From NCBI GenBank assembly GCA_947627695.1, contig CANQXF010000002.1:1-64000 (forward strand): a DNA stretch of 64,000 nt. Direction: 5' to 3'. Under the pieces are notes generated by a model that was given only the letters and a program-made list of their open reading frames with translations, searched no databases and was not told where the DNA came from. A program made the translations under genes and the position numbers. Origin of the DNA: an uncultured Ruminiclostridium sp. (GTDB lineage Bacteria > Bacillota > Clostridia > Oscillospirales > Ruminococcaceae). Below are positions 1 through 64,000 of the stretch, piece by piece; positions within the stretch are counted from its first letter, which is position 1; each line of letters opens with the position of its first letter.

Positions 1-107
1 AGATTTATGAAGATTTATGCAAAATCAAGGCAAAAACAAAAATCAAAGTAAAACGCCAAATCCCTTGAAAAATCAAGGTTTACGGGCTTATGAAGGGATA
101 TAAAACG

Positions 108-569
108 ATGATAAAAATACTTTTCGTCTGCCACGGCAACATCTGCCGTTCCCCAATGGCGGAATTTATCCTTAAAGATATGGTAAAAAAGCGCTGTCTG
201 GAAGATGAATTTATCATCTCCTCCTGCGCCACCTCCACGGAGGAAATATACGGCGACGTGGGGAACCCCGTCTATCCTCCCGCAAAAGAACAGCTCCGCC
301 TGCACGGTATATCCTGTGAGGGAAAGCGTGCGGTCCAACTTAAGAAAAGCGATTACGACAAGTACGACCTGCTTATCGGAATGGACAGAATGAACCTGCG
401 GAATATGCAGAGGATAACAGGCGGCGACCCGCAGTGTAAAATGCGCCTGATGAAGGACTACACCACAGGCGGCGACGTTTTTGACCCCTGGTACAGCGGC
501 GATTTTGAAACGGCGTTTGACGAGATATACAAGGCGTGCCAGGCGTTGCTGGACAGCATAATAAAATAA
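108..569 (+). CDS. Low-molecular-weight protein tyrosine phosphatase
   Basis: Cytoplasmic phosphatase of the LMW-PTP/arsenate reductase-like fold, acting on phosphotyrosine or phosphoarginine. The P-loop CHGNICRS (C-x5-R-S) lies at residues 7-14, and the general-acid DPW motif lies near the C-terminus, followed by YSGDF. The 153-aa length is typical of the family. An upstream in-frame ATG exists at 90, but the GAAGGGA site just before 108 favours the start used here. The gene stands alone, with an intrinsic terminator 3 bases after its stop. The physiological substrate cannot be read from the sequence. Confidence 0.93.
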   Translation: MIKILFVCHGNICRSPMAEFILKDMVKKRCLEDEFIISSCATSTEEIYGDVGNPVYPPAKEQLRLHGISCEGKRAVQLKKSDYDKYDLLIGMDRMNLRNMQRITGGDPQCKMRLMKDYTTGGDVFDPWYSGDFETAFDEIYKACQALLDSIIK

Positions 570-572
570 CAA

Positions 573-608
573 GACCCGCTTATCGGTAAGATAAGCGGGT
601 CATTTTTT
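573..608 (+). terminator. Intrinsic terminator after the LMW-PTP gene
   Basis: An 11-bp perfect stem (573-583 with 591-601) closes a 7-base loop and is followed by a T-rich run. The T-run overlaps the stop codon of the convergent adaptor gene. Confidence 0.85.
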
Positions 609-1311
609 ATTCTTTACTCTTTCCTCCCGTCCTTACCCTTGCGCCCTCAAACAATTTTTCAGGCTCCGCCAGCACGTTGTCCTCCCTGCTTATCCCCGAA
701 ACTATCTCCGTCCCGTCGGAAAGCTCGATGCCCGTCACTATCCCTCTGCGCCTTGCAAGCCCCTTTTCCAGCACGTAAACGTATTCTCCCTCGTCGTCCT
801 GCCCTATCACCGAGTAGGGAAGCACGGACACCGTTCTTTCCTCCCCCGTTTTGATCTGCGCCGTCACGGAATATCCCGTACGCAGTATGGAGGTATCCCC
901 CTGCTCCACTTCGATAGTCACGTCCACCACTGTTTCAGGCAGGGAAACTGTGCTTTGCGTGATAACGTGAGCGCTGTCACCTATCGCCGATACCTTTCCG
1001 AAAAAGCTCCCGTCGGGAAACGCTGCTCCCGTCAGCGCCGCCTGCTGTCCCACCGCTACTGAGGAAATATCCCCCTCGTTAACGTAGACCAAAGCCGTCC
1101 AGCCGCTTGGGGTCTTGGCAAGATTTCCCTTTGCGGCAACGCAGGGGCTGTAAATATAATTTTCCGCCCTTGTCACATAGGAAACGGGCATAACGCTGTC
1201 CGCCGCCGCAGGCACCCATAAAGCGATATAAAACGCTGAAAATACCAGCGCCGCTATTATCCCCCATTTAAGTATGGCGAGCTTTCCGCCCTTTTTATTT
1301 GCTCTGTTCAT
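607..1311 (-). CDS. Membrane-fusion/adaptor protein of a MacAB-type ABC exporter
   Basis: A 234-aa protein with a basic N-terminus, one membrane anchor (about residues 14-36) and an extracytoplasmic part resembling the beta-barrel and membrane-proximal domains of HlyD/MacA adaptors (GDTSILRTGYSVTAQIKTGE, then a YVYVLEKGLARRRGIVTG segment). It is short for the family (MacA is about 370 aa) and seems to lack the long coiled-coil hairpin, as expected in a Gram-positive without an outer membrane. An ATG at 1311 preceded by AAAGGAAG is chosen; an upstream non-ATG extension lacks a ribosome site. It diverges from the ATPase and permease genes at 1584-3447, its likely partners. Confidence 0.72.
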   Translation of the reverse strand: MNRANKKGGKLAILKWGIIAALVFSAFYIALWVPAAADSVMPVSYVTRAENYIYSPCVAAKGNLAKTPSGWTALVYVNEGDISSVAVGQQAALTGAAFPDGSFFGKVSAIGDSAHVITQSTVSLPETVVDVTIEVEQGDTSILRTGYSVTAQIKTGEERTVSVLPYSVIGQDDEGEYVYVLEKGLARRRGIVTGIELSDGTEIVSGISREDNVLAEPEKLFEGARVRTGGKSKE

Positions 1312-1441
1312 ATCAACTGCTTCCTTTCTTTTTTTCTCCGCTTTAGTTTGGCTGAAATTTAACGGAATATTTAGGCATAAATGAAAAAAAGCGGTGCAAA
1401 ATAATTCCAAACGTTTCTAAAGAGAAATAAGGAGAGAAAAA

Positions 1442-1609
1442 ATGAACCTTATATTATGCAGTGAAAATTGCAGGCACCAAAAGGACGGCTACTGCTGCCT
1501 CAGGGAGTACGGGAAAATAACCGACGTTATCTCCTCTCCCTGCGTTTACTTTGACGAAAGAGAGGAGGACGCAGAGGACAAAAATGATAAAAATAAGAAA
1601 TCTTACTAA
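1442..1609 (+). CDS. Small cysteine-rich protein, putative metal-binding
   Basis: A 55-aa protein with an AAGGAG site at good spacing. It begins MNLILCSENCRHQKDGYC, with cysteines at 6, 10, 18, 19 and 34 plus a histidine, and has a very acidic/lysine-rich tail. The C-x3-C-x7-CC pattern followed by a later SSPCVYF resembles short clostridial proteins often auto-annotated as hydroxymyristoyl-ACP dehydratase, a name not supported by any catalytic domain. Its last 26 bases overlap the ABC ATPase gene, so the two are probably translationally coupled. The function is unknown; zinc binding is an inference from the cysteines. Confidence 0.7.
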   Translation: MNLILCSENCRHQKDGYCCLREYGKITDVISSPCVYFDEREEDAEDKNDKNKKSY

Positions 1610-2246
1610 AATATATTCCCCCTGCACCGAGCATGAGGTGACGGCTTTGGACAATGTTTCCCTTGAGGTGAAAAAGGGGGAATTTGCCGCCGTGGTGGGA
1701 GCGTCAGGCTCTGGGAAGACCACTCTTATGAACATAATCGGCTGCCTTGACACCCAGACCGAGGGGGAATATTTTCTTGACGGAACGGACATATCGTCGC
1801 TTTCCTCCGCAAAGCTGAGCCGTGTGAGGGGCGAAAAGATCAGCTTCATTTTTCAGGGCTTTAACCTTATCCCCACCCTTACGGCGGAGGAAAATGTGGA
1901 ATTGCCGCTGATATACAGAGGTGTTCCCGCCGAAAAGCGCCGTGAAGCGGCAAGACTCTCCCTTGAGGCGGTGGGACTTTCAATGCGGGCAGACCATCTT
2001 CCCAGCGAGCTTTCAGGCGGTCAGCAGCAGCGTGTCGCTATCGCAAGAGCATTGGCGGCAAACGCCCCCATAATCCTTGCGGACGAGCCCTGCGGCAGTC
2101 TTGACAGCCGTTCAGGCGGAATGATAATGGAAATGCTCCATTCTCTTAACCGAGAGGGAAGAACGGTAGTGCTGATAACCCACGACAACGGGGCGGCACT
2201 TACTGCTCACAGGCAGATAAGGATATCCGACGGCAGAATAATCTGA
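1584..2246 (+). CDS. ABC transporter ATP-binding protein (MacB/LolD type)
   Basis: A 220-aa nucleotide-binding subunit. Visible motifs in order: Walker A GASGSGKTT (39-47), Q-loop in FIFQGFNLIP, signature LSGGQQQRVAIARAL, Walker B IILADEPCGSLD, and the switch histidine in VLITHD. This is the classic pattern of the MacB/LolD/FtsE subfamily, which pairs with FtsX-fold permeases. The ATG at 1584 has AGAGGA upstream; a TTG at 1551 would only add a basic extension. It is followed after 22 bases by its permease, with the adaptor on the opposite strand. The substrate is unknown; antimicrobial peptides or lipids are possible by family. Confidence 0.95.
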   Translation: MIKIRNLTKIYSPCTEHEVTALDNVSLEVKKGEFAAVVGASGSGKTTLMNIIGCLDTQTEGEYFLDGTDISSLSSAKLSRVRGEKISFIFQGFNLIPTLTAEENVELPLIYRGVPAEKRREAARLSLEAVGLSMRADHLPSELSGGQQQRVAIARALAANAPIILADEPCGSLDSRSGGMIMEMLHSLNREGRTVVLITHDNGAALTAHRQIRISDGRII

Positions 2247-2268
2247 CAAAAGAAAGGACAAAAAGCAA

Positions 2269-3447
2269 ATGAGACTTTTCAGAGCGCTAAAAAACATAAG
2301 GCGGGGCAAGGGGCGTTCCGCCCTTACTCTTTGCGGGGTAGCGGTAGGCGTTTTCGCCGTGGTGGTGATTTCGGGCATAGGCGTCGTGGGAACGGACAGA
2401 GTGACCTCCGCTATGGTGACTATGGGAATAAATTCCGCGCTTGTGGAGGCGTCCGAAACAGGCGGGAGCATATCCCTTACCGACGAGGACGTGACCGCTT
2501 TCAGCCGTTTGGAGGGAGTAAACAAGGCAATGCCCCTTATGGCGTCGCCCAGTGAAACAAAGCTGCTTGACGTTAGCCGCGACTGCTACGCCTGGGGAGT
2601 GGACAGACAGGCAAAGGACATAATTTCCCTTGAAGCGATACACGGCAGACTGATAGGCGACGGCGACGTGGAAGCTCACGCTATGACCTGCGTTATTGAC
2701 GAGGTATTCGCCACACAAAGCTACGGCAGGAGCAACATAACGGGGAAGAAGATACGACTGCTCCTTGAGGGCGGCTATTACGAATTTGAGATAGTTGGCG
2801 TCGCAAAGTCGGGAATGACAGGACTTCAGAATATGATGTCGGGGATAATGCCCGATTTTGTGTATATCCCCTACACCACGATGCAGGACATCACAGGCAG
2901 GACGAGCTATGACAAGATAGCCCTGCTCCTTGACGGCGGCAGTGCGGACGAAAACCTGACCAGCGACCTGACAAGAGAAGTAAATCAGCTTAAATCCACC
3001 AAAAGCGGGCTGACTATAACCAACTTCCAGAGCCAGAAGGGACAGCTTAACAATATCCTCTCCACCGTCACCACAGTCTTGTCCCTGATAGCGGGGATAA
3101 GCCTTGTGGTATCGGGGATAACGGTTATGACCACAATGCTTGTCAGCGTAGGCGAGCGCACCCGTGAGATAGGTATAAAGAAATCCATAGGCGCAAAAAA
3201 CAAGGACATTATGTGGGAATTTCTCCTTGAAAGCGTCCTGCTCACCGCTATGGGCAGCATTACAGGCATAGCTCTGGGAACGCTGGTGTGCGCCGCAGGG
3301 TGTATCGCCTTTTCACTTCCCATTGCCGTGCCGATAAAATCAATACTGCTCTCCTTCTGCTTTTCATCAGCAATGGGCGCTCTGTTCGGCGTTTACCCAG
3401 CTATGAAAGCCGCAAGACTGAACCCCATAGAGGCGCTGAGAACTTAG
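2269..3447 (+). CDS. ABC transporter permease (FtsX/MacB family)
   Basis: A 392-aa permease with an N-terminal membrane helix (about 20-42), a large MacB-like extracytoplasmic domain (about 45-270) and three C-terminal helices typical of the FtsX fold. Conserved landmarks are VGERTREIGIKKSIGA before the third-to-last helix and YPAMKAARLNPIEALRT at the extreme C-terminus. An AGAAAGGAC site precedes the ATG. It forms an operon with the ATPase gene and should act with the divergent adaptor as a tripartite-like exporter without an outer-membrane component. Confidence 0.94.
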   Translation: MRLFRALKNIRRGKGRSALTLCGVAVGVFAVVVISGIGVVGTDRVTSAMVTMGINSALVEASETGGSISLTDEDVTAFSRLEGVNKAMPLMASPSETKLLDVSRDCYAWGVDRQAKDIISLEAIHGRLIGDGDVEAHAMTCVIDEVFATQSYGRSNITGKKIRLLLEGGYYEFEIVGVAKSGMTGLQNMMSGIMPDFVYIPYTTMQDITGRTSYDKIALLLDGGSADENLTSDLTREVNQLKSTKSGLTITNFQSQKGQLNNILSTVTTVLSLIAGISLVVSGITVMTTMLVSVGERTREIGIKKSIGAKNKDIMWEFLLESVLLTAMGSITGIALGTLVCAAGCIAFSLPIAVPIKSILLSFCFSSAMGALFGVYPAMKAARLNPIEALRT

Positions 3448-3472
3448 CAATATCCTCGTATTCTATACTATC

Positions 3473-3536
3473 AAAGCCGATAAGGTTTTCCTCCGCAGGT
3501 ATCGCCCTGCGGACTGAAACACCGATTCGGCTTTTT
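3473..3536 (+). terminator. Terminator after the ABC exporter genes
   Basis: An outer AAGCCGA/TCGGCTT stem encloses an inner TCCGCAGG/CCTGCGGA hairpin and ends in a T6 run. This separates the exporter genes from the GH94 promoter. Confidence 0.7.
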
Positions 3537-3607
3537 TGCCGTTCAAAAATTTCCGATGCGTTAAATAAATTTTTGTGAAAAATTTCCATAATATCGTTTT
3601 CAACCCC

Positions 3608-3636
3608 TTGCCTTTTTTTGCAAAATGTTATATACT
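3608..3636 (+). promoter_or_regulatory. Sigma-A promoter of the GH94 gene
   Basis: TTGCCT, 17-bp spacer, TATACT. It lies 62 bp upstream of the GH94 start codon. Confidence 0.75.
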
Positions 3637-3697
3637 TATTGTACAGGCATATCTTTATGAAGATATGTGAAACTCACGAAAGGACAGGACTATTCAC

Positions 3698-6193
3698 ATG
3701 AAATTCGGCTTTTTTGACGACTTGAACCGAGAATACGTCATCACCTCCCCAAAAACGCCCTACCCTTGGATAAACTATCTGGGAACAGAGGGCTTTTTCT
3801 CCCTTATTTCCAACACCGCAGGCGGATACAGCTTCTATAAGGACGCAAGGCTCCGCCGTATCACACGTTACCGCTACAACAACGTTCCCGTTGATATGGG
3901 CGGACGCTATTTTTACATCAAGGACGGCGACACCGTATGGAATCCCGGCTGGTCGCCCGTAAAGACCCCGCTTGACAGCTATTCCTGCCGTCACGGTATG
4001 GGCTACACCGTCATCAGCGGCGAAAAGAACGGCGTAAAAGCCGAAGTCAAGTTCTTCGTTCCCGTGGGCTTTAACGGCGAGGTTCAAAGACTCACCCTCA
4101 CCAACAACAGCAATTCCGCCAAGAGCCTGAAGCTCTGGAGTTTTCTGGAATGGTGCCTGTGGGACGCAAACGACGATACTACCAACTTCCAGCGCAACTT
4201 CAACACAGGCGAAGTGGAGATAGACGGCAGCGTTATCTACCACAAGACCGAGTACAAGGAGCGCCGCGACCATTATGCGTTTTACAGCGTAAACGCTCCC
4301 ATTCAGGGCTTTGACACCGACAGAGAGAGCTTTCTGGGACTTTACAACGGCTTTGGCGAACCTCAGGTAGTTGAAAACGGCAAGGCGTCAAACTCCGTTG
4401 CCGACGGCTGGTCGCCCATAGCTTCCCATTATCTTGAAATCGAGCTTAAAGCTGGCGAGAGCAAGGATCTGATATTCCTCCTCGGCTACGTTGAAAATCC
4501 CGTTGAGGAAAAATTCGCTCCCGACCTTACCGACAGCGATACGATAATCACCACTGCAAACAGCAAGAAGAACATAGTGAACAAGAAAAAGGCAAAAGAG
4601 ATGATCGCCCTTTGCGACACCGTTGAAAAAGCCGAAAAGCTGTTTGACGGACTTAAAGAATACTGGAACAACGTACTGCGCCAGTACAGCGTAAATTCTC
4701 CCGACGAAAAGCTGAACAGAATGGTAAACATCTGGAACCAGTATCAGTGCATGGTAACATTCAATATGAGCCGTTCCGCCTCCTACTTTGAAAGCGGTAT
4801 CGGCAGAGGAATGGGCTTCCGTGACAGCAACCAGGACCTGCTGGGCTTCGTTCATCAGATACCCGCAAGAGCAAGGGAAAGACTTATCGACCTTGCGGCG
4901 ACAATGCTGGAGGACGGTGGCGCATATCACCAGTATCAGCCTCTCACCAAAATGGGCAACCACGAGCTTGGTTCCAACTTCAACGACGACCCGCTGTGGA
5001 TGATCCTGGCGGTAGCCGCTTACATCAAGGAAACAGGCGACGTTTCCATACTTGACGAAAAGGTTCCTTACGAGAACAAGGACGAGCTTGCCGACACAAT
5101 GCTTGACCATATGAAACGTGCGTTCTACCATGTATGCAACAAGGTGGGACCTCACGGACTTCCTCTCAGCGGCAGAGCCGACTGGAACGACTGCCTGAAC
5201 CTGAGCTGCTTCTCCGACAAGCCGGGTCAGTCCTTCCAGACCTACACCTCTCCCAAATACGGCGACATCGGTTACAGCCTTACCGCCGAATCCGTTATGA
5301 TAGCGGGTATGTTCTGCTTCATCGGACCCGAATACGTTAAAATGTGCCGCATAAAGGGCGACAACGCCGAGGCTGACAAGGCTCAGGCGGAGATAGACAA
5401 AATGGCAAAGGCTACCCTTGAATACGGCTACGACGGCGAATGGTTCCTGCGTGCATACGACGATCTGGGAAGAAAAGTCGGATCTCACGAAAACGAAGAG
5501 GGCAAGATATTCATCGAGCCCCAGGGCTTCTGCGTAATGGCAGGAATAGGCAAGGAACAGGGCGCCGACATCAAGACCCTTGAAAGCGTTGACAAATACC
5601 TGAACAGCAAGCACGGTCTTGTACTTAACAACCCCGCCTTCACTCATTACTACATCGAGTACGGCGAGATCTCCACCTATCCCCCCGGATACAAGGAGAA
5701 CGCAGGTATCTTCTGCCACAACAATGCGTGGATAATCTGCGCCGAGGCGTTCGTGGGACACGGCGACAAGGCGTTTGAGTATTATTCAAAAATAGCTCCC
5801 GCCTACAACGAGGAAATTTCCGACCTGCACCGCACCGAGCCTTATGTATACGCTCAAATGATAGCAGGTAAGGACGCTCCCAGATTCGGCGAGGCAAAGA
5901 ATAGCTGGCTGACAGGTACTGCGGCGTGGAACTTCGTTGCAGTTTCACAGTACATTCTCGGTATCAAGCCCGATTACGACGGCTTGGAGATAAATCCCTC
6001 AATTCCCGCAGAATGGGACGGCTTTACTGCGTCAAGACAGTTCAGAGGCGGAGTTTACAACATCTCCGTCAAGAACCCCTCTCACATCAGCAAGGGCGTT
6101 AAGAGCCTGACCGTTGACGGCAAGGCAGTTGACGGCACCGTTATCCCCGATATGGGCGCAGGCGAGCATACCGTTGAGGTAGTTTTAGGCTGA
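3698..6193 (+). CDS. Cellobiose phosphorylase-like GH94 enzyme
   Basis: An 831-aa cytoplasmic glycoside phosphorylase that should split cellobiose (or a short cello-oligosaccharide) with phosphate into glucose 1-phosphate and a shorter sugar. The N-terminal beta-sandwich begins [16 protein letters not shown]. The (alpha/alpha)6 barrel contains [14 protein letters not shown] and the catalytic motif [10 protein letters not shown], in which Asp498 matches the catalytic Asp of characterised cellobiose phosphorylases (WND). The length is close to that of cellobiose phosphorylases (about 810-820 aa) and much shorter than cellodextrin phosphorylases (about 985 aa). It has its own promoter, a GAAAGGACAG ribosome site and a terminator. 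A different beta-glucoside substrate is possible. Confidence 0.93.
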
Positions 6194-6210
6194 TAAAATC
6201 TTATAAATAT

Positions 6211-6244
6211 AAAAGCAGACGAAATTTTTCGTCTGCTTTTTTGT
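6211..6244. terminator. Bidirectional terminator between GH94 and GNAT genes
   Basis: A 14-bp A-rich/T-rich symmetric stem (AAAAGCAGACGAAA with its complement) closes a 2-base centre. It works for both converging genes. Confidence 0.88.
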
Positions 6245-6260
6245 ATAGAAGTGTGCGAAC

Positions 6261-6785
6261 TCATAGGGCAGATAAATCGGAATTTATTGCTTTTGTTATA
6301 GTCATATTACATTTGCTCCACAACTCGTCTTTATATGCAAATGCGTTTTTGGTAATATATCTCTCAACGAAACCAATGCTTTCATAACAGCGTTTTGCGT
6401 CTTGGTTTTCAATAAAAACGTTCAGTTGTACCAATTCCGCACCTGTTATTTCAAACGCATACCGCAAAGCCAACTGTATCATTTCTCTGCCACACCCTTT
6501 TCCACGCAGCTTATTATCAACGATTACAGATGCCAAAAAGCCCTCGTTGCTTTCAGTATTAACCGAATAACGGAAAAAGCCTATGGTATTTCCGCTATCG
6601 TCTGTTGCCACAAAAGGGCTGACTGTCCACTCTTTCATAGTTTTTTCAAGAAAACTTTGAAATGCCTCCATTGTAATTGGATATGGGAAATTATTTGCAC
6701 ACCACAATGCATGACTTCTCTCGTTATCGATCCATTCTGCTATATATTTAAAATCTTTACTTTGTATGTATGGTCTTAGTCTCAT
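6261..6785 (-). CDS. GNAT-family N-acetyltransferase (RimJ/RimL-like)
   Basis: A 174-aa acetyl-CoA-dependent transferase. The acetyl-CoA loop appears as RGKGCGREM (about residues 93-101), followed by ALRYAFEITGAELVQLNVF and the ENQDAKRCYESIGFVER segment typical of GNAT motif A/B. A TGGAGAAAAG ribosome site precedes the ATG. This stretch is more AT-rich than its neighbours, which may reflect transfer. The substrate (amino acid, peptide or small molecule) cannot be told. Confidence 0.88.
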   Translation of the reverse strand: MRLRPYIQSKDFKYIAEWIDNERSHALWCANNFPYPITMEAFQSFLEKTMKEWTVSPFVATDDSGNTIGFFRYSVNTESNEGFLASVIVDNKLRGKGCGREMIQLALRYAFEITGAELVQLNVFIENQDAKRCYESIGFVERYITKNAFAYKDELWSKCNMTITKAINSDLSAL

Positions 6786-6862
6786 ATAAACTTTTCTCCA
6801 AATCCCGCTACCACATTGACCGTCATATCAACCCGCCTGTTTTTATCTTAAGGCAGTGTAAT

Positions 6863-7282
6863 TTAATTCAGAGAGCCGCCCCTCTCCATCACCACCCCGT
6901 CCTCGTCGCCGTAATAACCCTTCCTCACATATATCCTCTTAAATCCAAACCTTTCATAAAGCCCCAAAGCGGCAGTATTCGCCATTCTTACCTCAAGAAA
7001 AAACCGTTTTGTATCCTTGGGACAGCTTTCAAAGAAACGCTCCATAAGCCGCTTTCCGAACCCTTTTCCCCGCTTTTCGGGAACTACCGCTATCCTGTAA
7101 AGTTCCGCCTCGCCAAGACTTGCCGAGCCGATAAAATATCCTGCGGGGGAGTCATTGTCGTATTCTATCCCGAACACAACGTCCTCTCTCGCCAGCGTAT
7201 CAGCTGCCGCCTTTTCGCTCCAGCAGTCCTCAAAGCACAGCCTTTCCAGCTCAGCAATAACCGCAAGCTCACTCCTGCTCAC
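6863..7282 (-). CDS. rimI: Ribosomal protein S18-alanine N-acetyltransferase
   Basis: A 139-aa GNAT enzyme that by family acetylates the N-terminus of ribosomal protein S18. Motif A reads ELYRIAVVPEKRGKGFGKRLM, and the C-terminal half has EVRMANTAALGLYERFGFKR, the RimI hallmark in which a Tyr follows the Leu-Gly. It starts with GTG at 7282, 14 bases inside the preceding phosphatase gene; a GAGGAA site lies 7 bases upstream, so the two are probably translationally coupled. It is the last gene of the polA-phosphatase-rimI cluster. Confidence 0.88.
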   Translation of the reverse strand: MSRSELAVIAELERLCFEDCWSEKAAADTLAREDVVFGIEYDNDSPAGYFIGSASLGEAELYRIAVVPEKRGKGFGKRLMERFFESCPKDTKRFFLEVRMANTAALGLYERFGFKRIYVRKGYYGDEDGVVMERGGSLN

Positions 7283-7688
7283 TGATATATTCCTCGTAAA
7301 ATTCGATCAGCCTGTCCCTGCATTTGCGGTAAGCGCTGATACCGTCGTAATACGGGTCGACAATCCCCAGCACGGTTATTTTTTCCTCAAGATTTTTGTC
7401 GGGATAGCAGGAGCAAAGAGTTATCTTCTGCCTGTTCGTCATAACGTGAACAGCGTCAAAGCTGTCTAAATCGTATTGGGTTATGCTGGTGGGAACGTAT
7501 TCCGTCTTTATCCCGATCTCCTCCAATACCGCCGCCACGTTGTCGTCAACGTGATTTCCGATAGCGGCTATCCCTGCGCTTTTAAAGCAGTAGGGAGCGT
7601 GCTTTTTCTCCGCTATGCTGTTGGCGATCTCCATAGCCATAGGGCTTCTTGTTTTGTTGGAGGTGCAGACTATAAGTACGTTTTTCAT
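7269..7688 (-). CDS. LMW phosphatase-like protein (second copy)
   Basis: A 139-aa protein of the low-molecular-weight phosphatase/arsenate reductase fold. The P-loop is CTSNKTRS (residues 8-15) and the acid loop is DPYYDG. It differs clearly from the protein at 108-569, so this is not a recent duplication. A GGAGAGAAA ribosome site precedes the ATG. It lies between polA and rimI with a 14-base overlap to rimI. Protein-arginine or protein-tyrosine dephosphorylation is the likely activity; the arsenate reductase alternative is weaker. Confidence 0.88.
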   Translation of the reverse strand: MKNVLIVCTSNKTRSPMAMEIANSIAEKKHAPYCFKSAGIAAIGNHVDDNVAAVLEEIGIKTEYVPTSITQYDLDSFDAVHVMTNRQKITLCSCYPDKNLEEKITVLGIVDPYYDGISAYRKCRDRLIEFYEEYISEQE

Positions 7689-7762
7689 TTTCTCTCCTTT
7701 TCAGGCGGCAAATTCTTGTATTTTATGTGAGCGACTGAATTTACCGCCGCAAAATTTCTTTC

Positions 7763-10279
7763 TCAGTGTGTATCAAACCACGTCTTTCCTATCTTCACGT
7801 CCGCAATAAGCGGCACGTCCAGCTTTATGCAGCTTTCCATTTCCTCTTTAAGCAGCTTTGCCACCTGCTCCGCACAGCTTTCCTCCGCCTCCACGATAAG
7901 CTCGTCGTGGACTTGCAGTATAAGCCTTGCGGGTAGCTTTTCCTTTTCCAGACGGTCAAACACCTTTATCATAGCCATTTTTATGATGTCCGCCGCCGTC
8001 CCCTGGATAGGCGTGTTCATGGCGATACGCTTTGCCGCCGCCTGTACCACCTTGTTTGACGCCTTTATTTCGGGGATATATCTCTTCCTGCCGAAAAGCG
8101 TTTCGACATAAAGATTTTTTTCAGCGTCTGCCACCGTCTTTTTCATAAATCCGTCAACGCCGCTGTACTTGCTGAGATAAGCGTCGATATACCTTTTCGC
8201 CTCCGAAACGGTGACGTTTACGTCCCTTGACAGGGAGAACGCCCCTATACCGTAAACTATGCCGAAGTTCACCGCCTTTGCTCTCGAACGCAATTGGGGC
8301 GTTACCCACTCTATCGGCTGATTGAACACCTGCGAGGCGGTTATGGTATGAATATCGTCCCCGTTTATGAAGGACTGCTGCATAAGCCTGTCCCCCGCAA
8401 GGTGCGCCAGAACTCTCAGCTCGATCTGCGAATAGTCTGCGTCCACCAGCAGACAGCCCTCTTTTGCGGTGAAGAACTTTCGCATATTCCGCCCCAAGTC
8501 GGTGCGCACGGGGATATTTTGTATATTCGGCTCTGCGCTGCTGATACGCCCCGTTCTCGTTTCAGTCTGCTTGAAGGTGGAACGCACGCGTCCGTCCTCA
8601 CAGACCGCCGCTTTCAGCCCGCTGACGTAGGTGGAATACAGCTTTGTATACGCCCTGTAATCGGTGATAAGGTCGATTATCGGGTGCTTGTCACGCAGGC
8701 TGTCCAGAACGTCTGCGTTGGTGGAATAGCCCCTGTGATTTTTCTTTCCCGAGGGCAGTCCCAGCTTTTCAAAAAGTATCGTTCCAAGCTGTTTGGGGGA
8801 ACTTATGTTGAACTTTTCCCCCGCCAGCAGATATATCTGCCGTTCTGTCTCCGCCGTCTGCGCCAGCAGTTGCTCTCCGAAACGGTCTATCCCCTCCATA
8901 TCAAGCTGAACGCCGTCCTTTTCCATAGCGGAAAGGACTCTTGCCAGCGGCATTTCTATCTTTTCAAGGATCTCCGTAAGATTTTCCGCATTTATCCTGT
9001 TTATCAGTTTCCTGCTGAGGGAGTAAAGACATTTGGGCAGTTGTCCGTCATTTTCGGCGGGAGTAACGCCGTACTCGGCGCAAAGCCTGCCAAGGCTGTA
9101 ATCGCTGGAATTGACGTTCAGCAGATACGCCGCCAGCGTCAGATCAAACACTGCGTTTTTCACGTCCCCGCCGTACTTGAAAGCAAAGCTGCACAGCGTT
9201 TTCAAATCAAAGGTGCGCTTTGGCTGTTCGCTTTTCAGCAGCTCCAAAGCCTGCTCTTTTTCAAGAACGGTCATCTCCCCCTTGCGGCAGACCTTGAGCG
9301 TTTCCCCGTCAAGCATTATGTCGACTGTGTTTTCGTCAGGAGCAATTTCGCTTTCAGCCTTTGCCGCCGCCTCTGCCGCCGCCTTTGCGTAAACGGTCTC
9401 CTGCGCCTGTTTCATCGCTCCCACTGAAACATTCAGCTTTTTCAGCAGGTTGAACATCTCAAGCTCAGTAAGAATTTCCGCTATCTCCTGCTCGTTCCTC
9501 TCTTTCGGCAGATAATCTGTTATCTCCGTAGAAACGGGCGCCGAAAGGGAAATAGTGCCCAGCTCACGGCTCAAAAAACAGCTTTCCTTTCCCTCCGTCA
9601 GCTTTTTCTTCACGTTGTCGGAGATAGGCAGACTTTCAAGATTTTCATAGATATTGCTCACAGAGGAATATTTCTTTATCAGATCAGACGCCGTCTTTTC
9701 GCCTATGCCCTTTACTCCGGGGATATTGTCGCTGGAGTCCCCCATAAGCGCCTTTATCTCTATCATCTGCTTCGGCTCAACGCCGTACACCTCCCGTATT
9801 TTTTCGGGAGTATAGATAGTGTCCTCTCTGTTTCCTGCATAGCACACCGTCACCTTGTCGGTGATGAGCTGAAAGCTGTCCCTGTCCCCCGTGGCGATAA
9901 CGGCGGTGTGACCCGCAAGCTCCGCCCCGTGAGATATCGTGCCTAAAATATCGTCGGCCTCCCAGCCCTCTTTTTCCACAATAACTATCCCCATAGCCTT
10001 CAGCAGCTTTTTTACATAGGGTATCTGCATAGCCAGCTCCTCGGGCATAGGCTTTCTCGTCCCCTTGTAGTCCTTGTACATCTGATGGCGGAAGGTAGGC
10101 GCCTTCAGATCAAACGCCACCGCCACGCAGTCGGGCTTAAAGCCGTTTTCCAGCTTGAGAAGAATGTTGAAAAAGCCTGTTATAGCGTTGGTAAATACCC
10201 CCTTTTTGTTGGAAAGGGCGTGTATCCCGTAAAACGCTCTGTTAACTATGCTGTTGCCGTCGATTATGAGAATATTCAT
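7763..10279 (-). CDS. polA: DNA polymerase I
   Basis: An 838-aa replication/repair polymerase. The 5'-3' exonuclease domain spans about 1-290 (MNILIIDGNSIVNRAFYG; GWEADDILGT; GDSSDNIPGVKGIGEKTA). The central proofreading-exonuclease domain is present as a fold but lacks the DxE metal ligands, as in many Firmicutes polymerases. The polymerase domain shows motif A DYSQIELRVLAHLAGD, motif B RSRAKAVNFGIVYG and motif C QVHDELIVE. A GAAAGGAAC site precedes the ATG. It removes RNA primers and fills gaps; proofreading is presumably lost. Confidence 0.97.
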   Translation of the reverse strand: MNILIIDGNSIVNRAFYGIHALSNKKGVFTNAITGFFNILLKLENGFKPDCVAVAFDLKAPTFRHQMYKDYKGTRKPMPEELAMQIPYVKKLLKAMGIVIVEKEGWEADDILGTISHGAELAGHTAVIATGDRDSFQLITDKVTVCYAGNREDTIYTPEKIREVYGVEPKQMIEIKALMGDSSDNIPGVKGIGEKTASDLIKKYSSVSNIYENLESLPISDNVKKKLTEGKESCFLSRELGTISLSAPVSTEITDYLPKERNEQEIAEILTELEMFNLLKKLNVSVGAMKQAQETVYAKAAAEAAAKAESEIAPDENTVDIMLDGETLKVCRKGEMTVLEKEQALELLKSEQPKRTFDLKTLCSFAFKYGGDVKNAVFDLTLAAYLLNVNSSDYSLGRLCAEYGVTPAENDGQLPKCLYSLSRKLINRINAENLTEILEKIEMPLARVLSAMEKDGVQLDMEGIDRFGEQLLAQTAETERQIYLLAGEKFNISSPKQLGTILFEKLGLPSGKKNHRGYSTNADVLDSLRDKHPIIDLITDYRAYTKLYSTYVSGLKAAVCEDGRVRSTFKQTETRTGRISSAEPNIQNIPVRTDLGRNMRKFFTAKEGCLLVDADYSQIELRVLAHLAGDRLMQQSFINGDDIHTITASQVFNQPIEWVTPQLRSRAKAVNFGIVYGIGAFSLSRDVNVTVSEAKRYIDAYLSKYSGVDGFMKKTVADAEKNLYVETLFGRKRYIPEIKASNKVVQAAAKRIAMNTPIQGTAADIIKMAMIKVFDRLEKEKLPARLILQVHDELIVEAEESCAEQVAKLLKEEMESCIKLDVPLIADVKIGKTWFDTH

Positions 10280-10300
10280 AGAATGTTCCTTTCGGAAAAG

Positions 10301-12439
10301 TTATTTTTTCCCGCTGAAAATTCCTTTCAGCCTTGCGAAAAATCCGCCTTGCTTTTTTGCGGGAGCTTTCTTTGCATTTTTATAAGCCTGCTTATAAAAA
10401 TATATCTGCGAGTCGATCATTTCCTCTCCCTCTCCCCTCGTTTTCTTTACGTAAGTCCCGTCGGGGAGCTGAACGCGGGCTTTTACGTTATCCCTCAGCA
10501 TAACGTCGAAAATATTAAGCAGCTTTTGCTGTATCTTAGGGTCTTTTATGGGAGCTGCGACCTCAACTCTTCGCTCAGTGTTCCTTGTCATAAAGTCGGC
10601 GGAGCTTATGTATATCTTCCTGCGCTCCTCCTTGCCGAAAATATATATCCTGCTGTGTTCAAGGAACCGTCCTACGATAGACCTGACGGTGATATTGTCT
10701 GTATACCCCGGTATCCCCGCCACAAGACAGCATATCCCTCTTATGATGAGCTGTATCTTGACTCCCTTCATGCTCGCTTCCACCAGCTTTTGTATGATGT
10801 CTATATCCGTCAGGGAGTTCATCTTTATTCCGATATATCCGTCCTCACCGTAGGTTATCTCTCTGTCTATCATCTCCACTACCCTTGATTTAAGGCAGTT
10901 AGGCGCTACCCAGAGGGTAGAACTGCTTTCCACCGCCACGCCCACCGACAGATTGTTGAAGATAAGCGATGCGTCAGCGCCGAATTCCTTGTCTGCGGTT
11001 ATCAGAGTAAGGTCGGTGTACAGTTTAGAGGTGCGCTCGTTATAGTTTCCCGTTCCAACTTGGGTAATATACTTTATCTCATTTCCCACACGCCTTGTTA
11101 TAAGCAGGAGCTTTGAATGTACCTTAAGGGAATCTAAACCGTAAATAACGGTAACGCCCGCCTCCGCCAGCCGCTTTGACCAGCCGATGTTGTTTTCCTC
11201 GTCAAATCTTGCACGCAGTTCAACCAGCGCCAGAACGTCCTTTCCGTTTTCGGCTGCCCGTATAAGCGCGTTTACTATCTTGCTGTCCCTCGCCACACGG
11301 TAAAGGGTTATTTTTATAGAAACGACGGTGGGATCAAACGCCGCCTCCTCCAGCAGTCTGATAAACGAGCGAAAATTCTCATAGGGATAAAACAGCAGAA
11401 CGTCATGCTGCTCCGCCTGTTTCATCACCTTTTCTCCCTCAATGAGCATCTCAGGCTGCTGCGGGGTGAGCTGTGTGAAGAAAAGCTCCGTCTTGTTTTC
11501 CAGCTTATCCCTCAGCTCTCCCACAAAGCCGAAATCCAGCGGACAGCTTTGGGAGAAAATAAAGCTGTCCCCAAGCTCAAAGCCCAGCTTCTTAGCCAGC
11601 GTTTCCGTGTCGGGCAGGTCCTCTCTCTGCGCCACTTCAATTCTTATAGGAGCCAGCTTTTTCCGCTTTTTGATAAGCTCCTCCATAATATCACGAAAGT
11701 CCACGTCGTGATCGAACAGCGCCTCGTTTGCGTCTATGTCCGCATTTCTTGTTATTCTGAACACCGTGCGGTTTGTCACTTCAAAGTTAGGGAATATCAT
11801 CTCCGCAAAATGCAGTATCAGATCCTCCATCAGCAGAAAGCGCAGATTGTCCTCCCTCTGCACGCAGAAAATGCGGGGAAACACCTCCGACGCTGTAACA
11901 GGCACCACTCCAAGCACAGTATGCTTGTCGCCGCTTTTAGGCTTCAGGCTGACTCCAACGTACAATTCCTTATTTTTCAGAAACGGAAGCGGGTGAGTTT
12001 TATCCACCACGGTAGGGGACAACAGGGGCAGTATCTCCTTTGTGAAATAGTTGTACAGCTTATCCTCCTCGCTGCCCTTTGCCCTGTCTGGATTTATCTG
12101 CTCGACGCCGTGATCCTTAAGCTTTTTTATGATGTCCTTGTACGCCTGTTCCTTGCCGGGAATAAGCTCCTTTACCCTTCGCGCCGCTTTTTGGAGCTGT
12201 TCGCCGGGGGTCATTCCCGTCTTGTTGTCCTTTTTTTCCTCTTTTACCAGCGTCTGGTCGTAAAGCGTTCCTGCTCTCACCATAAAGAATTCGTCCATAT
12301 TACTGCAAAAAATGGACACGAAGTTGAGCCTTTCCATAAGGGGAACGCTTTCGTCCTGCGCCTCCTCAAGGACTCTCTCGTTGAATTTCAGCCACGACAG
12401 CTCTCGGTTGTCAAAATAATTGTTGAATATCTCTTTCAT
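10301..12439 (-). CDS. ppk1: Polyphosphate kinase 1
   Basis: A 712-aa enzyme that reversibly moves the terminal phosphate of ATP onto polyphosphate. It has the four-part Ppk1 layout: N-terminal helical domain (FDNRELSWLKFNERVLEEA), head domain, and two phospholipase-D-like C-terminal domains, with the autophosphorylated histidine in VHSKLLLITRR and the second His in EHSRIYIFG. The ATG at 12439 fits the usual start of the family; an upstream TTG would add 11 residues and has no ribosome site. The C-terminus ends in a lysine-rich tail. It lies 20 bases upstream of polA and may be co-transcribed with it. Confidence 0.95.
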   Translation of the reverse strand: MKEIFNNYFDNRELSWLKFNERVLEEAQDESVPLMERLNFVSIFCSNMDEFFMVRAGTLYDQTLVKEEKKDNKTGMTPGEQLQKAARRVKELIPGKEQAYKDIIKKLKDHGVEQINPDRAKGSEEDKLYNYFTKEILPLLSPTVVDKTHPLPFLKNKELYVGVSLKPKSGDKHTVLGVVPVTASEVFPRIFCVQREDNLRFLLMEDLILHFAEMIFPNFEVTNRTVFRITRNADIDANEALFDHDVDFRDIMEELIKKRKKLAPIRIEVAQREDLPDTETLAKKLGFELGDSFIFSQSCPLDFGFVGELRDKLENKTELFFTQLTPQQPEMLIEGEKVMKQAEQHDVLLFYPYENFRSFIRLLEEAAFDPTVVSIKITLYRVARDSKIVNALIRAAENGKDVLALVELRARFDEENNIGWSKRLAEAGVTVIYGLDSLKVHSKLLLITRRVGNEIKYITQVGTGNYNERTSKLYTDLTLITADKEFGADASLIFNNLSVGVAVESSSTLWVAPNCLKSRVVEMIDREITYGEDGYIGIKMNSLTDIDIIQKLVEASMKGVKIQLIIRGICCLVAGIPGYTDNITVRSIVGRFLEHSRIYIFGKEERRKIYISSADFMTRNTERRVEVAAPIKDPKIQQKLLNIFDVMLRDNVKARVQLPDGTYVKKTRGEGEEMIDSQIYFYKQAYKNAKKAPAKKQGGFFARLKGIFSGKK

Positions 12440-12474
12440 AAGCGTACCTGTCAAAAAAATTTCATATATCAAAG

Positions 12475-12498
12475 CAGGGCGGTATCGTTACCGCCCTG
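12475..12498 (-). other. Stem-loop between pyrG and ppk1
   Basis: A perfect 10-bp stem (CAGGGCGGTA with its complement) and a 4-base loop. No T-run follows immediately on the minus strand, so it is more likely an mRNA end-stabilising or weak termination structure than a clean terminator. Confidence 0.5.
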
Positions 12499-12539
12499 TC
12501 AGCAGAACGTTTCACAACAGACCTTTGCGAACGTTCGGA

Positions 12540-14263
<1,724 letters not shown>

Positions 14264-14442
14264 GTACCGTGAAAGAAAAAAATACCTCATTGAGTAATTT
14301 ATTCCAAATTCTGTCAATAATAAGAAAGTAAAAATTTTTTAAAGATCCGTAACCTTTTACGTTATTTGTCCGTGTTGTATATGTAAGCCGAGAAAAAGGC
14401 TGAAAAAAACCAAAAGCGTTTCTGACAGAAAGGAAGAACAAA

Positions 14443-15174
14443 ATGAAAAAACTTACGTTTTTACTTATTGCTGCGGCTTTGATAGTCGCCACTGCCGCAG
14501 GCTGCGGTGAAACAAACAACAACGGCGGCGGAAGCACCACGCCCGTTTCCACTCCCGAAGAAAGCTCATCTTCCGACGAAAGCTCCACCCCCGACGAAAG
14601 CGAAGACCCCGACGAAAGCTCCACCCCCGACGAAAGCGAAGAGCCTGACGAAAGCTCATCTCCCGAGGAAAGCAAGGACCCTGACGAAAGCACCGAGGAA
14701 AGCACCGCACCCGAAGATGATGAAAACAAAACCGCCACCGAAAAGGTACTCCAAGCGATAAAGACCGTTTACGGCGAGAGCTACCTCCCCAACGTTACGA
14801 TAGAACAGGAGCTTCTGGAAACCCAGTTCGGTCTTTCCACAGATACCTACGTCGAGGCGGCGGGAGAAGTGCCTATGATAAGCACCAACCCTGACACCGT
14901 TCTCGTGGTCAAGGCAGTGACAGGCAAGGAGGGGGACGTCAAGGCGGCACTTGAGGCGTATCGCTCCAAGCTGATAAACGACAGCGCCAACTATCCTATG
15001 AACTTGGAAAAAATAAATGCCGCCAAGGTAGAGAGCGAAGGCGAATACGTAGCCTTCCTGCTGGTAGGGGCGAACGACGACCGTGCGAACGCCACTGCCG
15101 ACGCCAGGACCTCCTTTGCCGAATATCAGGTAAACAAGGCGGTCACTGCTTTCCACGATTATTTCAAAAGCTGA
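14443..15174 (+). CDS. DUF4358 lipoprotein with acidic repeat linker
   Basis: A 243-aa exported lipoprotein. The signal peptide (1-20) ends in a lipobox at ATAAGC, so Cys21 should be lipidated. A low-complexity linker (about 30-90) is built of DESSTP/DESEDP-like units. The rest matches the DUF4358 pattern (EKVLQAIKTVYGESYLPN; SYPMNLEKI-like YPMNLEKINAAKVESEGEYV; a C-terminal FAEYQVNKAVTAFHDYF helix). An AAAGGAAG site precedes the ATG. The family has no established function; the linker suggests a domain held away from the membrane through the cell wall. Confidence 0.85.
   Translation: MKKLTFLLIAAALIVATAAGCGETNNNGGGSTTPVSTPEESSSSDESSTPDESEDPDESSTPDESEEPDESSSPEESKDPDESTEESTAPEDDENKTATEKVLQAIKTVYGESYLPNVTIEQELLETQFGLSTDTYVEAAGEVPMISTNPDTVLVVKAVTGKEGDVKAALEAYRSKLINDSANYPMNLEKINAAKVESEGEYVAFLLVGANDDRANATADARTSFAEYQVNKAVTAFHDYFKS
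14575..14682 (+). repeat. 18-bp tandem repeat encoding DESxxP units
   Basis: Six consecutive 18-bp units encode DESSTP, DESEDP, DESSTP, DESEEP, DESSSP and EESKDP. Units alternate between STP and acidic forms, suggesting growth by duplication of a 36-bp block. Confidence 0.8.
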
Positions 15175-15202
15175 GAATATTTCTTCTTCAAATTTCCCCA
15201 TA

Positions 15203-15239
15203 AAAAATAATCCGTCCTTTACAGACGGATTATTTTTTA
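15203..15239. terminator. Bidirectional terminator, DUF4358 gene / sugar ABC operon
   Basis: AAATAATCCGTC and its complement form a 12-bp stem with A- and T-runs on both sides. It serves both converging transcription units. Confidence 0.88.
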
Positions 15240-15255
15240 TCTTAATTAATAAGAA

Positions 15256-16164
15256 TTAACCCTTTACAGCGCCTAACGCAACGCCCTTAACGATAAACTT
15301 GGACAAGCACAGGTAAATAATGATGATAGGCAGGATCGACAAAGCAACCGCTACATATCTTACACCGTAGTCCACGCACTTGTCATTGCCGAGAATTGAC
15401 GCAACCATCATAGGCATCGTTCTTTGCTCCAGCTTGTTCGAGAGCAGCAGCATGGAAGGATTGTAGTAGTTGTTCCAGCTTGCTACGAAAGCGAATATCG
15501 CCTGAACTGCGAACGCAGGCTTCAGCATAGGGATAGCTATGCGGATAAACGTCATAAACTCTCCGCAGCCGTCTATTCTTGCCGCCTCAACTATCTCAAC
15601 AGGGAAGGACGCCTTCATATACTGCAATATGAAGAATACTACCGAGGGAGCAGCGATAGCGGGCAGGATAAGAGGAATGTAGTTGTCGTACAGCTTGATT
15701 CTTATCATAAATTCCAGGAAACCGGTGGATACGACCTGAGTAGGAACCATCATTACCGCAAGGATAAAGGTGGTAGCTATTTTCTTCAGTTTGAAATCGT
15801 AAACCGTAAGACCGTAAGCGGTCAGTCCTGAGAAGAACACCGACAGAACGGTGGAAGACACTGCGATGATAAGGCTGTTCATATAGCCGTACCATACGTT
15901 GTAGGTCATTACATAAGAACCGAAAGCTGCTTCGGGGTCGGAAAGAGTTCCGATGTTATTCAGCAGGTAATCGCCGGGCAAAAAGCTGACGCCCTGAAGA
16001 ATAATATCATTGGAGCTTCTTGTGGCATTGATAAAGATAATGAACAGAGGGAACAGGCATATGATAGTGATTATAACGCAGACGATAAATCTGATGATCG
16101 CCTGAGCCTTTATCTTTCTCTCATACTCTCTTTCTCTCATTGACCTTGCATTTTCGTTAGCCAT
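15256..16164 (-). CDS. Carbohydrate ABC transporter permease (MalG/CUT1 type)
   Basis: A 302-aa inner-membrane permease with about six transmembrane helices and the binding-protein-dependent permease signature EAARIDGCGEFMTFIRIAIPMLKP (the EAA loop contacting the ATPase). The C-terminus ends FIVKGVALGAVKG, typical of MalG-like subunits. It follows the MalF-like gene after 13 bases. No ATPase gene is present in the operon; CUT1 systems in Firmicutes commonly share an MsmX-type ATPase encoded elsewhere. Confidence 0.93.
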   Translation of the reverse strand: MANENARSMREREYERKIKAQAIIRFIVCVIITIICLFPLFIIFINATRSSNDIILQGVSFLPGDYLLNNIGTLSDPEAAFGSYVMTYNVWYGYMNSLIIAVSSTVLSVFFSGLTAYGLTVYDFKLKKIATTFILAVMMVPTQVVSTGFLEFMIRIKLYDNYIPLILPAIAAPSVVFFILQYMKASFPVEIVEAARIDGCGEFMTFIRIAIPMLKPAFAVQAIFAFVASWNNYYNPSMLLLSNKLEQRTMPMMVASILGNDKCVDYGVRYVAVALSILPIIIIYLCLSKFIVKGVALGAVKG

Positions 16165-16177
16165 TTTACTCCCCCCC

Positions 16178-17164
16178 TTACTTCGAAGACTTGGCTGCTT
16201 TTACCTTTTTAGGCGCAGTCGAGTCGGTGTTGAACCTGTAAATGATGATACCCAGAATAGCGGTTATCACAAACAGTATGATAGACGCTGTTGCCGAATA
16301 TCCGAAGTTTTGAGGATAGTACATCTGGAAATGCTTGTAGATGAATACCGCCGCTGTTTCCAACTGAGGCTTGAGAGTGGAGCCCTCGTGGAGCAGGTAG
16401 GGTATATCAAACATCTGTAAACCACCTATCAGGGAGGTGATAACTACGTAGATGAATATAGGCTTGAGTATGGGCATTGTTATCCTGAAGAACGTGTGCA
16501 TACCGCTGGAGCCGTCGATGGACGCCGCCTCAAAGATAGCGGGGTCGATACCGAAGATACCTGACATCAGAAGCAGAGTGGTATTGCCGAACCACATCCA
16601 TGACTGGATAAACATTACCAGTATACGGGAAACCCAAACGTCGTCAATAAACTTGAAGGGCTCACTGAAAATGCCCCAGTTTATCAGCATAGAGTTTATA
16701 GCGCCATATTTTGAGTTGCCGAACAGCATCAGGAAAATACCTGCGACAGATGCAGCGGTAATGATATTAGGCAGATACATAACTACCTTGAAGAAGCCTG
16801 TACCTTTTATCTTTACTCTTACGTCTGAGAACCATACTGCCAGCAGCAGGGAAAGCACCAACTGAATAACGAAGTTGCCCACCCAGAGAATGATCGTGTT
16901 GAAAAGGTCGTTCATAAACGACTCATGAATAGCTGCACCGGGGCTGAATTCGCCTTCAGAGCCAAACAGCAGCCACTGATAGTTCTGTATTCCCACCCAT
17001 TGACCGCCTGTCGCTTCGCCGTTTCCTTGGAAGCTCAGCAGGAAGGTGTTGATAAGGGGATACAGCATAAAGAAAGCGTATGCCAGGAAAAAGGGTGCGA
17101 TAAATATGTAACCGTATTTGGCATAACTTACCATTTTTGCCGGTTTCTTTTGAACATTTTGCAT
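16178..17164 (-). CDS. Carbohydrate ABC transporter permease (MalF/CUT1 type)
   Basis: A 328-aa permease with six predicted helices, the first starting at YGYIFIAPFFLAYAFFMLYP. Its EAA loop reads EAASIDGSSGMHTFFRITMP. The ATG at 17164 is preceded by AAAGG about 11 bases away; a longer reading frame to 17239 has no ribosome site. It partners the permease at 15256-16164 and the binding protein at 17274-18731. An oligosaccharide substrate is likely; cellulose- or hemicellulose-derived sugars are an inference from genome context only. Confidence 0.92.
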   Translation of the reverse strand: MQNVQKKPAKMVSYAKYGYIFIAPFFLAYAFFMLYPLINTFLLSFQGNGEATGGQWVGIQNYQWLLFGSEGEFSPGAAIHESFMNDLFNTIILWVGNFVIQLVLSLLLAVWFSDVRVKIKGTGFFKVVMYLPNIITAASVAGIFLMLFGNSKYGAINSMLINWGIFSEPFKFIDDVWVSRILVMFIQSWMWFGNTTLLLMSGIFGIDPAIFEAASIDGSSGMHTFFRITMPILKPIFIYVVITSLIGGLQMFDIPYLLHEGSTLKPQLETAAVFIYKHFQMYYPQNFGYSATASIILFVITAILGIIIYRFNTDSTAPKKVKAAKSSK

Positions 17165-17273
17165 ATAATGCACAACCTTTCGAGCTATTTGGGTCAAAAA
17201 ATTACAATATATGCTTCCGAGCATTGCGCCCGGAAGCAATATTGTATCGATTGATAGGACTCTTTACTGTTAA

Positions 17274-18731
17274 TTACTCAACAGTGATGTCAGGGAATGC
17301 AGCTGCAACAGCCTTCTTGAACGCCTTGATAGCGTCTTCCTTGGTAGAGCCTTCAAGTTCCATAGTAACGTTGCCGTCGTCGTCCTTAGGAGGATTGCCG
17401 AGGTAAGCGTTTACGGAGTCGTTGAAAGAAGTCTTGATTGTAGCGTCATACTTGGTGATAAGACCGGTCATGTTGATGCCGGCAGCCTGATCCATGAAGA
17501 TCTGGAACTGATCCTGACCGTCTTTCAGCTTAGCATTCTTGTTTGTGCCGGCGTCAACGATTTTCTGCATAACCTTGCTGTTGTTGCAGAAGTCGCCGGT
17601 TTCGGTAGCATAAGCTTCCATGCCTTCATCGCTGCAGGTGAAGTATTCGATGAACTGCTTAGCAAGAGTCTTGTTGTCGCACTTGTTGGAAACTGCGAGC
17701 CATGTGCCGCCCCAGAAGTAAGCGGAAGGACCCTGGCAGAGAGCCATGTTGCCGTAAGAAGCGCTTTCGCCTTCTTTACCACTGAACATGGAGAGGATAG
17801 AGCCTTCACCGGTGGTAAGACCCCAAGTAGGAGCGAAGTCACCGAGAGCAGTGCCGTCCTGGATAGCAGCGCCCCAAGAGTCAGACCACTGAGAAATACC
17901 AGCGAGGTAATGATTGTCGTTGAATTCCTTAGCGATATCGTAGAAGTCTTCAGCGGTATCCATAACCAGCTTGCCGTCAACTACCCAAGCCTTGGATCTG
18001 TTAGCAGCGAATACCTGCCACAGACCGCCTTCGGTACATGCCAGAGAGCACTTTCCCTCAGAAGCTTCGTAAAGCTCCTTAGCGGTAGCCTTGAAGGTAT
18101 CCCAGTCCTTAACCTTAGCCTGCATTTCTTCAGGGTTCTTAACGCCCAGGTACTGTTCAGCCAGGTCAGCTCTGTAAAGGAAGCCGCCGGGAGCAGCCTG
18201 GAAGGAAGCGCCCTTGAGAACGCCTGCTTCGTTGGTGCCGATATCTACTGTGTACTGATAAGGAGAAGCGAAGTTGGACTTTTCAATGCCGATTGCGGAC
18301 AGAGGAGCTGTCAGCTTGTCGTCATTGATGTACTTCAGGATCCAGTCTGCTTCAAGGGTGATGATGTCAGCGTCGCCGTCGCCGTCCAGATACTTCTGGA
18401 TCTGAGTGGAGCCTGCGCCGCCGTCTTTACCCTGACGAACGATCTCTACCTTGCTTTCGTCCGTTCCGGTGTTCTTGCAGAAGATTTTTACCATGTTGGT
18501 AACGTCTGCGTTGGATTCCCAAGTAACGATAGTCAGCTTGTCGCCGTCGTCCTTCAGCTCAACGGTGTTGTCGCTGGGCGTCTGGCTGTCGCCGCTGCTG
18601 CTGCTGTTGTCGCCGCTGTTATCGCCGCTGTTATCGCCGCTGGTGCTAGGGTTGTTGGTATTCTCGTTACAGCCGGCTACTGAAAGCAGCATAGCGGCAG
18701 CGAGAAACAACGTAAGTAATTTCTTCTTCAT
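17274..18731 (-). CDS. Extracellular sugar-binding lipoprotein of the CUT1 ABC system
   Basis: A 485-aa family-1 solute-binding protein. Signal peptide MKKKLLTLFLAAAMLLSVAGC gives lipidated Cys21, then a Ser/Asp/Gly linker with GDNSGDN repeats (about 28-50). The mature domain begins KLTIVTWESNADVTNMVKIF and includes GGTWLAVSNKCDNKTLAKQF, typical of this class. GGAGGAAAAAC precedes the ATG at 18731. The gap of 109 bp to the permeases, with higher codon optimality here, fits stronger expression of the binding protein. Promoter and operator sites lie upstream. Confidence 0.93.
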   Translation of the reverse strand: MKKKLLTLFLAAAMLLSVAGCNENTNNPSTSGDNSGDNSGDNSSSSGDSQTPSDNTVELKDDGDKLTIVTWESNADVTNMVKIFCKNTGTDESKVEIVRQGKDGGAGSTQIQKYLDGDGDADIITLEADWILKYINDDKLTAPLSAIGIEKSNFASPYQYTVDIGTNEAGVLKGASFQAAPGGFLYRADLAEQYLGVKNPEEMQAKVKDWDTFKATAKELYEASEGKCSLACTEGGLWQVFAANRSKAWVVDGKLVMDTAEDFYDIAKEFNDNHYLAGISQWSDSWGAAIQDGTALGDFAPTWGLTTGEGSILSMFSGKEGESASYGNMALCQGPSAYFWGGTWLAVSNKCDNKTLAKQFIEYFTCSDEGMEAYATETGDFCNNSKVMQKIVDAGTNKNAKLKDGQDQFQIFMDQAAGINMTGLITKYDATIKTSFNDSVNAYLGNPPKDDDGNVTMELEGSTKEDAIKAFKKAVAAAFPDITVE

Positions 18732-18841
18732 TGTTTTTCCTCCAAAAAACTTATCGGTTTCAACCGATTTTAAAAGTGTGCTAACCACGGCGTTGTGTTA
18801 ATTATCAATAAAAACATAACCGTCCCGTGATTACATTTGTT

Positions 18842-18870
18842 AGTATATCACAAAAAATATTCTTTGTAAA
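18842..18870 (-). promoter_or_regulatory. Sigma-A promoter of the sugar ABC operon
   Basis: On the minus strand: TTTACA (18870-18865), 17-bp spacer, TATACT (18847-18842). It is the only strong minus-strand promoter in the 620-bp gap 18732-19353, which otherwise holds the operators listed next and AT-rich sequence with no gene. Confidence 0.75.
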
Positions 18871-18914
18871 GATATTTTTTTATTTTTTTTGCAGCAAATT
18901 CGTTTTTCACATTG

Positions 18915-18928
18915 TGAAAACGATTACA
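18915..18928. promoter_or_regulatory. cre-type operator 1
   Basis: TGAAAACGATTACA fits the CcpA cre consensus TGWAANCGNTNWCA at every position. It lies 45 bp upstream of the -35 box of the sugar operon. A LacI-family regulator other than CcpA could use it. Confidence 0.65.
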
Positions 18929-19006
18929 AAGTATTTGGATTTTTCATTTTTTGTGGAAATTGCCGAGTAAGAAAAAAGGCGGACTTTTATTTTTTACTTA
19001 AATTAG

Positions 19007-19020
19007 TGAAAACGATTAAC
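19007..19020. promoter_or_regulatory. cre-like operator 2 (imperfect)
   Basis: TGAAAACGATTAAC repeats the first 12 bases of operator 1 exactly and differs at the last two. It is spaced 92 bp from operator 1. Confidence 0.4.
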
Positions 19021-19156
19021 AACCGCAGTATGAAAGGCTCTGACAAAAACGATTTTTCGTGTGCAGCTTAAATTTAACCGAATTTTAGTTTCGGACTTGC
19101 CAAAAACAGAGCCTCTCTGTTTGTGCAAATATACAAAAAATTTTCCACAGGAGAAA

Positions 19157-19170
19157 TGTAATCGGTTACA
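19157..19170. promoter_or_regulatory. cre-type operator 3, 20-bp palindrome
   Basis: TGTAATCGGTTACA matches the cre consensus perfectly and sits inside a near-perfect 20-bp palindrome (19154-19173). It is about 115 bp upstream of the purE promoter and 290 bp upstream of the sugar-operon promoter. Confidence 0.65.
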
Positions 19171-19285
19171 TTTTGCCGTGTTTTCCCTTTTAGATTCTAC
19201 AGCCCCGTATAACCGCTGTCCGTGTGATTTTACGAGCCGTTTTGCATTTCGTTGTTTTCGCCGTAAAAATCTTTTCAAAAAAGAC

Positions 19286-19314
19286 TTGAATTTCCTCACG
19301 GAATTATGTATAAT
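19286..19314 (+). promoter_or_regulatory. Sigma-A promoter of the purine operon
   Basis: TTGAAT, 17-bp spacer, TATAAT. It would start a leader of about 180 nt before purE. Confidence 0.82.
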
Positions 19315-19353
19315 AATATTGTACTCAGCCGACGACTTGAAAGAGGTGCTTCA

Positions 19354-19419
19354 TATGCTGGGATATAACAGCAGTTTTTTCATAACAGAATGCGCAGCCG
19401 TAAGGGTTACGGCTTTATA
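19354..19419 (+). CDS. Possible leader peptide of the purine operon
   Basis: A 21-codon frame (MLGYNSSFFI, then TECAAVRVTAL) with an AAGAGGTG ribosome site 6 bases before its ATG. It lies wholly inside the purE leader, between the promoter and the intrinsic terminator. It has no run of a single regulatory codon. That it is translated is an inference from position and ribosome site. Confidence 0.45.
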
Positions 19420-19432
19420 AACGTACAATCAG

Positions 19433-19461
19433 ACTGATTTCCCCGTGGAAGTCAGTTTTTT
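19433..19461 (+). terminator. Intrinsic terminator in the purE leader (attenuator)
   Basis: Arms ACTGATTTCC and GGAAGTCAGT (one U-G pair) with a CCGT loop are followed by T5-6. It stands 38 bases upstream of the purE ATG and downstream of the operon promoter, so it must be read through for expression. The leader can also close a long-range TTGTAC (19319-19324)/GTACAA (19423-19428) pairing and a GCCGTAA/TTACGGC hairpin. Confidence 0.75.
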
Positions 19462-19498
19462 GTTTTTGATTTTGCAGAAAAAGGACGGTAAATGCAGA

Positions 19499-19984
19499 AT
19501 GAACGGAAAAAAAGTTGCAGTGATAATGGGAAGCGACAGCGACCTTCCCATAGTTGAAAAGGCGACGGGAATTTTAAAGGAATACGGCGTGCCTTACGAG
19601 ATGAGGATAATGTCTGCTCACCGCTGTCCCGCCAAGGTCGCGGAATTTTCAAAAAACGCCGCTGAAAACGGTTTTGGCGTTATCATCGCCGCTGCGGGAA
19701 TGGCGGCTCACCTTGCGGGAGCGATCGCCGCAAACACCACCCTCCCCGTTATCGGTATCCCCATAAAATCCACCTTAGAGGGAATGGACGCCCTGCTTGC
19801 CACCGTCCAGATGCCCTCCGGCATACCCGTTGCAACGGTGGGGATAAACAATTCCAAAAACGCCGCTTTGCTTGCGGTGCAGATACTTGCGCTGTCCGAC
19901 GAGGCTCTTGCCGCAAAATTAAAAGAGGAAAGAGTTAAAATGGAACAGGAAGTTGCCCAAAAGGACGCAAAGCTGAACGGTTGA
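19499..19984 (+). CDS. purE: N5-carboxyaminoimidazole ribonucleotide mutase
   Basis: A 161-aa cytosolic class-I PurE that converts N5-CAIR to CAIR in purine synthesis. It shows [17 protein letters not shown] and the [10 protein letters not shown] loop. The ATG at 19499 gives the usual N-terminus; AAGGACGG lies about 12 bases upstream, slightly far. No purK partner gene is in the window. It is the first structural gene of the pur operon, behind an attenuator-like terminator. Confidence 0.95.
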
Positions 19985-20014
19985 AAACGGGTCTTTTTTC
20001 AATTTCCCGTAGTA

Positions 20015-20043
20015 TTGACCGACCACGGTATATCAGATAAAAT
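20015..20043 (+). promoter_or_regulatory. Possible internal promoter before purC
   Basis: TTGACC, 17-bp spacer, TAAAAT in the 96-bp purE-purC gap. It could uncouple purC onward from the purE leader. Confidence 0.6.
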
Positions 20044-20080
20044 AGTTATATAAAATTATCATCACAGGAGGAACAAAACA

Positions 20081-20794
20081 ATGGCACTTGAAAAGAAGGA
20101 ACAACTTTACGAAGGAAAGGCAAAGAAGGTTTTCGCCACCGAGGACCCCGATCTTGTGATCGTGTCCTACAAGGACGACGCCACCGCCTTCAACGGCGAG
20201 AAGAAAGGCACTATCAGAGGCAAGGGCGTTGTGAACAACCGTATGACCAACTATATGTTCAAACTGCTGGAGCAGCAGGGCGTTCCCACTCACTTTGTTG
20301 AGGAGCTGAACGACCGTGAAACTCTGGTAAAGAAGGTGGAGATAGTCCCCCTTGAGGTGATCGTCCGCAACGTAGCCGCCGGCAGCTTTTCCAAAAAGCT
20401 GGGGATCGAGGAGGGAACTCCCCTGAAACGCCCCACCCTTGAGTTCAGCTACAAATGCGACGAGCTGGGCGACCCGTTCATCAACGATTATTACGCTTTG
20501 GGACTTGGTCTTGCCACCGAGGAGGAAATAGCGGAGATAACCAGATATGCGTTTATGGTAAACGCCTTTATGCTGGGCTTTTTCAAGGAACACAACGTTG
20601 ACCTTATCGACTTTAAGATAGAATTCGGACGTTTCCACGGAAAAATTCTCCTTGCTGACGAAATTTCTCCCGACACCTGCCGTTTCTGGGACAGTACCAC
20701 TCATGACAAGCTGGACAAGGACCGTTTCCGCAGGGATATGGGCGGAGTTGAGGACGCTTACAGCGAGATGATGAGAAGAGTTTTCGGAGAATAA
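20081..20794 (+). CDS. purC: Phosphoribosylaminoimidazole-succinocarboxamide synthase
   Basis: A 237-aa SAICAR synthetase joining CAIR and aspartate with ATP. It begins with [20 protein letters not shown] and shows the KDDATAFN loop, the [15 protein letters not shown] segment, and [28 protein letters not shown], all family landmarks. ACAGGAGGAAC precedes the ATG. Confidence 0.97.
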
Positions 20795-20872
20795 CTGAAA
20801 ACAGAGAAATATATATTATATATTTAAATAGGTATAGGAGATATTTCTCCGAAACGAAAGGAACACTGAAAG

Positions 20873-22297
20873 ATGTTTGACTCTATACACGAGGAGTGCG
20901 GGGTATTCGGCATTTATACCAAAGAGCCTTATGACGTTGCAAACTCTGTTTATTTCGGACTTTACGCCCTCCAGCACAGGGGACAGGAAAGCTGCGGCAT
21001 AGTTGTGAACGACCGCGGCGTGTTCAATTACCACAAGGGCATAGGACTGGTAAACGAGGTATTTGACGCCGAGCGACTTGAAAAGTTAGGGAAAGGCAGG
21101 ATAGCGATAGGACACGTCCGCTATTCCACCACGGGAAAGCCCACCCCTCACAACACACAGCCTCTTGTGGTCCGCCACGTCAAAGGACCTATGGCGATAG
21201 CTCACAACGGCAATCTTGTGAACGCCCAGGAGCTGAGGGAAAGCTACGAGCTGAAAGGCGGCATTTTCCACTCCACCAACGACAGCGAGGTCATCTCCTA
21301 CGCCGTCACCGAGGGACGTCTCACCGAGGGCTCTATCCAGAAAGCGCTGGAAAAGGCTATGTACAGGATAAAGGGCGCATATTCCCTTGTAATTATGTCC
21401 CCCCAGAAGTTAGTTGCGGCAAGGGACCCCCAGGGCTTCCGCCCACTGAGCCTTGGCAAGCTGCCCAATGACGCAGGATACGTTATTGCCAGCGAGACCT
21501 GCGCCTTTGACAGCGTTTCCGCCCAGTTCGTAAGGGACATTGAGCCCGGGGAAATAGTTGTGATAGACGACAACGGCGTTGAGAGTATAAAGACCCATTG
21601 CGGACAAAAAAGCGCAATGTGCGTGTTTGAGTACGTGTATATCGCCCGCCCAGACAGCGTTATCGAGGGCGCAGGCGTACACAGCGCAAGAGTCAGGGCA
21701 GGGCGTTTCCTTGCGCAGGAGCACCCCGTTGACGCAGACATAGTTGTGGGAGTTCCCGACAGCGGACTTGACGCCGCGCTGGGCTATTCAATGGAATCAG
21801 GAATACCCTACGGCGTGGGCTTTATCAAGAACCGCTATGTGGGAAGAACCTTCATTCAGCCTGCACAGGGTATGCGGGAAAGCTCAGTGAAGATAAAGCT
21901 GAATCCCATAGCCGACGTGGTAAAGGGAAAGCGCGTCGTGATGATAGACGACAGTATCGTCAGAGGCACTACCAGCGGCAGGATAGTCAATCTCCTCCGT
22001 GAGGCGGGAGCAAAAGAGGTACACGTCCGCATTTCCTCCCCGCCCTTTATCAACCCCTGCTTCTTTGGCGTTGACATCGACAGCAAGGACAAGCTGATAG
22101 CCTGCAAAAAGACGGTGGAGGAGATAAAGGAATCTATCCGCGCCGATTCTTTGGGCTATCTCAGCGTTGAAAATGTGTACAAGATAGCCGAGGGCGCAAG
22201 CTGCGGCTTCTGCACAGGCTGCTTCACAGGAAAATATCCTATAGAAGTCCCCGAAGAAATGCCAAAGGACAGATTTGAGGCTAAACTTACAGACTGA
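20873..22297 (+). CDS. purF: Amidophosphoribosyltransferase
   Basis: A 474-aa first enzyme of purine synthesis, moving glutamine ammonia onto PRPP. A short propeptide (residues 1-8) precedes the N-terminal nucleophile Cys9 in EECGVFGIY. The glutaminase domain has ALQHRGQESCG; the PRTase domain has the PRPP loop VVMIDDSIVRGTTSGRI. Cysteines in the MCVFEYVY and GFCTGCF segments match the 4Fe-4S ligands of the Bacillus-type enzyme, implying oxygen-sensitive regulation. AAAGGAAC precedes the ATG. Confidence 0.97.
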   Translation: MFDSIHEECGVFGIYTKEPYDVANSVYFGLYALQHRGQESCGIVVNDRGVFNYHKGIGLVNEVFDAERLEKLGKGRIAIGHVRYSTTGKPTPHNTQPLVVRHVKGPMAIAHNGNLVNAQELRESYELKGGIFHSTNDSEVISYAVTEGRLTEGSIQKALEKAMYRIKGAYSLVIMSPQKLVAARDPQGFRPLSLGKLPNDAGYVIASETCAFDSVSAQFVRDIEPGEIVVIDDNGVESIKTHCGQKSAMCVFEYVYIARPDSVIEGAGVHSARVRAGRFLAQEHPVDADIVVGVPDSGLDAALGYSMESGIPYGVGFIKNRYVGRTFIQPAQGMRESSVKIKLNPIADVVKGKRVVMIDDSIVRGTTSGRIVNLLREAGAKEVHVRISSPPFINPCFFGVDIDSKDKLIACKKTVEEIKESIRADSLGYLSVENVYKIAEGASCGFCTGCFTGKYPIEVPEEMPKDRFEAKLTD

Positions 22298-22327
22298 CAG
22301 ATATACATAAGGAAAGGAAACAAAACG

Positions 22328-23365
22328 ATGAAAAACAGTTTTTCCGAAAGCTACAAGGCAGCGGGCGTTGACGTTACCGCAGGCTACGAGGGCGTAAAGC
22401 TGATGAAAAAGGACGTGGAGAGGACCTTTATTCCCGGCGTGCTTACGGGGATAGGCGGCTTCGGCGGACTTTTTCAGCCCGATCTCAGCGGCATAAAGGA
22501 GCCTGTTTTCGTTTCGGGAACAGACGGCGTTGGCACCAAGCTGAAACTGTCAATGCTCCTTGACAAGCACGACACCATAGGCATAGACGCCGTTGCGATG
22601 TGCGTCAACGACATAATCTGCTGCGGAGCAAAGCCGCTGTTTTTCCTTGATTACATAGCCTGCGGCAAAAATATCCCCGAAAAGATAGCCGCAATAGTAA
22701 AGGGCGTTGCAGACGGCTGCGTTCAGTCGGGCTGCGCTCTGATAGGCGGCGAGACCGCCGAGCACCCCGGCATGATGCCTGACGACGAGTACGATATCGC
22801 AGGCTTTGCGGTAGGCGTAGTCGATAAAAGCAAAATTATCGACAACACCAAAATGCGCGAGGGGGACGTTATAGTGGGACTTGCCTCCACAGGCGTACAC
22901 AGCAACGGCTTTTCCCTTGTGAGAAAGGTTTTTGACATCACGAAAAGGGAATCGCTGGAAAAAGTCCTCCCTGATGGCAGAACTTTAGGAGAAGCGCTTT
23001 TAACTCCCACACAGCTTTATGTAAAGCCCGTCCTTGACCTTATCTCCAAGGTGGAGGTAAAGGGTATCAGCCACATCACAGGCGGCGGCTTTTACGAGAA
23101 CGTTCCCCGTTCGATACCCGACGGCTTTATGGCAAGAGTGAATAAGAGCGCATTCCCAGTTCCCGACATTTTCAGATATTTGCAGGAAACAGGGAATATC
23201 CCCGAGCGCGATATGTATAACACCTTCAATATGGGCATAGGAATGACCTGTACGGTAGCTCCCGACAAGGCGGACGAAACGGTTCGCATACTGGAAGAAA
23301 ACGGCATAAAGGCATATTGCATAGGCGAGATAGTAAAAGGCGATGAGGGGATAGAGATAATATGA
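22328..23365 (+). CDS. purM: Phosphoribosylformylglycinamidine cyclo-ligase
   Basis: A 345-aa AIR synthetase that closes the imidazole ring of FGAM with ATP. Visible motifs: [63 protein letters not shown] and [17 protein letters not shown]. It shares ATGA with purN (4-base overlap). The preceding step, FGAM synthase (purL/purS/purQ), is not encoded in this operon. Confidence 0.97.
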
Positions 23366-23985
23366 ACATAGCGGTACTTGTATCAGGCGGCGGCACCAAT
23401 CTCCAGCAGCTTATAAACGCCCAGAAAGAGGATCGTCTGGGCGGCGGCAGGATAACCTGCGTCATCAGCTCCAAGCCCGACGTTTACGCCCTGCAAAGAG
23501 CAAAGGACAACGGCATAAAAACGGCGGTGCTGGAGCGAAAAAAATACCCCGACATCGCCTCTTACAGCCTTGCGATGAAGGAGCTGCTTGAGGCGGAAAA
23601 GGCGGAGCTTGTAGTATATGCGGGCTTTCTCACCATACTGGACGAAACGGTGTGCAGAGCCTTCCCCAACAGAATGATAAACGTCCACCCCGCACTTATC
23701 CCCTCTTTTTGCGGAAAGGGATTTTACGGGCTTAAGGTCCACGAAGCGGCTCTGCAAAAGGGCGTAAAGCTGACAGGCGCAACCGTTCACTTTGTGACGG
23801 AGGAATGTGACGGCGGACCTATAATCCTGCAAAAAGCGGTGGAAGTAAAGGACAACGATACCCCCGAAATACTGCAAAAGCGTGTTATGGAGCAGGCGGA
23901 GTGGATAATTCTTCCCGAAGCGGTAAGGCTTTTCTGCGAGGGTAAGATAACCGTCAGGGACGGAAAGACGATAATAAGCGAATGA
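23362..23985 (+). CDS. purN: Phosphoribosylglycinamide formyltransferase
   Basis: A 207-aa folate-dependent GAR transformylase. [14 protein letters not shown] binds the ribose phosphate, and the catalytic Asn-His-Asp triad appears as [11 protein letters not shown] and the later EECDGGPI. It overlaps purM by 4 bases and the following small gene by 4 bases, so translation is coupled through the junctions. Confidence 0.96.
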
Positions 23986-24232
23986 GGGAAATACTTTTGC
24001 AAAATATTCACAAAATCCACACCACGCCAATGGGTGCAGACAGAATAAGAAAAAATCTTCAGCTGCCAAACAATTTTGACGTTACAGAATACTGCAAAAG
24101 CATTATCTTAAATCCCGACGGTAATATTTATAAACAGGGGAAAACTTTTACTGCGAAGCCGAAAACGTGAGGCTTACAATAAATTCTTACAGATATACAA
24201 TAATCACAGCGCATAGAATTAAACAGTCATAG
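23982..24232 (+). pseudogene. DUF3781 gene split by a single-base frameshift
   Basis: The first frame (23982-24170) encodes [25 protein letters not shown]-like sequence to IYKQGKTF and then stops early. The reading resumes one frame away from about 24137 with NFYCEAENVRLTINSYRY and TIITAHRI, ending at 24232. Joined, the two halves give the complete layout of DUF3781 proteins (KKGKNFY followed by a VRLTINS strand). The shift falls in the G4-A4-C-T4 stretch at 24137-24149; one base appears missing. It overlaps purN by 4 bases. This is either a real recent mutation or a sequencing error in homopolymers; programmed frameshifting is less likely, as no canonical slippery heptamer is in frame. Confidence 0.75.
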
Positions 24233-24282
24233 AAGCGACACTTTCCGAGCTTGTGCAAAATGAAAACGGAGGAAATACGCCG

Positions 24283-25020
24283 TTGAACGAGGAAAAATTC
24301 ACGGGAAAGGCTGAGCTTTACAACAAAACCCGCCCGTCCTACCCATCTGAGCTTGTCCATTGGCTTTTTGAAAGAACAAATGACGTGGCGGCTGCCGACA
24401 TAGGCGCAGGCACAGGCATTTTCACAAAATGCCTTTCCGAAAAATTCACAAAGATAACAGCCGCGGAGCCGAACCCCGATATGCTCCGGATCTTGCGGAA
24501 AAACGCTCCGTTTGCCAAAATCGTGAATGCTCCCGCCGAAAATACGGGACTTGACAACAGCTCTTTCGGACTTGTTACAGCGGCGCAGGCGTTTCACTGG
24601 TTCGACAGGGACAAATTCAAGGAAGAATGTAAAAGGATACTGACAGACAACGGACAGCTTGCCATAATCTGGAACGTTCACGGGAAAAGCGGCTTCAGAA
24701 CCGAACGCGACAGGATATTTGAAAAATACTGCGGTATGAGCGACAGCACGAAGATATCAGCCTCAAAGGAAACCGACAGCAGCGAATTTTTGCGGGACGT
24801 GTATTTTTCCAAAATGGAATTTTGTCAGTGGGATAACCCCATGGATATGGACGAGGAGGGATTTATCGGTTACTCTCTTTCCCATTCATATTCAATAAAA
24901 AGCGACCACCCCGATTATAAAAATTTTGTTTTTGAACTCAGAAACGCATTTCACAAATTCAGTAAGAACGGCATTGTTCAAATGCCGCAGTATACCGTCT
25001 GCTACTTAGGAAAATTTTAG
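24283..25020 (+). CDS. Class I SAM-dependent methyltransferase
   Basis: A 245-aa methyltransferase of the UbiE/trans-aconitate type. It begins NEEKFTGKAELYNKTRPSYP; SAM motif I is ADIGAGTGIFTKCL, motif II has AAEPNPDML, and the VTAAQAFHWFD segment is typical of this group. The TTG at 24283 is chosen because a perfect GGAGGA lies 9 bases upstream; a GTG at 24253 would add 10 residues without a site. It sits inside the pur operon, but no purine role is known, and the methyl acceptor is unknown. Confidence 0.86.
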   Translation: MNEEKFTGKAELYNKTRPSYPSELVHWLFERTNDVAAADIGAGTGIFTKCLSEKFTKITAAEPNPDMLRILRKNAPFAKIVNAPAENTGLDNSSFGLVTAAQAFHWFDRDKFKEECKRILTDNGQLAIIWNVHGKSGFRTERDRIFEKYCGMSDSTKISASKETDSSEFLRDVYFSKMEFCQWDNPMDMDEEGFIGYSLSHSYSIKSDHPDYKNFVFELRNAFHKFSKNGIVQMPQYTVCYLGKF

Positions 25021-25031
25021 GAGGAATTGCT

Positions 25032-25748
25032 ATGATAAGAAAAACTATCGAGGAAGAACTCAGAAGTATGCCCTACCACGGCAGGGGAATAATCATCGGA
25101 AAGACCCCCGACGGGCTGAAGGCGGCTATCGCCTACTTCATTATGGGCAGGAGCGAAAACAGCCGCAACCGTGTTTTTGTGGAGCAGGGGGACGGTATCA
25201 GGACCGAGGCTTACGACCCCTCAAAGATGGTTGACCCTCATCTGATAATCTATTCTCCCGTGCGTGTTCTGGGCAACAAGACCATAGTTACCAACGGCGA
25301 CCAGACCGACACCATTTACGAGGGAATGGACAGACAGCTCACCTTTGAGCAGTCCCTGAGAGGACGTGAGTTTGAGGACGACGCTCCCAACTACACCCCA
25401 AGAATTTCTGGAATAGTACATCTTGACGGCGGAATTATGAACTACGCTATGAGCATTATCAAGAGCAGCGACGGGAATCCCGATTCCGTTCTGCGCTACA
25501 CCTACGCCTACAATTCACCAATAGCGGGCGAGGCAAGGTTTATCCACACATATTCCTCCGAAGGTAACCCTCTCCCGTCCTTTGAGGGCGAGCCTAAGCG
25601 CCTTGAGATACCCGACGTTGACCTTGACGGCTTTACTCAGCTTATCTGGGACAATCTCAACGAGGACAACAAAATTTCCCTTTTCACCCGCTATATAGAC
25701 ATTGAAACAGGAAAGACGCAGACAGAAATTATAAACAAAAATCTGTAA
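25032..25748 (+). CDS. purO: IMP cyclohydrolase (PurO type)
   Basis: A 238-aa enzyme of the archaeal-type IMP cyclohydrolase family, closing FAICAR to IMP. It shows the family start (YHGRGIIIGKTPDG), then AYFIMGRSENSRNRVF, and HTYSSEGNPLPSFEGEP near the C-terminal third. It sits directly before a stand-alone AICAR transformylase, so the two together replace the bifunctional PurH of most bacteria. GGAGGAATTGC precedes the ATG. Confidence 0.92.
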   Translation: MIRKTIEEELRSMPYHGRGIIIGKTPDGLKAAIAYFIMGRSENSRNRVFVEQGDGIRTEAYDPSKMVDPHLIIYSPVRVLGNKTIVTNGDQTDTIYEGMDRQLTFEQSLRGREFEDDAPNYTPRISGIVHLDGGIMNYAMSIIKSSDGNPDSVLRYTYAYNSPIAGEARFIHTYSSEGNPLPSFEGEPKRLEIPDVDLDGFTQLIWDNLNEDNKISLFTRYIDIETGKTQTEIINKNL

Positions 25749-25766
25749 AAGAAAGGAACGACTGAA

Positions 25767-26942
25767 ATGACAGAACTTGAACTCAAATACGGTTGCAACC
25801 CCAACCAGAAGCCTTCCAGGATATTTATGGAAAAGGGCGACTTGCCGATAACCGTGCTTAACGGCAAGCCGGGTTATATCAACTTTATGGACGCATTCAA
25901 CGGCTGGCAGCTTGTAAGCGAGCTGAAAAAAGCTACGGGGCTTCCCTCCGCCACCAGCTTCAAGCACGTTTCTCCCGCAGGCGCAGCGGTGGGACTTCCC
26001 CTTTCAGATACTCTTAAAAAGATATACTGGGTGGACGATCTGGGCGAGCTGACTCCCCTTGCAAGCGCTTACGCAAGAGCGAGAGGCGCAGACAGAATGA
26101 GCAGCTACGGCGACTTCATTTCCCTGTCCGACGTGTGCGACGTATGCACCGCAAAGATGATAAAGCGTGAAGTCTCCGACGGCATAATCGCTCCCGGTTA
26201 TGAGCCTGAGGCATTGGAGATACTGAGATCCAAGAAAAAGGGAAATTACGCCATAATCCAGATAGACGAGAACTACAAGCCCGACCCTATCGAGCATAAG
26301 CAGGTGTTCGGCATAACCTTTGAGCAGGGAAGAAACGAGCTGAAAATAGATGACGAGCTGTTTGCAAACATAGTTACCGAAAATAAAAATCTTCCCGAAA
26401 GCGCAAAGATAGACCTTGCAATTTCTCTCATAACCCTTAAATACACCCAGTCCAACTCCGTTGCTTACGCCTGCGGAGGTCAGGCTATCGGTATCGGCGC
26501 AGGTCAGCAGAGCCGTATCCACTGCACAAGACTTGCAGGCACCAAGGCGGACAACTGGTGGCTCAGACAGTCCCCGCAGGTAATGGGACTGCAATTCGTT
26601 GACGGTATCGGCAGACCCGACCGTGACAACGCTATCGACAACTACATCGGCGAGGACTTTATGGACGTGGTAGCCGACGGCGCATGGCAGAGGATATTCA
26701 AGGAACAGCCCAAAATATTCACAGCGGAGGAAAAGCGTGAGTGGCTGGACAAGCTCAGCGGCGTTTCCCTCGGCTCGGACGCATTCTTCCCCTTTGGCGA
26801 CAATATAGAAAGAGCTCACAGAAGCGGCGTTCTCTACGTTGCCGAGCCCGGCGGCTCTATCCGTGACGACAACGTTATCGAGACCTGCAATAAGTACAAT
26901 ATGGTAATGGCGTTCACGGGCATAAGACTGTTCCACCACTGA
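25767..26942 (+). CDS. Stand-alone AICAR transformylase
   Basis: A 391-aa phosphoribosylaminoimidazolecarboxamide formyltransferase corresponding to the PurH transformylase domain only. It begins [18 protein letters not shown] and contains [13 protein letters not shown], the catalytic Lys-His pair, [22 protein letters not shown] and [13 protein letters not shown]. The IMP cyclohydrolase half is absent and is supplied by purO immediately upstream. It overlaps the YjbR gene by one base (TGATG). The gene name purV has been used for this form, but I leave it unnamed. Confidence 0.93.
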
Positions 26943-27316
26943 TGAAGATATCGAAATTTTATCCTCAGCTTGAGGAATATATAATGTCCCTTAAAGGCGT
27001 GGAAAAGGATTTCAAAGCCGAATGGGGCTGGACAAGGTTTATGCTGAGGGGAAAGATGTTCTGCGCTTTCTGCGGCGAGGACAGCGATTTCACGCTTATA
27101 ACCGTAAAAGGCGAGCCCGATTTCAATATCCACGTTCGTGATATGTACCCCGACGCAATAATTGAGGGATATTATATGAACAAGGTGCATTGGAACTCGA
27201 TATATCCCGATAAAGGCGTTCCATACGAACTGATACGGGATATGTGCGGCAGGGGATATGACCTTGTTTTACGTTCCTTGCCCAAAAAGACGCAGAAAGA
27301 GATAACAGGCGAATAA
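26942..27316 (+). CDS. MmcQ/YjbR family protein
   Basis: A 124-aa small protein with the double-wing CyaY-like fold of the YjbR family: GEPDFNIHVRDMYPDAIIEG, the conserved KVHWNSIYPDKGVPYELIRDM segment, and a C-terminal SLPKKTQKE. It is annotated in many genomes as DNA-binding, but this is not firmly established. It is translationally coupled to the AICAR transformylase gene through TGATG and ends 19 bases before purD. A role in purine synthesis is unproven. Confidence 0.82.
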   Translation: MKISKFYPQLEEYIMSLKGVEKDFKAEWGWTRFMLRGKMFCAFCGEDSDFTLITVKGEPDFNIHVRDMYPDAIIEGYYMNKVHWNSIYPDKGVPYELIRDMCGRGYDLVLRSLPKKTQKEITGE

Positions 27317-27335
27317 TCAAGAAAGGTATGATACT

Positions 27336-28610
27336 ATGGATATATTGGTAGTAGGCGGCGGCGGACGCGAACATGCGATACTCACCGCCCTGCGCCGTTC
27401 TCCCAAGGTAGGCAAGCTGTACGCCGCCCCCGGAAACGGCGGCATTTCCCGAATTGCGGAGTGCTTTCCCGTAAAAGCCACCGACGTTGACGGAATGGTG
27501 GAGCTTGCAAAAAAGCTCTCTCCCGATTACGTTTTCGTCGCTCCCGACGACCCACTGGTAATGGGAATGGTGGACAGACTGAACGAGGCAGGCTTTAAGA
27601 CCTTCGGGCCCAAAGCCAACGCCGCCATACTTGAGGGCAGCAAGGTATTTTCCAAGGCTCTTATGAAAAAGTACAAAATACCCACCGCCGAATACGAAAC
27701 GTTCACCGACGCTGAAAAGGCGATAGCTTACATAAGGGAGAAAAACAGCTTTCCCGCCGTTATCAAGTGTGACGGGCTTGCTTTGGGAAAAGGCGTTATA
27801 ATCGCTGAGGATATGGAGCAGGCTGAAAATGCCGTAAAATCTATGCTCCTTGACGGAAAATTCGGCAAAAGCGGTAGTGAGATAGTTATCGAGGAATATC
27901 TGACAGGTCCCGAGCTCACCGTTCTCGCTTTCACCGACGGCAAGACCGTAAAGCCTATGGTAAGCTCTATGGACCACAAGAGAGCTTATGACAACGACAA
28001 GGGACTGAACACAGGCGGAATGGGCACCATAGCGCCCAACCCGCTTTACACCCCCGACAAGCAGCAGGAGTGTATGGAAAACATCTTCCTCCCCACGATA
28101 AAGGCTATGCAGGCTGAGGGAAGACCATTCAAGGGCTGTTTGTACTTCGGACTTATGCTCACTCCGAATGGCGTTAAGGTGATAGAATACAACTGCCGTT
28201 TCGGCGACCCCGAAACGCAGGTAGTGCTCCCTCTCCTTGAAACCGACCTTGCGGAGATAATCGAGGCGATTTGGGAGGAAAGACTGGACGGACTTGACGT
28301 AAAGTGGAGCGACAAGTCCTGCGCCTGCGTCGTTATGGCAAGCGGCGGCTACCCCGAAAAATACGAAACGGGCAAGGAAATAAGCGGTCTTGACGAAAAC
28401 GGACAGACCTCCGCCGACGCATACGTTTACCACGCGGGAACCAAGCTGGAAAACGGAAAATTCCTGACATCGGGAGGAAGAGTCCTTGGCGTCACCTCGA
28501 CAGCCGATACTCTCCAAAACGCCCTTGATAAAGCCTACGCCGCAGTAAAGACCATTTCTTTCGACAAGGCGCATTACAGGACGGACATAGGCAAAAAAGC
28601 GCTTTGCTGA
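27336..28610 (+). CDS. purD: Phosphoribosylamine-glycine ligase
   Basis: A 424-aa ATP-grasp GAR synthetase. It starts MDILVVGGGGREHAI and has the YVFVAPDDPLVMGMVDRL and FGPKANAAILEGSKVFSKAL segments, the ATP-grasp loop YNCRFGDPETQVVLPLLETD, and the C-terminal CACVVMASGGYPEKYETG. It is the last gene of the operon. A weak GCCGT/ACGGC hairpin with T5 lies about 70 bases after the stop. Confidence 0.97.
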   Translation: MDILVVGGGGREHAILTALRRSPKVGKLYAAPGNGGISRIAECFPVKATDVDGMVELAKKLSPDYVFVAPDDPLVMGMVDRLNEAGFKTFGPKANAAILEGSKVFSKALMKKYKIPTAEYETFTDAEKAIAYIREKNSFPAVIKCDGLALGKGVIIAEDMEQAENAVKSMLLDGKFGKSGSEIVIEEYLTGPELTVLAFTDGKTVKPMVSSMDHKRAYDNDKGLNTGGMGTIAPNPLYTPDKQQECMENIFLPTIKAMQAEGRPFKGCLYFGLMLTPNGVKVIEYNCRFGDPETQVVLPLLETDLAEIIEAIWEERLDGLDVKWSDKSCACVVMASGGYPEKYETGKEISGLDENGQTSADAYVYHAGTKLENGKFLTSGGRVLGVTSTADTLQNALDKAYAAVKTISFDKAHYRTDIGKKALC

Positions 28611-28739
28611 CAGTTAAAAGTGCAAAGTGCAAAGTACACAGTAAGCGGTTATTTTAAAAAACCGATGTGAACTTTCGCCGTGCAAAGCGGATAACCTTAA
28701 CGGCTTTTTGTTGAAAATGCAAAAAATGTAAAAAAAGTA

Positions 28740-28768
28740 TTGCATTTTATTTTCATCTATGTTATAAT
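28740..28768 (+). promoter_or_regulatory. Sigma-A promoter of secG
   Basis: TTGCAT, 17-bp spacer, TATAAT, with the start codon 89 bp downstream. Confidence 0.85.
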
Positions 28769-28798
28769 ATCCTATGCTTGACTGCAAGCATAGGATAT
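28767..28798 (+). other. 14-bp inverted repeat at the secG transcription start
   Basis: Perfect arms ATATCCTATGCTTG and complement with a 4-base ACTG loop, overlapping the last two bases of the -10 box and covering the expected +1. It can act as a DNA operator or leave a hairpin at the very 5' end of the mRNA. A smaller GTGC/GCAC hairpin follows near 28805. Confidence 0.7.
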
Positions 28799-28856
28799 TT
28801 TATTGTGCCTTTCGCACGATTTGTTATATAAAAACTTAATTCACGGAGGAATATAA

Positions 28857-29243
28857 ATGTCAGTTTTAGAGATAATCGCCGCCATACTGCTTATTCTGGC
28901 GTGCATTTTCATTGTTCTTGTAGTTCTTATGCAGGATTCCAAGCAGGGAATGTCACAAGCTATAACAGGCGCAAGCGCAGATAACTATTTCCAGAAAAAC
29001 TCAGGGCGTTCCAAGGAGGCTCGTCTTGCAAGATACACCAAGATAGCCGCTATTGCAGTATTCATAGTTGCATTGCTGGTAAACGTCATCACCATTTACG
29101 GCTGGGGAAAATCATCGGACAAGACCTCGGACAGCGGCTCGTCAACAACGTCTTCGTCAGGAACTACCATTGCAGAAGAAAGTACGACAGGGGATACGGC
29201 TGAAGAAGGTACTTCCGAAGCCGCCGACACCACCGCAGAATAA
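28857..29243 (+). CDS. secG: Preprotein translocase subunit SecG
   Basis: A 128-aa membrane protein of the SecYEG channel. Helix 1 spans about 4-24, then the conserved loop VVLMQDSKQGMSQAITG with GRSKEARL, then helix 2 about 58-78. The C-terminal 45 residues are a Ser/Thr/Glu-rich tail not found in standard SecG (about 75-80 aa). CACGGAGGAA precedes the ATG. The secG-rnr order is common in Firmicutes. Confidence 0.94.
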   Translation: MSVLEIIAAILLILACIFIVLVVLMQDSKQGMSQAITGASADNYFQKNSGRSKEARLARYTKIAAIAVFIVALLVNVITIYGWGKSSDKTSDSGSSTTSSSGTTIAEESTTGDTAEEGTSEAADTTAE

Positions 29244-29250
29244 AATACAA

Positions 29251-29277
29251 AGGGGCGACAGGTTCGCCTCTTTTTTT
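29251..29277 (+). terminator. Terminator between secG and rnr
   Basis: A GGGGCGA/TCGCCTC stem with T7. rnr lies only 20 bases beyond and probably depends on read-through. Confidence 0.8.
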
Positions 29278-29297
29278 ACCGAAAAAAAGGAGAAAAA

Positions 29298-31427
29298 ATG
29301 GATCTTCAGATCAGAGAACAAACCGTCCTTGCGCTTTACCGCGCAGGCGAAAAGGGACTTACCGCCCAGGAAATATCCTCAAACCTCGCCCGCAAAAAGA
29401 ACGGCGGAGAGCTGAGCCGTGAGCTTGATGATATGCGCAGAAGCGGAACGCTTGGCTTTTCAAAGTCCCGTTATTTTTTAAAAAATCCCGATAAATTCCA
29501 CGAGGGGACTGTGACTAAAGTCGCTCGTTCCCACGGCTTTATCCTGCTTTGCGACAGCGAGGAGGGGGAAGAGGTTTTCGTGCGTGGAAAGGATCTGCAC
29601 GGCGCCGTTCCCGGCGATAAGGTACTGCTTAAAATAATCGCCGACAAGGACGAAAACAACCGCTCCAGAACGGCAGTAGTCACCACCGTCATTTCATTCA
29701 CCGAGCAAATGCTAACAGGCACCGTTGTCGATTACAACGGCGAGATAAGACTTCAGCCCTCCACCTTTTCCTCTCCCGTTCCGCTTGTGATAGTGGGCTT
29801 TGGCGGGAGTGACGTCCGTGTTGACGATAAGGTGAGATTTGTGATAAGAAAGCGGGGCGACCGTCACTCCGAGCATATCGCCACCATAACCCACGTTTTC
29901 GGCAGCTCCGACATGGCAAAGGTATCAGTCGCCGCCTATATCGAGGAAAAGCAGATACCCGTTGAATTTCCCGACGAGGTAATAAAACAGGCGGAGGAGA
30001 TAGAAAAGCGGGGAATATCCAGCGGTGAAAAGGCAATGCGCACCGACCTGCGCCACCTTCCCATATTCACCATAGACGGCGCCGACACCAAGGACATCGA
30101 CGACGCGATAAGCCTTGAAAAGACCGCCAACGGCTACAAGTTAGGCGTTCACATCGCCGACGTTTCTCACTACGTTAAAAAAGGAACGCCCCTTGACGAG
30201 GAGGCGTTCAGAAGGGGAACAAGCATTTACATTGCCGACCGAGTTATCCCCATGCTCCCCAAGGAGCTTAGCAACGGCATATGCTCCCTCAATCCCAACG
30301 AGGAACGCCTTGCCTTTTCCTGCCTTATGGAGCTGGACAATGAGGGAACGATAAAAAAATACCGCTTTGCGAAGACCCTCATCAAATCAAGAGTCAAGGG
30401 CGTTTACAGCGAGGTAAATCAGATAATCGACGGGACGGCTCCCACTGAGATACTGGAAAAATATTCCGAGGTATCAGAGCAGATACCTGTTATGACAGAG
30501 CTTGCCGCCATTCTCCAAAATAACAGGAAAAAGCGTGGCGCTCCCGAAATAAACAGCGTTGAAAGCAAGATAATCTGCGATGAAAACGGCGTCTGCATTG
30601 ACATAAAGCCAAGGACAAGCGGCGTTTCCGAAAATATGATAGAGGAATTTATGCTTGCCGCCAACAATTGCGCCGCAAAAGCAGGAATGGACAATCATTT
30701 CCCATTCGTTTACCGTATTCACGAAAACCCCACTGCGGAAAAGCTGATAGCCTTACAGGAAACCCTTGTTGCAATGGGAATCAACCCTGTAGGGATAAAC
30801 GAACATTCCACAGCGGCAGACCTTGCAAACCTCCTTGAAAGCTGCAAGGACGACCCAAGAGCCCCCATAATCCACCGTATGACCCTGCGCACTATGATGA
30901 AAGCCAAGTACAGCGAGGAGCCTGTGGGACACTTCGGGCTTGTGATGAAGGAATACGCCCACTTCACCTCCCCTATCCGCCGCCTTGCGGACCTGTCCGT
31001 TCACAGGATTTTAACCGATTACGTAAACGGCGAAGCGGCAAAGTTAGAGCGCCGTTATAAGCGCTTTTCCGTAGAAAATTCCGCCCGCGCCAGCGAAACG
31101 GAAACTATCGCCGTAAACGCCGAGCGCGACTGCGAAAAATTCTACGCCGCCGAATATATGAAAAACCACATCGGCGAAGAATTTGAGGGAATAATATCAG
31201 GCGTGATAAACAGCGGCATTTTCGTAGAACTCCCTAATACCGTCGAGGGCAGAGTTGACACGTTCACCCTCCCCCAAGGCGAATACGAGGTCCGCAACGG
31301 CATAATCCTTGTAGAGACCCTCTCCAACACCGTCTACGCTATGGGCGACAGCGTAAAGGTAAAGGTAGCAAACGTAAACGTCGGCTCAGGTCAAATCGAC
31401 TTTGAGTTAGTGGAGCATAAGCAATAA
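29298..31427 (+). CDS. rnr: Ribonuclease R
   Basis: A 709-aa 3'-5' exoribonuclease able to degrade structured RNA. Layout: N-terminal winged helix (about 1-65), two cold-shock domains (about 70-220), RNB catalytic domain with DTKDIDDAISLEK and HIADVSHYV, and a C-terminal S1 domain (EEFEGIISGVINSGIFVEL). The Asp cluster for metal binding is intact. AAAAGGAG precedes the ATG. The gene ends without smpB or ssrA downstream, which often follow it in other Firmicutes. Confidence 0.96.
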   Translation: MDLQIREQTVLALYRAGEKGLTAQEISSNLARKKNGGELSRELDDMRRSGTLGFSKSRYFLKNPDKFHEGTVTKVARSHGFILLCDSEEGEEVFVRGKDLHGAVPGDKVLLKIIADKDENNRSRTAVVTTVISFTEQMLTGTVVDYNGEIRLQPSTFSSPVPLVIVGFGGSDVRVDDKVRFVIRKRGDRHSEHIATITHVFGSSDMAKVSVAAYIEEKQIPVEFPDEVIKQAEEIEKRGISSGEKAMRTDLRHLPIFTIDGADTKDIDDAISLEKTANGYKLGVHIADVSHYVKKGTPLDEEAFRRGTSIYIADRVIPMLPKELSNGICSLNPNEERLAFSCLMELDNEGTIKKYRFAKTLIKSRVKGVYSEVNQIIDGTAPTEILEKYSEVSEQIPVMTELAAILQNNRKKRGAPEINSVESKIICDENGVCIDIKPRTSGVSENMIEEFMLAANNCAAKAGMDNHFPFVYRIHENPTAEKLIALQETLVAMGINPVGINEHSTAADLANLLESCKDDPRAPIIHRMTLRTMMKAKYSEEPVGHFGLVMKEYAHFTSPIRRLADLSVHRILTDYVNGEAAKLERRYKRFSVENSARASETETIAVNAERDCEKFYAAEYMKNHIGEEFEGIISGVINSGIFVELPNTVEGRVDTFTLPQGEYEVRNGIILVETLSNTVYAMGDSVKVKVANVNVGSGQIDFELVEHKQ

Positions 31428-31441
31428 GTTTTTTGAAAATT

Positions 31442-31475
31442 CTTAAGAAACTTTTTTCCAAAAAAGTTTCTTAAG
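31442..31475. repeat. Perfect 16-bp inverted repeat downstream of rnr
   Basis: CTTAAGAAACTTTTTT, two-base centre, and its complement. No T-run follows the stem, so it is not a standard terminator. It resembles an intergenic repeat unit; only one copy is seen here. Confidence 0.6.
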
Positions 31476-31503
31476 CCTGCGGAGCAATTCGGCGCAGCCG
31501 AAC

Positions 31504-31538
31504 AAAAAAGGAGTTGATTTTTGGTCAACTCCTTTTTT
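31504..31538. terminator. Bidirectional terminator, rnr / rubredoxin
   Basis: AAAAAAGGAGTTGA, 7-base loop and its complement give a 14-bp stem with A6 and T6 on the two sides. Confidence 0.9.
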
Positions 31539-31557
31539 ATTTCATGATAACACAGTA

Positions 31558-31710
31558 TCACTCCGCTGTAAACGCGTCCTTACCCAGTCCACATACAGGG
31601 CAAACCCAGTCCTCGGGAATATCCTCAAACTTGGTGCCGGGAGCGATTCCCTCTGCGGGATCGCCTGCCGCTTCGTCATAAACATAGCCGCAAGGGCAAA
31701 CATACTTCAT
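31558..31710 (-). CDS. Rubredoxin
   Basis: A 50-aa iron-only electron carrier. Both CxxC-type knuckles are present: [10 protein letters not shown] near the N-terminus and [12 protein letters not shown] near the C-terminus, with the connecting [12 protein letters not shown] typical of rubredoxins. GGAGGAAAATGTT precedes the ATG. It follows khpA after 15 bases. It would serve electron transfer in anaerobic oxidative-stress defence. Confidence 0.96.
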
Positions 31711-31725
31711 AACATTTTCCTCCTG

Positions 31726-31959
31726 TCAGTCTATCTCAACTGCGACCTTCTGGTCGTGGCGCACTGCGCCTGCTCTCATAATGGTGCGGATAGCTCTTGC
31801 TATCCTGCCCTGCTTGCCGATAACGCGTCCCATATCGTCGGGAGCAACGTGCAGATGATACACGGTAACGCCCTCCTCGTTGGGCTCGTCAACGGTCACT
31901 TCAACGGCGCTCTTGTCGTTTACAAGCTCCGTCACCATAGCGATAAGAAGTTCCTTCAT
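31726..31959 (-). CDS. khpA: KH-domain RNA-binding protein KhpA
   Basis: A 77-aa protein with a single type-II KH domain: the GxxG loop is GKQGRIARAIRTIMRA, and the N-terminal strand reads VEVTVDEPNEEGVTVYHLHV. It sits in the classic place right after rpsP (14 bases). KhpA proteins bind RNA, often with KhpB, affecting cell size and division. The rimM and trmD genes that usually follow are not next to it here. Confidence 0.94.
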   Translation of the reverse strand: MKELLIAMVTELVNDKSAVEVTVDEPNEEGVTVYHLHVAPDDMGRVIGKQGRIARAIRTIMRAGAVRHDQKVAVEID

Positions 31960-31972
31960 ACAAGACCTCCCG

Positions 31973-32209
31973 TCACTTTACGCCGCCGAGCAGCCTTTTT
32001 ACGGTGTCGGTAGGCTGTGCGCCCTTTGCTATCCATTCCTTAGCCTTTTCGTTATCGATCTTGATAACTGCGGGGTCGGACTTAGGGTCGTAATAGCCTA
32101 TCTCCTCGATGAAACGTCCGTCTCTGGGCGAACGGCTGTCCGCAACTACAACACGGTAGAAAGGATTGTTTCTTGCGCCCATTCTTCTGAGCCTGATTTT
32201 TACTGCCAT
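31973..32209 (-). CDS. rpsP: 30S ribosomal protein S16
   Basis: A 78-aa ribosomal protein starting [20 protein letters not shown] and containing [18 protein letters not shown], the S16 signature. The ATG at 32209 has GGAGGAAC upstream. It begins a two- or three-gene unit with khpA and rubredoxin; a repeat-like block separates it from ffh. Confidence 0.97.
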
Positions 32210-32280
32210 TTTTTGTTCCTCCAAAAAATAATTTATAAAATTTGTATTTTATCACACATTTTGTGTTGATACACGATATT

Positions 32281-32433
32281 TCAGTTGATAGTTGACATTT
32301 GACAGTTGAAAATTAAGGTATCGCCTGCGGCGATTGATTTGGATTGCCACCTGCAAATTTCCGCCCGTCAATCCCAATCCGTCCGCGAAGCGGACACCGC
32401 AACTGTACACTGTCCACTGTACACTGTCAACTC
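32281..32433. repeat. Repeat-like intergenic block between rpsP and ffh
   Basis: The block holds degenerate short repeats (GTTGATAGTTGACATTTGAC at one end, TGTACACTGTCCACTGTACA at the other) and two hairpins, ATCGCC-TGC-GGCGAT and GTCCGC-GAA-GCGGAC. No coding frame or promoter is evident. Such short-repeat blocks are typical of non-coding mobile or REP-like units; multi-copy status is not testable here. Confidence 0.45.
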
Positions 32434-33777
32434 TCAGACCGGCGGCAGCCCCTGCATCGGGAATTTGGGGAACCGCTTTTTCTTCCCATTTTTCCCCGTG
32501 AACTGCTTCATCATCTTCTGCATCATATCAAATTGCTTCAGCAAAGCGTTCACGTCCTCCACCTTGGTGCCGCTGCCCGCCGCTATCCTGCGCTTGCGCT
32601 TGGCGTCGATGAGGGAGGGCTTTTCCCGTTCCTTTTTGGTCATAGAGTAGATGATAGCCTTGGTGTGGACCATCTTGCTCTCGTCTATGTCCTCCTCGTT
32701 TATCTTCCCCGCCACGCCCGGCAGCATTTTTATAATGGAGCTTATGCTCCCCATTTTCTCAATTTGCTGAAACTGCGCCAGCAGGTCGTTCATATCGAAC
32801 TTGTTCTCCTGCATCTTTTTGGCAAGGCGGAGCTGTTCCTCTTCGTCAACGGCGGTCTTAGCCTTTTCGATAAGGGAAAGAACGTCTCCCATTCCCAATA
32901 TCCTGTCCGCCATACGGTCAGGGTGGAAGGGCTCAAGGTCGTCGATCTTTTCGCCTACGCCCGCAAATTTAACAGGCTTTCCCGTAACGGCAAGCACCGA
33001 CAAAGCCGCGCCGCCTCTGGTATCGCCGTCCAGCTTGGTGAGGACCACGCCTGTTATCTCCAGCGCCTCGTTAAACGCCTGAGCGACGTTTACAGCGTCC
33101 TGACCCGTCATAGAGTCCACCGTCAGCAGTATCTCATTGGGCGAGACCTCAGTGACAATGTTTTTAAGCTCCTCCATAAGCTGTTCGTCAATGTGCAGAC
33201 GACCCGCAGTATCGAGGATCACCACGTCGTAGCCGTTGTCCCTTGCGTATTTCACGCTTTCTCCCGCAATGGTGACAGGGTTTGTCTGCCCCATTTCAAA
33301 GACCTTTGCCCCTGCGCTTTCTCCCACTATTTTAAGCTGTTCGATAGCGGCGGGACGGTAAATATCGCAGGCGGCAAGCAGCGGACGCCTGTTCAGCCCT
33401 TTGAAATACTTCGCCAGCTTAGCGGCGTGAGTCGTCTTACCTGCGCCCTGCAAGCCGCACATCATAATGACGCAGGGCGGCTTTGAGGGGAAATCTATCT
33501 TCTGGGTAGTGTTGCCCATCAGCTTTCTCAGCTCGTCGTGAACGATGTATATCACCTGCTGAGCAGGAGTGAGGCTGTTCATCACTTCGCTTCCCACTGC
33601 TCTTTCGCTGACGCTTGCCACAAAGTCCTTTACCACCTTGTAGCTTACGTCCGCCTCAAGCAGAGCCATACGCACCTCGCGCATTGCGTCCTTGACGTCC
33701 TTTTCGCTGAGCTTGCCGTGATTTTTCAGATTTTTGAAAATTCGGGACAGCTTATCCGACAATCCTTCAAACGCCAT
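32434..33777 (-). CDS. ffh: Signal recognition particle protein Ffh
   Basis: A 447-aa GTPase that targets ribosome-nascent chains to the membrane. N domain about 1-85, G domain with MMCGLQGAGKTTHAAKLA, DTAGRLHIDEQLM and TKLDGDTRGGAAL, and a methionine-rich M domain (about 300-447) with RIAAGSGTKVEDVN for SRP RNA binding and QFDMMQKMMKQF at the end. It follows ylxM after 9 bases, as in most Firmicutes; ftsY is not adjacent. Confidence 0.97.
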   Translation of the reverse strand: MAFEGLSDKLSRIFKNLKNHGKLSEKDVKDAMREVRMALLEADVSYKVVKDFVASVSERAVGSEVMNSLTPAQQVIYIVHDELRKLMGNTTQKIDFPSKPPCVIMMCGLQGAGKTTHAAKLAKYFKGLNRRPLLAACDIYRPAAIEQLKIVGESAGAKVFEMGQTNPVTIAGESVKYARDNGYDVVILDTAGRLHIDEQLMEELKNIVTEVSPNEILLTVDSMTGQDAVNVAQAFNEALEITGVVLTKLDGDTRGGAALSVLAVTGKPVKFAGVGEKIDDLEPFHPDRMADRILGMGDVLSLIEKAKTAVDEEEQLRLAKKMQENKFDMNDLLAQFQQIEKMGSISSIIKMLPGVAGKINEEDIDESKMVHTKAIIYSMTKKEREKPSLIDAKRKRRIAAGSGTKVEDVNALLKQFDMMQKMMKQFTGKNGKKKRFPKFPMQGLPPV

Positions 33778-33786
33778 AAATGCTCC

Positions 33787-34110
33787 TTAATAAATATCCT
33801 TCAGCTTTTCGGCAAGCTCCATAGCGGCTTTTTTCTTTCCGCTTTTGATGAGAGCCTTAAGCTGATCTACCGTATCGTTCAGCTCGCCCCGCTTGCGGAA
33901 AAGCCCAAGAGCGTCCTCCAGCTCGTCCAGCCTTTCCTCGCTTTTGTCAATGCAGTTGAACACGCCCTGACGGGTTATGCCTATCTCCTTGGAGATCTCA
34001 CTGAGGGACAGGTCGTCAATGTAGTACATATCCAGCGTATTCTGCTGTCTTTGTGTGAAAAGCGGGCGGTAAAGCACGAAATATTCCGCTTTTTTAAGGT
34101 CTTTTGACAT
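33787..34110 (-). CDS. ylxM: YlxM-family helix-turn-helix protein
   Basis: A 107-aa small protein with a sigma-region-4-like HTH: YYIDDLSLSEISKEIGITRQ followed by GVFNCIDKSEERL. It is the conserved companion of ffh and has been linked to SRP function by genome position and biochemistry in streptococci. The ATG at 34110 gives the usual MSKDLKKAEYFVLYRPL-type start; a longer frame lacks support. Confidence 0.92.
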   Translation of the reverse strand: MSKDLKKAEYFVLYRPLFTQRQQNTLDMYYIDDLSLSEISKEIGITRQGVFNCIDKSEERLDELEDALGLFRKRGELNDTVDQLKALIKSGKKKAAMELAEKLKDIY

Positions 34111-34236
34111 AATTATCCACTTTCTCTTTTTTCTTATTTTCGGCAAGTGCCAATTCTTTTTAGTTGTCGGCGTCAAACGCCTTTGTTATTATATCAGCAA
34201 GGAGAAAAAAAGTCAAGGGGTTTATTTGATTTTTTC

Positions 34237-34272
34237 AAAAATTTTCCCTGCGGTAATCGCAGGGAAATTTTT
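34237..34272. terminator. Terminator after the VanZ-like gene
   Basis: CCCTGCG/CGCAGGG stem extended by A/T pairs on both sides, with a 5-base loop. It serves the minus-strand vanZ unit; its edge touches the stop codon. Confidence 0.8.
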
Positions 34273-34969
34273 ATTCAGAAGTATTCAAGTCTTTATTCAT
34301 TATATCCGTCGCCGACAGCCTGCATTTTTCCAGAAACTTCGGGAACAGGGCTTTAATGAGCAGATAGATCAGAAATCCCAAAATCCCTCCCAGCGTATTG
34401 CATATCACGTCGTCAATATTTCCGTCACGCCCGATAAACGGCTGAACAAATTCAATACAAAACGTAAAAGCAAAAGATGCAAGCGCTATTTTCGGAAAGC
34501 TCGCCTTTTTGCTCACAACAGGAAGAAAAAGCCCCAGAGGTACAAATAAAGCTATATTCTCCACGTTGTCTGCGATTTGCAGTATCAGTTCAAACCGCGA
34601 AAGATAATGCCCTGAATATGTGACGAAATGCGTCCACAAAAGCGGCACGAGCCGCCACCTGCGAAATGTCACTGTGGGCATTGAAAACGAACGGAAGGTC
34701 AACATTCTCCAGAGCTGGTGCCAGAAATCAGTTGGCGTCAGCGTTATGCAAACCGTACCCACCAGCCAGCACAGGAGCAGCAACCTTATTATTTCATTCA
34801 GCCTAATTTTCCTGCGTATATCGGCAAAATCGGCGCCGAATAAGCGCTTGTGTTCTCCCCTGCGTATCAGCCAGTATATAGCCGCCGCTAAGACTATTAC
34901 AGGAACAATTTCAATTGCCGTTCTTATACCAAGCAGGCTGAGCAGTCTTTTTACTTCGACGTCAGGCAT
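34271..34969 (-). CDS. VanZ-family membrane protein
   Basis: A 232-aa protein with about five membrane helices and the VanZ fold: NVENIALFVPLGLFLPVV, then SFAFTFCIEFVQPFIGRDGN, then DDVICNTLGGILGFLIY. VanZ relatives give low-level teicoplanin resistance in some settings, but most have no defined role. AGCGGAGGTAAT precedes the ATG. It lies downstream of gtrA on the same strand. Confidence 0.9.
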   Translation of the reverse strand: MPDVEVKRLLSLLGIRTAIEIVPVIVLAAAIYWLIRRGEHKRLFGADFADIRRKIRLNEIIRLLLLCWLVGTVCITLTPTDFWHQLWRMLTFRSFSMPTVTFRRWRLVPLLWTHFVTYSGHYLSRFELILQIADNVENIALFVPLGLFLPVVSKKASFPKIALASFAFTFCIEFVQPFIGRDGNIDDVICNTLGGILGFLIYLLIKALFPKFLEKCRLSATDIMNKDLNTSE

Positions 34970-35046
34970 ATTACCTCCGCTTTTTGGAGCTTTTCACTCT
35001 TTTTCAGTTGCAAAAGCGTTTTATTTATGATACAATATTAACATAT

Positions 35047-35589
35047 TTATTTCTGCTCTTTTTTCTTCCTGAAAATGAACACCTTGCTGAAAATATAGTT
35101 CAGCACCAGAATGAACACGCTGGAAACCGCCTTTGCGAAAAATTCCCACAGCGCGCCGCTGATACCCGTAAGGTCCACCATCAGGAACATTATCAATATC
35201 CCCACGAAAAGCGTAACGACCCTCGCCCCGTAAAAGCTTGCGCACTCAGCTATTATGCGAGCTCCTCTCGCTTTGCTCTCAAACACCCATATCCTGTTTG
35301 TGATGTAAGCAAAAGTCACCGAGCATACCCATGCGAGAAAGGTGGGAAGCACCGTACTGCTTTCCGTTCCGAACACCGCCGTGAGATTGAACACCCAGCG
35401 CAAAAACGCAGGAACGCTGTTTTCGTCAGGGAAAACAAAGCGAAAGATAAAGTACGCCACGAAATCCACCAGCGTCGTCAGCACGCCGAATATGACGTAG
35501 TTGCATATTTCCTTGTATTGAAGATACAGCCCCTTCCATTCCTTCGGGTGCAGGGCTCTTTTGCATATGTCTTTTATATCTATATTCAT
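35047..35589 (-). CDS. GtrA-family membrane protein
   Basis: A 180-aa protein with four predicted helices of the GtrA fold: YVIFGVLTTLVDFVAYFIF at the start and SVTFAYITNRIWVFESKA in the middle, followed by two helices. Family members are thought to move lipid-linked sugars across the membrane for wall or surface glycan modification. It has a strong promoter on the minus strand and is followed by the VanZ-like gene. Confidence 0.92.
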   Translation of the reverse strand: MNIDIKDICKRALHPKEWKGLYLQYKEICNYVIFGVLTTLVDFVAYFIFRFVFPDENSVPAFLRWVFNLTAVFGTESSTVLPTFLAWVCSVTFAYITNRIWVFESKARGARIIAECASFYGARVVTLFVGILIMFLMVDLTGISGALWEFFAKAVSSVFILVLNYIFSKVFIFRKKKEQK

Positions 35590-35628
35590 TTTTCTGTCCT
35601 TTATTTTTTGTTTTTAAGCTACTGAAAT

Positions 35629-35657
35629 ATTATACTATACATTAGCTCATTTTTCAA
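35629..35657 (-). promoter_or_regulatory. Sigma-A promoter of gtrA
   Basis: On the minus strand: TTGAAA (35657-35652), 17-bp spacer, TATAAT (35634-35629). A weaker plus-strand TTGTTT-17-TATACT (35608-35636) overlaps it and could drive the CorC/HlyC gene. Confidence 0.8.
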
Positions 35658-35686
35658 GCGTTAATGAAAGGAACGTAAAAATTCAG

Positions 35687-36952
35687 ATGGGAACAGTCAT
35701 AGCAATAGTTATCCTGATATTTTTATCAGGCTTTTTCTCCGCCGCGGAGACCGCCTTTACAGGCGCCAACCGCATACGACTAAAAAATATGGCGGAGGAG
35801 GGCTCAAAAGGCGCAGAGATGGCTCTCAAGGTCATTGACAAATACGACAAATGCCTCACTACCATTTTAGTGGGAAACAACATCGTGAACATAGCCACCT
35901 CGTCTCTCGCCACCATTTTTTGCGTATCTCTCTTTGCAGAGCGTGGACCTGTCATAGCTACCGCCGCCACTACCGTTATCGTTCTCATTTTCGGCGAGAT
36001 AACTCCCAAGACAATAGCCAAAGGCAACGCTGAAAAAGCGGCGCTTTTCTTCGGCAGAATATTATGGGTACTTATGATAATCCTGACCCCCATATCCGCA
36101 ATATTCCTGCTGATACAAAAGGGAGCGTCAAAGCTGTTCAACAGAAATTCCGACGTATCCGTCACCGAGCAGGAGCTTATGCATATCATCGACGAGATAG
36201 AGGACGAGGGCGTGCTGGAGGAGCAGGAAAGCACCCTTGTGCGCAACGCCCTTGAATTTGACGAGACCACCGCCGAGCAGATAATGCAGCCCCGCGTAAA
36301 CGTTGTGGGAGTTGAGCTTTACGACGATATCAAAACGGCAAACGAGCTTTTCCGCAGCGAAGCGTACACCAGACTTCCCGTTTACGAAAAATCCCTTGAC
36401 CATATCGTGGGCGTTATCAGCTACCGTGATTTCTCACAAAAAATGCTTGCGGGGGAGGATTTCACCATACGGGACATCATCACTGACATAATGTATATCC
36501 CGAGCCTTATGCACATCTCCGAGCTGCTGAAAAAAATGCAGCGTGAAAAGGAGCATATCGCCGTGGTAGTGGACCAGTACGGCGGCACAGCGGGGATAGT
36601 CACCCTTGAGGACGTTTTAGAGGAGCTTGTGGGAGAGATATGGGACGAAAACGACATAGTAAGCACCCCCGTCCGCTTTTTAAATGAAAAGACCTTCAGA
36701 GTAAGCGGAGAAGTGTCCAAAATGGACTTTAACCGCTACTTTGAAAGTCAGGAGATGGATTACGAGATAGACGGCGATTTCAACACCGTAGGCGGCTGGG
36801 TACTGGAGCTTTTCGGCAGGATACCCGAAGCAGGCGACACCGTGGAAACGGAGGATTTCATAATAACCGTGGAATCTCTCAACGAACGCCGCATAGGCAG
36901 CCTCAAATTCATTATCAAGGAAAAAAGCGAAGAGTCAGGAAAACAAGCATAA
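35687..36952 (+). CDS. CorC/HlyC-family (CNNM/CBS) membrane protein
   Basis: A 421-aa transporter-like protein. The DUF21/CNNM membrane domain (about 1-180) shows FFSAAETAFTGANRIRLKN and FGEITPKTIAKGNAEKAA. A pair of CBS domains (about 200-325) includes VVDQYGGTAGIVTLEDVLEE, and a CorC_HlyC domain ends the chain (GEIWDENDI to FIIKE). By family it exports Mg2+ or other divalent metals; the old name hemolysin is not meaningful. GAAAGGAAC precedes the ATG. Confidence 0.94.
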   Translation: MGTVIAIVILIFLSGFFSAAETAFTGANRIRLKNMAEEGSKGAEMALKVIDKYDKCLTTILVGNNIVNIATSSLATIFCVSLFAERGPVIATAATTVIVLIFGEITPKTIAKGNAEKAALFFGRILWVLMIILTPISAIFLLIQKGASKLFNRNSDVSVTEQELMHIIDEIEDEGVLEEQESTLVRNALEFDETTAEQIMQPRVNVVGVELYDDIKTANELFRSEAYTRLPVYEKSLDHIVGVISYRDFSQKMLAGEDFTIRDIITDIMYIPSLMHISELLKKMQREKEHIAVVVDQYGGTAGIVTLEDVLEELVGEIWDENDIVSTPVRFLNEKTFRVSGEVSKMDFNRYFESQEMDYEIDGDFNTVGGWVLELFGRIPEAGDTVETEDFIITVESLNERRIGSLKFIIKEKSEESGKQA

Positions 36953-36956
36953 AACA

Positions 36957-36981
36957 AAGGCGGCAATAAAGCCGCCTTATT
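36957..36981. terminator. Hairpin between CorC/HlyC and galM genes
   Basis: AAGGCGGC/GCCGCCTT stem with a 6-base loop and modest T-rich flanks. It is a likely weak bidirectional terminator for converging genes. Confidence 0.6.
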
Positions 36982-36988
36982 TCATTTA

Positions 36989-38032
36989 TCACTCTTCGCC
37001 CTCAACCCCAAACTCATAAACAGTAACGTGATGATAAACCTCACCCTTTTTCAGCACGCAGGAAGGGAACTGAGGCTTGTTCGGGCTGTCGGGGCAGAAC
37101 TGTGTCTCAAGACAAAAGCCCGTGTGCTTTGTCAGCGGAACGCCGCCCTTGCCGATCTCCTTGCCGTCAAGACCGTTTCCCGTATACAACTGCATAGCGG
37201 GCATATCGGTGTAGCAAGTGAGGGTCCTGCCGCTTGTTTTCTCCACAGCGTAAGCCGCCTTTGCAAGCTCCTCGTCCTTTTTTGCAGGGCGGAGTATGAA
37301 GTTGTGGTCGTAGCCCTCAGGGCTCAGCGCCTTTATCGGTCTGAGATAGGTAAAGTCGAACATCGTCCCCTTTACGTCCGCAATTTCTCCAGTGGGAATA
37401 AGCCCGTCGTCAACGGGAGTGTATTTGTCCGCAAAAATTTCCATTTCGGTGTCAAGCACCTTGCCTTCTCCCGATAAGTTAAAGTAAACGTGATTGGTAA
37501 GGTTCAGGATAGTGTCCTCGTCGCTCTCAGCGTCGTAGGTGAGGGAAAGCTGATTTTTCTCGTTCAGACAGTAGTCCACGGTTATCGCCACCGTGCCTGG
37601 GAAATTCTCCTCTCCGTCAGGACTTGTGTAGCCGAAAACAACGTGATCCTCGCCGCTGTTCTCATCGCTCTCCGCCGCCAGCAGCTCCCACACTCTCTTG
37701 TTATAGCCCACCGAGCCGCCGTGCAGAGTGTTTGGACCGTCGTTTTTGTAAAGGGGATATTCAACGCCGTTGAGGGTGAATTTTCCTCCGCCTATCCTGT
37801 TTGCAAAGCGTCCCACCAAAGCGCCGTGGGAGGAAGTGCCGCTTATGTATCCGTCCATATCGTCATAGCCCAGCACAACGTCCGAAAAATTTCCGCTTTT
37901 GTCGGGAGCCTTGATGCTCATAATAGCGCCGCTGTAATTTGTGAGCTTTACCTCCATACCCTTGCTGTTGGTAAGGGTGAGCACCCACAGCTTGTATCCG
38001 TTGTGAAATCCCGCTTCTTCTTTTTTTATCAT
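36989..38032 (-). CDS. galM: Aldose 1-epimerase (galactose mutarotase)
   Basis: A 347-aa cytosolic enzyme interconverting alpha and beta sugar anomers. Key motifs: ALVGRFANRIGGGKF, NDGPNTLHGGSVGYNKRVW (first catalytic His), LNLTNHVYFNLSGEG, GYDHNFIL (second His) and TGFCLETQFCPDSPNKPQFP (catalytic Glu). The ATG at 38032 has AAAGGAAA upstream. It is a monocistronic unit within a carbohydrate-rich neighbourhood. Confidence 0.96.
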   Translation of the reverse strand: MIKKEEAGFHNGYKLWVLTLTNSKGMEVKLTNYSGAIMSIKAPDKSGNFSDVVLGYDDMDGYISGTSSHGALVGRFANRIGGGKFTLNGVEYPLYKNDGPNTLHGGSVGYNKRVWELLAAESDENSGEDHVVFGYTSPDGEENFPGTVAITVDYCLNEKNQLSLTYDAESDEDTILNLTNHVYFNLSGEGKVLDTEMEIFADKYTPVDDGLIPTGEIADVKGTMFDFTYLRPIKALSPEGYDHNFILRPAKKDEELAKAAYAVEKTSGRTLTCYTDMPAMQLYTGNGLDGKEIGKGGVPLTKHTGFCLETQFCPDSPNKPQFPSCVLKKGEVYHHVTVYEFGVEGEE

Positions 38033-38160
38033 CTTATCATTTCCTTTCCGCAAAAGTTAAGGTCGTCCTGTTTATAATTATACCAGTCCGACGGCGTAAG
38101 GTCAAGGGAAAATTGAAATTGTTTTTCGGCAAAATTTAATGCGGTAAGAGCGTTTCGGGC

Positions 38161-38192
38161 ATAATAAAAGCGCTTTGTTTACGCAAAACGCT
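38161..38192 (-). terminator. Terminator after the small minus-strand gene pair
   Basis: On the minus strand: AGCGTTTTG/CAAAGCGCT stem (one mismatch) followed by TTTATTAT. It lies 59 bases beyond the 67-aa gene. Confidence 0.65.
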
Positions 38193-38250
38193 AAAAATAT
38201 TTAATATTATCTCTTATAACTTCGGTACAGTTTCCTTAGCCATACTTCTT

Positions 38251-38454
38251 CTACGATTTCATTCTGCTCTTACCAAGTTCTTCAAGCTGTTTCCTGTCAT
38301 TATCGGAAACAATTTCAAATTTCTTTGGAGAAAAGAGATAATCTTCCTCAGTATCGTCCACTATTCTATAACTACCGCATTCTATGGATATAACATCATA
38401 AATTTTTCCGTTTTCAAGCGAAATGTCAGTAGAGCCAATATATTTAACTTTCAT
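38251..38454 (-). CDS. Hypothetical 67-aa protein
   Basis: A small soluble protein rich in beta-type sequence: MKVKYIGSTDISLENGKIYD at the start, and a middle with SYRIVDDTEEDYLFSP. The pattern looks like a compact SH3-like barrel, but I do not recognise a named family. AGAGGT lies before the ATG. It overlaps the 49-aa gene upstream by 11 bases, so the two are probably co-translated. This stretch is AT-rich compared with galM and the MBOAT gene. Confidence 0.72.
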   Translation of the reverse strand: MKVKYIGSTDISLENGKIYDVISIECGSYRIVDDTEEDYLFSPKKFEIVSDNDRKQLEELGKSRMKS

Positions 38455-38593
38455 CTAAATACCTCTGTTCCTCGTCTTTAGCCAAATTTGTCAAAAGCCT
38501 TCTGATTTCCATTGATTTTTCCGTTTCCTCCTGATAGGGATCAAGGGAGTTCATCAACAGATCCTCTAATTTTTCTATATCTTCGACGGTCAT
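38444..38593 (-). CDS. Hypothetical 49-aa protein
   Basis: A short, highly charged helical protein beginning MTVEDIEKLEDLLMNSLDPY and ending in LAKDEEQRYLDES. It has no recognised domain. It starts 16 bases downstream of the MBOAT gene with a weak GAGAG site and overlaps the 67-aa gene by 11 bases. Gene pairs like this can be immunity or regulatory proteins, but nothing here proves it. Confidence 0.6.
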   Translation of the reverse strand: MTVEDIEKLEDLLMNSLDPYQEETEKSMEIRRLLTNLAKDEEQRYLDES

Positions 38594-38608
38594 ATAGAGC
38601 TTGCTCTC

Positions 38609-40012
38609 TCAGAAATTCCAATACGCAAACGGATTATTCGTATTATTCACCAGCATAATACTGCACACCGCAAGCAGCACAACATTTCCCACTATCTGCG
38701 CCGTACCGCTTATCGCCACACCGTTCGCCTTTGTGACTATCCACTTTTTCAGCGTGGGAATAACGGGGAAGCAGAACAGCACCGCCGCCGCGAACAGGAA
38801 AATATTGTTCATAAACGTAGTCTGCACCGCAATATTTGTAAGCGCATTTCCGTTTGCGCCCACCAGCCCCTTGAAGAACAGCCCAAGCCGTCCCATATCC
38901 TCAAAATAGAAGATACCGAAGCCTAAAACGATAACCAGCTTGCTGTACAAATGGGTCAGCACAACGGGTATCTTCCTCATTCTCTTGTTGCCTATCTTTC
39001 GCTCTATGAAAATGAACACGCCGAAGTAAAGTCCCCAGATGATGTAATTCCACGACGCGCCGTGCCACAGACCCGTGCAGAACCACACGAGAAACAGGCT
39101 GAGATACTGTCTTCTCTTGCCGAAGATGGGAACGTACAGCAGATAATCCCTGAAGAATGAGCCGAGGGAAATATGCCACCTCTGCCAGAACTCGGTTATA
39201 TTCTTGCAAATGAAAGGATAGTTGAAGTTTTCGTTGAAGTGGAAGCCGAAAATGCGCCCCAGTCCGATAGCCATATCGGAATATCCCGAAAAGTCAAACA
39301 AAATGTACAGCGCATAGCAGGCTACCCCGAACCAACAGCCGAAAACGGAAAGCGTCTCCATATTTCCGCCCAGCGTGTTCTGTACTATCGTGTAAAGATT
39401 GTTTGCCAGAATGACCTTTTTGCCCAGCCCCACGATAAAGCGGGTAACGCCTTGACTTATATCCTCGGCGGTGGAATGTCTGTTATCTATCTCCTTTTCA
39501 ATAACGCCGTATCTTACAATAGGACCTGCCACAAGCTGCGGGAACAGGGATACGAACATAAGGAATTTCATCGGATCATGCTGGATCTTTACTTTTCCCC
39601 AGTAAGCGTCAAGGATATATGAGAGTATCTGAAATGTATAGAAGCTGATACCGATAGGCAGCGCTATATGCGGAGCGGGAATATCTATTGGCAATATAGC
39701 GTTCAGATTTTCCACCACAAAGTCGGTGTACTTGAACACGCCCAGCAGACCAAGGCTCACTATAAGCGATATTGCAACGCCCACTTTCGCCAGCTTTGTC
39801 CCACGGTAATGCTCTATCACCAAGCCGCAGCAGTAGTTGATTATAGTGCTGTCGATAAGCAGGATTATCCACAGCGGCTCGCCCCAGGCGTAGAATATCA
39901 GCGAAAAAATTATAAGCATCGCATTTTTCCAGCCGATAGGCTTGCCGATAAAATACATCAGCAGGCAAAGCGGCAGGAATGCATACAGAAAAAACAAATC
40001 TGAAAAGACCAT
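38609..40012 (-). CDS. MBOAT-family O-acyltransferase (AlgI/DltB-like)
   Basis: A 467-aa protein with about ten or more membrane helices. It opens MVFSDLFFLYAFLPLCLLMY and has the MBOAT core: LFPQLVAGPIVRYGVIEKEI, YSDMAIGLGRIFGFHFNENF, NITEFWQRWHISLGSFFRDY and the catalytic His in GLWHGASWNYIIWG. It should transfer acyl groups to an extracellular polysaccharide or lipid. The DHHW/AlgJ-like partner gene that usually follows is missing; two tiny genes lie there instead. Confidence 0.95.
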   Translation of the reverse strand: MVFSDLFFLYAFLPLCLLMYFIGKPIGWKNAMLIIFSLIFYAWGEPLWIILLIDSTIINYCCGLVIEHYRGTKLAKVGVAISLIVSLGLLGVFKYTDFVVENLNAILPIDIPAPHIALPIGISFYTFQILSYILDAYWGKVKIQHDPMKFLMFVSLFPQLVAGPIVRYGVIEKEIDNRHSTAEDISQGVTRFIVGLGKKVILANNLYTIVQNTLGGNMETLSVFGCWFGVACYALYILFDFSGYSDMAIGLGRIFGFHFNENFNYPFICKNITEFWQRWHISLGSFFRDYLLYVPIFGKRRQYLSLFLVWFCTGLWHGASWNYIIWGLYFGVFIFIERKIGNKRMRKIPVVLTHLYSKLVIVLGFGIFYFEDMGRLGLFFKGLVGANGNALTNIAVQTTFMNNIFLFAAAVLFCFPVIPTLKKWIVTKANGVAISGTAQIVGNVVLLAVCSIMLVNNTNNPFAYWNF

Positions 40013-40129
40013 AGCTTATCTCCTTTTATGGGAAATTCAAAATTCCCCTCTATAAATAAAACGTATATAACACGCAAAAAGTCACAAAAAATATTATATT
40101 ACAAAATTATTTTAAATGCAACCCCTGCA

Positions 40130-40158
40130 TTGACAATCCCGAAATAATTATATATAAT
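40130..40158 (+). promoter_or_regulatory. Consensus sigma-A promoter of nadA
   Basis: TTGACA, 17-bp spacer, TATAAT: a full match to consensus, 38 bp upstream of the start codon. Confidence 0.88.
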
Positions 40159-40196
40159 AAATAAAACAGCTTTCTGAATATAGAAAGGACGATATT

Positions 40197-41114
40197 ATGA
40201 CTATCAGGGAAATACAGGAAAGAATTTTAAAGCTGAAGGAGGAAAAGGATTTTTGTATCCTTGCTCACAGCTATATCAAAAGGGAAGTTATCGAGATAGC
40301 CGACATAGTGGGCGACAGCTTCAAGCTGAGCCGCGACGTATGCGGCGCAAAGCAGAAAAACATTCTTTTCTGCGGCGTTCACTTTATGGCGGAGACTGCC
40401 AAAATGTTGAATATGGACAAGCACGTTTACCTTTCCAACAGGATAGCGGGCTGTCCTATGGCGGAGCAGATGGAGCCCGAAATGCTCCTCTATATGAAAA
40501 AGCAGGAGCCCGACAGGGCGGTAGTTGCGTACATCAACACCACAGCGGCGCTGAAAGCTCATTGCGACGTGTGCGTTACCAGCTCCTCGGCAGTTCAGAT
40601 AGTGAAGAAAATGCAGGCGGACAAAATTCTCTTTATCCCCGATTGCAACTTAGGCGCTTACGTCAAGAAAAGCGTTCCCGAAAAGGACATCAAGCTGGTG
40701 CAGGGCGGCTGTCCCATTCACGCCTCCGTCACCGTTGAAGAAGTGGAAGCGGCAAAAGCCGCACACCCCGACGCTCTGCTCCTCGTCCACCCCGAATGTG
40801 TTCCCAAGGTAACGGAACGGGCGGATTATGTGGGCTCCACCTCAGGCATAATCAACTATGCAAAAAAATCCGACGCAAAGCAGTTCATCATCGGCACCGA
40901 GTACGAGATAGCGGAAACTCTCCAGTACGAATGTCCCGACAAGGAATTTTTCGTTCTCTCAAAAAAGCTGGTCTGCCCCAATATGAAGCTCACCACGCTG
41001 GTCGACGTGCTGAACGTTCTTGAGCACCCCGAAAACGCCTATGAAATCGAAATGAGCGAGGAAGAGGCGGCGGCGTCAAGAAAGTGCATTGACGAAATGC
41101 TCCGTCTGGGTTAA
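40197..41114 (+). CDS. nadA: Quinolinate synthase
   Basis: A 305-aa 4Fe-4S enzyme that condenses iminoaspartate and dihydroxyacetone phosphate to quinolinate for NAD synthesis. It has the threefold repeated fold with ILAHSYIKREVIEIADIVGD, CGVHFMAETAKML, VVAYINTTAALKAHCDVCVTSS, IPDCNLGAYV and the cluster-binding cysteines in FCGVHF, GGCPIH and LVCPNMK. nadB and nadC are not adjacent. Its stop codon shares TTAA with the stop of the converging membrane-protein gene. Confidence 0.96.
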   Translation: MTIREIQERILKLKEEKDFCILAHSYIKREVIEIADIVGDSFKLSRDVCGAKQKNILFCGVHFMAETAKMLNMDKHVYLSNRIAGCPMAEQMEPEMLLYMKKQEPDRAVVAYINTTAALKAHCDVCVTSSSAVQIVKKMQADKILFIPDCNLGAYVKKSVPEKDIKLVQGGCPIHASVTVEEVEAAKAAHPDALLLVHPECVPKVTERADYVGSTSGIINYAKKSDAKQFIIGTEYEIAETLQYECPDKEFFVLSKKLVCPNMKLTTLVDVLNVLEHPENAYEIEMSEEEAAASRKCIDEMLRLG

Positions 41115-42385
41115 CGCTTTTTCGCCAGATCCTTCAGCATACCTGACAGCCTGTTCAGCTCCTCCTCGGTGGGAATTTTGTCGTTATATCTCAGGCTGTC
41201 GTAGCCGCTGACCGCGTCCTCAAGCTGTCCCCTCATATCATCACCATAAACCCTGCGCCCTTTGACAAGATGTTTTCCCGTCGTGTCCGAGGGCGCTGTT
41301 TCTTTCAGCTTTATCATATACGCCTTGTAGCCCATGCGGTATTTTTTTGTCGGGTCTTTTTCCCGCAGGAACGCCTTATACGCCTTTTTGAAGGTATCCG
41401 TCCTGTAACTGCGGGCAGAGCCGCTTTCCTCATAGACGTCGATATATTCGCTTGTCGCCGCCCGATATTCCTCTTTTATACCAAGCCGCATTTTAAGATT
41501 TCTCAGGAACCTTGCCAGTGCGTTTATCACAGGCTTTATCAGCAGCGCAATAACCACCGCCGCCGCAATAATCATAACTATCTCAAGTATAATATTGCGC
41601 TGATATACCATATTGTCAGGATTTCCGAGATCGGAATCGCCAAAATCAACGTTATTTGCGGTCTGTCCCAATTTGCTTAAAAGCTCCAGCAGCCATTGGA
41701 CAAACGCCTTTATTCCGTCAAAGAGCAGGCTTGCCAGCGGCGGAGCCAGAAAGAAGAACAACAACAGCGCCGCCATAAATCCCAGCGTTCTTTTCACGTT
41801 GAACCTTACCACAGGCTTTGACAGGGAAATAACGCCGTTTCCCTTATAGGAAACGCGCTCCACGTTGCGCAGGTTCAGTATCACCGCCGACAAAACGATA
41901 AATACAAGCGTCAGCGCAAATATTATGCCTGCGAAAATATGACCGTTAGTCTTTTCCTCATAGCACAGAGGATAGGTAAAAACGCCCTCCACAAAGAAAA
42001 TCCCCATTATCGCAAAGGTAAGCGGCTCCGCCCCGTTTCCGAGACGACAACCCAGTATATAGCACACGATAAGCGCAAGGGGGAAAAATATCATACTTAT
42101 CGAATTGCTCCCGCTGAATAGCAGTACCGCGGCACTGCCGACGACAATTGCGGCTCCGACCGCTATGCGCGCCATATTAACTACTGCGTACAGCTTGCCG
42201 TTTATCTTGTCCTGCAATATACCGATAAATATGCCTAAAGCCCACGCCAGAGCCGCCGCTGCAAGATAAATAAGCAGTAAAGCAGGCTGTACTGTGCCTT
42301 GATAAGCTATCGCCATAGAAGCGATGAAAAGCGGCAGCGGCACAATAACTGCGGCGATAACGGACAGTATCCTTTCCGCTTTCAC
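41111..42385 (-). CDS. Multi-pass membrane protein of the MoxR-DUF58-transglutaminase operon
   Basis: A 424-aa protein with about six to seven helices in the first 300 residues and a cytoplasmic C-terminal region (about 315-424) containing DTFKKAYKAFLREKDPTKKY and an ending like the DUF4129 tails of such clusters. No catalytic motif is seen. It is the last gene of a six-gene minus-strand operon, 22 bases after the second DUF58 gene, and probably anchors that system to the membrane. No terminator separates it from nadA, whose end it overlaps. Confidence 0.75.
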   Translation of the reverse strand: MKAERILSVIAAVIVPLPLFIASMAIAYQGTVQPALLLIYLAAAALAWALGIFIGILQDKINGKLYAVVNMARIAVGAAIVVGSAAVLLFSGSNSISMIFFPLALIVCYILGCRLGNGAEPLTFAIMGIFFVEGVFTYPLCYEEKTNGHIFAGIIFALTLVFIVLSAVILNLRNVERVSYKGNGVISLSKPVVRFNVKRTLGFMAALLLFFFLAPPLASLLFDGIKAFVQWLLELLSKLGQTANNVDFGDSDLGNPDNMVYQRNIILEIVMIIAAAVVIALLIKPVINALARFLRNLKMRLGIKEEYRAATSEYIDVYEESGSARSYRTDTFKKAYKAFLREKDPTKKYRMGYKAYMIKLKETAPSDTTGKHLVKGRRVYGDDMRGQLEDAVSGYDSLRYNDKIPTEEELNRLSGMLKDLAKKR

Positions 42386-42407
42386 TGCTTATTCCCCCTT
42401 TCCTTTA

Positions 42408-43517
42408 TCAGTCGTTTTCTTCGGAGCGTACCTTAGCCATAGCCCTTGTGATTACAGCGCAGAAATCTGCGTCCGACTCATTTCTCGGCGTGTAAACGAA
42501 AACGCCCTTTCCGTTTCTCTGCATTTTTCTGAGAATATCAGCCGTTTCCTGGGGCAGTGTGGGAGTTATCACCACGATATCGGTAAAATTATCGGTCGGC
42601 AGACGAAGCAGAAGATCCTCCACCCTTTCCTTGCAGTCAGGCTTCAGCCTTGCAAGCCTGCGAAGCTGCTGAACGCGAAATTCCTCCCCTGCTCTCACAG
42701 TCATCTTTTCTTCATCGGGGACGTTTATCGCCAGGGCAAATTCCGCCCCCAGCTTAACGGACTGGTCCAAAGCCAGCGCCGCCGCCTTTATCAAAAGCTC
42801 GCACACCTCTTCGTGAGCGACGGCAACGATATCTCCCCTGCGCTGAAAATTCAGCAGTATCAACACCCTTGCGCTGGTGGTATGGTCATGATTTAACGCC
42901 AGCAGTCGTCCCGTCCTTGCGGAGCCGTTCCAGAAAATGCTGTTCATCGGTTCTCTGCCCGTGTATTCGTGAGCGCCGCTGATAAGGAACGGGTCCTCGC
43001 AGATAAACCGCCTTGCGATAGTGTCCCCATACAGCAGTCTGCTGGACGGCTGAAATTCCTCGGCAGACAGCGGAGAGGGCAGAACCGTCAGCGTTTCCTT
43101 AACCTCCGCAGGCAGGGTAAAGCCTGCAAATCCGAACAAGTCCCCTCCGTAAAGGGAATTTGCCCCAAGCTCAAATACCCCTCTGCGCCCGCATTTTATG
43201 TTTCTCGTTCTGGTGCATTTTTCCCGTGATTTAAGGGCGAAAACGCTGGGGATATAGCACATCTGCTCCTTGCTCGCCTGCGCCTTTACTCCGAAATCAA
43301 GGCAGTCGGGAGCGATTATCTCCGTCTTGACAAAGGGAAGCGGCAAGGGCTTGCTGTTGTTCAGCTCCTCGGTAAGGCACACAAATTCGCCCTCGTACAC
43401 CTCGCTTTTGTTCAGCTTTGCGCTGTAAGTGAGATTTTTCGTGCCGAATTTGAAGTAGATGAACGCCTCAACGCCAGCCGCGGCGGCAATTATCAGCAAA
43501 ATAATGATTATTTCCAT
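42408..43517 (-). CDS. DUF58 protein (second copy)
   Basis: A 369-aa membrane-anchored protein with one N-terminal helix and a DUF58 core, seen in DPFLISGAHEYTGREPMNSI and the later FWNGSARTGRLLALNHDH segment. A von Willebrand-A-like region follows in the C-terminal half. It overlaps the MoxR gene upstream by one base (TGATG). DUF58-MoxR pairs are thought to act in assembly or maturation of envelope complexes; the client is not known. Confidence 0.87.
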   Translation of the reverse strand: MEIIIILLIIAAAAGVEAFIYFKFGTKNLTYSAKLNKSEVYEGEFVCLTEELNNSKPLPLPFVKTEIIAPDCLDFGVKAQASKEQMCYIPSVFALKSREKCTRTRNIKCGRRGVFELGANSLYGGDLFGFAGFTLPAEVKETLTVLPSPLSAEEFQPSSRLLYGDTIARRFICEDPFLISGAHEYTGREPMNSIFWNGSARTGRLLALNHDHTTSARVLILLNFQRRGDIVAVAHEEVCELLIKAAALALDQSVKLGAEFALAINVPDEEKMTVRAGEEFRVQQLRRLARLKPDCKERVEDLLLRLPTDNFTDIVVITPTLPQETADILRKMQRNGKGVFVYTPRNESDADFCAVITRAMAKVRSEEND

Positions 43518-44446
43518 CAGATATTTGCGTCCTCGGTGGGAACGGGCAGACGCTCGATTATCTCAGCAACCAGCTTTTCTCCGCTTGTCCCCCTGCATAT
43601 CAGACGGTGGGGAATAACGTATCCCGCCGCTTTCTGAACGTGGTCGGGCGTAACGAAGGACGCTCCCTCCGCCGCCGCAAGCCCCTGGGACATTCTTTTC
43701 AGCGCCAGCATACCTCTTGTGCTGAGCCCGAGGGAAACGGACTCGTGTTCTCTCACCGCCGTTCCCATATCAAGCATATAGTCCCTCACCGTTTCATTCA
43801 CGGGAATATCTGCGGTGCGCTTTTGCATTTCTGTGAGCAGAGCGCCGTCCACTGCGGGCTGAAGGCTGTCCACAGGGTGAGCGAAGCCTATCCCGTCAAG
43901 TATCTCCGCCTCCTGCGCCCTTGCGGGATAGCCGAGGCTCAGCCTTATCATAAATCTGTCAAGCTGCGCCTCGGGCAGGGGGAAAGTCCCCGCCGTTTCC
44001 ACAGGGTTCTGCGTCGCCATAACTATGAAAGGACTGGGCATTTTCAGCTCCTCGCCGTCAATGGTGGTCTGTTTTTCCTCCATACATTCCAGCAGGGCGG
44101 ACTGAGTTCTGGGGGTAGCCCTGTTTATCTCGTCCGCAAGAAGGATATTTGTGAACACGGGACCTTTTCTAAGCACAAATTCCTGATTTTTCATATTGAA
44201 AAAATGTATTCCCGTAATATCCGAGGGGAGCAGGTCAGGGGTCATCTGAACACGCTTGAAATCACAGCCCAGCGTTTTCGCCAGCGACTTTGCAAGCACC
44301 GTCTTCCCCGTTCCGGGAACGTCCTCCAGCAAAACGTTCCCCCCTGCGAGAACAGCGGCGGTGACGGCGGTTATTTCACCGTCCTTGCCCTTAATCACCT
44401 TTTTGACGTTTTCAATAATGCTGTCAGAATATTCCTTTACCGTCAT
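43517..44446 (-). CDS. MoxR-family AAA ATPase (second copy)
   Basis: A 309-aa chaperone-like ATPase. Walker A is LEDVPGTGKTVLAKSLA, Walker B is LLADEINRATPRTQSALLECM, and sensor/arginine-finger segments FIVMATQNPVETAGTFPLPEAQLDRFM follow. The ATG at 44446 is chosen since AAAGGAAAG lies 6 bases before it. The gene starts 23 bases inside the transglutaminase gene and overlaps the DUF58 gene by one base, a tight translational chain. Confidence 0.92.
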   Translation of the reverse strand: MTVKEYSDSIIENVKKVIKGKDGEITAVTAAVLAGGNVLLEDVPGTGKTVLAKSLAKTLGCDFKRVQMTPDLLPSDITGIHFFNMKNQEFVLRKGPVFTNILLADEINRATPRTQSALLECMEEKQTTIDGEELKMPSPFIVMATQNPVETAGTFPLPEAQLDRFMIRLSLGYPARAQEAEILDGIGFAHPVDSLQPAVDGALLTEMQKRTADIPVNETVRDYMLDMGTAVREHESVSLGLSTRGMLALKRMSQGLAAAEGASFVTPDHVQKAAGYVIPHRLICRGTSGEKLVAEIIERLPVPTEDANI

Positions 44447-47213
44447 TTTTTGCTTTCCTTTCATTTTTCGTTTTGCCGAACAGCTTTATTCTCAGTCTCA
44501 GCCTTTGCATAAGCTTCATATCTCCCGATATTTCACGGTACAGCGAGGAAACGAATGCGTACGCCGCGCCTCTTTCTTCTTCGTCAAAAACAGGCTCCTT
44601 GTCAAATTCCGCCTTCTCAAACAGCGGTATCATCTCGCTGAAGGAAACAGACCGTTTCAGCATTTTGTCCGCCCTGGCGGCAAATTCCGATGGAGTTTCA
44701 CCGTTTCTCTGCACCGCCCCCTGGGTTTTCAACAGCGTCAGCGTAAAGCCCAGCATATCGCTTACCGCCCTTTGCGGCTCGCCGCTTTTAAAGAATTTCA
44801 TCTGCTGTTTTTCCTTTTTGCTCAGCAGCCTGAACGCGCCCCTCACCGACATAAATATAACAAATATCAGCAGCAGCGCTCCTGCAATAATAAGTATCAG
44901 CTTTATCGCCTGCGGATCTATTGCCGTTTCATTTTCATTTCCGCCCGGCTCGGAGCTGTTTTCTCCCGTGGGAGTGGTGGCGGCGCTTGTCTGACTGCCT
45001 GAAGAAGTTGCGGTGGTGGTAGTAGTAACGCTTGTGGTGGTATCCTCAGCGGTTATCGACGTGGTCTCGGAGGGAGTTGTAGTCTCGTCCACAGGCGGCA
45101 AAGTCTCTGAGGGTTCGGTGACGTAGGACAGGTGGTCGCTTGCGGGTCTGCCGTCAGGGGGAGTGGGGTCGTAGGCTATCCAGCCCAGCCCGTCAAAATA
45201 CACCTCTACCCATGCGTGCAGGTCTTTTTTGGTAAGGGAATATTTAAACGGATTGTTTCCATCTCCCTGCTGTGCCTTTCCTCCTACGGTAAAGCCCGTG
45301 ACATATCTTGCGGGAAGCCCCATTTCCCTCATAGCAAGGCACATAACTGTTGCAAACAGGGCGCAGTGCCCCTCCTTCGTCTTGGTGAGGAAATTCTCTA
45401 CATAAGAGCCCTCGGAGAAATTGTCCGCTGTGAGGGAATAGGTGTAATTCATTCCCGACGCCAGATATTTCTCCATATCCGCCGCTATCTGCCCCATATC
45501 ATTGGCAGAAAAAGAATCGCAAAGAATGGATTGGTCGTACGAGCCTTCGCTGTTATAACCTGCATATTCCAGAAATTCGCCGATGAAATCGTCTATACAT
45601 TGCTTTTCCTCTTGCGGAACGGAGGTATAGTAATCGTAAACAAACTGACGATATATCGGAACGTATCTTTGGTAATCATAAACGCTTGTGGGAATGGAGC
45701 TGTCCCAGTACTCCTGTATGTTCTTATAGCTGTCAGTCTGCGCCGCCAGCTGAGCCAGCCTTACCTTTTCAGGATCGTCCTGATACAGCACCGCCGTTTC
45801 CATTGATTTAACGCTGCCCTTGTCCGCCACTGCGGTAAAGTCGCCGTACACGTTAAAATACTTGTTCTCCCTGAATGTAAGTATATACGGCGTTCCCCCC
45901 ATAAGCAGGGTGTTTATCCTCCTGAGATAATTCACCTTGACAGTGCGCGGGAGAATGTACTTCAGATTGTCATAATAATATCCGTCCGCCGAGGCTTTGT
46001 ACATCAGATAATACTGTATTTCGGGAGTATAGGCGGACAGCACCGTGTCCATATCCACCTCTCTATCGTAGGTATATTCCATTTCATATTTTATGTTTTT
46101 ATAATCCAGACTTGAAATGGACTTCCAGTTGTTCCCGTCAAAATCGTAGCCCACGTCCCCCCGCAGGTACATTTTATCCCCCGTGGAGGTGTATACCTCC
46201 GCGACCGTTTCGTCGCTGTTCTCATCGTCATCGTGCGATATACTGCCGGATATATTGAGTTTTCCCCCGTCGGCGGAGAAAAATCCGCCGTAATCCGAGC
46301 CGCCGAAGGAAACGTTAAAGGTATCGTACATCCAGTCGCTGATATTGCCGCCCAACTCTGTGAACCACTTTATTACCTCGTCAAATTTCAGCGAGCCGCC
46401 GCGGGGGAAGGCGGAGCTTGCAATTGCACCGCACAGGATAATTACGGTAGTTGTGATCACCGACTGAGGAACGTACCGCCCGAAATATCTCGTTTCGCTT
46501 TTTATCTTGTCTATTCCCTTGAGCCGCTTATTTTCCCTGCGGAAGAATTTGTCCTCCCTGAACACGTCGGGCAGCGTCCCCGCAGACAGTCTCACCCTTG
46601 CCGCTTCACAGCTTGCCGCAGTTCTCATTCCCAAAAGGGCCGCAACAAAGATGAGCATAGGCATTGAAAAATGCAGCTCGTTTCCTAAAATTGCAGGAGC
46701 CGCCGCAATCGCCACGATAGCGGCAGGGAAGTACCACTTGAATCTTCTCACCGAGCATGCGCCGCATACGGTGCCGAACACCATTCCTATCAGCACTACA
46801 AAGTCAAACGCCTTTTCCATAGCGCTTGTGCCGAAATACACGCTGTTCTTCGACGCTATCGTAACCACTGAATCGTAAAAGATAATGGCAGATGAGCATA
46901 TTGATGAATAAAAGGAATGAAACGCCCACCCCGCAAGGATAGCCGATATTATAACGACGTATCTTGTCTTTATACAGCTTAACAGTATGAAAAACATAAG
47001 ACAGCTGACCGCACTGCATATTGCCGCCGTGACGTCTGCCGATCTCGTTGTAAAAATACTTATGCACAAGATACCCGAAACGCTCAGCAGACACGCCAAC
47101 AAGGCCCTTACGATGTAAATGCCGAAAAAGCGTTTATCGAAAGAGCCGTTTTCATTTATGAAATACGGGAAATTGAATATGGTAAGTGTACTGTCTTTGC
47201 TTTTGCTTTTCAT
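44424..47213 (-). CDS. Membrane transglutaminase-like protein
   Basis: A 929-aa protein. About seven helices lie in the first 260 residues, then a large outside domain with a transglutaminase-like core: catalytic Cys in TKEGHCALFATVMCLAMREM, and His/Asp in LHAWVEVYFDGLGWIAYDPT. A Thr/Ser-rich linker (about 705-770) and one further helix lead to a DUF4129-like cytoplasmic tail. Such proteins are the central member of MoxR-DUF58-transglutaminase clusters and may crosslink, hydrolyse or mature envelope peptides. It sits between two MoxR-DUF58 pairs. Confidence 0.9.
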   Translation of the reverse strand: MKSKSKDSTLTIFNFPYFINENGSFDKRFFGIYIVRALLACLLSVSGILCISIFTTRSADVTAAICSAVSCLMFFILLSCIKTRYVVIISAILAGWAFHSFYSSICSSAIIFYDSVVTIASKNSVYFGTSAMEKAFDFVVLIGMVFGTVCGACSVRRFKWYFPAAIVAIAAAPAILGNELHFSMPMLIFVAALLGMRTAASCEAARVRLSAGTLPDVFREDKFFRRENKRLKGIDKIKSETRYFGRYVPQSVITTTVIILCGAIASSAFPRGGSLKFDEVIKWFTELGGNISDWMYDTFNVSFGGSDYGGFFSADGGKLNISGSISHDDDENSDETVAEVYTSTGDKMYLRGDVGYDFDGNNWKSISSLDYKNIKYEMEYTYDREVDMDTVLSAYTPEIQYYLMYKASADGYYYDNLKYILPRTVKVNYLRRINTLLMGGTPYILTFRENKYFNVYGDFTAVADKGSVKSMETAVLYQDDPEKVRLAQLAAQTDSYKNIQEYWDSSIPTSVYDYQRYVPIYRQFVYDYYTSVPQEEKQCIDDFIGEFLEYAGYNSEGSYDQSILCDSFSANDMGQIAADMEKYLASGMNYTYSLTADNFSEGSYVENFLTKTKEGHCALFATVMCLAMREMGLPARYVTGFTVGGKAQQGDGNNPFKYSLTKKDLHAWVEVYFDGLGWIAYDPTPPDGRPASDHLSYVTEPSETLPPVDETTTPSETTSITAEDTTTSVTTTTTATSSGSQTSAATTPTGENSSEPGGNENETAIDPQAIKLILIIAGALLLIFVIFMSVRGAFRLLSKKEKQQMKFFKSGEPQRAVSDMLGFTLTLLKTQGAVQRNGETPSEFAARADKMLKRSVSFSEMIPLFEKAEFDKEPVFDEEERGAAYAFVSSLYREISGDMKLMQRLRLRIKLFGKTKNERKAKNDGKGIF

Positions 47214-47229
47214 TTAAGCTCCGTTTGTT

Positions 47230-48426
47230 TTAGTTGTCCCATATGGCATTAACTGCCTCAGCAATTTTTTTTTCGGAACAATCGGGCGATATGCAGGCGG
47301 CTTTTACGCCGCCAAGACGACCCAGCGCCGCCTTGCTTTCCTCCGATACCTTGGTGAGCAGGACGGAAACTCTGTGTTCCTCCGAAAGATTTTTTATCAC
47401 AGCGTACAGCTTTTCGTCCATAACAGGCGTTACAAGGATAACGGCGCTGTATTTGCGGTAGCCGTCAAAGCTCTCCCGCGCTATATCCGCAAGCTCAGGC
47501 CCGTCGTCGTAGGTCTCAAGCCCCGCCGTCATCACCGCAGCGTCAAAAACTCCGTCCGTGGAGCTTACGGGAAAATATTCCGTTCCCAGCTCACGGCTGT
47601 TGTAACAGCACAAGACCGTCTGCATTTCACGCTTTACCGCAAAAAGCATAGCCGCAAGACTGCTTTCCAGCGTCAGGTCGGAATAGTCCTCCCTCACTTC
47701 GGGGTCGTCCCCGAAGCCTTTAAGGTCGCAGAAAACTGCAACGCTGTCGTCCTGCCCCTTTGTGTGCTGCCACACCATATAGTCCTCCTGCTTTGAGGAC
47801 AGCTTCCAGTGTATGCGCTTTATATCGTCCCCGTCGGTATATTTGCGGACGTAGCTTTTTTCTCCTGCCGTGGAATTTATCGCCTTGAGATTTGTGTCGT
47901 CGCTTTGGGAAACCAGCCGCTTATCGTCGCCGCTTACGCTGAATATCTTTGGTAGTACGGTAACCTTTTTGCTCAGTCCCAGCTTTTTCGTCAGCCTGAA
48001 TATTCCGAACATATCGTAAACCGCCGCCTTGTCCAAGGTCAGCGTATATTCACCCCTGTGCTTTGTGCCGAAAACGATGTTAAAGCTGCGTGTTTTCAGC
48101 GGCGGGAGCGAAAATATCATTCGTATATCCTTCTGCTCCGCCGACGCGGGCATAGACGCATACAGAACTCCCGTGGACAGGGGCAGTATAAATCTGTCGG
48201 TTATAGGGATCCTTACCTTCAGATTTTCACCCCTTACAGGCATTTCCGCCCTGCTGTCCATCTTCACCTTCAAAGCGGCAAGCTGTATCAGCGCGATTAT
48301 CAGCGACACCAGGGGAGCAGCTATTACCGTTATCAGCAATACCGAGGAAAAATGCCCCGAATATATCTGCGTTGCGGCTATGGATAACGCCAGTATCAAA
48401 GCATATATCAAACGATTAACCGCCAT
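47230..48426 (-). CDS. DUF58 protein (first copy)
   Basis: A 398-aa protein with two N-terminal helices (about 5-50), a beta-domain, and the DUF58 core YTDGDDIKRIHWKLSSKQED, then a vWA-like C-terminal part (SAVILVTPVMDEKLYAVI). It starts 11 bases inside the upstream MoxR gene and is followed by the transglutaminase gene after 16 bases. It is diverged from the DUF58 protein at 42408-43517, so the duplication is not recent. Confidence 0.88.
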   Translation of the reverse strand: MAVNRLIYALILALSIAATQIYSGHFSSVLLITVIAAPLVSLIIALIQLAALKVKMDSRAEMPVRGENLKVRIPITDRFILPLSTGVLYASMPASAEQKDIRMIFSLPPLKTRSFNIVFGTKHRGEYTLTLDKAAVYDMFGIFRLTKKLGLSKKVTVLPKIFSVSGDDKRLVSQSDDTNLKAINSTAGEKSYVRKYTDGDDIKRIHWKLSSKQEDYMVWQHTKGQDDSVAVFCDLKGFGDDPEVREDYSDLTLESSLAAMLFAVKREMQTVLCCYNSRELGTEYFPVSSTDGVFDAAVMTAGLETYDDGPELADIARESFDGYRKYSAVILVTPVMDEKLYAVIKNLSEEHRVSVLLTKVSEESKAALGRLGGVKAACISPDCSEKKIAEAVNAIWDN

Positions 48427-49390
48427 TGTTTTCCTGAGCCTTTCTCAGCGGGTGCATAAGGCTTTTTCTCACGTCCTCAAGCACCTTTTCGGGAGTTGCC
48501 CCCTTCATTCTCGCTTCCTGCTTGAGGTGTATCCTGTGGGGAAGAACAAAAGGTATCAGCGCAGACACGTCCTCAGGCACAACATAAGTTCGCCCTGAAA
48601 TAAGCGCCAATGCCTGTGCGCTCCTCATCAGCGCCAAAGACGCTCTTGGGCTTGCTCCCAGCATAATGTGCGGGTGCGTTCTCGTAGCGGACACGAACTG
48701 CACTATATACCGATTTATCGCCTCGTCCACGTTCACCTGTCCCGTAAGCATAGAGAACAGCTTTAACTCCTCCGCCGTACATACGGTATTTACGCTTTCC
48801 ATAGGGTCGCCCGAGGAACGGTTGGAGATTATTTTCAGCTCCTCTTCGGGAGAGGGATAACCCACGCTTATCTTTATCATAAAGCGGTCCAGCTGTGCCT
48901 CGGGCAGGGGAAAGGTCCCCACAAAGCCAAGCTCGTTCTGCGTAGCGATAACCATAAACGGCTTAGGCAGCGGATAGCTCACGCCGTCCACCGTCACGTT
49001 ATGCTCCTCCATCGCCTCCAACAGCGCGGACTGCGTTTTGGGGGAAGTACGGTTTATCTCGTCCGCCAGAAGAATGTTTGTCATAGACATTCCGGGGCGG
49101 AACTCAAACTTGTTGCTCTCCTTGTTGAACAGATTGAACCCTGTTATATCCGAGGCGGTGACGTCGGGGGTGAACTGCGCCCGCTTGAACTGCAAGCCCG
49201 TCGCCTTTCCCAGCGCCTTTGCAAGGGTGGTCTTTCCCGTGCCGGGAACGTCCTCTATCAGAACGTGACCCCCTGCAAGCAGCGTTACCACCAGCATTGT
49301 AATAATATCTCTTTTTCCCACAATGACCTTTTCCACTTCGTCTATCGTGGCGTTCAGCTTTTTATATACCTGTTCACTGCTGATTTCCAT
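48416..49390 (-). CDS. MoxR-family AAA ATPase (first copy)
   Basis: A 324-aa AAA ATPase with Walker A IEDVPGTGKTTLAKALG, Walker B ILLADEINRTSPKTQSALLEAM and the FMVIATQNELGFVGTFPLPE sensor segment. The C-terminal helical lid ends in RKSLMHPLRKAQENNGG. It is the first gene of the operon behind a clear sigma-A promoter; a GAAAGGATA site lies before the ATG. Confidence 0.93.
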   Translation of the reverse strand: MEISSEQVYKKLNATIDEVEKVIVGKRDIITMLVVTLLAGGHVLIEDVPGTGKTTLAKALGKATGLQFKRAQFTPDVTASDITGFNLFNKESNKFEFRPGMSMTNILLADEINRTSPKTQSALLEAMEEHNVTVDGVSYPLPKPFMVIATQNELGFVGTFPLPEAQLDRFMIKISVGYPSPEEELKIISNRSSGDPMESVNTVCTAEELKLFSMLTGQVNVDEAINRYIVQFVSATRTHPHIMLGASPRASLALMRSAQALALISGRTYVVPEDVSALIPFVLPHRIHLKQEARMKGATPEKVLEDVRKSLMHPLRKAQENNGG

Positions 49391-49462
49391 ATGTAAAATA
49401 TCCTTTCATGGGATTTTCTTGTAGTGATAAACGGGATATTGCCGTTAAAAGCAATATAAAAA

Positions 49463-49491
49463 ATTATATCATACTTTTTATTTAAAATCAA
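49463..49491 (-). promoter_or_regulatory. Sigma-A promoter of the MoxR-DUF58-transglutaminase operon
   Basis: On the minus strand: TTGATT (49491-49486), 17-bp spacer, TATAAT (49468-49463). Confidence 0.82.
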
Positions 49492-49543
49492 TGCCTTGCC
49501 GCAGTTTGTAACCGAATTGTAATTTTTGCCCGCATTAAAAAAT

Positions 49544-49572
49544 AAAAAAAGGAGAGAAACTCTCTCCTTTTT
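49544..49572. terminator. Terminator after the GH74-type gene
   Basis: GGAGAGA/TCTCTCC stem with a 3-base loop, A7 on one side and T5 on the other. It serves the GH74 gene on the minus strand. Confidence 0.82.
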
Positions 49573-49588
49573 ATCAGATCTTCAGTTT

Positions 49589-51814
49589 TCAGCTTTCAAG
49601 ACTGCACACTGCGATACCAAGCCCAACCGTGCTGATATAGCACCTGCCGCATACGTTGCTGTCGCCCTTGATGAAGTGACCGTTGCCCATTCCGCCGAAC
49701 TGATATTCGGTGGAAACTACGCTCCAGCTTTGTCCTCCGTCCACCGACCAGTAAATGCCCAGCGGGTCGTCGGAAGTGGGTCTGCCCCAGATGTATATTG
49801 CCTCCTGCTCGTCGGATACGCCCTTTCCAACGCCAACACCAAGACAGCCAGCGGCGCTGTCAAGCCTTGTGAACGTCTTTCCGTGATCGGCAGATACCTG
49901 AAGTCCCATAGCGGGGATATACACAACACCTTCCTTATAAGGCGAAACAGTGACTCTCGAACTGCTTGCGAAGAAGGTCAGCGTTTCAGTAAAGGTCTTT
50001 CCTCCGTCCTCGCTGACATAGAAGGAACCGCTGCTGCTGGCATATACATAGTCGGGATTTACCGAGTCTGAAACGACGCTGCTGGTGATGTAAACACCCG
50101 CAGACTGCTCCCACGTCTCGCCATAGTCGTCGGTGTAGTAAAGCACCGCGGCTCCGTCAGGCGACCAGAAGAAACGCTTTCCGTCGGCGGTAACGCCGCA
50201 CACGCCCTGATTTGCGCCGTTTGAGGGATTGCTCTTAGCCTGCTGCCAGGTCTTTCCCCCGTCAAGAGTATACCAGAAGCCCACCGCCGAGCCGTCGCCG
50301 CCGCATTTTACCCATACGTCCCTGTTCTGCATAGCAACGGCTATGTCGGTCATAGCGCCGGCTGCGCTGCTGTGCATAGTGCCGTAGGTGAACGGGTCGT
50401 CGTTCACAAAGCCGTCATAGTCCAGCACGGCGGATATCAGCGGACCGTCGGGGAGAGATACCAGTCCCATTGGAACCGTTTCCTCCAGCCCACAGGAGTC
50501 GAAATAAAATTCAGGCGCTTCGTCCCAGATATTTCCGCAGGCAAATATACCGTTGCCCGACGTTACCTTTATCGCATTTTCGTTGAAAGGATCAATGCAA
50601 AGACAGCCACTCCAGTGTATAGCCGCCGAGTTTATCCAGCTGACTTCGCTTTCCTTGAATTTCATCGTGTCGTTTATGCAGGTCCAGCTCGTCCCGCCGT
50701 CTGAAGTGATGTAGAACTGGTCGCCGAAAGCGCCGTTAGGCTGTTCCATCCAGATACATTCGGTGACTGCAACCATTTTGTTCGGGTCGGAGGGAGAAAC
50801 TGCGATATCGCCGAAGGATTGCTTTGAGGGGGAAATATCGGTAAATTCCCCGCTGGAAATGCTGTATTTTCTGATACCGCCCAGACTGCTCCCCCAAGGG
50901 CCTTCAGTGTTTGCGTAGGTTATAAGGATATTGCCCTGTCCGTCAAGGCGCATACGCTGAGGGAACAGCCCCTGAGGAGCGTCCTCAACGCCCTTCCAGG
51001 TCTCGCCGCCGTCCTCGCTCACCAGCATATTTTCCTGCTTTGTGGCGGAAATGCCTGCGAATATCCTTGTGCATTTTGAGCCGTCGGAGGACTCAGGGTC
51101 AATGACTATCGTGCATACCCCGTTTCCGTTTATGGTATTGACGCTTGCCGCCTGAGCAAGTCCGCCCATCGTTTCCCAGGTCTTGCCGCCGTCAACGCTC
51201 TTTATCAGTCCGCCTGTTCTGCCGCCGACGTAAATTATATCGTTGTCAACAGGGTCTATCGCTATGCGCTCGCCGTTCTGGCGTCCCATTCCGTTTCCGC
51301 TGGCGGTTATCTTGTCGGTAACGTCAACTATCTCAAAATTCTCGCCGTAATCCTCCGATATCATAACGCAGGTCTTTCCGTTGCTGAAATAGGACGTTCC
51401 CGCAAGAAGATACAGCTTGTTCGCCTCGTCAGGGTCAACTGCAAGCCCGTCTATCCCCATAAGACCCACGTTTTCCTCGCTTATGCGGTAGGCAAGTGAC
51501 ACCCATTTTTCCTTTTCCTTGTCCCAGCGGTAAGCGCCTCCTACGTCCGTCCTTGCATAAAACAAGCCTTCCTCGCAGGTGGAGAAAACGCCTGTGACGT
51601 AACCGCCGCCGCCCATAGCCATCTGGCTGAAGCTCCATTCCCCGTCGGGGACTGAGGGCGCCTGACTTTCACTGCCGCTGTCACTGCTTTGAGAGCCCTG
51701 CTGTGAATTATCGCCGCTTTGTTCGGGCGTATTTGTATCATTTGCGCAGGAGGTGAGCATAAACGCCGCAATCAGCAGCGCCAGTCCCTTCACCGCATTT
51801 TTTCTTATGTTCAT
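49589..51814 (-). CDS. GH74-type xyloglucanase lipoprotein
   Basis: A 741-aa exported protein. The signal peptide ends in a lipobox (MLTSC), followed by a Ser/Gln linker (about 25-55) and two seven-bladed beta-propellers with repeated GGKTW/DGGxSW motifs. The start of the domain, MGGGGYVTGVF with LFYARTDVGGAYRWD, matches GH74 endo-xyloglucanases, including the first catalytic Asp; TDIAVAMQNRDVWV in the second half fits the second. No dockerin or CBM is present, so it is probably tethered to the cell surface rather than to a cellulosome. It diverges from a carbohydrate-binding lipoprotein gene. Confidence 0.88.
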   Translation of the reverse strand: MNIRKNAVKGLALLIAAFMLTSCANDTNTPEQSGDNSQQGSQSSDSGSESQAPSVPDGEWSFSQMAMGGGGYVTGVFSTCEEGLFYARTDVGGAYRWDKEKEKWVSLAYRISEENVGLMGIDGLAVDPDEANKLYLLAGTSYFSNGKTCVMISEDYGENFEIVDVTDKITASGNGMGRQNGERIAIDPVDNDIIYVGGRTGGLIKSVDGGKTWETMGGLAQAASVNTINGNGVCTIVIDPESSDGSKCTRIFAGISATKQENMLVSEDGGETWKGVEDAPQGLFPQRMRLDGQGNILITYANTEGPWGSSLGGIRKYSISSGEFTDISPSKQSFGDIAVSPSDPNKMVAVTECIWMEQPNGAFGDQFYITSDGGTSWTCINDTMKFKESEVSWINSAAIHWSGCLCIDPFNENAIKVTSGNGIFACGNIWDEAPEFYFDSCGLEETVPMGLVSLPDGPLISAVLDYDGFVNDDPFTYGTMHSSAAGAMTDIAVAMQNRDVWVKCGGDGSAVGFWYTLDGGKTWQQAKSNPSNGANQGVCGVTADGKRFFWSPDGAAVLYYTDDYGETWEQSAGVYITSSVVSDSVNPDYVYASSSGSFYVSEDGGKTFTETLTFFASSSRVTVSPYKEGVVYIPAMGLQVSADHGKTFTRLDSAAGCLGVGVGKGVSDEQEAIYIWGRPTSDDPLGIYWSVDGGQSWSVVSTEYQFGGMGNGHFIKGDSNVCGRCYISTVGLGIAVCSLES

Positions 51815-52024
51815 ATTTTTCGCCTTTCTCTGATGATTTCGGTTTTATATTGGTATTTTATCATAATGAAGCGTTTTTTTGTATTGCCATAAGCTACAAA
51901 AAAGGATTTTCTTTTTTGTATGAAATTACCGCCGAAAAATTTTTCCGTAAACATTTTTATTTTTTCACAGATATATCACAATCGGGGGATAAAATATACT
52001 CAGAAATCAGAAAGGACTGAAACC

Positions 52025-53944
52025 ATGCTTAAAAGATCGGTCTTATTTTTAACGGCGGCTTTTTTCATGACCCTGACAGGCTGTGCTGACGGTGGGAACG
52101 GCGTTTCTCAGTCCACCCAGTCAGGCGGAACTGAAAGCTCCTCCAACTCGTCCCAGACGGCGGAAAACACCTTGTCAAATCCCAACAAAAATTCCGGGGA
52201 AGTGACCTTCGGCAGTACCTGCAAGATCCATTTCAACGGAGAAGTGAACATAGACGGCAACGGCGCATGGTACGAAAACGGAACGCTTTCCCTTACCGAC
52301 GGCGGCGTTTACGAGATAAGCGGAAAGCTTGAGGACGGCTGCGTTTATATAGAAACCGATGAAAACGTAAAGTTAGTGCTGGACAACGCTCATATAAGCA
52401 ATTCCGACGGTGCGGCAATATACTGTTACAGCGCAAAGAATTTATATATAGAGCTTGAAGAGGGAACTGACAACTCCCTTTCCGACGGCGTGGAATATGC
52501 TTTTTCAGGGAAAAACGAGTCTGAAGCTGACAACGAGCCCAACGCCGCCGTTTACAGCAAAAGCGACCTTATTTTCTGCGGTAACGGAAATTTAACCGTT
52601 ACGGGAAATTACAGCGGCGGTATACGCTGCAACGACGACCTCACCTTTGAAAGCGGGAACATCACAGTCACCGCTGAAAATAACGGCGTAAGAGGCACAG
52701 ACAGCATTGTCCTTGAAAGCGGGACTCTGAACGTCACAGCGGGAAAGGACGGCATAAAGTCCACCAACGCCGATGACGAAACGAAAGGCTACGTTCTCAT
52801 AAGCGGCGGTGAAGTAACCGTTAACGCAGGCGAGGACGGCATACAAGCGGAGCGCGGTCTTTCCGTCACAGGCGGAAAGATAAATGTCACCACCACAGGC
52901 GAAGTGGCTTCAGGCGGAAACGACCGAGATTTCGGCGGCTGGGGTCACATCTGGGACAGCGGTGAAAGCGCCTCCGCAAGCGACGAAGCTACCTCCAAGG
53001 GCATAAAAAGCGGCGGCGATATGACGATTAGCGGCGGTGAAACAACCGTTAATTCTACAGATCACTGCGTTCATTCGGCGGGAACTTTGAACATCACGTC
53101 GGGAACCTTAACCCTCTCCTCCTCATCAGGAAAGGGAATTTCCTCCCACGGCGATTTACAGATAGACGGCGGCACCATCGACGTGCTTAACTCCACAGAG
53201 GGCGTTGAAAGCAAGACGCTGTTCACCATAAACGGCGGCGATATTTCAGTGATCTCCTCTGACGACGGACTGAACAGCGGCGGCGGAAGCGACGTTTTCG
53301 GTATTAACAGCGGCGAAGAAAGCGCCGTTCACGATATGTTCATCAACGGCGGCAACATTTTCATCAACGCCGCAGGCGACGGCATAGATGCCAACGGCAA
53401 CATCACAATAAACGGCGGCACCGTCTTTGTAAACGGACCTGTTGACGGAGCAAACGGCGCGCTTGACAGCGGCGACTTCAACAACAGCATTACCGTAAAC
53501 GGCGGTACTCTTATCGCAGTGGGCAGTATGCAGATGGCAGAAAACCCCTCCGACAGCTCGTCCCAGAACAGCGTTTGTGTTCAGGCAAACGTAAACGCAG
53601 GTGAAACGGTCGCTTTAGTGGATAACAGCGGCAATAACATAGCCGTTTTCACCGCCGCAAAGCAGGTTCAGCATATAATAATCTCGACCTCCGACATAAA
53701 GACGGGCGGCACATACAGCCTTTACACAGGCGTTACTGCCGCAGGCGACAGCCTGAACGGACTTTACGACAATTCCGCAGATGTTGAGCTAAGCGGCGAC
53801 CCTGTCTATACCTTCACAGCCGAAAGCACAGTCACCTCCTCAGGCGGCAACGGTGGATTTGGCGGCGGCGGAATGGGCGGACCTGGCGGCTTTGGCGGAG
53901 GACCCGGAGGCGGTTTCGGCGGCGGACCGGGCGGCAGACCTTAA
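52025..53944 (+). CDS. DUF4353 carbohydrate-binding beta-helix lipoprotein
   Basis: A 639-aa lipoprotein (lipobox LTGC). After a Ser/Thr linker, a right-handed parallel beta-helix is built from repeated rungs such as GDMTISGGETTVNS, GDLQIDGGTIDVLNS and GNITINGGTVFVNGP. This is the DUF4353 (Cthe_2159-like) pattern, a family known for binding cellulose and acidic sugars. The last 35 residues are almost pure Gly/Pro/Phe. The ATG at 52025 has AGAAAGGACTG upstream; the longer frame begins before a likely promoter region. It may capture plant polysaccharide for the neighbouring GH74 protein. Confidence 0.87.
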   Translation: MLKRSVLFLTAAFFMTLTGCADGGNGVSQSTQSGGTESSSNSSQTAENTLSNPNKNSGEVTFGSTCKIHFNGEVNIDGNGAWYENGTLSLTDGGVYEISGKLEDGCVYIETDENVKLVLDNAHISNSDGAAIYCYSAKNLYIELEEGTDNSLSDGVEYAFSGKNESEADNEPNAAVYSKSDLIFCGNGNLTVTGNYSGGIRCNDDLTFESGNITVTAENNGVRGTDSIVLESGTLNVTAGKDGIKSTNADDETKGYVLISGGEVTVNAGEDGIQAERGLSVTGGKINVTTTGEVASGGNDRDFGGWGHIWDSGESASASDEATSKGIKSGGDMTISGGETTVNSTDHCVHSAGTLNITSGTLTLSSSSGKGISSHGDLQIDGGTIDVLNSTEGVESKTLFTINGGDISVISSDDGLNSGGGSDVFGINSGEESAVHDMFINGGNIFINAAGDGIDANGNITINGGTVFVNGPVDGANGALDSGDFNNSITVNGGTLIAVGSMQMAENPSDSSSQNSVCVQANVNAGETVALVDNSGNNIAVFTAAKQVQHIIISTSDIKTGGTYSLYTGVTAAGDSLNGLYDNSADVELSGDPVYTFTAESTVTSSGGNGGFGGGGMGGPGGFGGGPGGGFGGGPGGRP

Positions 53945-53991
53945 AAAACAATTCTAATATTTTGATAGTGTTCATAGTGTTCCTCTCACAC

Positions 53992-54029
53992 TGCGGCGGC
54001 ACAGAAAAAATGTGCCGCCGCAAATTTTC
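53992..54029 (+). terminator. Terminator after the DUF4353 gene
   Basis: A 12-bp GC-rich stem (TGCGGCGGCACA and complement), 7-base A-rich loop, then AATTTT. Confidence 0.85.
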
Positions 54030-54037
54030 ATTATAAA

Positions 54038-54066
54038 TGAACCTTTGCCGAAAAATTCCTGTCTAT
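54038..54066 (+). promoter_or_regulatory. ECF-type promoter of the sigma-factor gene
   Basis: TGAACC with CTTT following, then 17 bp after AACC the motif GTCTAT. This AACC...GTC layout is typical of ECF-sigma promoters and unlike the sigma-A sites elsewhere here, suggesting self-activation by the gene it precedes. Confidence 0.65.
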
Positions 54067-54110
54067 ATATACGAGATCGATTTCAAAAAAGCTAAAAAGG
54101 AGGTGAGGAT

Positions 54111-55400
54111 ACGGAAGGATTTGAAGAACTGCTCAAAGCGGCAAAAACAGCGGTTGAGCGCTTTGTGAGATTTAAAGTGGGAAATAAGACCGACGCCGAC
54201 GATATTTTGCAGGAAGTCTATCTTACCGCATATCAGAAATTTCCCACGCTGAAAAACAAAGACTCGTTCAAAGCGTGGCTGATAAGCATTGCCCGCAATA
54301 AATGCAATGACTATTTCAGAGAAAAGGCGGCAAGGCTGGAGATACCCATAGAAACGCTCACGGAAAAACGCCTTTCCTACGGAAAGCAGGGCGTTTCTCA
54401 GATAAGCATTGTCAGGGAAACCCTTGAGCTTTTAGGGGACAAAGACAAGCAGATACTTTATTTATATTTCTGGAAAGAGCTTCCCCAAACTGAAATAGCA
54501 AAGCGGCTGGATATCCCCGTGGGAACGGTGAAAAGCCGCCTTTATACCGCCAAGCGGAATTTCAAAGACAAATATCCCGTCAATATACCGAAAGGAGAAA
54601 ACAATATGAAGAAACTGCCCGAAATACTGCCTGAATACAAAATAGAGCAATTGCCCGAAGAGCCTTTTCAGTGCGTCTGGGAGGAGCTTATGGGCTGGCT
54701 CGTCGTACCCAGAACAGGCGAAAAGCTGAGCTGGGGACTATACGATATGCCCTCCCGCAAAAGGACGGAGTGGACGGAAATGGAGGTTATCGGCAAAGCC
54801 GAGGTCCACGGCATAGAGGGCGTTGAGACAGTGGCGATACAGCACGACGCCGAAAACTATTACCGCACGGGGAGCATAAAGGAATGCGAATGGCGCTTTA
54901 TAAATCAGCTCACCGACACCCACTGCCGCACCCTTGCGGAAAGCCACGTTGACGAAAACGGCGTGCGCCGTGTGCATACGTTCCTTGACGGAGATGAATT
55001 TATGCAGAACTGGGGCTACGGCGATGACAACTGCGGCAAGGAAACGCATATCAGACGAAAGGGTATACTGAGCCGCGAGGGAAACGTCATAACAGGCATT
55101 CCGAAACCGAATTTACAGTCTATGGACGTGGTGGGAAGATATAAGGTGACTATCGGCGGCAGGGAATACGATACTATTTGTGTAATGGACATCGAGACCT
55201 TTGACGACAGCATAGTTACCGAAAGCTATATCGACAAAAACGGCAGAACGGTATTGTGGCGCAGATTTAATCACGACAACTGGGCGGCTGACAGATACAA
55301 AAAAAGCTGGAGCGAAATGCTCCCCGAAAACGAGCGCCTTTTCGTCAACGGAGAGACCTACGTTCATTGGTACGACTGCATAACCGACTATATTCTTTGA
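54111..55400 (+). CDS. ECF sigma factor with large C-terminal domain
   Basis: A 429-aa protein. Residues about 1-160 are a sigma-70 ECF module: region 2 with DADDILQEVYLTAYQKF and SFKAWLISIARNKCNDYFRE, region 4 with LPQTEIAKRLDIPVGTVKSR. Residues about 166-429 are a conserved domain of unknown function ending YVHWYDCITDYIL, known to me only as the tail of such sigma factors in Clostridia. No ATG/GTG/TTG follows the strong AAGGAGGTG at 54096; the in-frame codon at the right distance is ACG (54111), where relatives have ATG. The first standard codon is GTG 54165, which has no ribosome site and would remove part of region 2. An internal AAAGGAGAAAACA-ATG at 54606 could also release the C-terminal domain alone. 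Confidence 0.78.
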   Translation, partial: TEGFEELLKAAKTAVERFVRFKVGNKTDADDILQEVYLTAYQKFPTLKNKDSFKAWLISIARNKCNDYFREKAARLEIPIETLTEKRLSYGKQGVSQISIVRETLELLGDKDKQILYLYFWKELPQTEIAKRLDIPVGTVKSRLYTAKRNFKDKYPVNIPKGENNMKKLPEILPEYKIEQLPEEPFQCVWEELMGWLVVPRTGEKLSWGLYDMPSRKRTEWTEMEVIGKAEVHGIEGVETVAIQHDAENYYRTGSIKECEWRFINQLTDTHCRTLAESHVDENGVRRVHTFLDGDEFMQNWGYGDDNCGKETHIRRKGILSREGNVITGIPKPNLQSMDVVGRYKVTIGGREYDTICVMDIETFDDSIVTESYIDKNGRTVLWRRFNHDNWAADRYKKSWSEMLPENERLFVNGETYVHWYDCITDYIL

Positions 55401-55405
55401 TAAAT

Positions 55406-55431
55406 AAAAAAGCGGCTTTAGCCGCTTTTTT
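55406..55431. terminator. Terminator after the ECF sigma gene
   Basis: AAAAAAGCGGC/GCCGCTTTTTT stem with a 4-base loop. Confidence 0.9.
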
Positions 55432-55513
55432 ATTAAATCATTTTCACCCTTTCCCACTCTCTGCATAAAATGGTACAGAAGCAAATGCTTCAAGAAAGGA
55501 GAAATTCTGAACC

Positions 55514-55699
55514 ATGAATGAGCATATTTGCTCCTGTGAGCGTGAGAACAGCGTCAGGAGAGTGGGCTACGCCTACGTTCCCGTTCAGCGTATGGGCAAG
55601 GTCTATTCACCCCAGAAGGCGATAATGCAGGGAACCGTCTTTCCAGAGCTGGATATTCCCATAGGAGTTTACGAAAGGGGACTGTGCGATGGAAAATAA
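55514..55699 (+). CDS. cotJA: Spore coat-associated protein CotJA
   Basis: A 61-aa protein of the inner spore coat. The family core is visible as VGYAYVPVQRMGKVYSPQKA followed by IMQGTVFPELDIPIGVYERG. AGAAAGGAG precedes the ATG, and a CATAAAAT box at 55464 could be a mother-cell sigma-E-type -10, though its -35 is not clear. A 14-bp palindrome (GAAGCAAATGCTTC, 55479-55492) lies before the ribosome site. It is the first gene of a cotJABC operon and overlaps cotJB by 11 bases. Confidence 0.9.
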   Translation: MNEHICSCERENSVRRVGYAYVPVQRMGKVYSPQKAIMQGTVFPELDIPIGVYERGLCDGK

Positions 55700-55943
55700 C
55701 AACTGCCGCAGACTGCTCCAGGCAGTAAACGAGGCGAGCTTTTTTATGCAGGACCTTAAGCTGTACCTGGACACTCACCCCGACGACGAGACCGCCGTGC
55801 AGATGTTCAGAGAGGCGGTAAAGCAGTATAAAGCCTGCAAGGAAGCGTTTGAGGAAAACTGCTGGCCCCTGAGAGCAGAGAGCAGCGGCAAGAACTGCGA
55901 TTGGGACTGGCTTTGCGGAGCATGGCCTCCCGCAAAGGTATAA
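55689..55943 (+). CDS. cotJB: Spore coat protein CotJB
   Basis: An 84-aa spore coat protein. It shows the family pattern: LLQAVNEASFFMQDLKLYLD, then THPDDETAVQMFREAV, and a tryptophan-rich end (CDWDWLCGAWPPAKV). It starts 11 bases before the cotJA stop. cotJC begins 12 bases after its own stop. Confidence 0.93.
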   Translation: MENNNCRRLLQAVNEASFFMQDLKLYLDTHPDDETAVQMFREAVKQYKACKEAFEENCWPLRAESSGKNCDWDWLCGAWPPAKV

Positions 55944-55955
55944 GGAGGACTGCAA

Positions 55956-56069
55956 ATGTTTGTATTTGAAAAAAGAACCCAGATACCCGTAAGGATAGCC
56001 AACAAAAATCCCAGACTGGCGGGGATAATCCTCAGCCAGTACGGAGGTCCTTACTCCAAAAGGATATAG
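55956..56069 (+). pseudogene. cotJC: cotJC, interrupted after 37 codons
   Basis: A TAAGGAGGACTG site is followed by ATG and a good CotJC N-terminus: MFVFEKRTQIPVRI, then NPRLAGIILSQYGGP. In intact CotJC (a manganese-catalase-like coat protein of about 190 aa) this motif runs on to a DGE segment; here the frame instead reads YSKRI and stops at 56069. The break point is within 56048-56050. A large serine recombinase gene ends 7 bases later in the opposite direction, so the gene looks split by an inserted element rather than decayed. The missing part is not in the window. Confidence 0.85.
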
Positions 56070-56076
56070 TAAAAAA

Positions 56077-57513
56077 TCAGAGCATAGCCTGATAAACGAT
56101 CTGTATTGTCATATTCTTCCTGTCAAAGATAATTTCCCTTATAACGGTGCGAAGAAAAGCATTCTTCTCATTCTCGGAAACGCCGCCGTCCTTTATCCTG
56201 TTAATGACTTCCGATAATTTAATTTTTATTTCGCTTCTGATTTCTTCTTCCGACGGCTTGGGAACGTCGGCTTCCAGCTCTTTTATCCTGCTTATGATAC
56301 GGGTCTTGTTCAGCCTGTATTCCTCAAGAGAATCAACGCCCGCTTCAAACGCTTCCTTTACCCTTTCCAGCCTGCCGTACTCCTTCTGAAGCAGAACTTC
56401 GTTTATATTATCCTTTTCGCTTTCGGATTTTTTTCGTATAACATAGTTAAAGCTCATATCCTCAAGATCAGCTTCTATCTGACCAATTACCGCTTCATTC
56501 ATTTTCTCTATCGTAATGCTGTGAGATACCCTGCATTGTCCTCTTGCGTATTTGTGACATTGCAGGGACTTTCCTTTTACCGCCTGAACCAGCGTTGCTC
56601 CGCAGTCAGAGCATCGGCAAAGTCCCCGCAGCATAAAATCCGCCTGCTTTTGCTGAGCGTGAGGGACGTATTTTTTCTTCTGCTCTTTTAAACGTTCATT
56701 GGCTTTTTCGTACAGCTCTTCGCTGATAACAGGCGGGTGCCTGCCCTCAACGATAATATTATTCTCCGATCGGTGAAAGCGGTCTGCTGCGTCGCGCCCG
56801 TTGGGATTGCGGCGCAGCTTTCCCAGATAGGTGGGATTGCAGAGGATATATTCAACAGTGCGGTCTTCAAATTTGTTTCCCTTTATGGAACGCACCCCCA
56901 TAGCGTTCAGCTTCGTTGCTATTTTTCGCAGACTCATTCCGTTAACGTAATCCTCAAAGATCATCTTTACGACAGGCGCCGTCCCGTCATCAGGCACAAA
57001 CGCGCCGTCCCCCATTTTATAGCCGAATGGAGGCTGTGAAACTACCCCGCCGCGGGAGAATTTTTCATTCATGCCTCGCCTGACCTCTTCCGCAAGGTTT
57101 ATCGAATAGTATTCGTCCATCGCTTCAAGCAAAGCCTCGATCAATATGGACGTCTTGTCCTCGCCTATCTGTTCGGAGACGGACACCACGTCGATACCGC
57201 ATTGCTTTCGCAGCATGGATTTATAAACGATACTGTCCTCCCGACTGCGGGCAAAGCGGGAGAATTTCCAGACAAGTATCATATCAAAGGGCTTGGGCTT
57301 GCTTTTAGCAAGAGCTATCATCTTCATAAAAGCGGGTCGTTTTTCGGCTTTTCGCCCGCTGATACCCTCGTCAAGAAATATAAACTCCGAGGGGATACGT
57401 ATATCGTTTCGTTCTGCATATTCCCGTATTTTCTTTATCTGGCTGTCGGGAGAATATTCAAGCTGATCGTCCGTTGACACCCGAACGTAAGCGGCGGCGG
57501 TCCTTGTGGGCAT
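56077..57513 (-). CDS. Large serine recombinase
   Basis: A 478-aa site-specific recombinase. The resolvase domain starts AAAYVRVSTDDQLEYSPDSQ with catalytic Ser13 and contains LVWKFSRFARSRED; the recombinase domain includes PPFGYKMGDGAF and ALRKIATKLNAMGVRS-like MSLRKIATKLNAMGVRS; a zinc ribbon follows (RGLCRCSDCGATL ... QCHKYARGQCRVSHS) and a C-terminal coiled coil (about 370-450). The size is like SpoIVCA and other integrases of intervening elements. AAGGAGCC precedes the ATG. Position at the cotJC break marks it as the integrase and excisionase of the element. Confidence 0.93.
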   Translation of the reverse strand: MPTRTAAAYVRVSTDDQLEYSPDSQIKKIREYAERNDIRIPSEFIFLDEGISGRKAEKRPAFMKMIALAKSKPKPFDMILVWKFSRFARSREDSIVYKSMLRKQCGIDVVSVSEQIGEDKTSILIEALLEAMDEYYSINLAEEVRRGMNEKFSRGGVVSQPPFGYKMGDGAFVPDDGTAPVVKMIFEDYVNGMSLRKIATKLNAMGVRSIKGNKFEDRTVEYILCNPTYLGKLRRNPNGRDAADRFHRSENNIIVEGRHPPVISEELYEKANERLKEQKKKYVPHAQQKQADFMLRGLCRCSDCGATLVQAVKGKSLQCHKYARGQCRVSHSITIEKMNEAVIGQIEADLEDMSFNYVIRKKSESEKDNINEVLLQKEYGRLERVKEAFEAGVDSLEEYRLNKTRIISRIKELEADVPKPSEEEIRSEIKIKLSEVINRIKDGGVSENEKNAFLRTVIREIIFDRKNMTIQIVYQAML

Positions 57514-57581
57514 AGACTGGCTCCTTACTTGGCGTTGATTTTTGCAATGACCTTCTTAATTATATGAAAAAGCTCCCGTTT

Positions 57582-57610
57582 ATTATAGCTTAACAGCGCT
57601 GATTTTCATG
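57582..57610 (-). promoter_or_regulatory. Probable promoter of the recombinase gene
   Basis: On the minus strand: ATGAAA (57610-57605), 17-bp spacer, TATAAT (57587-57582). A GCATAA-N6-TTATGC inverted repeat (57633-57650) lies upstream in the divergent gap and may be an operator. Confidence 0.55.
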
Positions 57611-57661
57611 GTCATATCGAACAAGCGCGTCGGCATAAAGTAGCTTATGCGAGGTGATTTT

Positions 57662-57889
57662 ATGGCAGGAAAAATAACGGCATTGCCCTCTGTCGTCACG
57701 TTTTCAGACGGCAGAACTAGGGAGTTAAGCTCGCTTGACGAAAATGAAAGAAAACAGTTTAACGAACGGCTTTGCAGAAGCATAAGCGAAGCTATGAGCG
57801 ACTACTACGCGTATAATAGAAACGACTGGGACGATCTGTGCGGAAAAATCGGATCGCCCGTTGAAAAACAAAGAGATACGGACAATTGA
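57662..57889 (+). CDS. Small protein divergent from the recombinase gene
   Basis: A 75-aa soluble protein: MAGKITALPSVVTFSDGRTR, then a helical half with ERLCRSISEAMSDYYAYNRN. GCGAGGTG lies 6 bases before the ATG. I do not recognise a named family. It is transcribed away from the recombinase from a shared 148-bp gap. Such a position would suit a recombination directionality factor or a repressor, but no DNA-binding motif is clear. Confidence 0.68.
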   Translation: MAGKITALPSVVTFSDGRTRELSSLDENERKQFNERLCRSISEAMSDYYAYNRNDWDDLCGKIGSPVEKQRDTDN

Positions 57890-57914
57890 CTATTTTCAAA
57901 TTTTGTGTTAAAAT
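57886..57914 (+). promoter_or_regulatory. Possible sigma-A promoter upstream of the sigma-WYL gene
   Basis: TTGACT, 17-bp spacer, TAAAAT, starting at the end of the small upstream gene. It would give a leader of about 125 nt, in addition to the dyad promoter closer to the gene. Confidence 0.6.
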
Positions 57915-57980
57915 CAAACTGACGGAATGTTCCCCCAAACGCAGGCGTAAAAAGAAAAACGACGGTTCCTTACTCCAAGC

Positions 57981-58021
57981 CGTATTCAATTTTCTGAATA
58001 CGATTTTGCCTGCGATAATAT
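57981..58021 (+). promoter_or_regulatory. Dyad promoter 1 (sigma-WYL gene)
   Basis: The inverted repeat CGTATTCA-N6-TGAATACG (57981-58002, centre 57991.5) is followed by TAATAT at 58016-58021. The distance from dyad centre to the first base of the -10 box is 24.5 bp, identical to dyad promoters 2 and 3. The sigma-WYL ATG lies 23 bases after the box. Confidence 0.65.
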
Positions 58022-58044
58022 CAGTTCTGCATAGGAGAGACGTT

Positions 58045-59577
58045 ATGACAAGCGAAGAAATAAATGCGCTGATCTTAAAAACAAAAAACGGAGATAACGA
58101 GGCGTGGAGCCGCCTGTATGAAAATTTCAGCGAATACGTTCATTCCCGCGCATGGAAACGAATAGGCAGACTAAAGAATATCTCTGCTCAGAGGAAAAGC
58201 GATATGGAGGAAGAATTGTTTCAGGCGGGCTGGGAGGGCTTTTTGTCCGCGATTCGCAGCTATGACCCCGATCAGGGAAAATTCCTGACCTACGCCACCC
58301 ATTTCATCGACGGGGAGATGTCCTCGCAAACGAAGCTTTTCTTTTCCTCCTCACATGAGCTTACCGAATTTACGAGGACCGGGGCTCAAACGGAGCTTTC
58401 CGTTCCCGACGAACCCGACAGGGGGAAATACAGCGCAGAAAGGCGCGCACTTCAGATAGTTGAGATACTCCGCCTTCTTACAGATGAAGAACACAGCATG
58501 TCCAAGGAGAAGCTCGCCCATTTTCTCAGAATGTACCGTATAAACAAGTACAAAAACGGAACTCCGCCCGAAGCGCCGAATACCATTACAAGCACCGTCG
58601 AGGAAATACTTGCGGAATTGGGTCCGTCCGAATACAGCAGGAGAAACAAGGACAAATACAGGATAATATACGAGGGCTACGAAGAAAACCGTCTGAAGGC
58701 TAAGCAAAACAGGGCAAACGGCGGCAAGGCGGCTCCCATAACCAATTTTTCCTACGTGCATATTTTTTCTTCGGAGGAGCTGGACAGGCTGATACAAGTG
58801 ATCTGCCTTTCGGATATGTTTTCCAACGAGGAGAAGCTGCGCCTTGCAAATAAGCTGATATCCACCGCCAGCGTGTATTATAACACGCCCTTTGTCGACG
58901 GCGATAAGCTGAAATTCAGCCCCAAAGCCGTACACGGAAGATTAAGCGGGAGAACCGTAAAGGATAAACGGGAGCTTGCGCAAAATGTAAATTTCATACA
59001 AAAAGCAATAAACAGTATGCGTCAGATAAAGTTCAGATTTAACTGCTATACGGCGGAGCATACAATGATACCCAAATCCGACCGCTTTCATATTTTGAGC
59101 CCGTATCACATAGTGGTATATCACGACAACTACTACTGTATAGGTCTGCACAATAACGATACGCATATCCGCCACTACCGCATCGACCTTATGTCAGACC
59201 TGGGATTTCTTACGGACGGCGAAAATCCCGTTCCCATCGACGTTTGCGCATTTGACGGACTGCCCATAGGCAACGCGCGCTGGGACCCTGAAAAGTATAT
59301 GGCAGAACATTTGTATATGGGATTTGACGAGCCGACAGACATCTTCATCAAGATAAAAAACGAAGATTACACCATACTTCACGACTGGTTCGGGGATCAT
59401 TACGAAAAAACGCCGCAGATATGCGAGAAAGGATACGATATCGTGAAGGTCAGGACCTCTCCGTTCATGATAGTGCATTGGGCGGCTCAGTACGCAGGCT
59501 CGGTTGAGATAATGAACGATGATATCAGGGCAAAAATACGGGACGAGATACTTGAACTGAGAAAAAAATATGAATAA
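58045..59577 (+). CDS. Sigma-70 region-2 / WYL-domain fusion regulator
   Basis: A 510-aa protein with an unusual architecture. Residues about 10-105 look like sigma-70 region 2: NGDNEAWSRLYENF, LFQAGWEGFLSAIRSYDPDQ and GKFLTYATHFIDGEM, the last matching the -10-recognising segment. No sigma region 4 follows; instead come a WYL-protein-type winged helix (about 134-200, with VEILRLLTDEEHSMSK), a WYL domain (about 315-400, with ILSPYHIVVYHDNYYCIGLH and HYRIDLMSDL) and a WCX-like end (about 410-510). AGGAGA lies 6 bases before the ATG. WYL domains sense ligands and dimerise on palindromes; joining one to a sigma region suggests a ligand-controlled alternative sigma factor. A repressor or activator with a degenerate sigma fold is the alternative. 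Confidence 0.8.
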   Translation: MTSEEINALILKTKNGDNEAWSRLYENFSEYVHSRAWKRIGRLKNISAQRKSDMEEELFQAGWEGFLSAIRSYDPDQGKFLTYATHFIDGEMSSQTKLFFSSSHELTEFTRTGAQTELSVPDEPDRGKYSAERRALQIVEILRLLTDEEHSMSKEKLAHFLRMYRINKYKNGTPPEAPNTITSTVEEILAELGPSEYSRRNKDKYRIIYEGYEENRLKAKQNRANGGKAAPITNFSYVHIFSSEELDRLIQVICLSDMFSNEEKLRLANKLISTASVYYNTPFVDGDKLKFSPKAVHGRLSGRTVKDKRELAQNVNFIQKAINSMRQIKFRFNCYTAEHTMIPKSDRFHILSPYHIVVYHDNYYCIGLHNNDTHIRHYRIDLMSDLGFLTDGENPVPIDVCAFDGLPIGNARWDPEKYMAEHLYMGFDEPTDIFIKIKNEDYTILHDWFGDHYEKTPQICEKGYDIVKVRTSPFMIVHWAAQYAGSVEIMNDDIRAKIRDEILELRKKYE

Positions 59578-59586
59578 AAAAGCATC

Positions 59587-59626
59587 ATCTTCAAAATTCT
59601 GAAGATCGATTTTTCCATAATATAAT
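59587..59626 (+). promoter_or_regulatory. Dyad promoter 2
   Basis: ATCTTCAAAATTCTGAAGAT (59587-59606, centre 59596.5), 14 bp, then TATAAT (59621-59626). The -10 is flanked by CCATAA as in dyad promoter 3. It drives the genes at 59677-61196. Confidence 0.75.
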
Positions 59627-59676
59627 TGAGAGCATAAAAATTGCAGAAATGCAAAAATGGAAAAGGAGAGCTTCAT

Positions 59677-59946
59677 ATGAAAGTTATCAGTATGGAATTA
59701 GGCGGAAAAGAGATAGCCCGTATCGAGGAAGGAGTTTTTATTCCTCTTATCGATTGCAGAGGGCGTTTTCAGCCGAATTTGACAGATTGGTATGAAGATT
59801 GTTTTTTCGGCGTCAAAAATTCCTCTACATTTGAAGAACGCTTCAAAAGAGTTGAAGAAAACGATTATTTCTGTTACAGCAAGCCCGCGCTGAAGCTGAT
59901 AGCCAAAATCACGGACGAGGACCAGTCAGGCAAAAGTCAGAGCTGA
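59677..59946 (+). CDS. Hypothetical 89-aa protein
   Basis: A small soluble protein: MKVISMELGGKEIARIEEGV at the start, then DCRGRFQPNLTDWYEDCFFG. No known domain is seen. AAAAGGAGAG precedes the ATG. It is the first gene after dyad promoter 2, so it should belong to the sigma-WYL regulon. It is followed by a P-loop-like fragment and a 373-aa protein. Confidence 0.75.
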   Translation: MKVISMELGGKEIARIEEGVFIPLIDCRGRFQPNLTDWYEDCFFGVKNSSTFEERFKRVEENDYFCYSKPALKLIAKITDEDQSGKSQS

Positions 59947-59958
59947 AAGGAGAGTTAA

Positions 59959-60087
59959 ATGATAATAGCGTGTTATGCAGGGGTGGGAAAAAGCGTTTTC
60001 GCAAGGAAAATAAGGAGTGGGCGTTCCACCTGGGAAAATTATGCTTTGAAAAAATTCAGAAAGGAAAAGAGAATATGTTCCAATTAG
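59959..60087 (+). pseudogene. Truncated P-loop protein or very short gene
   Basis: AAAGGAGAG and an ATG open a 42-codon frame beginning MIIACYAGVGKSVFARKI, a good Walker A (AGVGKS) as at the start of small nucleotide kinases or ATPases. The frame then turns into basic, unrelated sequence and ends at 60087, 13 bases inside the next gene. The most likely reading is the remnant of an ATPase gene whose rest was lost when the next gene was joined. Confidence 0.5.
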
Positions 60088-61196
60088 TTCCATCCGAATA
60101 TATGAGGAAGCTGTTAGAAGAAAAAGGCTTTACGTTTACGGATTTTCAGAAAGCGGCGCTTATCCGTAACGCGCCAGGCCGAAGCTGGGAAGAAAAGCTG
60201 GAGGCGCTGCGGGAGCTTGCGGGGCAGACTAAGGACGAAAAGCTGCGCCGTCAGATAGAGGAGCGCCTTTGGTTTGAGGAAGAGGCTTTCCGCAGATTTA
60301 AGGACAATTCTGCGGGGCGGTACGTTTACGTCACTGTGGAACACTATGAGATAAAGGAAATAAGCTTCGGCTTTTTTGCGGACTACGAAATGGCAAAGGA
60401 GCACGTCTTAAAGGCTATACGTGAAGACGAGGATTTTTCCGGTACTTATTTCACTATCGAAAAGCAGGTCATCGTCAGGGACAAGAGCGAACTGATAGTC
60501 AAAGATCAGGCAAGATGGAATACTTATATGTTCCCCGAAATGGCGGAGGAGGAAGAAGAGTATGAGGAGTATGAGGGGTATCACGTTTCTTCCGTTCGCT
60601 TTGACAAAGAGGGGAGGATCAGCGATTTTTATACAGGCGAAATGAGCCGTGAAGAAATTATGACGGTGGATGAGTTTAACCCCGAGCGTTTTGAAGCGCC
60701 GTTTTTCAAAATCCCCTTTGAAGCGCCGCTGGCAGCACCCGTTCGTACGCTGAGCAACCCTAAAGGAAATTATGAAGATTACGGCATACTGTTGTGCGAT
60801 ACGAACGATTGGGAGCAGTATATGCGTGATATTGAGGAACGGAAGCGTTACGTGGATTTTTCCGACGTTCAGGTGGAGGTTTATTTTCTGAACGACTACG
60901 GCAGATGGTCGCATGACCATATAAATCCGCTTTATCTGGAAATAGGCGTCAAGCCCGAGAACGTGACGGACGAAAGAGAAAAGGCTTACGTTCGCGCAAT
61001 GGAGGCGTTTTCCGAATACTGGCGTTACAGCATCACAGATGCAAAGACAGAGGACAAGACGGCAGCTCTGGAAAAGGCGGCAATACAAACGGCAAAGGCG
61101 TACCGCGACGTCTGCCGTAAATATGACGCGCAGAAGATGATACACAGGTTCGGAGTAGATGAAAGTGCAGAGACGATCGACGATATTATGTTCTGA
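60075..61196 (+). CDS. Hypothetical 373-aa protein
   Basis: A soluble, acidic protein. The N-terminal 70 residues (MFQLVPSEYMRKLLEEKGFT, then FTDFQKAALIRNAPG and LEALRELAGQTKDEKLRRQI) form a helical region I have seen as the front of many uncharacterised Firmicutes proteins. A glutamate-rich stretch (EMAEEEEEYEEYEG) lies in the middle, and the rest has no recognised motif. The ATG at 60075 follows AAGGAAAAGAG; a longer frame to 59970 has no ribosome site. A transcription unit with the 89-aa gene is likely; a terminator follows. Confidence 0.78.
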   Translation: MFQLVPSEYMRKLLEEKGFTFTDFQKAALIRNAPGRSWEEKLEALRELAGQTKDEKLRRQIEERLWFEEEAFRRFKDNSAGRYVYVTVEHYEIKEISFGFFADYEMAKEHVLKAIREDEDFSGTYFTIEKQVIVRDKSELIVKDQARWNTYMFPEMAEEEEEYEEYEGYHVSSVRFDKEGRISDFYTGEMSREEIMTVDEFNPERFEAPFFKIPFEAPLAAPVRTLSNPKGNYEDYGILLCDTNDWEQYMRDIEERKRYVDFSDVQVEVYFLNDYGRWSHDHINPLYLEIGVKPENVTDEREKAYVRAMEAFSEYWRYSITDAKTEDKTAALEKAAIQTAKAYRDVCRKYDAQKMIHRFGVDESAETIDDIMF

Positions 61197-61280
61197 CAGC
61201 GGCGGCTGCGTATGAGGCGAATGAGGAAAACCGAAACGCTGCTTACAGCTCCTTTTCAGCATAAGAGCTTTCGTATATAA

Positions 61281-61314
61281 AAAAGCAGTACCGTGATAAA
61301 GCGGTACTGCTTTT
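61281..61314. terminator. Bidirectional terminator in the accessory region
   Basis: AAAAGCAGTACCG and complement (13-bp stem) with an 8-base loop separate two converging units. Confidence 0.9.
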
Positions 61315-61324
61315 AACTGTATTT

Positions 61325-61936
61325 TTATTTGTTCCCGAAATCGTTTCTGAATACCAGCTCAAGCGTTCTCAACAGCTCGTCCTGAAACGCTTTGTCCTCA
61401 ACGTCGGAAATATCCTTTCCGCCGTACTTTTCCATCGCCGCCTGAAAATATTTTTTCCTTTCAGCCACCGCCTTCTCGTCGGGATAATACGCCGACACGT
61501 TACCCGAGCAAAACTGCCTGTAATCGTCAGGACATTTCTCCACCAGGTCAAAGGCGCAATCAAAAAATAAAATATCGGGATTTATCCTCCGCCACCTTTC
61601 CACAACTCCGGGTATTTCGCAGCCCATAACAAAGCTCTCCGTTTCATCTGCTATCTGCGTAAGCTGTTCGCATATCTGCGGATCCGACAAGGAAGCGCTG
61701 ATCTCCTGCCTGATATCTTTCAGCCTGTTTTCAAGATACTCTGAAATATCCTGCTCCTTGCTTCCCTCGGGGAGCGTGTAATAGCGATCCGTTTCTTCAC
61801 ATAACGCCAGCAGCTCCCGCATTTTTTCATACACCTTCTGAATGCACTGAGAGTGGCGGCGGGTCTTCCTGCGGGCTCTGCGCTCCCGTATTTTTTCATA
61901 CGCCTTATGAATACATGCTTTGATTACGTTTGTCAT
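61325..61936 (-). CDS. Hypothetical 203-aa protein
   Basis: A soluble protein with a very basic helical start (IHKAYEKIRERRARRKTRRH) and an internal repeat, since CIHKAYEKIRE and CIQKVYEKMRE occur about 27 residues apart. The rest is acidic helical sequence with a possible beta part near FFDCAFDLVEKCPDDYRQF. No known domain is seen. The ATG at 61936 has GGAGGGA upstream; the longer frame runs through its promoter. Dyad promoter 3 precedes it, so it should share control with the 59677 unit. Confidence 0.72.
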   Translation of the reverse strand: MTNVIKACIHKAYEKIRERRARRKTRRHSQCIQKVYEKMRELLALCEETDRYYTLPEGSKEQDISEYLENRLKDIRQEISASLSDPQICEQLTQIADETESFVMGCEIPGVVERWRRINPDILFFDCAFDLVEKCPDDYRQFCSGNVSAYYPDEKAVAERKKYFQAAMEKYGGKDISDVEDKAFQDELLRTLELVFRNDFGNK

Positions 61937-61970
61937 AGAAAATCCCTCCGTTGAAAAAATTTTGTTTTCA

Positions 61971-62010
61971 CTTATATTATGGAGAGAATTATCTTCAAAA
62001 TTTTGAAGAT
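61971..62010 (-). promoter_or_regulatory. Dyad promoter 3
   Basis: The perfect 20-bp palindrome ATCTTCAAAATTTTGAAGAT (61991-62010, centre 62000.5) is followed on the minus strand by 14 bp and TATAAG (61976-61971). The spacing is identical to dyad promoter 2. The rest of the 331-bp gap 61937-62267 holds only the promoter at 62123 and AT-rich sequence. Confidence 0.8.
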
Positions 62011-62122
62011 GCGGGAAATTTGTTTTTTTGCCGCTTACATTATCTATGGACTTGCACTTGTTTAATTGCTTCATCTATAAACGAAAAACAGCAATTTTAA
62101 TTGTGCCTGCGAAAAAGAGATA

Positions 62123-62151
62123 TTGAAAAAATGATATAAATGGTATATAAT
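62123..62151 (+). promoter_or_regulatory. Sigma-A promoter of the 406-aa membrane protein gene
   Basis: TTGAAA, 17-bp spacer, TATAAT, with no dyad. The leader would be about 110 nt. Confidence 0.8.
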
Positions 62152-62267
62152 ATAAACTATCGGATAAATGTTGAAAAAACCGGACAAACACATGGATAAA
62201 CAGCCCGGTGGTGAATTTGAGCAGACCCGAAGAAATAAAAGACTTACGGTCAGTGAGGTGAACTGTA

Positions 62268-63488
62268 ATGGAAAATAATAACGTAACGATTATTCCGCAT
62301 AGGAACATTCCGTTTGACGTGGGGTGCAGCATAAATCCGACGTTAAAAGACGAAATCGTCAGTTATTTGCTGCACAAGGAACACGCAGCTCAGTTAGACA
62401 TTGACAGTTTGCTTAAAGCACTTTCAGGCGACGTGATATGTTCTTTTCAAATAACTCCGAACATCAGATTATATTTATATAAGTATGGAATCGGAGTTTT
62501 TACAGTCCAGGATCAGTTAAATCAGTTTGAGCCGGAAAATTATGCGACAGAATACTGTCAGAAAAGGAAAAAAGCTCACGAAGAATACTTAACTGTTGGA
62601 AACAAAACAGCCGAACGGCTACATCGGATAGCGGGAGCCCTGAGAGCCATTGCTTCAGCCAATGGCACAGCTTTAAGAATATCTGCCTCAGACAAATGGG
62701 AAAATCACGGTTTTTATTATGTCATGACCGTCAGCTGCGTCAACACGCCCGGTTCAAGCTATATTTACAAGGAAATGACAGATATTCAAAAAAAGAATCT
62801 TCATATTATGTTGGAGCCCAGCATTGCTCATTTTGAGGATTCCCTTGTTTATTCAATGTCTGCCAAAACGGATGATTCTTTTTTTGACGTTGATCTTGCA
62901 GCTATGGAAGAGCCGAAGAATTGGATCAGAAGTTCTGATTTTGCGATTTATATCAGTTGGGCCGCGGTTTTGCTTTATACTTCAAATTCGGATAAGATGA
63001 CCTTTTCAGCGTTAGAATCGCTGGAGGTCGATCTTCAGGCAATGTGGCTTTATACATACTGTTTATATGAAAATTTAAAAAACTATAACTTAAGTCATAA
63101 AATTCTTGTATCTAAATTAAGAAATGATCTATATAAGTTTAAAAGAAAATATAATGAGTTTAAATTTGTTGATGATGCCAGCTCTCCGGCTTACATTACA
63201 AGTCTGCGGGATGAGCTGATACGAACAAGCGGGATAGACTCCTATGCGAATAAATATATTGAATATATAGAGTTTTGCATTAGTGAAACAGAAAGCATAA
63301 ATGCTGAAAAGCAAAAGAAATATGCATGGTTAAATGAAATATTGCTGTTTATTATAGCGTTTATTCAGATAGCGCCTATGATATATGAATTGATGACGGG
63401 CGGCTATAAAGACATTCAGATTTTCCCCGTAGTTGTAATGGTTATATTTGTTATAGCAGCCATTGCTATCATAATTTTGAAAAATTAG
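62268..63488 (+). CDS. Hypothetical protein with C-terminal membrane hairpin
   Basis: A 406-aa protein. Residues 1-340 are soluble mixed sequence with a long charged helix near RNDLYKFKRKYNEFKFV. The last 65 residues hold two close membrane helices (about 347-367 and 384-404), the C-terminus being cytoplasmic or outside. The soluble-then-hairpin layout recalls CorA-like or RMD1-like proteins, but their GMN motif is absent. GTGAGGTGAAC precedes the ATG. The gene is clearly AT-richer than the chromosome core, suggesting transfer. Confidence 0.78.
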   Translation: MENNNVTIIPHRNIPFDVGCSINPTLKDEIVSYLLHKEHAAQLDIDSLLKALSGDVICSFQITPNIRLYLYKYGIGVFTVQDQLNQFEPENYATEYCQKRKKAHEEYLTVGNKTAERLHRIAGALRAIASANGTALRISASDKWENHGFYYVMTVSCVNTPGSSYIYKEMTDIQKKNLHIMLEPSIAHFEDSLVYSMSAKTDDSFFDVDLAAMEEPKNWIRSSDFAIYISWAAVLLYTSNSDKMTFSALESLEVDLQAMWLYTYCLYENLKNYNLSHKILVSKLRNDLYKFKRKYNEFKFVDDASSPAYITSLRDELIRTSGIDSYANKYIEYIEFCISETESINAEKQKKYAWLNEILLFIIAFIQIAPMIYELMTGGYKDIQIFPVVVMVIFVIAAIAIIILKN

Positions 63489-63503
63489 AAAGAGGTACAC
63501 TGT

Positions 63504-64000
63504 ATGAAAAATATTTTGATTTTAGTTGATATGCAAAACGGCTTTGTAAGATACGAACAGACAAAGCAGCTTGGCGATAGGATAGAAGAGCTTTTGAAAA
63601 GCAAGTCTTTTGACTGTGTTGTAGCAACTAAGTTTTTAAATTACGATAACAGCGTATATGAAAAACTGTTTGACTGGCACCGCCTTAAGACAGAGGAAGA
63701 CAGAAAGCTGTATAAAGATTTTGATGAATATGCTGACGTCGTAATAGAAAAGACGGTATACACCTGTGTAAATCAGCATTTTCTTCAGAGAATATGTCAG
63801 CTGAACGGCGGAGCTTATCCCGAGAAGCTGTTTGTCGCCGGGGCGGATACAGATTGTTGTGTGTTAAAAATCGCATCTGATCTGTTCGAACACAATATTC
63901 GTCCCATCGTTCTTACGCATTATTGCGATTCAAACGGCGGACCCGAGTCGCATAATGCGGGAGTAATATGTATGAAGAGACTGATCGGAGAAAAACAGCT
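63504..64000 (+). CDS. Isochorismatase-fold cysteine hydrolase (partial)
   Basis: The first 165 residues of a cysteine hydrolase; the frame is open at the window end. The catalytic triad is visible: Asp in ILVDMQNGFV, Lys in VIEKTVYTCV and Cys in VAGADTDCCVLKI. It is 15 bases after the membrane-protein gene with an AAAGAGGT site, so it is co-transcribed with it. Nicotinamidase or another amidase activity is possible; the substrate is not clear. Confidence 0.85.
   Translation, partial: MKNILILVDMQNGFVRYEQTKQLGDRIEELLKSKSFDCVVATKFLNYDNSVYEKLFDWHRLKTEEDRKLYKDFDEYADVVIEKTVYTCVNQHFLQRICQLNGGAYPEKLFVAGADTDCCVLKIASDLFEHNIRPIVLTHYCDSNGGPESHNAGVICMKRLIGEKQ

Follow-up and report, generated by a model that had tools for sequence, protein, structure and literature searches.

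Two of the three inverted repeats between positions 57,981 and 62,010 of the window, the 64,000-nucleotide stretch of DNA analysed here, fall into a class of promoters found repeatedly next to a sigma-WYL factor in many gut bacteria. From sequence evidence, we consider it probable (roughly 73%) that this protein is a one-component sigma factor, in which a WYL dimer reads a palindrome that replaces the -35 element and sigma region 2 reads a CATAAT box. Sigma factors normally rely on region 4 to read the -35 element and on other proteins to be switched; this one apparently has a ligand-type sensor as well as a palindrome reader built in, which, if confirmed, would be a new way for cells to switch genes on. 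Searches of open-licence PMC papers turned up no description of a sigma-WYL fusion. The features of the region are as follows.

57981..58002, no strand assigned: site 1, inverted repeat with 8-bp arms that precedes the sigma-WYL gene; outside the promoter class
58045..59577, + strand: sigma-WYL fusion gene, 510 aa (Pfam Sigma70_r2 and WYL)
58045..58359, + strand: sigma region 2, about residues 1-105, the proposed core polymerase binder and CATAAT reader (Pfam, NCBIfam, family profile)
58441..58629, + strand: winged-helix part, about residues 133-195, proposed dyad reader (profile-profile match)
58942..59574, + strand: WYL plus WCX, about residues 300-510, the putative sensor (Pfam WYL, profile-profile match)
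59587..59606, + strand: site 2 dyad, ATCTTCAAAATTCTGAAGAT (54.3 bits, exact spacing)
59616..59621, + strand: site 2 box, CATAAT (matrix sites)
59677..59946, + strand: first gene behind site 2, 89 aa (64% relative in the split locus L116)
60075..61196, + strand: second gene behind site 2, 373 aa, putatively in the same operon (position only)
61325..61936, - strand: gene behind site 3, 203 aa (relatives in L082, 51%, and L080, 45%, likewise preceded by the motif)
61976..61981, - strand: site 3 box, CATAAT (matrix sites)
61991..62010, - strand: site 3 dyad, ATCTTCAAAATTTTGAAGAT (61.1 bits)

Domain make-up and relatives of the sigma-WYL protein

The fusion gene encodes a sigma region 2 followed by the domains of a wHTH-WYL-WCX regulator. 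Pfam detected Sigma70_r2 at residues 54-91 (1.5e-06), above the cut-off, and WYL at residues 315-385 of a 509-aa version (5.4e-07); region 2 was also matched by NCBIfam. The wHTH was not detected by itself when the protein was scanned with Pfam. Aligning residues 133-510 to an alignment of 14 stand-alone WYL regulators with hhalign recovered wHTH, WYL and WCX in order (E 2.4e-53, 335 columns). Compared with solved chains, the family profile matched no WYL chain; its matches to sigma chains are confined to the N-terminal part and extend no further than profile position 209. Among the relatives, region 2 falls below the Pfam cut-off in some and is weak in several members (L176, E 0.12), while WCX lies near or below its cut-off. 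Pfam region 4 was absent from all fusions scanned.

Scanning genome_contigs yielded 53 related loci, mostly from Lachnospiraceae MAGs; one of them, L095, belongs to a cultured carrier, Eubacterium ruminantium. A sigma profile built from fusions identified a fusion ORF in 38 of them, including three that are cut by contig ends (L083, L090, L099) and two with interrupted frames (L093, L101). Eight loci (L111, L113-L118, L123) instead carry a separate sigma ORF of 190-221 aa directly upstream of a sigma-less WYL gene, and a region 4 profile built from these eight added an ORF in L112 (E 1.5e-26), bringing the split loci to nine. The best match of this region 4 profile to a fusion reached only E 3.8. 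In the separate sigmas, the region 4 part matches an RpoD chain (E 2.6e-6), and Pfam scores region 4 just under the cut-off in L113 and weakly in L118 and L111, with no match in L114, L115 and L116. Altogether, the sigma part is fused to or adjoins the WYL part in 47 of the 53 loci. A sigma ORF was not found in L109, L119 or L120, with L120 beginning at a contig end and L119 containing Ns; L108, L125 and L126 are cut by contig ends.

A control run of the sigma profile on 71 loci around other WYL hits gave matches only in four loci holding two distant fusions and in none of the other 67. Two further fusions came from 391 genomes of the class, and 398 genomes of the phylum searched at E 1e-30 held no fusion besides that of the source genome. 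Searching 396 genomes of the family and 394 of the order at E 1e-15 returned stand-alone WYL genes, the closest in G715. We rejected a phage origin, as viral_contigs held no relative, and equally a plasmid or phage origin of the fusion, since plasmid and phage matches concern the WYL part or the sigma part alone and none covers 80% of the protein.

A palindrome at fixed distance from a CATAAT box

TTCA-N6-TGAA occurs six times in the window against 1.52 expected, a count that none of 100 shuffles attained. Copies at 57985-57998, 59590-59603 and 61994-62007 lie within the three dyads that the first-pass annotation had placed at 57981-58002, 59587-59606 and 61991-62010, all of which exist. It had further described TAATAT, TATAAT and TATAAG as -10 boxes equidistant from the dyad centres. 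The distance is correct, but the register was picked post hoc: it becomes equal only by taking TAATAT as the box of site 1, and TATAAT and TATAAG as those of sites 2 and 3. These boxes are 5 bp off; the box conserved among relatives is CATAAT, located 5 bp upstream. Sites 2 and 3 read ATCTTCAAAATTyTGAAGAT, with CATAAT exactly 12 bp past TGAA. Site 1, in turn, reaches -22.8 bits in total (+10.9 from the dyad and -35.2 from the box, the latter improving to -6.9 after a shift by 3), and its GATAAT (58014-58019) starts 15 bp past TGAA. Score and spacing thus exclude it from the promoter class, and the single layout proposed for three promoters holds for two, sites 2 and 3.

We then searched the window together with the 53 loci (623 kb; 142 dyads over both strands, that is 71 places). 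A CATAATATA-like box with at most one mismatch was present 0-40 bp downstream of a dyad in 34 cases, all of them 12 bp past TGAA, against 0.5 per shuffled set for all distances together, the shuffles preserving nearest-neighbour composition only. A matrix trained on seed sites from these same loci (prefilter of at most three mismatches to CATAATATA; threshold 16 bits) detected 77 sites in 42 of the 54 sources, a count inflated by related MAGs, and none in five shuffled sets; 76 of the 77 sites share the regulator's strand, and only site 3 does not. When dyad and box were scored apart over 21 gaps, 70 pairs resulted, with one gap for all. The suspicion that an exact dyad-to-box spacing is far from chance was therefore borne out (34/34 and 70/70 pairs at one gap).

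The box is itself unusual. Its base counts among the 77 sites are C 75, A 77, T 75, A 77, A 62 and T 75, whereas the -12 base in 15 TTGACW-N16-18-NATAAT matches of the same loci is T in 13 cases, G in two and C in none; with C at -12 in 75/77 sites versus 0/15 in TTGACW-type promoters, this is not an ordinary box. Taking it as -12 to -7 would place the dyad centre at -31.5, supporting the earlier view that the dyad covers the -35 position. At 46 of the 77 sites, an ORF begins no more than 60 nt from the predicted start point, compared to 19% of 1540 random positions. Sites are present in 30 of the 38 fusion loci. L105 and L106 have a dyad 12 bp ahead of CATAAG. The L083 and L090 sequences stop at the gene; L091 and L124 lack a site in the locus but have one elsewhere in the genome, and L101 and L103 have none in locus or genome. 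L096 shows CTCA...TGAG in three sites and in one more elsewhere in its genome, and L109 pairs a WYL protein with a weak site of 27.2 bits.

These data bear on three other explanations. The WYL part could be a DriD-like activator that aids the sigma-A holoenzyme at -35-less promoters, with the fused region 2 being a docking remnant and the box going unread. This matches DriD, which, in the account excerpted from PMC12340889, binds over the -35 at a constant distance to the -10 together with the housekeeping sigma, and it would suit L109, where a WYL protein and a weak site occur and a sigma ORF was not found. The near-invariant C at -12, unlike the TTGACW-type promoters in the same loci, speaks against it, as does a sigma part accompanying the WYL part in 47/53 loci, the other six being cut, gapped or L109, so that we regard this explanation as unlikely. 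Considerably less probable still is a repressor of the BrxR/CapW kind, for which the dyad would be an operator blocking ordinary promoters: WYL repressors of defence genes are known (PMC9122588) and dyads over a -35 can block polymerase, but a repressor requires neither a single fixed spacing in all pairs, nor an unusual box, nor a sigma part. Finally, all three repeats fold into short RNA hairpins (-7.1 to -9.0 kcal/mol, with site 1 at -9.0 kcal/mol), yet the box fixed at 12 bp, the nearby gene starts and the linkage to the regulator make it very improbable that the repeats are hairpins or terminators of upstream genes rather than operators; for site 1 alone, such a reading is possible.

To return to the palindrome as a sigma-WYL operator, the motif was followed beyond the regulator loci. 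A search of the whole source genome for the full pattern with at most three mismatches returned sites 2 and 3 alone (reversed control 0). Among 149 relatives including the source genome, five others match, each at exactly three mismatches, versus four in the reversed control, which is chance level, so that the source genome alone exceeds chance; G038, with its fusion at a contig end, has no site. Across the whole genomes of the 53 carriers, 35 match the TTCA-type pattern with 60 sites, against two in the reversed control (first 36 carriers: 31 matching, 54 sites, control 1; remaining 17: four matching, six sites, control 1). The 18 carriers lacking this pattern genome-wide count against our main reading. 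Nine of them hold variant matrix sites (L088, L098, L109, L112, L115, L117, L118, L123, L126) and two a near-canonical site (L105, L106); the sequence of L083, L090 and L119 is truncated or gapped, and L101, L103, L113 and L114 have no site at all. In the 36-carrier set, 42 of the 54 sites fall in the fetched regulator loci and 12 elsewhere. Seven of these remote sites directly precede families seen near the motif in regulator loci (L128, L132/L167, L134 with 25% identity, L141, L147, L154, L165); the other five have no such family behind them (L127, L137, two in L142/L166, L164).

The two distant fusions, L175 and L176 (38-40% identical), come from another family within the class and had been held out. 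They carry TGCAAAATTTTGCA and TATAAAATTTTATA 12 bp before CATAAT, and L175 also has TGCAGAATTCTGTA before CATAAG (15.1 bits), the arms of which are incompletely symmetric. The same search gave 0 matches in 20 shuffled sets, and in 193 kb around other WYL genes (54 loci, partly overlapping) one match, which is the L109 locus again. Hence the dyad arms are changed and the spacing is kept; in both TGCAAAATTTTGCA and TATAAAATTTTATA the two arms changed together, as expected of a dimer operator. After conditioning on the WYL core, the correlation between dyad and recognition helix is weak (partial r 0.17, p 0.04; control helix 0.00) in a set from which WYL cores of more than 85% identity were removed, retaining 30 of the 38 sequences with sites. 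This weak correlation, the wHTH that Pfam misses by itself, the low region 2 scores of several members, L109 and the five remote sites lacking a known family are further points against our main reading.

Proposed mechanism and known systems

In the mechanism we propose, the N-terminal sigma region 2 would bind core RNA polymerase and read CATAAT, while the winged helix of the WYL regulator, acting as a putative dimer, would take the place of the lost region 4. The palindrome ATCTTCAAAATTTTGAAGAT, centred some 31.5 bp before the putative start point, would be read at the usual -35 location. The WYL/WCX part may respond to a signal; if DriD and PafBC are a guide, this could be a nucleic-acid fragment. 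The promoters at 59590 (+) and 62007 (-) would then fire, presumably by activation rather than repression. Visible at the level of sequence are the domain make-up, the motif, its fixed spacing and its linkage to the gene, along with changed arms at unchanged spacing, recurring families behind the motif, and split relatives with neighbouring sigma and WYL genes. Palindrome, 12 bp and CATAAT make a motif sharp enough for regulon prediction and small enough for reconstituted tests.

We lean slightly towards a broader reading, in which a signal-gated, dimeric one-component sigma discarded its -35-reading region 4 after fusion to a WYL activator, with the split relatives representing an intermediate stage; region 4 being discarded, recognition would depend on a symmetric operator and be directly switchable by a nucleic-acid ligand. 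The split relatives, with a region 4-containing sigma and a neighbouring WYL gene, look like a DriD/PafBC-like activator with its own sigma, and the fusions resemble a subsequent step in which region 4 has been lost and a wHTH dimer does its work. Together, the two forms suggest a route from sigma adaptation to a new sigma.

AsiA and MotA of phage T4 are separate phage proteins acting on host sigma-70, and, as in their appropriation of it, -35 recognition would here be passed to another DNA-binding protein. T4 sigma appropriation by AsiA and MotA is the subject of PMC6755090. DriD of Caulobacter is a wHTH-WYL-WCX dimer whose DNA-binding domains flank region 4 of the housekeeping sigma; shared with the system described here are the wHTH-WYL-WCX architecture and presumed dimer (PMC12340889), a site overlapping the -35 at a constant distance from the -10, and promoters with a poor -35. 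Unlike DriD, where region 4 of the housekeeping sigma is sandwiched, region 2 is fused here and region 4 is missing. In mycobacteria, single-stranded DNA activates PafBC, which adapts SigA; it is likewise a WYL regulator, one that changes promoter recognition (sigma adaptation), but differs in being a heterodimer with a -26 motif, SigA as partner and no fused sigma part (PMC11804915). Sigma-I of Bacilli and Clostridia is also a sigma-70 type factor without region 4, in which another C-terminal domain reads the -35, and is a precedent for region 4 loss; in contrast to sigma-WYL, its C-terminal domain is not WYL, its promoters have A-tract and CGWA elements, and it is controlled by the anti-sigma RsgI (PMC10575876). 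An assignment of sigma-WYL to Sigma-I was rejected, with NCBIfam SigI scoring 18.9 bits versus a cut-off of 306 and matching region 2 only, and with CATAAT as the box. The part of a WYL survey that we drew on names other WYL fusions, none with sigma (PMC4012209).

Autoregulation and genes behind the sites

The first-pass annotation had proposed a small autoregulated regulon. Its core, a motif linked to the sigma-WYL gene, stands; autoregulation is not supported in this genome, since the repeat ahead of the sigma-WYL gene, site 1, falls outside the class. General autoregulation was discarded as well: among the 38 fusion loci, L100 alone has matrix sites in the stretch of about 300 bp that precedes the fusion gene. 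Four split loci (L115, L116, L117, L123) have a matrix site upstream of the sigma gene, and TTGACA-type promoters, read by eye, lie upstream of some fusion genes (L074, L075, L076).

Of the two proteins encoded behind site 2, the 89-aa one belongs to no Pfam family and the 373-aa one has no relative among the fetched loci. Families recurring near the regulator, counted at any position within a locus, comprise two uncharacterised ones (21 and 11 loci) and two metallophosphoesterases (19 and 16 loci), followed by tandem AAA (nine loci), NT5C-type HAD (eight), GNAT (five) and HAD_SAK_2 (four) proteins. Without deciding anything, these neighbours hint at nucleotide or nucleic-acid end chemistry.

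Genes beside the sigma-WYL region

Two further genes in the window lie near the gene for the sigma-WYL fusion:
54165-55400, + strand: further unusual sigma gene, Pfam regions 2 and 4
56077-57513, - strand: large serine recombinase

The recombinase gene is located directly upstream of the sigma-WYL region, and the locus may be mobile. In the product of the other sigma gene, the approximately 270 residues following regions 2 and 4 gave no match in a Pfam scan.

Regulator loci in related genomes

Two neighbour families, f0 and f3, recur beside the regulator at 21 and 11 loci, respectively (L095, L107 and L110 among them), with no convincing Pfam match found for either family. Genome G715 (loci L109 and L062) encodes a protein closely related to the WYL part of sigma-WYL, with neither a sigma part nor a sigma ORF found nearby, and carries a single weak variant site (L109, position 7296). 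Inspection by eye revealed repeated tRNA-like stretches just 5' of the fusion gene of genome G038 (L017, 1870-2200, - strand).

Other dyads and sites

Additional TTCA-N6-TGAA dyads, all three falling short of the full motif, occur in the window:
9441: dyad
33392: dyad
33725: dyad

Outside the window, contig 176 of genome G835 (locus L164) harbors two sites near-identical to those preceding the regulator of fusion locus L100, and a 244-aa ORF stands behind them.
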